From a virus, in the IMG/VR virus record IMGVR_UViG_3300023176_000258, positions 1 through 22,180 of that record: a stretch of 22,180 nucleotides of DNA. One strand, written 5' to 3'. The notes beneath the pieces were generated by a model. That model was not told where the DNA came from. It searched no databases and worked only from the letters and a program-made list of their open reading frames with translations. The translations under genes and the position numbers were made by a program. Position 1 is the stretch's first letter; every line of letters begins with the position of its first letter. This document shows positions 1 through 22,180 of this stretch, piece after piece.

Positions 1-20
1 GCAGAAGTCTGGAGTTGCAT
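1..20 (-). CDS. 5' end of a gene that runs off the window edge
   Basis: Only the start codon and the first residues (MQLQTS) are visible. The start is supported by an AAAGGA ribosome binding site eight bases upstream and a TATAAT -10 box further upstream. Nothing can be said about function. Confidence 0.45.
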
Positions 21-46
21 GGGTGGTGTCCTTTGCTGATGAACTT

Positions 47-77
47 ATTATAGGGCAGAATGGGGTCAGATGACCCC
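47..77 (-). promoter_or_regulatory. Hairpin followed by a -10 box
   Basis: A perfect inverted repeat, GGGGTCA-TC-TGACCCC (62-77), is followed nine bases later on the minus strand by TATAAT (47-52). The hairpin contains the TGA stop codon of the upstream 73-residue gene. No good -35 is visible at 16-18 bases. The layout resembles the hairpin-promoter elements elsewhere in the window and probably separates the upstream gene from the gene starting at 20. There is no T-tract, so terminator activity is uncertain. Confidence 0.45.
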
Positions 78-287
78 TGCCTGTGCCAGTTCTTCTGCTG
101 GCACACGGGCAACGGTGAGGCGTTGCCATCCGCGAACCTCACGGATACCATTGACAACATCGTTCACCAGGCGCTCATGCTGACGCTCCATGCCCTTAGC
201 AGTCTTGCACTTGGGGCGTTGAGCATACAGGATGCTGGTGGTGCCATCGCTGTTGTCGATCTCAATGCGATAGTTGCTCTTGAGCAT
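66..287 (-). CDS. Small phage protein, 73 aa, unknown function
   Basis: Not recognised. The product is basic and soluble, with no membrane segment. It opens with a strand-rich stretch (MLKSNYRIEIDNSDGTTSIL) followed by a helix rich in charged residues. The ATG is preceded by AAGGGAA about nine bases upstream, which supports this start. It stands apart from the small-gene cluster upstream (about 80 bases of non-coding sequence between them). Its stop codon lies inside the hairpin at 62-77. Confidence 0.6.
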   Translation of the reverse strand: MLKSNYRIEIDNSDGTTSILYAQRPKCKTAKGMERQHERLVNDVVNGIREVRGWQRLTVARVPAEELAQAGVI

Positions 288-368
288 TAGGTTGGTTCCC
301 TTGACTACCTTTGTAGTATAGGCTGCAACGGGTGCGCGGTGTGCGACTGTGTGGCGGTTTGTAGAGTG

Positions 369-662
369 TCACAAGAAGAATCTCTCAAGTGGTTTTAGAT
401 TAAGTTGCATTGCAGAATATGGAGTTGTATTCTCTACATCTACTGTATCACCTTGCTTGGTGGCATTGACAGGCGCATAATAGCATTGTTTTTTTGTGTC
501 GTAGAATCCCCAGATACAACGAACTGCATCACCATTATTGTAATCAAAGCGACGACTACATACAGTCCAGATTGCAATAACATTACGTTTAAATTGTATT
601 GACTCGTATCTGTATCCTTCTGGGGCAGAATGTGGAAAATCTTTTGGTAATTCATTGATCAT
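369..662 (-). CDS. Small conserved-type phage protein, 97 aa, unknown function
   Basis: Function not recognised. The chosen start gives MINELPKDFP; the frame is open further upstream but only through a non-ATG region that overlaps the preceding gene completely. With this start the overlap with the upstream 45-residue gene is 11 bases, typical of coupled phage genes. The protein has a hydrophobic-aromatic core (residues about 20-60, several Tyr/Trp/Cys) and a C-terminal segment ending in LKPLERFFL. No signal peptide or transmembrane helix is evident. It is the last gene of the cluster beginning at 2467; about 80 bases without a gene follow it. Confidence 0.65.
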   Translation of the reverse strand: MINELPKDFPHSAPEGYRYESIQFKRNVIAIWTVCSRRFDYNNGDAVRCIWGFYDTKKQCYYAPVNATKQGDTVDVENTTPYSAMQLNLKPLERFFL

Positions 663-789
663 TGCATTTGAACTCACGACCTTCAGATTCAGAGTTATAG
701 AAGTCTTCAGGATACCATGTCCCAAACTTCTCTGGTGGATACCAGAAGTCTTCCCAATCTTCTGGTGTTGCTTCAGTAATGTTGCTCAT
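652..789 (-). CDS. Very small acidic, Trp/Tyr-rich protein, 45 aa
   Basis: MSNITEATPEDWEDFW begins the product, which is rich in Glu, Asp, Trp and Tyr. The start at 789 lies 11 bases after the stop of the upstream gene. The longer frame start at 864 would overlap that upstream gene and add an unrelated Met-rich leader, so it was not used. Function unknown; small acidic proteins of this type are common in T4-like cyanophages. Confidence 0.6.
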   Translation of the reverse strand: MSNITEATPEDWEDFWYPPEKFGTWYPEDFYNSESEGREFKCNDQ

Positions 790-799
790 GATTGCATAA

Positions 800-940
800 T
801 CAGAAGAGTGAGAGTTGTTCAAATTCAAAGTGATCACAGCATGAATCATCATCATGCAAATCAATCATGTCAGTGTCTACATGCTTAGAGAGTTTATCAA
901 AGAGAAAGTTGACGAACTCTTTATCTTCTTGGGAGAACAT
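800..940 (-). CDS. Very small acidic protein, 46 aa
   Basis: Read directly from the sequence: MFSQEDKEFVNFLFDKL at the N-terminus, then an Asp/His/Cys-rich middle (LHDDDSCCDHFEFEQ) and a TGA stop. It overlaps the 3' half of the preceding basic gene in another frame. It is followed by a 10-base gap to the next start. The His/Asp/Cys cluster could bind metal, but this is only a suggestion. Function unknown. Confidence 0.55.
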   Translation of the reverse strand: MFSQEDKEFVNFLFDKLSKHVDTDMIDLHDDDSCCDHFEFEQLSLF

Positions 941-1032
941 TTGCGACGAAGTTTACGACTAGTAGTTTTGTTTTGCTTACCTGCTCGCTCATAGCGAACA
1001 CCAGCAGGAACAGAGCGGTTAGATAGTTTCAT
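877..1032 (-). CDS. Very small basic protein, 51 aa
   Basis: Read directly from the sequence: MKLSNRSVPAGVRYERAG followed by a strongly basic stretch rich in Lys, Arg and Thr. Its ATG overlaps the stop of the upstream gene as TGATG, the arrangement for translational re-initiation. Its last 64 bases overlap the next gene. The basic middle suggests nucleic-acid contact, which is inference. The name-giving family is not recognised. Confidence 0.6.
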   Translation of the reverse strand: MKLSNRSVPAGVRYERAGKQNKTTSRKLRRKCSPKKIKSSSTFSLINSLSM

Positions 1033-1199
1033 CAGAATACGTTAGTCCAGCGAGTGTGGTTTGCTTTGGTGATACGACCTTCTGATAACATGTTATCACA
1101 CACATTACAGAAGACTTGAAACTTTTCCTCTCTTGTGAGAACATGTGGTTGTGCCACAGTAGCAATCACCTTGAGCATTTGTGCTTTGGTAGTAATCAT
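1032..1199 (-). CDS. Small phage protein, 55 aa, unknown function
   Basis: Read directly from the sequence: MITTKAQMLKVIATVAQ, a probable helical protein with two Cys (in VFCNVCDN) and a C-terminal RWTNVF. The ATG overlaps the TGA of the upstream gene (ATGA) and the stop overlaps the next ATG (TGATG), so it sits inside a chain of coupled cistrons. Function unknown. Confidence 0.62.
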   Translation of the reverse strand: MITTKAQMLKVIATVAQPHVLTREEKFQVFCNVCDNMLSEGRITKANHTRWTNVF

Positions 1200-1411
1200 C
1201 TCTGTTCTGTGGATACAGTAATAGTAGCAGCACCGTCGCCCTGCTGTGCAGGAAGGTGTGCCACTTGTTGAAGTGACTGTTCAAGACGGTTGTAGAGGGC
1301 GGAATCATCAATGTTATTCTGATAGGCATGATCTTTAGTAAATCCAAGTGGACAACCCATCATCAAATCCATGATAAATTTAACCTCACTCGTTGATAGT
1401 TCAATCTTCAT
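1196..1411 (-). CDS. Small phage protein, 71 aa, unknown function
   Basis: The preferred start gives MKIELSTSEVKFIMDLMMG; a TTG four codons upstream (1423) is the only alternative and is less likely. The protein looks helical, with a Gln/Ala-rich tail (QQVAHLPAQQGDGAAT). It overlaps the upstream gene by 11 bases and the downstream one by the ATGA overlap. No family recognised. Confidence 0.6.
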   Translation of the reverse strand: MKIELSTSEVKFIMDLMMGCPLGFTKDHAYQNNIDDSALYNRLEQSLQQVAHLPAQQGDGAATITVSTEQR

Positions 1412-1589
1412 CGACCCGCTCAAACTCCATTATATTTGATGCTTCTACCAGATGTTTATTTGCAACCAAGTACATGTGCTGACCAGTTGCAACAACCTCA
1501 CCCATATACTTTAGTTCTGTTTCAGGTATGTTATGCTCACGCAATGCTGCCTGAAGCTTGTAATGAATCAACTCAGATTTGCTTACCAT
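1401..1589 (-). CDS. Small phage protein, 62 aa, unknown function
   Basis: MVSKSELIHYKLQAALREHN starts the product, which reads as a helix followed by beta strands (YMGEVVATGQHMYLVANKHLVEA). Its ATG lies within the end of the upstream nucleotidyltransferase-like gene (7-base overlap), so it is probably translated by coupling. Function unknown. Confidence 0.62.
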   Translation of the reverse strand: MVSKSELIHYKLQAALREHNIPETELKYMGEVVATGQHMYLVANKHLVEASNIMEFERVDED

Positions 1590-2467
1590 GTCTTAGGAAG
1601 AGTAAAATTTGCATGTGCGAAGGTAGGACGATCAACCAACTTAACCATCATACCACAATCACCAGAGATGACAAATCCCTCTTGATTGATTTGTTCCTCA
1701 CCAATGTATGCTTTGGGGCAGTTGTAGAGAATGAAATTGTCCATCACATCCTGCTTCATCTCAATGACCATCTGATACAGATTAGTCAGATAGATGCAAC
1801 CAAAGATGTCAAACAGCAGGTCATCAGTAAGATCAAGACCGTCACGAATACATGCATTGATCTTCTTGATAGCATCTGCTGCCTCAGCATCAGTCATAAA
1901 CTGAACATTGTCAGTATTGATAACTGGAGCATCACCACCACCAGAAACCCAGTCAACCGTAGGTTGCACAAATACAACGTCTTCGGTATCTTCAAAGATC
2001 TCCATGTCTGCCTCTTGAATGACATAGGCATCTTTCATCTCATCATCAGTTGCATACATCGTATGAGGTGCAATCACAATCTTGAGATGATTGATCACTT
2101 GGTCAAACTTGTAAGTGATCGTATTGGGGCGAAAAGTATCAGTGCCGCCAAACCCAATAAAGTCACCTTGAATGATACCAGGGTGCTCAGGAAGCAAATC
2201 AAAGCAAGCATGGAGAATATCCGCAACTTTACCCTGGTGATTCGCATCAATTTCTTCATGGGAATGATTGATCTTGATCCGTTTTTTGTTGAAGACCGAT
2301 TTCGTACCAACGAACTTAGTGCCAGTAGCAGGATCGTTGCCCCAGACAATAGCAGGACTTCCATCAATTTTTACCGATGCAGAATTGAAGTTGTAGAGAC
2401 AATCAATGGCACGAAGATCACCAGTCAGGATGGTGTCTTCGGGGTGTTGGAGGTGAGTGTTTTTCAT
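1583..2467 (-). CDS. Nucleotidyltransferase-like protein (RNA/DNA ligase superfamily motifs), 294 aa
   Basis: With the start at 2467 (MKNTHLQHPEDTILTGDL) the protein carries SVKIDGSP at residues 31-38. This matches motif I (KxDG) of covalent nucleotidyltransferases such as ATP-dependent ligases and capping enzymes, with Lys33 as the candidate AMP acceptor. QGDFIGFG (100-107) resembles motif III of RNA ligases (GExxG), with Asp in place of Glu. QEGFVI (262-267) fits motif IV (EGxVh). MVKLVD (274-279) is a possible motif V, with one lysine where ligases usually have two. These elements have the expected order and a plausible spacing. No C-terminal OB-fold or other ligase domain is obvious. It may join or adenylylate RNA or protein; the substrate is unknown. 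The upstream start at 2521 would put a terminator hairpin in the coding region, so it was not used. Confidence 0.6.
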   Translation of the reverse strand: MKNTHLQHPEDTILTGDLRAIDCLYNFNSASVKIDGSPAIVWGNDPATGTKFVGTKSVFNKKRIKINHSHEEIDANHQGKVADILHACFDLLPEHPGIIQGDFIGFGGTDTFRPNTITYKFDQVINHLKIVIAPHTMYATDDEMKDAYVIQEADMEIFEDTEDVVFVQPTVDWVSGGGDAPVINTDNVQFMTDAEAADAIKKINACIRDGLDLTDDLLFDIFGCIYLTNLYQMVIEMKQDVMDNFILYNCPKAYIGEEQINQEGFVISGDCGMMVKLVDRPTFAHANFTLPKTW

Positions 2468-2473
2468 ACTGTT

Positions 2474-2508
2474 AGTATGGCACAAAAAAAGGGGTCTGTC
2501 AAGACCCC
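2474..2508 (-). terminator. Terminator with a promoter-like -35 in its loop
   Basis: On the minus strand the stem GGGGTC/GACCCC encloses a TTGACA loop and is followed by seven T residues, a clear intrinsic terminator for the 52-residue gene upstream. The loop TTGACA (2497-2502) is also followed, 17 bases on, by CATACT (2474-2479), a 4/6 match to a -10. If that promoter fires, transcription would start close to the ATG at 2467, giving a near-leaderless mRNA. No ribosome binding site is visible for that gene. Confidence 0.8.
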
Positions 2509-2517
2509 TGTGACAGT

Positions 2518-2676
2518 TCACTTACTGTCCATTTGTTTTAACTTTTGAACTAAAAGATCTGCTAATGCTTCCATTCTATCTGGATGTATAGCACGAATAC
2601 CAACATCATTCAAAGCAATTTGCATACTCTCTTGTTCTTGGGAAGACAGTTTCTTACCATTAGTCGGAAGAGTCAT
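2518..2676 (-). CDS. Small phage protein, 52 aa, unknown function
   Basis: Read directly from the sequence: MTLPTNGKKLSSQEQESMQI, then an amphipathic helix (DRMEALADLLVQKLKQM). Likely all-helical and possibly oligomeric. It is a single-gene unit: a -10 box lies just upstream and the terminator at 2484-2508 just downstream. The end of the gene (GACAGT) also forms an inverted repeat with ACTGTC beyond the stop (2512-2529). Confidence 0.65.
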   Translation of the reverse strand: MTLPTNGKKLSSQEQESMQIALNDVGIRAIHPDRMEALADLLVQKLKQMDSK

Positions 2677-2697
2677 GAGATTTGCATTACTGATCTA

Positions 2698-2706
2698 ATT
2701 ATAACA
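2698..2706 (-). promoter_or_regulatory. Extended -10 promoter
   Basis: TGTTATAAT on the minus strand fits the extended -10 consensus (TGNTATAAT). No good -35 is present at 16-18 bases, which extended -10 promoters tolerate. It would drive the 52-residue gene starting at 2676. A small palindrome, GTGAAA-T-TTTCAC (2724-2736), lies upstream and could be a weak terminator of the 97-residue gene or an operator. Confidence 0.55.
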
Positions 2707-2738
2707 GTGATCCCAAACAAACTGTGAAATTTTCACAT

Positions 2739-3032
2739 TTACTTCCGATTGTCTTCATCTGTCGTTACACCAACAGTGGTGAGTCGCATCTTTTGAATGT
2801 CTTGATACTTTAGTTCACGCACAGTTTTATTCCATGCACGTTGGAACTTCTCATCCCAAAGATTTAGATAGTGATCGAGTTGTGTCACGCTTGCCTCCAC
2901 AAGTTTACGACTGGTCTCTTCATCTTCATAATCAAGTGATGCTTGAAGTGTTGCACGAATCTGGGAAACATGAGATTGTACTTCCTCAAGATCATTCATC
3001 ACTTCCCATACTTTATCATAATTGAGAGTCAT
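2739..3032 (-). CDS. Coiled-coil-like small protein, 97 aa
   Basis: The chosen ATG overlaps the upstream TGA (ATGA) and has AAAAGGA about nine bases upstream; an in-frame TTG three codons earlier sits directly on that site and is unlikely. The protein starts MTLNYDKVWEVMNDLEEV and is almost entirely predicted helix, with heptad-like Leu/Val spacing to about residue 80. The tail is polar (TVGVTTDEDNRK). Function not recognised; a structural or adaptor role is possible. Confidence 0.65.
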   Translation of the reverse strand: MTLNYDKVWEVMNDLEEVQSHVSQIRATLQASLDYEDEETSRKLVEASVTQLDHYLNLWDEKFQRAWNKTVRELKYQDIQKMRLTTVGVTTDEDNRK

Positions 3033-3217
3033 AATTTCCAATCCTTTTCTGTAGCATGTTCGATTGCTGTAGTCAGTATAGCCTGAACTTGTTCATTTGT
3101 CAAGTCATTCAACCATGACCAACGTGGATCATTTGGATCCCAATCCAGTTCAACTTTACCATCTTCGGTGATGTTAACTTTCAAGGAATCTTTAGATGTT
3201 ACTGGTCCTTCTTCCAT
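3029..3217 (-). CDS. Small phage protein, 62 aa, DPNDPRWSW motif
   Basis: The product contains DWDPNDPRWSWLNDLTNEQV (residues 25-44), a distinctive motif I associate with small hypothetical proteins of T4-like cyanophages; this is recall, not a search. The N-terminal half is strand-like and the C-terminal half is a helix ending in EKDWKL. It is coupled to the next gene by an ATGA overlap and overlaps the preceding gene by 19 bases. Confidence 0.65.
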   Translation of the reverse strand: MEEGPVTSKDSLKVNITEDGKVELDWDPNDPRWSWLNDLTNEQVQAILTTAIEHATEKDWKL

Positions 3218-3375
3218 TGTTTCCTCACTGCTTTTAGTTCCTTTAGTTCCATTTTGATATTTTGATATGCTACCTCAGCACTAATCTTTCGTGCCATTTC
3301 CATAGCAGTAATCATCTCAACTCTTGTGCCAAAGTGTTTCAATGCTTCTTCAAAACTATCCAATGATTCGTACAT
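3199..3375 (-). CDS. Small helical protein, 58 aa
   Basis: Read directly from the sequence: MYESLDSFEEALKHFG, then a long helix with a basic C-terminus (MELKELKAVRKQWKKDQ). It starts three bases after the stop of the upstream 175-residue gene. Function unknown; the charged helix could bind protein or nucleic acid. Confidence 0.6.
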   Translation of the reverse strand: MYESLDSFEEALKHFGTRVEMITAMEMARKISAEVAYQNIKMELKELKAVRKQWKKDQ

Positions 3376-3378
3376 AAT

Positions 3379-3906
3379 TCACACCCAATCTGGTTTACGG
3401 TCTGGTTTTCTTAGGTAATTATCTTTTACCCATGGTTTACTAGCAACATACATTTTATATGCAGTATATGTATCTATACTGGTGTCAAATTTGTACCCAT
3501 CAGGCATTGCCCGTGCAAAGTTATCTGCCATTTTATAGCATGTGATTGATCTCTTTGACTTACGATGAAATATTTTCTTTGCTTCCCAAAGTGTATGGAT
3601 ACAAGAATGATGCTTCTCATATCTATACAAATACTCATGACATAAACCTAAACCATGCTGAATTAACCAAGCAGTGTTGTGATGATTTTGTGCTGCCCAG
3701 ATTGTGCATGGGTGATTACGAAAAGCACCTTTGGCAGTTGCATAATAACCACCATCTTTCTTGGGCAGTGGACCCCAATCATAATACCATTTGCTGTAGA
3801 TGATAGACAGCATCTGACAGCACTCTAACGGCATCTTTACGATGTGCTTGTCTGGAAGAACTTTAGCACACACATATGGATCAGGATCTACTGCAAAGAT
3901 GTTCAT
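3379..3906 (-). CDS. Conserved-type phage protein with DKHIVKM motif, 175 aa
   Basis: The protein starts MNIFAVDPDPYVCAKVLPDK and has a DKHIVKM motif at residues 19-25, then RNHPCTIWAAQ and a His-rich HGLGLCHEYLYRYEKHH segment. The combination of an N-terminal DPDP, DKHxVKM and a following HPCxxWA is one I recall from T4-like marine phage proteins of unknown biochemical role. The conserved Asp/Lys/His/Cys residues suggest an enzyme, but no reaction can be assigned. The ATG overlaps the upstream stop (ATGA). The basic tail (RKPDRKPDW) could contact DNA or RNA. Confidence 0.68.
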   Translation of the reverse strand: MNIFAVDPDPYVCAKVLPDKHIVKMPLECCQMLSIIYSKWYYDWGPLPKKDGGYYATAKGAFRNHPCTIWAAQNHHNTAWLIQHGLGLCHEYLYRYEKHHSCIHTLWEAKKIFHRKSKRSITCYKMADNFARAMPDGYKFDTSIDTYTAYKMYVASKPWVKDNYLRKPDRKPDWV

Positions 3907-4199
3907 AGTTTTCCACCGACAAATCCGTCGTTTACCACCTTAGTATAGTCGTCAAGCGTACCATCTTGCAAGCATTGTAAATGCCATCGTGATATTCTGA
4001 TGACAGACTCCTCAGTAGCACCAGTGATAAAATGAGCACCAAGGATAGGTTCTTTCAAAACACTGGTATAAAGACCAAAGCGAGTTTTTATAACATAAAA
4101 TGCATCATCGATCCATTCTACATCTTCAGGGATATTCTTCTCAATGGTGGGGTTATCACCAAGAGAATCATGAATTGTCGCTCTCTTCTTTTCTGTCAT
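3903..4199 (-). CDS. Phage protein, 98 aa, unknown function
   Basis: MTEKKRATIHDSLGDNPTIE begins the product, which continues as mixed alpha/beta (FYVIKTRFGLYTSVLKEPIL, then a helix ESVIRISRWHLQCLQ). The frame is open to 4241, but that start would give an extra Lys-rich leader and a larger overlap with the upstream gene, so 4199 is preferred. Overlaps the upstream gene by 32 bases. Not recognised. Confidence 0.6.
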   Translation of the reverse strand: MTEKKRATIHDSLGDNPTIEKNIPEDVEWIDDAFYVIKTRFGLYTSVLKEPILGAHFITGATEESVIRISRWHLQCLQDGTLDDYTKVVNDGFVGGKL

Positions 4200-4389
4200 C
4201 TTTGTTAAATCCAAATGGTCCTTCTTTTTCTTGGAGTGCAAGTTTGAGTGCTACACTTCCGACTGCTTCCATTACTTTCAGAATGTCTTCTGGTTTAGCA
4301 TCGGGTCCAAGTGTGGTGGCAACATAGTTATACTTTGGCCAAAATGTTTCACCAGCTTTGATGTAATCATCAAGTGTTAGTAATTTCAT
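4168..4389 (-). CDS. Small phage protein, 73 aa, unknown function
   Basis: MKLLTLDDYIKAGETFWPKY starts the product; a helical middle (AKPEDILKVMEAVGSVALKLAL) is followed by a polar acidic tail. Coupled to the upstream membrane protein gene by an ATGA overlap. No family recognised. Confidence 0.62.
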   Translation of the reverse strand: MKLLTLDDYIKAGETFWPKYNYVATTLGPDAKPEDILKVMEAVGSVALKLALQEKEGPFGFNKDDRKEESDNS

Positions 4390-4541
4390 TTGTCCTCTTC
4401 AAGTTTGACACGATAGATTGTGCGTCTTGCAAATCTTTGATCAATTTTTAGTTTGCCAACATACAATGCAACAATCCAAAGGGTGAATAGAAAACCATCA
4501 AACCACCCCATTGTGTTCCATGCTTCTACTGCAGCGTCCAC
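4386..4541 (-). CDS. Small probable membrane protein with GTG start, 51 aa
   Basis: Read directly from the sequence. The GTG overlaps the upstream stop as TAGTG, a re-initiation arrangement, and the frame closes with ATGA at the next gene. A later ATG at 4511 would give a 41-residue form. The product has one hydrophobic segment (FLFTLWIVALYV) followed by a basic stretch (KLKIDQRFARRTIYRVK), consistent with a single membrane helix with its positive C-terminal side in the cytoplasm. Function unknown. Confidence 0.55.
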   Translation of the reverse strand: MDAAVEAWNTMGWFDGFLFTLWIVALYVGKLKIDQRFARRTIYRVKLEEDK

Positions 4542-4696
4542 TATTTACCTACCCCATAATCACCACCGTCCTCGGCGTTTTTTGCCTCCAGGTCGCGAAT
4601 GGTCTGGTGCAGGCGTTCAACCGCCTTCTGTACCTCAGCGGTCTCATCCCACTCCCAAGTGTTACCCTTGGTGTCAACAAATTGTCGCTTAGTCAT
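4541..4696 (-). CDS. Small phage protein, 51 aa
   Basis: Read directly from the sequence: MTKRQFVDTKGNTWEWDET, then a helix (AEVQKAVERLHQTIRDLEAK) and a Gly-rich tail. It has one of the best ribosome binding sites in the window (AAGGAG, eight bases before the ATG). The helix suggests a dimeric coiled coil. Local base composition is more GC-rich than in neighbouring genes. Function unknown. Confidence 0.65.
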   Translation of the reverse strand: MTKRQFVDTKGNTWEWDETAEVQKAVERLHQTIRDLEAKNAEDGGDYGVGK

Positions 4697-4711
4697 AAGT
4701 TTTTCTCCTTT

Positions 4712-4960
4712 TTACAGGTCTAATAGATCATCAATGTCGATAAAGCAGACGCTATTGAACATTCCTTCAATTCCCTGCAATTTCAGTTTCGTGTGCTGGC
4801 GATGGACCTCCACCGCCTCCACGATGTAGCATTTTCCTTTGTTTAACATGTATGGATCATCATTGGATCCCCAGTTGATCTGTTCCTTGGAACATCCCAG
4901 AAACTCAACAACGTCACCTACATGAATCTCTCCAAATTTTTGATACTCTGGAATCATCAT
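4712..4960 (-). CDS. Small beta-rich phage protein, 82 aa
   Basis: The central part (IHVGDVVEFLGCSKEQINWG, then YIVEAVEVHRQHTKLKLQGI) reads as a small SH3- or KOW-like beta barrel by pattern; this is an inference and no function follows from it. It is coupled to the upstream 125-residue gene by an ATGA overlap. There are two Met codons at the start; the first is used. Confidence 0.63.
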   Translation of the reverse strand: MMIPEYQKFGEIHVGDVVEFLGCSKEQINWGSNDDPYMLNKGKCYIVEAVEVHRQHTKLKLQGIEGMFNSVCFIDIDDLLDL

Positions 4961-5334
4961 TTGATTCTGTCGTGCTCAAGTATTCTACCATACTTGAAGT
5001 GTATTCGCAATTCAGGCCAATCCTTATGGTCACCAACCCACATAGCAGGATAGACTGTGATGTACTTGGTAATCATCTCAGCGACAACTCTACCCTTGTG
5101 ACCATTAGAAACAGGACGATAAATCATCCATTTATGTTGCCTATCTTCCTCTGGAACTTCCTCAAAGTCATGTGTCCCATCATATGAAACACGAAATAAC
5201 TGACCATGTGGATTTAACCAATAAAATGACATTGTACCACCAATGCCATCTTCTATGTCTTTAGTCTGACATACCGAGTTTGTGAATACTGAACCCAAAT
5301 CATATGATGACTTGAAATAATCGAACATTCCCAT
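4957..5334 (-). CDS. Conserved-type phage protein, 125 aa, unknown function
   Basis: MGMFDYFKSSYDLGSVFTNS starts the product. The combination of an N-terminal GMFDYFKSSYDLG and a following CQTKDIEDGIGGTM is one I recall from T4-like cyanophage genomes, where it is annotated as hypothetical. The rest is Trp/Tyr-rich and strand-like. There is no signal peptide or membrane segment. It starts five bases after the upstream stop; GGAG lies about 11 bases before the ATG. Confidence 0.68.
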   Translation of the reverse strand: MGMFDYFKSSYDLGSVFTNSVCQTKDIEDGIGGTMSFYWLNPHGQLFRVSYDGTHDFEEVPEEDRQHKWMIYRPVSNGHKGRVVAEMITKYITVYPAMWVGDHKDWPELRIHFKYGRILEHDRIK

Positions 5335-5339
5335 TTGTT

Positions 5340-5534
5340 CTACTCCAGTTGCTCTAGGTACTCTTTTTCATTTTGGTAAGGATGCTTCTTTCCTGTCTTT
5401 AATTCCCATGCCTCTATAAGTTCTGGGATCAACCATTGATCCACTCGATAACAATACTTCCAGTTGACTGGTTGAATACAATTCATCACAACAACTTGAA
5501 AGAAGGCTACCAAGTGGATCCAAACTGTCAACAT
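5340..5534 (-). CDS. Small protein with hydrophobic N-terminus, 64 aa
   Basis: The first 16 residues (MLTVWIHLVAFFQVVV) are hydrophobic and could be a membrane anchor. An internal ATG at 5486 would remove them and leave a 48-residue soluble protein starting MNCIQPVNWKYC. The first start lies one base after the helicase stop, which favours translational coupling; neither start has a strong ribosome binding site. The C-terminal part (AWELKTGKKHPYQNEKEY) is polar. Function unknown. Confidence 0.55.
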   Translation of the reverse strand: MLTVWIHLVAFFQVVVMNCIQPVNWKYCYRVDQWLIPELIEAWELKTGKKHPYQNEKEYLEQLE

Positions 5535-5535
5535 A

Positions 5536-6777
5536 CTATACCAGTGCGAGGGGAGGAATACCTTTCACGAAGATAGCATCAACCACATTCTGAAGGCGTT
5601 TGATTGTAGCAGCACCGTAGTTATTGTGGACAGGGACTGAAACAAATCCACAAGACTTACGGTAGAACTGACACTGACCAGGGGTAAGTTTGCCAGAGGC
5701 AATGTCAGCAGCATCGTTGCGATCAATACGAATCACACGACCGATAGTCTGTGCCATCTCAACAACATTCAAGTTGCGAAGAAGGATGCAGTGAGTCAAC
5801 CCAGGGACGTTGATACCTTCAGACAAAATAGAATAGTGGAAGACCACAAACTTCTTAGAAGGATCACTACCCCAAGCAGTCAGAGTGTTGAAAAACTCTT
5901 CACGGTTGACCTTACGATCATCGACATATGCACCGAACTTACTAGTAATATGTAGGACGTGATAGTCACGATCTTTGAGTTGCTGAATCATATCAGACTG
6001 CCCCAGCATACGCCCCAGGACGCGACTGGAAGGCGCTGCAACCAGCACCTTTGCTGCCTGGTTATCATCAAGGTTGTCAATGATGTTAGAGACGGTATCA
6101 GCGTCGATCTGAGCAGCACTGTCCTTAGTGCGGTCAGCATTGGTCTCAATGCCAACAACAACAGGAGGAATGATGCTACCGTTATTGATCAGTTCAGGTG
6201 CAGGAACGTTGCAGATAACATTACCAAACACAGTGGTGTTGTTCATCCCACGATCATGCCGACGTGATTGACGTGGTGTAGCAGTAAAGAAGAATGAACG
6301 ATCTGCAAAGTTAGAGCAAGCAGCAACAGGAACAAAGAATTGCTTAGTGCAAGCATTGTGCGCTTCGTCAAAGTAAGCCACGTCGATGTCAATACCAGCA
6401 TCAACAACACGACGTAATGAATGATAGGTAGTGAAGATAATGCAGGACTCATCGGCAGTACGGGCAACATTATTAAACAGAGCAATCTTCTCGGACTTAG
6501 TGCTGCTGAAGTAGTGAGTCTCACCGCTGTGGCAGTGAGCAACGTGGACAGAGTTGCTGTCGATCTGTTGCATAAACTCCTCGCACAGTTGATTAGCGAG
6601 AAGGATACGAGGAGCAACCACAACAATGGTTTGAGGACCGTCAGCGAGCAGACGCAGCGCGTGACGGATCATGATCATGGTCTTGCCACCGCCTGTGGGG
6701 ACAAGCACTTGACCCTTAGCAGCACTGCTCATAGAATCGAGAGCACGTTGCTGGTGGGGGCGGAGAGTGATGGTCAA
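5536..6777 (-). CDS. SF2 DEAH-box helicase, 413 aa
   Basis: This is an ATP-dependent nucleic-acid helicase of superfamily 2. Walker A is PTGGGKT (27-33), the DEAH box is in YFDEAHN (135-141), motif III is TAT (165-167) and motif VI is QTIGRVIR (343-350). Between them lie two RecA-like domains of normal length. The layout is that of the type III restriction/UvsW/RAD25-like group, so a role in unwinding branched DNA during replication, recombination or repair is likely; T4 UvsW is the closest functional model, though this protein is shorter. There is no nuclease domain. The start must be TTG: an in-frame TGA lies six codons upstream and the first ATG is codon 16. A -10 box (TATACT, 6801-6806) lies just upstream, giving a leader of about 18 bases. 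Confidence 0.88.
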   Translation of the reverse strand: MTITLRPHQQRALDSMSSAAKGQVLVPTGGGKTMIMIRHALRLLADGPQTIVVVAPRILLANQLCEEFMQQIDSNSVHVAHCHSGETHYFSSTKSEKIALFNNVARTADESCIIFTTYHSLRRVVDAGIDIDVAYFDEAHNACTKQFFVPVAACSNFADRSFFFTATPRQSRRHDRGMNNTTVFGNVICNVPAPELINNGSIIPPVVVGIETNADRTKDSAAQIDADTVSNIIDNLDDNQAAKVLVAAPSSRVLGRMLGQSDMIQQLKDRDYHVLHITSKFGAYVDDRKVNREEFFNTLTAWGSDPSKKFVVFHYSILSEGINVPGLTHCILLRNLNVVEMAQTIGRVIRIDRNDAADIASGKLTPGQCQFYRKSCGFVSVPVHNNYGAATIKRLQNVVDAIFVKGIPPLALV

Positions 6778-6800
6778 GTCGGTTTCGCTTCAATGCATAT

Positions 6801-6834
6801 AGTATAAACCCCCTGACGGCGAACCGTCAAGGGG
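6801..6834 (-). terminator. Terminator overlapping a TTGACG/TATACT promoter
   Basis: On the minus strand an 11-bp stem closed by a UUCG tetraloop (CCCCTTGACGG-TTCG-CCGTCAGGGGG) is followed by TTTAT, a terminator for the ParB-like gene. The same bases hold TTGACG (6825-6830) and, 18 bases on, TATACT (6801-6806), a promoter for the helicase. The G-U pair in the stem forms only in minus-strand RNA; plus-strand RNA would have an A-C mismatch there. A second small palindrome (GTCAGT-TT-ACTGAC on the plus strand, 6839-6852) lies between the stop codon and the terminator. Confidence 0.82.
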
Positions 6835-6855
6835 CTGTGTCAGTTTACTGACTGT

Positions 6856-7851
6856 CTATGCGTTTTCAGGTCTCTTGAACTTCTTAGAGATCTTTATAGC
6901 GTTTGCCATAACTGCATCTCCAATCTGATTACGAGGTCCAGCATCACGATACATAGCAGATTGACGATACTTGTCAAGAATGTTGAAGAAGATATATCGA
7001 TGTGCATTAGCATCAATGAAACCCTTTGAAAGAGTTGTCTGGTTCTCTACTTGATTGAGAACACTTGTTAGATACTTCCATAACAACTTCTCGGAACCAT
7101 TCTCTAAAACATCATCCATAAAGTGTGCCATAAGACAACATGCACGGTACATAACTCCCGTCATATATTTGTCTTTGTGGAAACCAAACATTTCCTTCCA
7201 CAAAATGTATCCAGACCATAGACGTTCCATGGTATCAGGATGATCCATCTTGTAGTCTGAAGTGGCAGCAATGAGAAACTGGTTGAATGATTTCAGTTCT
7301 ACTGCATCCTCTTCAGTAGATCCAAATCCATCAATATTCAAGTTAAGTTCTCTGAGAACTCTCTCTATCCAGAGTGATACTGGTTCATCAAATACTACAC
7401 CCGCACGAATCTCATCAACCTTGTTGAGTTTCTTACGTTGAGTATTCAGAGCATAAAAGATCTCTGCCTCAATCTTCTCACATTCCTCTAGAGTCGCATT
7501 TTCATCATGCTCATAAACAAATGCAGGGAACTTGACACCCTCTTTACCTGCTCCTGAGAGGAAATATAGAACTGCCTTGTGCTGCCCATCAATCAACCAG
7601 TCACCACCATTAGGTCCAAGTGACTTAGGACGACGTGCAACTACTGCAGGGACGAGAAGTTTCAGATCTAACTTCTTATACTTTTTGATAGAAAAGACGC
7701 TCAAAATACGCTGATAAAGCTTCGATACCTTCAGAAGTCCAGGATCGACATAGTATTCGATAATCAGTTCTTTTCCAATGTATCCGTGCTCAACGGATTT
7801 TACCAACTTGGTATTAGAAGCAAGCTGGTGGATGTAATTAAAGCTATCCAT
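6856..7851 (-). CDS. ParB-like protein with DGQH motif, 331 aa
   Basis: The N-terminal half resembles the ParB/sulfiredoxin-like fold found in plasmid and phage ParB-like nucleases and in DGQHR proteins. A strand pair around LLVPAVVARRPK (65-76) is followed by WLIDGQHKAVLY (85-96), whose DGQH matches the conserved D-G-x-H/R core of that fold. The C-terminal 200 residues are mostly helical and not assigned. Possible roles are CTP- or DNA-dependent binding, or DNA cleavage; the sequence does not decide between them. The start is well supported by AAGGAGA six bases upstream, and a consensus sigma70-type promoter lies about 70 bases further up. It is a single-gene unit ended by the terminator at 6806-6834. 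Confidence 0.7.
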   Translation of the reverse strand: MDSFNYIHQLASNTKLVKSVEHGYIGKELIIEYYVDPGLLKVSKLYQRILSVFSIKKYKKLDLKLLVPAVVARRPKSLGPNGGDWLIDGQHKAVLYFLSGAGKEGVKFPAFVYEHDENATLEECEKIEAEIFYALNTQRKKLNKVDEIRAGVVFDEPVSLWIERVLRELNLNIDGFGSTEEDAVELKSFNQFLIAATSDYKMDHPDTMERLWSGYILWKEMFGFHKDKYMTGVMYRACCLMAHFMDDVLENGSEKLLWKYLTSVLNQVENQTTLSKGFIDANAHRYIFFNILDKYRQSAMYRDAGPRNQIGDAVMANAIKISKKFKRPENA

Positions 7852-7927
7852 AAATTTCTCCTTGTGAAATTTGTAAATGGGTGTTTGGCGTCAACAATGT
7901 GAAGTAACTTCTTGAGTTGACTTAGTA

Positions 7928-7961
7928 ATTATATAGGTTGATTAGAAATTTGTCAACCTAT
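7928..7961 (-). promoter_or_regulatory. Consensus sigma70-type promoter within an inverted repeat
   Basis: TTGACA (7951-7956), a 17-base spacer and TATAAT (7928-7933) match the bacterial consensus exactly. A 9-bp perfect inverted repeat (ATAGGTTGA ... TCAACCTAT on the plus strand, arms 7933-7941 and 7953-7961) spans the spacer, so the -35 lies in one arm and the other arm ends at the -10. The promoter overlaps the stop codon of the upstream metallopeptidase gene and gives the ParB-like gene a leader of about 70 bases. The repeat could bind a dimeric repressor or fold in RNA. Confidence 0.88.
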
Positions 7962-8418
7962 TGGGGAAGAATGTCACGGTTTCCCAACGCATTTCATACT
8001 CTCCCAGTAGAAAGTCTTCCATGCGATATGCTTCCAATTCGGAAGGATCGTCACAGTATTCTAAATGATCAATGGTCTCACTTTTCCAGTATTTGTGTCC
8101 ATTCTTGTGCTTGAGATCACCTTTAACCATTTGAAACATGTGCCAGAGTTCATGTAAAAGAGTTGTGCGATATAGAGTATTGTCCATATAAGTCTGAAGT
8201 TCAATCAGAAAAGTTCTAGGACGTGATGGAATGTCCTCTGTAGAACAATATCCAACCACAGATTCTCTCTTCAGACCACGATGAACAACATCAATCGTGA
8301 GTTGATAGTTTGGTAGATACTTATCTACAAACCAGGATACAACACTCTCACACTCCCGCTTTCTATAACCATACCCACTAGGGCAGAGAATACTCTTGCT
8401 GACCAATGTAGCATCCAT
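7942..8418 (-). CDS. HExxH metallopeptidase-like protein, 158 aa
   Basis: TTLLHELWHMFQ (85-96) contains the zinc-binding HExxH motif (HELWH, 89-93). SELEAYRME (126-134) supplies a downstream Glu suited to be the third zinc ligand. This spacing is like that of small SprT-like or phage-encoded zinc metallopeptidases. The protein is shorter than full SprT proteins and has no Zn-ribbon at the C-terminus. No signal peptide is visible, so it should act in the cytoplasm. The substrate is unknown. No clear ribosome binding site precedes the ATG at 8418; the region just upstream on this strand is CT-rich. Confidence 0.72.
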   Translation of the reverse strand: MDATLVSKSILCPSGYGYRKRECESVVSWFVDKYLPNYQLTIDVVHRGLKRESVVGYCSTEDIPSRPRTFLIELQTYMDNTLYRTTLLHELWHMFQMVKGDLKHKNGHKYWKSETIDHLEYCDDPSELEAYRMEDFLLGEYEMRWETVTFFPNRLTNF

Positions 8419-8461
8419 ACGAAAGATGTTAGAAAGAGGAGGCGATGAGCGTTATTATACA

Positions 8462-8614
8462 TCAGAACTTGTTTAGCATCTTAATAGTCTCAGGATCAAT
8501 GTTATCCTTGATTCCTACAGACCAATAATCGTTTTCATCTTCAAACGGATCAAACTCTTCTACTTCGGTGTACTTGTCAAACACGTCTTGTTCGTAGGCG
8601 AGATCGTCGTACAT
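8462..8614 (-). CDS. Very small acidic protein, 50 aa
   Basis: Read directly from the sequence: MYDDLAYEQDVFDKYTEVEE followed by more Asp/Glu/Phe residues. The ATG at 8614 is preceded by AAAGGAG. The in-frame ATG at 8638 would lie upstream of the expected transcription start (-10 at 8639-8644), so the shorter form is chosen. Acidic small proteins in this position can be DNA mimics or host-protein inhibitors, but nothing in the sequence proves that. Confidence 0.62.
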   Translation of the reverse strand: MYDDLAYEQDVFDKYTEVEEFDPFEDENDYWSVGIKDNIDPETIKMLNKF

Positions 8615-8638
8615 GTGCTCCTTTGGTTGAACTCTCAT

Positions 8639-8673
8639 ATAATAACCCCCCTCAACGCATCCGTCAAGGGGGG
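8639..8673 (-). terminator. Terminator overlapping a TTGACG/TATTAT promoter
   Basis: A 12-bp stem (CCCCCCTTGACG-GATG-CGTTGAGGGGGG) ends the giant fibre gene transcript. It is followed by TTATTATAT. Its G-U pairs form only in minus-strand RNA, so it is directional. The same bases carry TTGACG (8662-8667), a 17-base spacer and TATTAT (8639-8644), a promoter for the 50-residue gene at 8614. The stretch between the fibre stop codon and the stem contains GACAGT and CACA as in the elements near 2520 and 6845. Confidence 0.8.
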
Positions 8674-8698
8674 TGTGCCACTTTATTGAACTGTCACA

Positions 8699-11600
8699 TC
8701 AGACCTTCATAATGAAGACTAGTGAGACCCACTCAGGTTGGTTATCCCATGACAGTGTTGCTTGTGTGCTGTTTGAATCATAAACCTGACCAGTTGCACC
8801 GCTAGTTGATTGACCAGTACCAGAGATTTGCAGAGCATGGAAGTGATCATATGCATTATATGGTCCAAGTGAACCTCTACCCAGTGTGTTACCTGCAGAT
8901 CCAGAATAAGATCTTCTAGGATCAGTTGTACCAGAAAGAGCATGATAACCGTCACCATTAGAGTCGCCACCACTACCAGGACCACTTCTTAGTGTTCTGT
9001 TACCATTAATATCGTAGAATGGTGATTGATCAACAGCAGTATATCCTTCTGTTGTACCTTCAATTTCAATTCCACCAACTTCACCATAACCTTCACCAAA
9101 CTGAACATTTTCACCCGCAGCGTTAGCAATAGCAAGCGCTCCATCTTGACTACCACTAAAATCATGGTCGTGATTTAGAATCGTAGGTGACAGTCCGTGA
9201 GTGTGAGCAGGAATTTCTGGTCTGGTTAGTTCGTGACCACCAGAGATAAACTCTCTTGTTTGCTCATGAGCACCACCTGTTTGATTAGCACTCAGCATAC
9301 CTTTGACAAACTTATCTGTCATGTTTGGTGCAACTGTTGTCGTACCAAATCTGTTGTTATATGTACCACCATCACATAGAACATATCCATTTGGAATGTT
9401 AGAGTTAGTTCCAGACCACATAATAACTGCACCAACAGGTAGTGCTTGGTTCATAATATCATCACGAACTTCTGGTGAGAAGAGTGTACCAGCAGCCTGA
9501 GAGAAACCATTGTTTAGACTGAAGTTTCTGTAGACATTATTGGTGTTGGTTGGTTCCTTAACTCTGAAGAAATAGTTCTCATCAGTTTCACCTTGGAAAG
9601 ATGCATAGCATACATGAGTATTAGGAATTGAGATGCCACTATTTGTTCCACGGAAGAACATATCATCTTCTAGGTATAGATCAGATGACATTACAACAGT
9701 ATCACCGAACGCAGAAACATATCCAGGTGCAACATCGAATGAATAAACACCACCACCAAGTTCACTGATTCTTGCTCTTGGAGCATCTTGGAAGTATGCA
9801 ACTGATGGTTGTGTCAGTGCTCCAGAAGCACCAGAACGTGACTGATCGATCCACATAACAGGAGATCCATCAGACTTATCAATACCAACCAACCAATCAT
9901 TAGGACGTGTAGATCCTGCTTTGATGTAGAAGTTGGAGGTACGTGCAGAGTTTCTGTAGTAACCATTGATACCTAGTCTACCTTCAGTTGGTGTATCTCT
10001 ATCCTCAAAAGCATACAGACCACCAGTCTTTGTCATGCCTGTTTGATACCAGACACCATCAGTTTGACCAGCAGGATCAGGTAGGAAGATCCAAGATTGG
10101 TTGTTTGATGTAGCATCAGCACTCATCGCAGCAGATGCTTTGTGTGCAATATCACCAAAACTTTGACCATGAGCCCAGGTAACATCTACCAATAAACCAT
10201 CAGAACTTACCATGTTCTCAACGATGTCACCAGCACCAGCAGCGTGCATCGGTGGACGTGTAGTCAAAGACCAAAGTGTGGTGTCTTTTCTTAATGCTAG
10301 ATCAGTATCATAAGTTTCAAATGTGGTCTCACCACCAGATGTTTCAGTACCAACTGCTCTCAAACTTACGTTATTTGTAGAGAACAGATCATGAACACCA
10401 CGATAGTCACCAGTATTTCTTACTGAGAAACCATTACCTGCACCATAGAATGTAACCTTCTGAGTCTTAGTTCCAGCATCTTTAGGTGTGTTGAACTGAA
10501 CACCACCTAAGAACTTAGTTGGACCTCTAACAGATCCCTTCTGTCTAACAGATGCATCTTGGTCAGAGTTTTCAACAGTTAGTGAACCTTTGACAACTAG
10601 ATCAAATACATCATCTCCAGATGATGCACCTTCTTCATCACCAACAGGAATGTTATCCTCAGGTACAGCAGAAACCTCTAGAATTGCCTCATCAATAATC
10701 TCAATCGCACCAGTAACAGCATTAATCTTCTGGTTACCAACATATAGATCACCCTGAGAGTTCAGACCAGAATAGAATACAACACCAGCATCTTCTTTCT
10801 TAGCCTGTGATACAACAACCTCACGATCTGTCAGTTCACGTTGTTGCTTAGCAGGGAAAGCAGTTGAGTAGTTACCTGGACCATAACCAACATATTCAAA
10901 TGTATGGTTACCAGATCTGACAAGTGATGGTCTGCGAAGTTCAATCTCAATACCAACATCTTCAGTTCTACTTGAAGAACCACTTCTTAGATAACCAATA
11001 GGAAGGATTCTAGACTGATCTTCTCTACCTCTTCTTGCTGAACCTTCACGCTCTACAGTGATGTTTGAAATTGCAACAGAGGCATAGTTGTTATCCGTCA
11101 GGAAGGCAACTGCTGCCTCTCTGGTGATTGAATTAGTTCTAGAGTCAGAATAAACATAACCTTGGATTCTATGATCTGCAACTGACTTAGCAACTGGTGC
11201 ATTACTGACAGGATTATCAGCATCCAATGCAGGATATAGTTCAGCAGTGCTCTGACTAAACTTAAACTTCTTGAACCAGTTTTGTGAAATAGATCCACCA
11301 TCACCACGAACCATTCTGTCGTGATCAACCTGAACGTCTGCAAGTAACAGTGTTAGATAGTAGACACCATCTTGTACTCCAGGAATAAAGTCCTGAACCT
11401 CAGTGATGTCATAGATGTAATAAGATCTTTCATATTGATTATAATCTCCAGGATTACCACCATCCCATGTCTCAGGTACATATCCATCAGGATTAGTTCT
11501 CAGTTTCAGAACATAACCAAGGAATGGTGGGCGAGCAGACTTGAACTCTTTGGGTAGAACATATCTGAATCTGTATGTTCTGTCGTAGTTTGTTCTAACG

Positions 11601-14600
11601 TCTCTTTGACGATTTAGTTTTGCTGGTTGTGTTGCTTTAGGTGCTTGATCACCTTGGAAGTCTCCTTCACTCAAAATAGCATCAATAACCTGGTTATTTG
11701 CTGTCTTAGTAGTTACAATCCAGTTACCAGCAGTTCCTGTTGCAGTGTCTACAGGATTAGAAGCACCCAGTGGATTCAAAGGATCATATTGTAGTGGGCA
11801 TCTTGTGATCCAAGGTGCAGCAGACCACTGACCAGAGTTAGCAAATACCTTTACTTTTCCTGCTGCAGAGATAGCACCTAGAGTAATCAGGTTTCTATCA
11901 TTATTTGCATCATCAAATGTAGCAACAATTTTGAATCTTGATGTGCTAGTTGGATATGCATAATAGAACTGAGTTTGAATCAGAGGACCACTCGACAGAG
12001 TTGGCATTGTGTCTGTCGCAGAAGATTTCACGAAGAAGATAGGTTGACCCTTATCAAATCCATGAGGAATCTCTGTTGGTGATATAGCAGATGCATCATT
12101 AACAGTAATAAACTCATTAGAGTTTGTACTGGTAATGAACTCAAATGATGTAGGAGTTGGTCTCATATCTGAAGTCTTTTGAATGACTTTCAGTTCACCA
12201 GTTGCTGTAATTGCACCCTGTGCAGTAACAGTCTTAGGTGGGTTATCAGTACGAACGTCAATAGGAGTACCTGCTCTTGCTTCTTCAATAGTTTTAGCAA
12301 GTTTGAATTGACTATCTCTATTTGAAATAGTTCCAGATGGACCATTCCATCCCTGACCAGAACTTGTCCATCTACCACCATTTTCTGAGATGATATAGTA
12401 TGTGGTGTTAGGTTCAATACCATCAGGTAAGTAACCCATCTCAGACTCAATTCTGACTGGTGTACCAGTTCTCCACTGGTGAGTTTGACCACCAGACAGA
12501 GTACAAACGTCAGTATTTGGATTGACCGTAAATACTTTCTCTTGTACGTGTTCAAATGAACCAGAACCAGTTACGTTAGTTGCTAGTTGTACATTTTTGA
12601 CAACAGTAATAGCACCCAGAGTCATCTCAACATCTAGGTCTTCATCTTGCTTACCACCTAAAACATACTTATTTTCAAACAGATAAGTTGGTGTCTTATC
12701 TGGCGTCTTAGCATTGAATAGATGCAGTTTAGTTCTTGTTGAAGAGGTATTAGATGACTGTACCTTTTGTACGTCGAATGGATACCAGGATAGTTCATCA
12801 ATGGCAGCCTCATCAATCTTCTTGGGAGGAATAATATGAGTGATCTTACCAAACTTATCTTGTGGGAAAGCCTTTTCACGGAATCCAATTGCTCTCAGAG
12901 CTGTGTTACCAAAGTTAGAGTTCGAGTTGGTAATCGAAATGTCACCACCATCTTCAATCAAGAAGTGATCACAGAATCCAACAGCGAAGACAGAAACTGC
13001 CTGAATCAAACTCTCATTTGTGATATGAACGTGGAATGTTCTCCAGTCATCACGATAAAGTGCAGATCCTTCACTGTGTAGTGTAGCAACTGTGGTTGAT
13101 ACTTGGTCAGATGGTAGAGTGAATCCTACCTGAGATTCTGTTAACCATGCTGGATCTTTCAGTGGGTTGCCATCAGCATCAGTTCTATTCTGGATCTGAT
13201 ACATGTAACGAACGAACGCTCTATCATCCTTCTGGAGAGAAACACCCGTGTACTGTGCAACAACCATTGACTTGAATCCAGTTGCCTTGGATCCATCAGC
13301 CAACATACCACAAATACCAAAGACTGAACGAATCGAACAGTTGAAGATATATGGTGATGCAGAGTCAACAGTATCAATGTCAGCGATCAGTGTTGCTGCT
13401 GCTGTAGTATTGAAACTATAGGTCTGTGGAATTGTAGATGCAGACAGAACCTTCTCACACTGAATTGTGTTAGCGTTGATAACACTAGTAACAAAGACAG
13501 TGCCATTAATATCACCACCAAATCCAGAACCTTGAGAAGTTTCGGTTACATCCAGGTCTTTCAGAGAGACAATCTGGTTCTTGAATAGACCATGTGATCC
13601 TCTTGTAGTAACACTAATTCTATATCTCGATCCTTGAATCAAATTGATAGCAATAGACTCAATTCTGTTGTCTACGTTCAGAGGACCAACAATTCTGTTC
13701 TCCTGCTGCCTTGCTTCAATCTCACCTTCAGCATCAGTGATAGGATCAATAATGTCAATGTTAGAGAAACCTCTAGCAACCTTTGCATAGTACAATCCAA
13801 GATCATTCAGTTTGGTGATCTTAGTATTTGCTTCATGAAGTGCAGGTGCTGTTGTACCTAACTGGTTTCTATATACAGTGATTCTGCTCTCTTCAGGATA
13901 TACTTTCTTGACTCTGACAACCTCTCTCGATGAGGCAGTAGCGTTATCAATCAGCAGGTAATCTCCCATGAAGATTCTTGCCTGCGAACCACTGTTGATC
14001 TTGTTTAGATAAATGTCAGTAGCAAGAGGATCATTAACTGCTTGAGTACAAACAATGTCAGCAACTGACATTCCATTGGCATACTCAAAACCAGTGATCT
14101 TATGGTGCGATCCAAGACCAGTTGTACCACTAGTTGTGAGTGGTTGCTGAGTTAGATTCCACTCATAGTTTGCAGAATACTTAGAGAACTTGACTGTATC
14201 TGCAAAGTCATTAGTTGCATATCTATAGATACCACCAGTTTGAGTTGGAATAGCATCAAAGATAGAGAACTGCCAGAAGTAACAAGCACCAGTAACTCTA
14301 AAGAACGCTGCTCTTCCTAGAGTCTGATTAAATGCTTCTTCTACATATGCTCCAGGTTGTTTATAATCAGACGTACCATATCCTACATTATTGGAGTCAA
14401 GATACTCCGCATACATTGGATCAGGAACATAACGAGGTCTGATTCTTGTCTTACGAAGGTCACTACCAATGATGGAAGTACCTCTAGGGATGACTACACC
14501 ACCCTCAGTAGAGTTGAACTTATATAAATCGTTGGCATCATCAAAGATATTAAAGTTAGATCCATCCGTCAGTTGAGGAACAATCGGTTGACCACTAATT

Positions 14601-14911
14601 GTTTGGTCAGTGTTCCAATAGTTTGCATCTTTATCCCAATCTACAAAGAATCCAGGTCTGTTGTCAATCCAGTGATCTCCTGGTGACAATAGAATTGAAT
14701 ATTGATCGTACTTATCATTTCCCTTATCTGGACCAGCAACGTATGAAAATCTTGCGACTTCAAGTAGTGCTCTCTGAATAGTTTTGAAGGGTCTTGTTGG
14801 TGAGTTACCTCTGTTAGAAATCAGGTCTGATGCGTTGAACTCACTAGGATCAACATAGAGAAAACGACCTTCAGTAGAACTAATCAGGTTTGTTAGGCGA
14901 GTGAGTGACAT
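8699..14911 (-). CDS. Giant fibre-like virion protein with tail-collar domain, 2070 aa
   Basis: The product is a virion structural protein, probably a tail fibre or baseplate-associated fibre of the T4-like cyanophage tail. Near the N-terminus, GRFLYVDPSEFNASD and PFKTIQRALLEVARFSY (roughly residues 15-60) resemble the start of phage pectate-lyase-like beta-helix fibre proteins. The long middle is beta-rich and repetitive in composition (Gly, Ser, Thr, Asn). From about residue 1820, LPVGAVIMWSG and PNGYVLCDGG begin a phage tail-collar domain as in T4 gp12 short tail fibres. The last 200 residues contain HTHG, HDHDF and HFHAL, His-x-His motifs like those that bind metal in T4 fibre tips. The start at 14911 follows a late promoter (14944-14951) and AAAGAG; the frame opens 16 codons earlier but those lie in the promoter. 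Host recognition is the likely job. Confidence 0.85.
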   Translation of the reverse strand: MSLTRLTNLISSTEGRFLYVDPSEFNASDLISNRGNSPTRPFKTIQRALLEVARFSYVAGPDKGNDKYDQYSILLSPGDHWIDNRPGFFVDWDKDANYWNTDQTISGQPIVPQLTDGSNFNIFDDANDLYKFNSTEGGVVIPRGTSIIGSDLRKTRIRPRYVPDPMYAEYLDSNNVGYGTSDYKQPGAYVEEAFNQTLGRAAFFRVTGACYFWQFSIFDAIPTQTGGIYRYATNDFADTVKFSKYSANYEWNLTQQPLTTSGTTGLGSHHKITGFEYANGMSVADIVCTQAVNDPLATDIYLNKINSGSQARIFMGDYLLIDNATASSREVVRVKKVYPEESRITVYRNQLGTTAPALHEANTKITKLNDLGLYYAKVARGFSNIDIIDPITDAEGEIEARQQENRIVGPLNVDNRIESIAINLIQGSRYRISVTTRGSHGLFKNQIVSLKDLDVTETSQGSGFGGDINGTVFVTSVINANTIQCEKVLSASTIPQTYSFNTTAAATLIADIDTVDSASPYIFNCSIRSVFGICGMLADGSKATGFKSMVVAQYTGVSLQKDDRAFVRYMYQIQNRTDADGNPLKDPAWLTESQVGFTLPSDQVSTTVATLHSEGSALYRDDWRTFHVHITNESLIQAVSVFAVGFCDHFLIEDGGDISITNSNSNFGNTALRAIGFREKAFPQDKFGKITHIIPPKKIDEAAIDELSWYPFDVQKVQSSNTSSTRTKLHLFNAKTPDKTPTYLFENKYVLGGKQDEDLDVEMTLGAITVVKNVQLATNVTGSGSFEHVQEKVFTVNPNTDVCTLSGGQTHQWRTGTPVRIESEMGYLPDGIEPNTTYYIISENGGRWTSSGQGWNGPSGTISNRDSQFKLAKTIEEARAGTPIDVRTDNPPKTVTAQGAITATGELKVIQKTSDMRPTPTSFEFITSTNSNEFITVNDASAISPTEIPHGFDKGQPIFFVKSSATDTMPTLSSGPLIQTQFYYAYPTSTSRFKIVATFDDANNDRNLITLGAISAAGKVKVFANSGQWSAAPWITRCPLQYDPLNPLGASNPVDTATGTAGNWIVTTKTANNQVIDAILSEGDFQGDQAPKATQPAKLNRQRDVRTNYDRTYRFRYVLPKEFKSARPPFLGYVLKLRTNPDGYVPETWDGGNPGDYNQYERSYYIYDITEVQDFIPGVQDGVYYLTLLLADVQVDHDRMVRGDGGSISQNWFKKFKFSQSTAELYPALDADNPVSNAPVAKSVADHRIQGYVYSDSRTNSITREAAVAFLTDNNYASVAISNITVEREGSARRGREDQSRILPIGYLRSGSSSRTEDVGIEIELRRPSLVRSGNHTFEYVGYGPGNYSTAFPAKQQRELTDREVVVSQAKKEDAGVVFYSGLNSQGDLYVGNQKINAVTGAIEIIDEAILEVSAVPEDNIPVGDEEGASSGDDVFDLVVKGSLTVENSDQDASVRQKGSVRGPTKFLGGVQFNTPKDAGTKTQKVTFYGAGNGFSVRNTGDYRGVHDLFSTNNVSLRAVGTETSGGETTFETYDTDLALRKDTTLWSLTTRPPMHAAGAGDIVENMVSSDGLLVDVTWAHGQSFGDIAHKASAAMSADATSNNQSWIFLPDPAGQTDGVWYQTGMTKTGGLYAFEDRDTPTEGRLGINGYYRNSARTSNFYIKAGSTRPNDWLVGIDKSDGSPVMWIDQSRSGASGALTQPSVAYFQDAPRARISELGGGVYSFDVAPGYVSAFGDTVVMSSDLYLEDDMFFRGTNSGISIPNTHVCYASFQGETDENYFFRVKEPTNTNNVYRNFSLNNGFSQAAGTLFSPEVRDDIMNQALPVGAVIMWSGTNSNIPNGYVLCDGGTYNNRFGTTTVAPNMTDKFVKGMLSANQTGGAHEQTREFISGGHELTRPEIPAHTHGLSPTILNHDHDFSGSQDGALAIANAAGENVQFGEGYGEVGGIEIEGTTEGYTAVDQSPFYDINGNRTLRSGPGSGGDSNGDGYHALSGTTDPRRSYSGSAGNTLGRGSLGPYNAYDHFHALQISGTGQSTSGATGQVYDSNSTQATLSWDNQPEWVSLVFIMKV

Positions 14912-14943
14912 GCTCTTTATTAGACATACGGATCCTATATGCA

Positions 14944-14951
14944 TATTTATA
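14944..14951 (-). promoter_or_regulatory. T4-type late promoter for the fibre gene
   Basis: TATAAATA on the minus strand is an exact match to the T4 late promoter -10 element, used by the phage gp55 sigma factor with no -35. It lies directly after the terminator T-rich tail and about 33 bases before the fibre start, so virion fibre expression is late and independent of the tRNA unit. Confidence 0.85.
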
Positions 14952-14981
14952 AACAACAAGACCCTCCCGAAGGAGGGTCTT
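14948..14981 (-). terminator. Intrinsic terminator after the tRNA-Thr gene
   Basis: A 10-bp stem with a UUCG loop (AAGACCCTCC-TTCG-GGAGGGTCTT) is followed by TGTTGTTTAT on the minus strand. It ends the unit containing the 59-residue gene, tRNA-Leu, HNH gene and tRNA-Thr, and its tail abuts the late promoter of the fibre gene. Confidence 0.85.
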
Positions 14982-15022
14982 TGAAGTCACACGGAAGGGA
15001 TCACTGACGACAGTATCGCCAA

Positions 15023-15093
15023 AGCCCTATGACGGAATTGAACCATCCTCTGCAGTTTACAAAACTGCTGCATCACCACAATGCTTATAGGGC
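15023..15093 (-). tRNA. trnT: tRNA-Thr (anticodon UGU)
   Basis: A 71-base cloverleaf is visible on the minus strand: acceptor GCCCTAT/ATAGGGC (7 bp), D stem GCAT/ATGC, anticodon stem GCAGT/ACTGC with loop TTTGTAA (anticodon TGT, reading ACA), T stem GATGG/CCGTC with loop TTCAATT, and discriminator T. CCA is not encoded. Position 8 is A instead of the nearly universal U, and position 14 is U instead of A, so the usual 8-14 pair appears swapped. The first nine bases are also the last three codons of the HNH gene. Confidence 0.88.
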
Positions 15094-15495
15094 GTGTCTG
15101 TGATAGTCTTGACGTGCTCTCTCACGTCTTTGTACTCTACCGTTACCTTTATTCTTTGCTCTGTATGTAGGAGTTTGGGAATGGCAGTTTGGGCAGATAA
15201 ACCTGAGATTTTCAGGACTATCATTATAGGGGTTTCCATCAATATGGTCAACCTCTAAACTGATTGGGTTATTGTTCCATTCAGTAATCCCACAGCACGA
15301 ACATTTATAACCGTGTGTATCTGTGAGATATTCTCTCAGTGCTATTTTACCAGGCTTTTTGCCTCCAGTCAACCACTCATCAATGCGTTGTTTCTTTTGA
15401 AACTCTTGTTGACAAGTATTAGAGCAATACTTACCAGTTTTATTTGCTGGATTGTATTTAAACTCTGTTGAGCAATGAGAGCATTTACCTAACAT
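15085..15495 (-). CDS. HNH homing-type endonuclease between two tRNA genes, 136 aa
   Basis: This is a free-standing DNA endonuclease of the HNH family. The N-terminus has a zinc ribbon (GKCSHC and KYCSNTC, residues about 3-25). The C-terminal HNH domain has CSCC, EVDHIDGNPYNDSPENLRF (His of VDH, Asn of ENLRF) and CPNCHSQTPTYR, in the normal order and spacing. It is preceded by AAAAAGG six bases before the ATG at 15495, and by a late promoter. The frame is open upstream to 15582, but that would extend into tRNA-Leu, so the start at 15495 is used. The gene lies between tRNA-Leu and tRNA-Thr, a common site for phage homing endonucleases. Its stop codon lies inside tRNA-Thr. Confidence 0.88.
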   Translation of the reverse strand: MLGKCSHCSTEFKYNPANKTGKYCSNTCQQEFQKKQRIDEWLTGGKKPGKIALREYLTDTHGYKCSCCGITEWNNNPISLEVDHIDGNPYNDSPENLRFICPNCHSQTPTYRAKNKGNGRVQRRERARQDYHRHAL

Positions 15496-15537
15496 AGTAG
15501 ACCTTTTTATTTTATTTATAAGGTCTACTAGGTTAGG
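15488..15537 (-). promoter_or_regulatory. RBS-sequestering inverted repeat with a late promoter in the loop
   Basis: Arms 15488-15505 and 15520-15537 are 18 bases with one mismatch, separated by 14 bases. On the minus strand the downstream arm contains the ribosome binding site (AAGG) and the start codon ATG of the HNH gene. The spacer and arm edge hold TATAAATA (15513-15520), an exact T4 late promoter. A transcript that reads through from tRNA-Leu contains both arms and should hide the start; a late transcript begins near 15507, lacks the first arm and leaves the start open. Confidence 0.82.
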
Positions 15538-15540
15538 CAA

Positions 15541-15625
15541 TAGGAGTGGAGAGACTTGAACTCTCACGGGCACAATGCCCAACAGATTTTAAGTCTGGTG
15601 CGTCTACCGATTCCGCCACACTCCC
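15541..15625 (-). tRNA. trnL: tRNA-Leu (anticodon UAA)
   Basis: An 85-base class II tRNA is visible on the minus strand: acceptor GGGAGTG/CACTCCT (with a terminal G-U pair), D stem GCG/CGC, anticodon loop CTTAAAA (anticodon TAA, reading UUA), long variable arm GGGC/GCCC, T stem GAGAG/CTCTC with loop TTCAAGT, and discriminator A. The first base pair of the anticodon stem (C27-U43) is mismatched. CCA is not encoded. It lies seven bases after the stop codon of the 59-residue gene. Confidence 0.92.
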
Positions 15626-15632
15626 AGTATAA

Positions 15633-15812
15633 TTAGAAGGTGACGTATTTTAGGGTGTTTTCATCAAGCATCTCACGACACAGTTTGAGAACATTCATAA
15701 ACTCTTCTGATGTCTCACATTCTACCACACGTTCATTACCCTCGTCAGAATAAAGGTAGAACTTGCGCTTTTCCAGATCGACAACAACCTTGTTGAGAAC
15801 GTCGTTTTGCAT
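15633..15812 (-). CDS. Small phage protein, 59 aa, unknown function
   Basis: Read directly from the sequence: MQNDVLNKVVVDLEKRKFYL, then strands (YSDEGNERVVECE) and a helix (SEEFMNVLKLCREML). The ATG is preceded by AAGGGA, and a promoter lies about 25 bases upstream. It is the first gene of the unit that continues into tRNA-Leu, HNH and tRNA-Thr. The alternating pattern suggests a small alpha/beta fold. Function unknown. Confidence 0.68.
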   Translation of the reverse strand: MQNDVLNKVVVDLEKRKFYLYSDEGNERVVECETSEEFMNVLKLCREMLDENTLKYVTF

Positions 15813-15834
15813 CGTGTCCCTTGATTACTCCGTA

Positions 15835-15864
15835 ATTATACCACGCCTTTGGGTGGCGTGTCAA
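15835..15864 (-). promoter_or_regulatory. Sigma70-type promoter with hairpin in the spacer
   Basis: TTGACA (15859-15864), an 18-base spacer and TATAAT (15835-15840) precede the 59-residue gene. The spacer contains a 6-bp hairpin (CACGCC-ACCCAAA-GGCGTG) whose 5' arm begins in the -35. It has no clean T-tract, so it may be a weak terminator after the spike gene or a regulator site. This promoter probably drives the small gene, both tRNAs and the sequestered HNH gene early in infection. Confidence 0.82.
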
Positions 15865-15868
15865 CCCC

Positions 15869-16546
15869 CTAGTTCAGGTAAATTTTGCTCGCTGTGACCT
15901 TGAAGATCTGTCCAGCACTGATGTAGTGGAATCCATTAGGAGTTTTGAAATTTGTTTCAGTTCCATTCACAGTTGTATACATACTCATTCCAACATCATT
16001 TGTCCAGAATCCAGCGTTTGTAAATTCAATTCCACCTTTTTCATTCTTTTGCTCTACAGCAACTCCATGTTCTGCAACCATAACAAATATACCCTTTACC
16101 TCATGGTCTTGGGCATTTGTAACAGTATTTAGTGAGTTTGATTCAACATGAATAGTATTTGCTGCATCTATGGTGATAGATTCACCTTTCACTACATACT
16201 CTTTCTCTGCTTTAGTTGATACAACTTTGGCACTTTCTCTGATTGCTTTACCACCATCAAGATCATACTGAGCACACTTAATCTTTAGGTCTTTGGAAAC
16301 ATCGATGTCCAAATTACCATTTACTTTGATGTGTGAACTATCACCATTTCGTGCAACAAGTTTTAGGTCTTTCTTTGCAATGATTGAAATGTTTCCATCT
16401 GCATCAAATTTTATAGAACTACCAGACTTGTGAAGAAACTCAAAAGATTCCTCTCCTGGTGTAGTGTTGAATCTTGTTAGAGATCCATCATAAAATGTTT
16501 TGCCCTGAACATATCCAGGTGCTGCTTTTGTGTCTCTAATAGTCAT
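15869..16546 (-). CDS. Spike-like beta-helix protein of the baseplate hub, 225 aa
   Basis: The product is a likely membrane-puncturing needle or spike subunit, corresponding to the C-terminal beta-helix part of T4 gp5 but encoded as its own gene. It starts MTIRDTKAAPGYVQGKTFYD, then shows repeated short strand motifs: KFDADGNISIIAKKDLKLVA, HIKVNGNLDIDVSKDLKIK and SITIDAANTIHVES. The last is followed by a C-terminal strand-rich tail. This pattern is typical of VgrG/gp5-type triple beta-helices. No enzymatic domain is visible. It lies four bases after the gp5-like hub gene stop, consistent with co-translation of an interacting partner. Confidence 0.72.
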   Translation of the reverse strand: MTIRDTKAAPGYVQGKTFYDGSLTRFNTTPGEESFEFLHKSGSSIKFDADGNISIIAKKDLKLVARNGDSSHIKVNGNLDIDVSKDLKIKCAQYDLDGGKAIRESAKVVSTKAEKEYVVKGESITIDAANTIHVESNSLNTVTNAQDHEVKGIFVMVAEHGVAVEQKNEKGGIEFTNAGFWTNDVGMSMYTTVNGTETNFKTPNGFHYISAGQIFKVTASKIYLN

Positions 16547-16550
16547 ATCG

Positions 16551-19232
16551 TTATGGGCAATCTACTACTTCTACTTTTTGTTGTAATGCAAGTTTTTCTT
16601 GTAGTGTTCTATTATTTTTATTTACAAATCTGATGACAGGTACAACTACAGCACCTTTTCCTCCTCTCCTGTCACCGACAACATTATCCTTGATTATGAT
16701 TGATGGCGCACAATTATAATTATAACCAGAATCTACAACCTTCACGTCAGTAATTCTTCCTCCACTATGCTCTAAGGAAACTTGTGCTCCATATCCTAAA
16801 CATCCACCAGTAACCTCTGCATATGGATCAATATAACCCTCACCAACATTTCTAATTTCAACACTTTGAAGAATACCAGTAATGTCATCAGATTCTGCAG
16901 AAATAACAATCGTAGTATTAGTTTGATTGGTTAGTGTGTTTGGATCATTAACAGCATCTCTAGCGTCTGGTTGTCTAAGTTCACCACCACACATATTGAT
17001 ACTTACAATAGGTCTTTCTCTGAATACATAACCATTCTCATTTGCAAAAGAAGCAGAAACTATTTCACCATCAACATTGACAAATGCTGTTCCTTTCAAG
17101 TAATAATCATCAACTGAGAATCCTGTTTCTGGATCATACATTTGAGTGACAACGAATAAATCAGGAGCACATGCACCATTAGATCCATTTCCATATCCAG
17201 ATCCACCATCAAGAACAATTCCATCATTTGCTGGATATCCATTACTGTCAATAGGAAGTTCAATACGAGCTCCACTACCACCAATTTCACTAGACCTAGG
17301 AATATAGCGAGAAGAACCTATCTTCATGTTCTTCGTTTTATCTCTCTTGTATCTAATCCATGTACCCTGAATCAGTGGTGCTTCAAGATTTCCAATTAGA
17401 ATTTCTCTAGTGTCCTGGTTCCAAGAAATTGCAGTTCCCTCGATACCATATGTTGGACCTTCACCCGCACTACAAGATACATAATTGTCAAGAATACCTA
17501 ATTTAGACAATAATGTAGCAGCTTCATATGCTTGTTCTGGACTACCACCACCAGCAGCTAATGCTGCTTCTACACTAGTTGCACTGGCAAGAAGATCTGG
17601 AAAATCAAGTTGATTCTCTGAAAAATTCTGTTCAACAATAGCAGTAATATCTAAATTACCATTGACAACATCATCAATAACTTCTGAGCAAATAAATCCT
17701 TCAATAATTTCACCGCTATCAACAAATTGTTCTAAAGATCTACCAAACGAAGATGAGGTATATGATGGTGTGAGAAGTTGTCTATTGTCTTCAGCATACG
17801 TACTCACATTAGGATCAGAACAACCACTTTCTGCAAGAGTATCGGCATCAATAGGATTCTCCATAAACTGTTTTGCTGATTCAAGTGCAGCGGCAGTTTG
17901 AGTATCATTAAATGATGGGATTGCAATATCTTGTGGTCTCATGAATCCTTGCTTACTATCATAAACAAAAGATCTGCTACACTTGATCAAATCTTTATCG
18001 ATACATCCAATAACACCAAGAATTGACTTTGCAAATCCAATTACAGAACTAATAATTCCGTTGATAGTTCCAAGAAGAGATCCGACATCAGACAGAATTG
18101 CAGTCAATAGATCACCAACAATATTAAGAGCATTAGTAACAGAATCTAATGCTTTGACTAGAATGTCACCCATCGCCTTACGGATGGCACAATTCGCCTG
18201 ACGGAAAAATTCAGTGGGGGAATTTTCAATCTGATCTAAAATACCCTGTAACATAGAATTGAACTGCGGAAACAAAGTTTCCAACAGTTGTGTCTCCATG
18301 ATACATTTAATAGTATTCAATGCTTCATCAAGAGATTTCTTGATGCCCCTGATAGTCAGTGGTTTTGGATTAGCAGAAGCACCATAGATCTCAGGATATT
18401 TCTTTGCAATTTCCGTCTCTGCATATCTGATAATAGCAGAGAGTGGATTCTTCATGATGTCAGAAAGAACCGTCGAATAATCATTGACCTTTGATTGAAT
18501 ATCTAAAACTTCACCAGTTCTTTTATCAATCCACTTATTTCCTGCTTTAGTTGCATCTGATAGAGAATTACTAAACTCCTCAAGTTTAGCAGCCATCTGA
18601 TCCATCATACCCTCAGATGAACATACTCCGTCTCCTCTATTGACTTTGTATGTTTCATCAGACTTACGCTTCTGGTCTGCCTGACTACCTAATTCATCCT
18701 CTGAAGTACTCTTTGCTTTTGCTTTACCAAAGTCATCACCAGATTTTGCTTTTGGTTCTAAATGTGGTTGATCATTTGTTTTATCTGCCGATGGACTGAC
18801 AGGTTTCTTACCAGCATTTTCTGGATTAACATGATCAGGTTTACTCCAAATATTAGATGGAGATAAAAAATTATCTGGATTGACTGTGGACTTTTTATCA
18901 GTGTTGATAGTTCCACCCAACAAACCCCAAATGATAGGGATTTGTTGTTCTTCTCCATCCAGAAAAAATCCCAGACACCACTGACCAGGAAGCAACATAC
19001 ACTTTGTTCCCTGACCACTCATCTGAGAGTTTGTAGGGGGATAAAGTATCTGTGCCCATGGTAAATCATCTGATTTGATATTGTTTCTGTCGGAATGATA
19101 TCCAACAATTCTAACCTTGACTCTGTTAGAATTTTTGGCAGTATCTACAGATTTTTCGACTTGCCCAACCCACCAGTTGAACTTATCTTTACCAATAAAG
19201 TGTGGTGATATTAAACTGGTTGCTTGATCCAT
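16551..19232 (-). CDS. gp5: gp5-like baseplate hub protein with OB-fold, 893 aa
   Basis: The N-terminal 110 residues (HFIGKDKFNWWVGQVEKS, NRVKVRIVGYH, DLPWAQILYPPTNSQ, LLPGQWCLGFFLDGEEQQIP) match the OB-fold of the T4 gp5 baseplate hub, which sits on gp27 and holds the tail spike. T4 gp5 then has a lysozyme domain; none is seen here. Instead there is a charged linker (about 115-215), a mostly helical section rich in Leu/Ile/Gly (about 330-430, including DLLTAILSDVGSLLGTIN), and a Gly/Tyr-rich beta C-terminus with recurring GSGYG, GEGYIDP and DSGYNY motifs. The spike domain is split off in the next gene. The name gp5 is given by homology of the N-terminus. Location should be the centre of the baseplate. 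Confidence 0.78.
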   Translation of the reverse strand: MDQATSLISPHFIGKDKFNWWVGQVEKSVDTAKNSNRVKVRIVGYHSDRNNIKSDDLPWAQILYPPTNSQMSGQGTKCMLLPGQWCLGFFLDGEEQQIPIIWGLLGGTINTDKKSTVNPDNFLSPSNIWSKPDHVNPENAGKKPVSPSADKTNDQPHLEPKAKSGDDFGKAKAKSTSEDELGSQADQKRKSDETYKVNRGDGVCSSEGMMDQMAAKLEEFSNSLSDATKAGNKWIDKRTGEVLDIQSKVNDYSTVLSDIMKNPLSAIIRYAETEIAKKYPEIYGASANPKPLTIRGIKKSLDEALNTIKCIMETQLLETLFPQFNSMLQGILDQIENSPTEFFRQANCAIRKAMGDILVKALDSVTNALNIVGDLLTAILSDVGSLLGTINGIISSVIGFAKSILGVIGCIDKDLIKCSRSFVYDSKQGFMRPQDIAIPSFNDTQTAAALESAKQFMENPIDADTLAESGCSDPNVSTYAEDNRQLLTPSYTSSSFGRSLEQFVDSGEIIEGFICSEVIDDVVNGNLDITAIVEQNFSENQLDFPDLLASATSVEAALAAGGGSPEQAYEAATLLSKLGILDNYVSCSAGEGPTYGIEGTAISWNQDTREILIGNLEAPLIQGTWIRYKRDKTKNMKIGSSRYIPRSSEIGGSGARIELPIDSNGYPANDGIVLDGGSGYGNGSNGACAPDLFVVTQMYDPETGFSVDDYYLKGTAFVNVDGEIVSASFANENGYVFRERPIVSINMCGGELRQPDARDAVNDPNTLTNQTNTTIVISAESDDITGILQSVEIRNVGEGYIDPYAEVTGGCLGYGAQVSLEHSGGRITDVKVVDSGYNYNCAPSIIIKDNVVGDRRGGKGAVVVPVIRFVNKNNRTLQEKLALQQKVEVVDCP

Positions 19233-19235
19233 TTA

Positions 19236-19448
19236 TCAATCTTCGTAAACTAAACACTCTGGAGCACTAGGATTTACATCACAATACATCTCAAGTGGTG
19301 TAGGATCATGATGATCTTCTGGATGATTTTCATGATATGCTTCTAAATCATGAAGTTCACCCTCAATATGCCTACGTTGTTGTGGTGAAATGGTTGGATC
19401 CTCAAGAATCTTTTTATCTTTTTCGATGTGTGACTCGATGTTTTCCAT
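19236..19448 (-). CDS. CP12-like small protein, 70 aa
   Basis: The last 20 residues (TPLEMYCDVNPSAPECLVYE plus D) fit the C-terminal domain of CP12, the small Calvin-cycle regulator that binds GAPDH and, with it, phosphoribulokinase. The hallmark is two Cys with eight residues between (Cys56, Cys65) in YCxxNPxxxECxVYxD. The N-terminal part (MENIESHIEKDKKILEDPTI) is helical. The N-terminal Cys pair of plant-type CP12 is absent, and the AWDxVEEL core is not kept (the closest stretch is ELHDLEAY). Cyanophages are known to carry CP12, where it may divert host carbon flow from the Calvin cycle. Here the gene sits between two baseplate hub genes, directly after the gp27-like stop, with GAGGAAA as ribosome binding site. 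It could instead be a virion protein that keeps only the fold. Confidence 0.65.
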   Translation of the reverse strand: MENIESHIEKDKKILEDPTISPQQRRHIEGELHDLEAYHENHPEDHHDPTPLEMYCDVNPSAPECLVYED

Positions 19449-20756
19449 TTAGGTTTCCTCGTTGTTAGTATCTCTTACCAAGAGTAAAGATGTTCTCATT
19501 CCAGTTGATACTAGAGTATGCACTACTGTTGCGATAGTGTAGTACCCAGACTGTTTTTTATCTGTATTTTCTTTTGTTGAGGATTTACTTTTACCTTTCA
19601 ATACAGATAGGTATATTTTATCCCCAGCATGTAAATTGCTGTTACCATAGATATTTATTTCTATTTTATTAGTAACTGCTAGAGAAGATCTTACTAATTG
19701 CTGAGATAGGGACTGTCTTATTTTATCATAACTTTCAGATTGTGCTGCAGTATCTGTATTCTCATACATTTCATTGTTATAAACCTTAGTCATAATTCTA
19801 GTTGGACTACCACCACTGGTCGGAGTTGGACCTTTTGCAAGATGAGCAAATGATGAATAAGTTTCACCCAAATCATATATGGTTTCATTATACCTTAGGG
19901 AACTTACATCAAAAAATCCAACTAAATTAACTTTTCCTCCCATGATAGAAGATCTCTCTGCATTATCATTTGATAATGTTTTGAAACTTAGAATGTTTCT
20001 TGATTTAGTTTCTTCATCCATTCTATCATTTGACCTTGCAGCATTATAAAAGTAGGTTTCTTTCTCTTTCTCTCCTCTAAATGTGTCCCCAGAGTCTTTA
20101 TCTGGTGCTGCAAATACCTCATCTATTGGTTTGAAATTGTAACCATCAGAAGTTTCCCAAAATAGATATCCTGCAGATCCTTTACCTTCTCCCTTAGCAA
20201 CATTTGTTGGAATCGATCTCTTACATACGTGCTTGATAATAAAATCAAATGGGCGATCTCTCATGGCAGCAAGTGTCAGTGGAACAGATTTATACTTACC
20301 TGATTTCACTTTCTTATTGCTTTTCAAATGTTGAGATAATACAGTAGGAATAATTGCATCTGTTGGTTCTTTCTGTTTGAACAACTTCTCAAATCTACTT
20401 TCTAAATTTAGGTATCCTTCAGGAGAAATACATTTCAAAGTATATACCGAAGTATCACCCGATTTAGTTCCAGAAACAATATCATATATTCTAACCGAAA
20501 CTTCAATTTCCTCTCCCTCTAGCATAATTGATTTGAAAGTCAAATCTACAGTGTCACCCGTCAAAATGGGCAACTTAGTCATCAAGTTAGTATCAGAGTC
20601 TGCTGTATCAGATATCAGCAAATTAACCTCAATCGCTGGAGAGGTAATACTTTCTCTGTAAGTAACTGTTGGCACTTTCTGTGCAGAAAGAGAAGTTCCT
20701 TTGATTTTAATATTAGAGATTTCAAAATCTCCCGCACCTTTTTGATTTTTTGCCAT
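19449..20756 (-). CDS. gp27-like baseplate hub protein, 435 aa
   Basis: This is probably the hub ring protein that receives gp5 (T4 gp27, P2 gpD type). The N-terminus FEISNIKIKGTSLSAQK and the segment ITSPAIEVNLLISDTADSDT lead into a beta-barrel-like pattern with LTGDTVDLTFKS. The C-terminal strands GYYTIATVVHTLVSTGMRTS and LLLVRD are typical of gpD/gp27-type hub proteins (a strand pair with alternating hydrophobics). The middle is rich in Lys and Ser with charged loops. Context supports the call: it is next to the gp5-like gene and a large tail protein. The stop codon is immediately followed by the CP12-like start, and its own ATG overlaps the previous stop by one base. The name rests on pattern and context, not on a search. 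Confidence 0.68.
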   Translation of the reverse strand: MAKNQKGAGDFEISNIKIKGTSLSAQKVPTVTYRESITSPAIEVNLLISDTADSDTNLMTKLPILTGDTVDLTFKSIMLEGEEIEVSVRIYDIVSGTKSGDTSVYTLKCISPEGYLNLESRFEKLFKQKEPTDAIIPTVLSQHLKSNKKVKSGKYKSVPLTLAAMRDRPFDFIIKHVCKRSIPTNVAKGEGKGSAGYLFWETSDGYNFKPIDEVFAAPDKDSGDTFRGEKEKETYFYNAARSNDRMDEETKSRNILSFKTLSNDNAERSSIMGGKVNLVGFFDVSSLRYNETIYDLGETYSSFAHLAKGPTPTSGGSPTRIMTKVYNNEMYENTDTAAQSESYDKIRQSLSQQLVRSSLAVTNKIEINIYGNSNLHAGDKIYLSVLKGKSKSSTKENTDKKQSGYYTIATVVHTLVSTGMRTSLLLVRDTNNEET

Positions 20757-22180
20757 TATCTATTGACTCCTAACGATAGCATGTCATAAAGACTGTTTGT
20801 AATACTTGAAGCACCAGAAGAAGAAGATACGTTTGCATCAGGTGATGCTTCAGAAACTGGATTTACAATACCACCTGGCGATGATCCAGGTGAAGCCTCA
20901 CCAACATTAGTGGCAAAACTCATTCCTGTGCTTGAATTTGCACCAACAGGATTTCCAAGCATATTGTAAAGTGCATTTGTAAGACTAGGTATATCAGTAA
21001 TTTGAGTGACTCCAGGTGTACCAGTCATACCAGGAGAAACACCACTAGTAATTGGTTGTGCTCCTGAAGGATCATGAGGTGTTCCAAGTAAACCAGTAAA
21101 TCCACCTGCCATAAGGATATTTCTAACCTTCAATGAAAGTTGTGGTTCTTGTCCAACAGGAACCTGTGCAGCAGGAACGTCAAATGCTAACCCACTGCCA
21201 TGATAACCCCTATCTCCAGGTCTATCAGTGGATCCAATACGAATATTGTTTCTTCTCAATAATGCCATTGCGGCATTTCTTTGAGGTTGAGTTCTAAATG
21301 CGAGGTGTTCATGGTAGTTGCTGCCACCATGGTCAGCTCTATATCCAGAGTGACTTTTATCCCCTGTCAAATATTCAATAACTTGACCACCTTGCTGGAA
21401 TCCAGCAATATTTTTAAATGAACCAAATGCTGGTTTGAATAAATTAGCAAGTGGACTACTACCTAGACCACTAAAAATAGAAGAAGATCCAGATGAAGTT
21501 CCAGATGAAGATCCAGATCCCTCCCCACTAATATATGCAGGACCACTGCTAACACCCTTTTGTTTCATCAATTCGATCAACTTCCGAGGATAGCTAGGAT
21601 CTGTAGCATAACCTTCAGACTTCAGCATCGCTGCTGCTTCATTAGGACTACCAGCATTGTTGACACCCCTATATGACTTGTAATTCTTATACCACTGAGT
21701 CACAAGGTGATCAACGGCATCTTGAGGTGTGTCAAAGTTCTTGAAGTTAGCATTGACATAAACGCTTTTACCATTGATAACTTCTCTAGTTCTATGATTG
21801 GTTGAAGATTCGCCGCTGGTTGCTTTGATTCCGAAGAAATTATTTTTACCAGACAAAGCTGAGCCCCATCCGCTTTCGAGTGCCCACTGAGCACTAACGA
21901 GTTGAGGATACTTTGCACCCTTCTCCTTACCCCACTGAGTAAACTTATTCCATCCCTCTTGTCTTGTTACTTTTCCACCTTCTTGGAATCTAGGAAATGC
22001 ACCAAAATTGATAGCGTTTAGTCTTTGTGGACCAATAGCAGATACTGCTTTTCTATTAAGGACATACTCACCACGCTCAAGATAAGCAGGGACACTATCT
22101 CCAGTTGGTTTACCACCAAAGATTTGACCACCTCTTGCTTTCTTGACCGCTGCTGGATCAGCTGGAGCAGATCCGTCAGT
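20756..22180 (-). CDS. Tail protein with tape-measure-like segment and cell-wall hydrolase domains (3' part, 474 aa)
   Basis: The frame is open to the window edge, so the N-terminus is missing. An apparent start at 21856 is an internal Leu codon (TTG) inside a conserved domain. Residues about 27-69 of the visible part (GDSVPAYLERGEYVLNRKAV and PRFQEGG) match the tail tape-measure C-terminal motif. From about 75 to 205 lies a FlgJ-like glucosaminidase domain: AQWALESGWGSALSGKNNFF with Glu102 as likely catalytic residue, then GYATDPSYPRKLIELM. A Gly/Ser linker follows, then a segment with GYRADHGGSNYHEHLAF and RGYHGSGLAFDVPA (about 278-338). Its His/Asp placement resembles M15-type peptidases. 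A Ser/Gly-rich C-terminus ends the protein. It probably cleaves host peptidoglycan during tail penetration, replacing the missing gp5 lysozyme. It overlaps the hub gene by one base. Confidence 0.75.
   Translation of the reverse strand, partial: TDGSAPADPAAVKKARGGQIFGGKPTGDSVPAYLERGEYVLNRKAVSAIGPQRLNAINFGAFPRFQEGGKVTRQEGWNKFTQWGKEKGAKYPQLVSAQWALESGWGSALSGKNNFFGIKATSGESSTNHRTREVINGKSVYVNANFKNFDTPQDAVDHLVTQWYKNYKSYRGVNNAGSPNEAAAMLKSEGYATDPSYPRKLIELMKQKGVSSGPAYISGEGSGSSSGTSSGSSSIFSGLGSSPLANLFKPAFGSFKNIAGFQQGGQVIEYLTGDKSHSGYRADHGGSNYHEHLAFRTQPQRNAAMALLRRNNIRIGSTDRPGDRGYHGSGLAFDVPAAQVPVGQEPQLSLKVRNILMAGGFTGLLGTPHDPSGAQPITSGVSPGMTGTPGVTQITDIPSLTNALYNMLGNPVGANSSTGMSFATNVGEASPGSSPGGIVNPVSEASPDANVSSSSGASSITNSLYDMLSLGVNR

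Follow-up and report, generated by a model that had tools for sequence, protein, structure and literature searches.

The closest described counterparts of the element analysed here are the promoter-early stem-loops (PeSLs), which were reportedly described by Arbiol in 2010 and by Comeau in 2014 from the phage pairs RB49/phi1, T4/PST, and KVP40/nt-1. Mini-circles between neighbouring PeSL copies have been reported for RB49/phi1. A cyanophage paper that raises PeSLs gives S-PM2 as being without a high PeSL density and doubts their action there. PeSLs of T4-like phages are also cited in PMC4503421, and predicted sigma70-like early promoters are described for the cyanomyoviruses S-PM2 and Syn9 in another publication (PMC2984593).

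The window, that is, the whole stretch of DNA analysed, is an IMG/VR record consisting of a 22,180-base fragment. According to megablast, it belongs to a T4-like cyanomyovirus of the Kyanoviridae, and its nearest named relative is Synechococcus phage S-BM3, with 78.6% identity over 29% of the window. The minus strand carries most of its genes, and all four copies of a cassette of about 60 bases lie on it (Table 1). This cassette is probably a modular gene junction of T4-like cyanophages, combining a terminator and an early promoter. Its parts would be a two-part upstream palindrome, a hairpin acting as intrinsic terminator, and an early promoter of the host sigma70 type with the -35 inside the hairpin. 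Most likely, it would end the incoming transcript and start that of the next gene through unmodified host RNA polymerase, which would make a gene plus its cassette a self-contained transcription unit. Recombination between copies would then insert, delete, or replace genes in hyperplastic regions; homologous recombination is proposed because many similar copies share one orientation.

Table 1. Cassettes of the window and their parts, with positions counted from the first base of the window
Feature	Position	Strand	Remarks
Cassette A, complete 60-nt unit	2470..2529	-	between 52-aa ORF (2518-2676) and phrog_455/DUF6267 gene (start ~2467)
Cassette A, layout		-	GACAGT aagtg AACTGTCACA GGGGTCTTGACAGACCCC TTTTTTT GTG CCATACT
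Cassette A, upstream palindromic element GACAGTAAGTGAACTGTCACA	2509..2529	-	from sequence and conserved columns
Cassette A, hairpin AGGGGTCTTGACAGACCCCT, then T-run (about T6-T7)	2490..2509	-	predicted intrinsic terminator; pairs covary across phages
Cassette A, -35 TTGACA	2497-2502	-	in hairpin loop and 3' arm
Cassette A, -10 CATACT	2474..2479	-	17 nt after -35; TG in front (extended -10)
Cassette B	6797..6856	-	between phrog_2558 gene (6856-7851) and DNA helicase gene (5536-6777)
Cassette B, layout		-	GACAGT cagta AACTGACACA GCCCCTTGACGGttcgCCGTCAGGGGG TT TATACT
Cassette B, hairpin	6807..6836	-	13 pairs, UUCG loop; -35 TTGACG (6825-6830) in 5' arm
Cassette B, -10 TATACT	6801-6806	-	
Cassette C	8637..8695	-	between tail fibre gene (8699-14959) and 50-aa ORF (~8462-8614)
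Cassette C, layout		-	GACAGT tcaata AAGTGGCACA CCCCCCTTGACGgatgCGTTGAGGGGGG T TATTAT
Cassette C, hairpin	8645..8674	-	13 pairs including G-U; -35 TTGACG at 8662-8667
Cassette C, -10 TATTAT	8639-8644	-	
Fourth cassette	45..104	-	palindrome GTGCCAGcagaagaACTGGCAC; model match at 45-102: R1 26.8 bits, independent profile 13.8 bits
Fourth cassette, hairpin GGGGTCatctGACCCC	62-77	-	fold z -5.2
Fourth cassette, -10 TGCCCTATAAT	47-52	-	without clear -35

A sequence-only reading had proposed a layout common to three minus-strand gaps (2474-2529, 6801-6857, 8639-8697), and all three elements are indeed present on that strand at the places given. Its interpretation is supported as largely correct, although it overlooked that A has an extended -10, that the upstream gene stops inside A, and that there is a fourth copy. 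Across the family, the consensus order is an imperfect bipartite palindrome, GACAGT-N5/6-AA[C/G]TG[G/T]CACA, followed by a GC-rich hairpin over the -35 and then, at fixed spacing, a -10 that reads TGCTATACT or TGCCATACT. The most conserved columns include GACAGT, AA[C/G]TG[G/T]CACA after the 5-6 free bases, and the -10. The -35 occurs as TTGACA, TTGGCA, or TAGGCA in the hairpin loop or arm, the TTGACA form being absent in several copies, and a T-run follows the hairpin in many copies, not in all. Hairpin A differs in sequence from hairpins B and C; the likeness among the three cassettes is greatest in the upstream element and in the -10 with its fixed spacing. In each, the -35 and -10 are 17-18 nt apart.

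The copies were scored with R1, a covariance model from ten cassettes, and with an independent profile, which was trained on other phages' cassettes and contains no window or S-BM3 sequences. Cassette A, a member of the R1 training set, reaches 82 bits with R1 and 59.6 bits with the independent profile, and it is 88% identical to cassettes of S-CREM1, S-CAM3, and ACG-2014h. Cassette B gives E=0.003 with R1 and a borderline 9.9 bits with the profile, and cassette C, which has an ortholog in S-BM3 at 15350, gives E=0.058 and 14.6 bits. The four cassettes take the top four independent-profile scores of the window. Of these, A, C, and the fourth copy outscore all 100 shuffled windows, whereas B is just below the best shuffled score (10.7 bits). 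An R1 match at 1219-1277 lies within coding sequence and was taken as chance. Sigma70-like promoters with the -35 overlapping a GC-rich hairpin number five in the window, compared with 0.63 per shuffled window (maximum 2).

In the proposed module, the palindrome would often overlap or closely trail the stop codon of the upstream gene. The TGA stop (2518-2520) of the ORF upstream of cassette A falls within the palindromic element, an ORF at 66-287 terminates within the fourth cassette, and in many ACG-2014f copies there is an overlap with the stop codon of the upstream gene. A role of the cassette in supplying stop codons in all three frames was rejected, as this is true of just 2 of 24 copies (first 35 nt). 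On the downstream side, the phrog_455/DUF6267 gene has its start codon just 6 nt past the -10 of cassette A (2465-2479), as it does in S-CREM1 (L122), and this gap suggests a leaderless transcript. In ACG-2014f, the shared sequence continues via the leader and its ribosome site to the next ATG.

Two further promoters, at 7928-7961 and 15835-15864, had been named as also having the -35 within an inverted repeat. Both are perfect TTGACA/TATAAT promoters accompanied by inverted repeats, and as -35/-10 pairs they are real, but they carry no upstream element, give no profile match, and were not accepted as members of the family. The placement of the -35 holds at 7928-7956, where the repeat is AT-rich, but not at 15835-15864, where only the last two -35 bases are in the hairpin, which lies in the spacer, as in some RB49 repeats. 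Within 15085-15539, an HNH endonuclease gene, 94% identical to one in phage DSL-LC03, is located between tRNA-Thr and tRNA-Leu, and the DNA alignment to the relative L108 is interrupted at this gene. A long inverted repeat (~15490-15539) includes the probable ATG of the gene (15493-15495) in its 3' arm and has TATAAATA, a T4-type late promoter, in its loop. This arrangement is reminiscent of the autoregulatory hairpin of I-TevI.

Since the record comprises only 22,180 bases, the search of whole phage genomes for cassettes was carried out in relatives. The suggestion of a dispersed cassette was borne out: cassette A matches 178 phage records, in as many as six places in one genome, and the gene junctions that carry a copy vary from phage to phage. 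Further copies came to light both in the window, where the fourth was found, and with R1 in 24 of 24 cyanophage records tested. In ten regions from the searches with A and B, the genes on either side are not the same in every phage; the element precedes the helicase in S-CAM3, S-H9-1, and Sf-CH11, and unrelated small genes in S-CREM1, MA01, S-H34, S-RIM2, ACG-2014h, and ACG-2014f. R1 has 33 matches in ACG-2014f C16 and 16 each in MA01 and S-H34, and a profile has 38 in C16, all 38 on one strand and mostly in intergenic gaps. As 33 of these 38 lie between 27 and 58 kb, C16 holds many dispersed copies in its hyperplastic region. S-BM3 and Syn9 have few copies; on the minus strand of S-BM3 (OQ319121.1), promoter-hairpin overlaps or weak cassette matches occur at 14686-14705, 35923, 41521, 51510, 74886, and 88392, some of them without the upstream element.

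A strict pattern occurs in at least 120 IMG/VR contigs, and a slightly looser one in 9 contigs among about 85,000 prokaryote species genomes, for which our own chance estimate is about 13. A looser pattern of the upstream element has 21 scattered matches in 291 cyanobacterial genomes, compared with about 5 by our own estimate. With the prokaryote count near chance and the cyanobacterial matches scattered, a host origin of the cassette was rejected. A hairpin pattern with 13 unspecified bases was too loose, as it pulled in unrelated contigs, and a comparison with Rfam covariance models returned no family match, only tRNAs and chance matches.

The hairpin shows compensatory changes in four of six stem pairs, with 96.7% of the cells paired. 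At the helicase junction, where each of the 21 loci examined has the cassette or, at a minimum, its upstream element, the stems diverge widely, as in GGGGTC/GACCCC versus CCCCTC/GAGGGG. Fold z-scores on the minus strand are -2.8 for A, -6.0 for B, and -4.5 for C. Hairpins B and C are predicted to be more stable as minus-strand RNA (MFE -29.5 and -27.9) than on the other strand (-23.2 and -21.0), because G-U pairs keep them closed, and this preference is what would be predicted for a terminator of leftward transcripts. The T tracts are short in B and C. Many C16 copies have no convincing hairpin or T-run, so termination cannot be universal. The two arms of the upstream palindrome do not clearly covary, for which reason it was rejected as an RNA stem, and a DNA site is indicated instead. 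The anatomy and the covariation give good support to the predicted combined role as terminator and promoter; that the cassettes drive and end transcription, that they act early, and that the upstream element is regulatory is inferred.

Gene exchange can be followed in the relatives. The helicase block of L108 is 95% identical to that of the window, and the homology is lost precisely at 6857, where cassette B has its upstream edge. Upstream of it, the window has a gene for 331 aa (phrog_2558) and L108 a different one for 356 aa, and the two have no DNA alignment. The homology breaks again at 8682, inside cassette C, where L108 carries an extra 81-codon ORF. In about half of 45 ACG-2014f records, homology to a reference piece ends at a cassette. 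Among eight ACG-2014f isolates, comparison with C16 yielded 17 distinct insertions, deletions, or replacements. Their ends fall in a cassette or leader in 25 of 34 cases, against 7.0 expected from random shifts, and both ends are in cassettes in 11 of the 17 events, against 1.5 expected; none of 2000 shifts reaches 25 ends or 11 such pairs, the control covering the cassettes and leaders of both genomes and its null not being restricted to intergenic DNA. About half of the intergenic DNA in the ACG-2014f region is cassette sequence, so some of the coincidence comes simply from breaks sparing genes. With a 15-base margin, an earlier strict test was significant when set against all positions, though not against intergenic DNA; it was redone with the leaders because the margin ignored alignments running through shared leaders.

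Flanking repeats of 39-81 bases occur, and of the seven events whose flanking repeats measure at least 30 bases, five have both ends at cassettes. Where C16 has a cassette, a gene block, and a second cassette, other isolates have a single cassette that agrees with the left copy on its left flank and with the right copy on its right flank, most clearly in events 1, 2, and 4. Such mosaics are the footprint expected of homologous recombination, and together with the flanking repeats they are independent evidence of recombination. At the level of compared genomes, gene exchange through recombination at cassettes is thereby demonstrated, as are the family, its spread, the covariation of its hairpin, the coincidence of breakpoints with cassettes, and the mosaic copies. 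Two other isolate indels do not fit the cassette model; they are flanked by direct repeats of about 41-44 bases (L182 17497-17537 and 27796-27839), possibly other small repeats used for recombination.

Several other readings of these data were weighed. The cassettes could form nothing but a conserved class of early promoters, kept alike by the demands of one regulator and the host RNA polymerase, in which case the hairpins and the recombination would be side effects. Conservation is highest in the upstream element and in the -10 with its fixed spacing, and the hairpin is degraded in many ACG-2014f copies, both of which would fit such a class; yet the covarying stem pairs, the better folding of B and C as sense RNA, and the exchange by homology seen in the mosaic copies and flanking repeats render it clearly unlikely. 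It is very improbable that the palindrome is a site-specific recombination site, as in integrons, with the promoter riding along. Its position at gene boundaries, in one orientation and with gene blocks between sites, would be in keeping with that, but the crossovers occur at varied places within and just downstream of the cassette, as expected for homologous recombination rather than for a fixed cut.

More room must be left for the palindrome serving mainly to bind a regulator, from host or phage, that would switch the cassette genes jointly, which is compatible with the modular junction and is a real, if lesser, possibility. Two conserved blocks separated by a variable spacer of 5-6 nt, at a fixed distance from the -10, suggest such a site, and so does the variation of the arms without clear covariation, which is typical of a site in DNA and not of an RNA stem. 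Against it stand the strict matches in prokaryote genomes, which are near chance, and the looser cyanobacterial search, whose scattered matches are somewhat above the estimate. A more specific version, in which the cassette is a separately evolved, family-wide junction module and the palindrome the site of a regulator acting as phage gene expression begins or ahead of it, is rather doubtful and is put forward tentatively. If a regulator does read the palindrome, any gene placed between two cassettes would enter a coordinated early regulon.

The gene content of cyanophage hyperplastic regions turns over fast, and a modular junction that is repeated and bears the footprints of recombination would offer a concrete mechanism for gene gain and loss in these very abundant ocean viruses. 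In addition, the consensus can be used to annotate candidate early promoters and transcript ends in cyanophage genomes.

Among known systems, the predicted promoters of S-PM2 and Syn9 resemble the cassette in being of the sigma70 type, in lying upstream of early genes, and in being thought to be used by unmodified host polymerase; they differ in that they are single sites, the available portion of the publication mentioning no repeated cassette with a terminator and palindrome (PMC2984593). The halovirus HF2, also a tailed virus, has dispersed intergenic repeats of 58 and 29 bp with promoter activity, although its promoters are archaeal, the virus is unrelated, and the abstract gives no terminator hairpin or recombination footprint (PMC8707807). 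The likeness to PeSLs is that both are small, pair a stem-loop with a sigma70-like early promoter, and are dispersed in hyperplastic regions where genes are exchanged. Repeats recovered independently here from RB49, which to judge from their position and make-up are probably the published PeSLs, extend from the promoter, past the ribosome site, as far as the ATG, like the ACG-2014f cassettes. In sequence, the cyanophage cassette is unrelated to them: neither R1 nor the profile has a match in RB49, T4 has one weak match with R1, and with the layout also different, descent from RB49-type PeSLs is not apparent. In the aligned RB49 copies, the stem-loop is in the -35/-10 spacer, over the -10, or separate as an upstream terminator, whereas the stem-loop of the cyanophage cassette covers part of the promoter at the -35 and has a 21-nt bipartite palindrome in front. 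On these sequence grounds, the cassette is best called a cyanophage variant of the PeSL, with its own sequence, layout, and upstream element.
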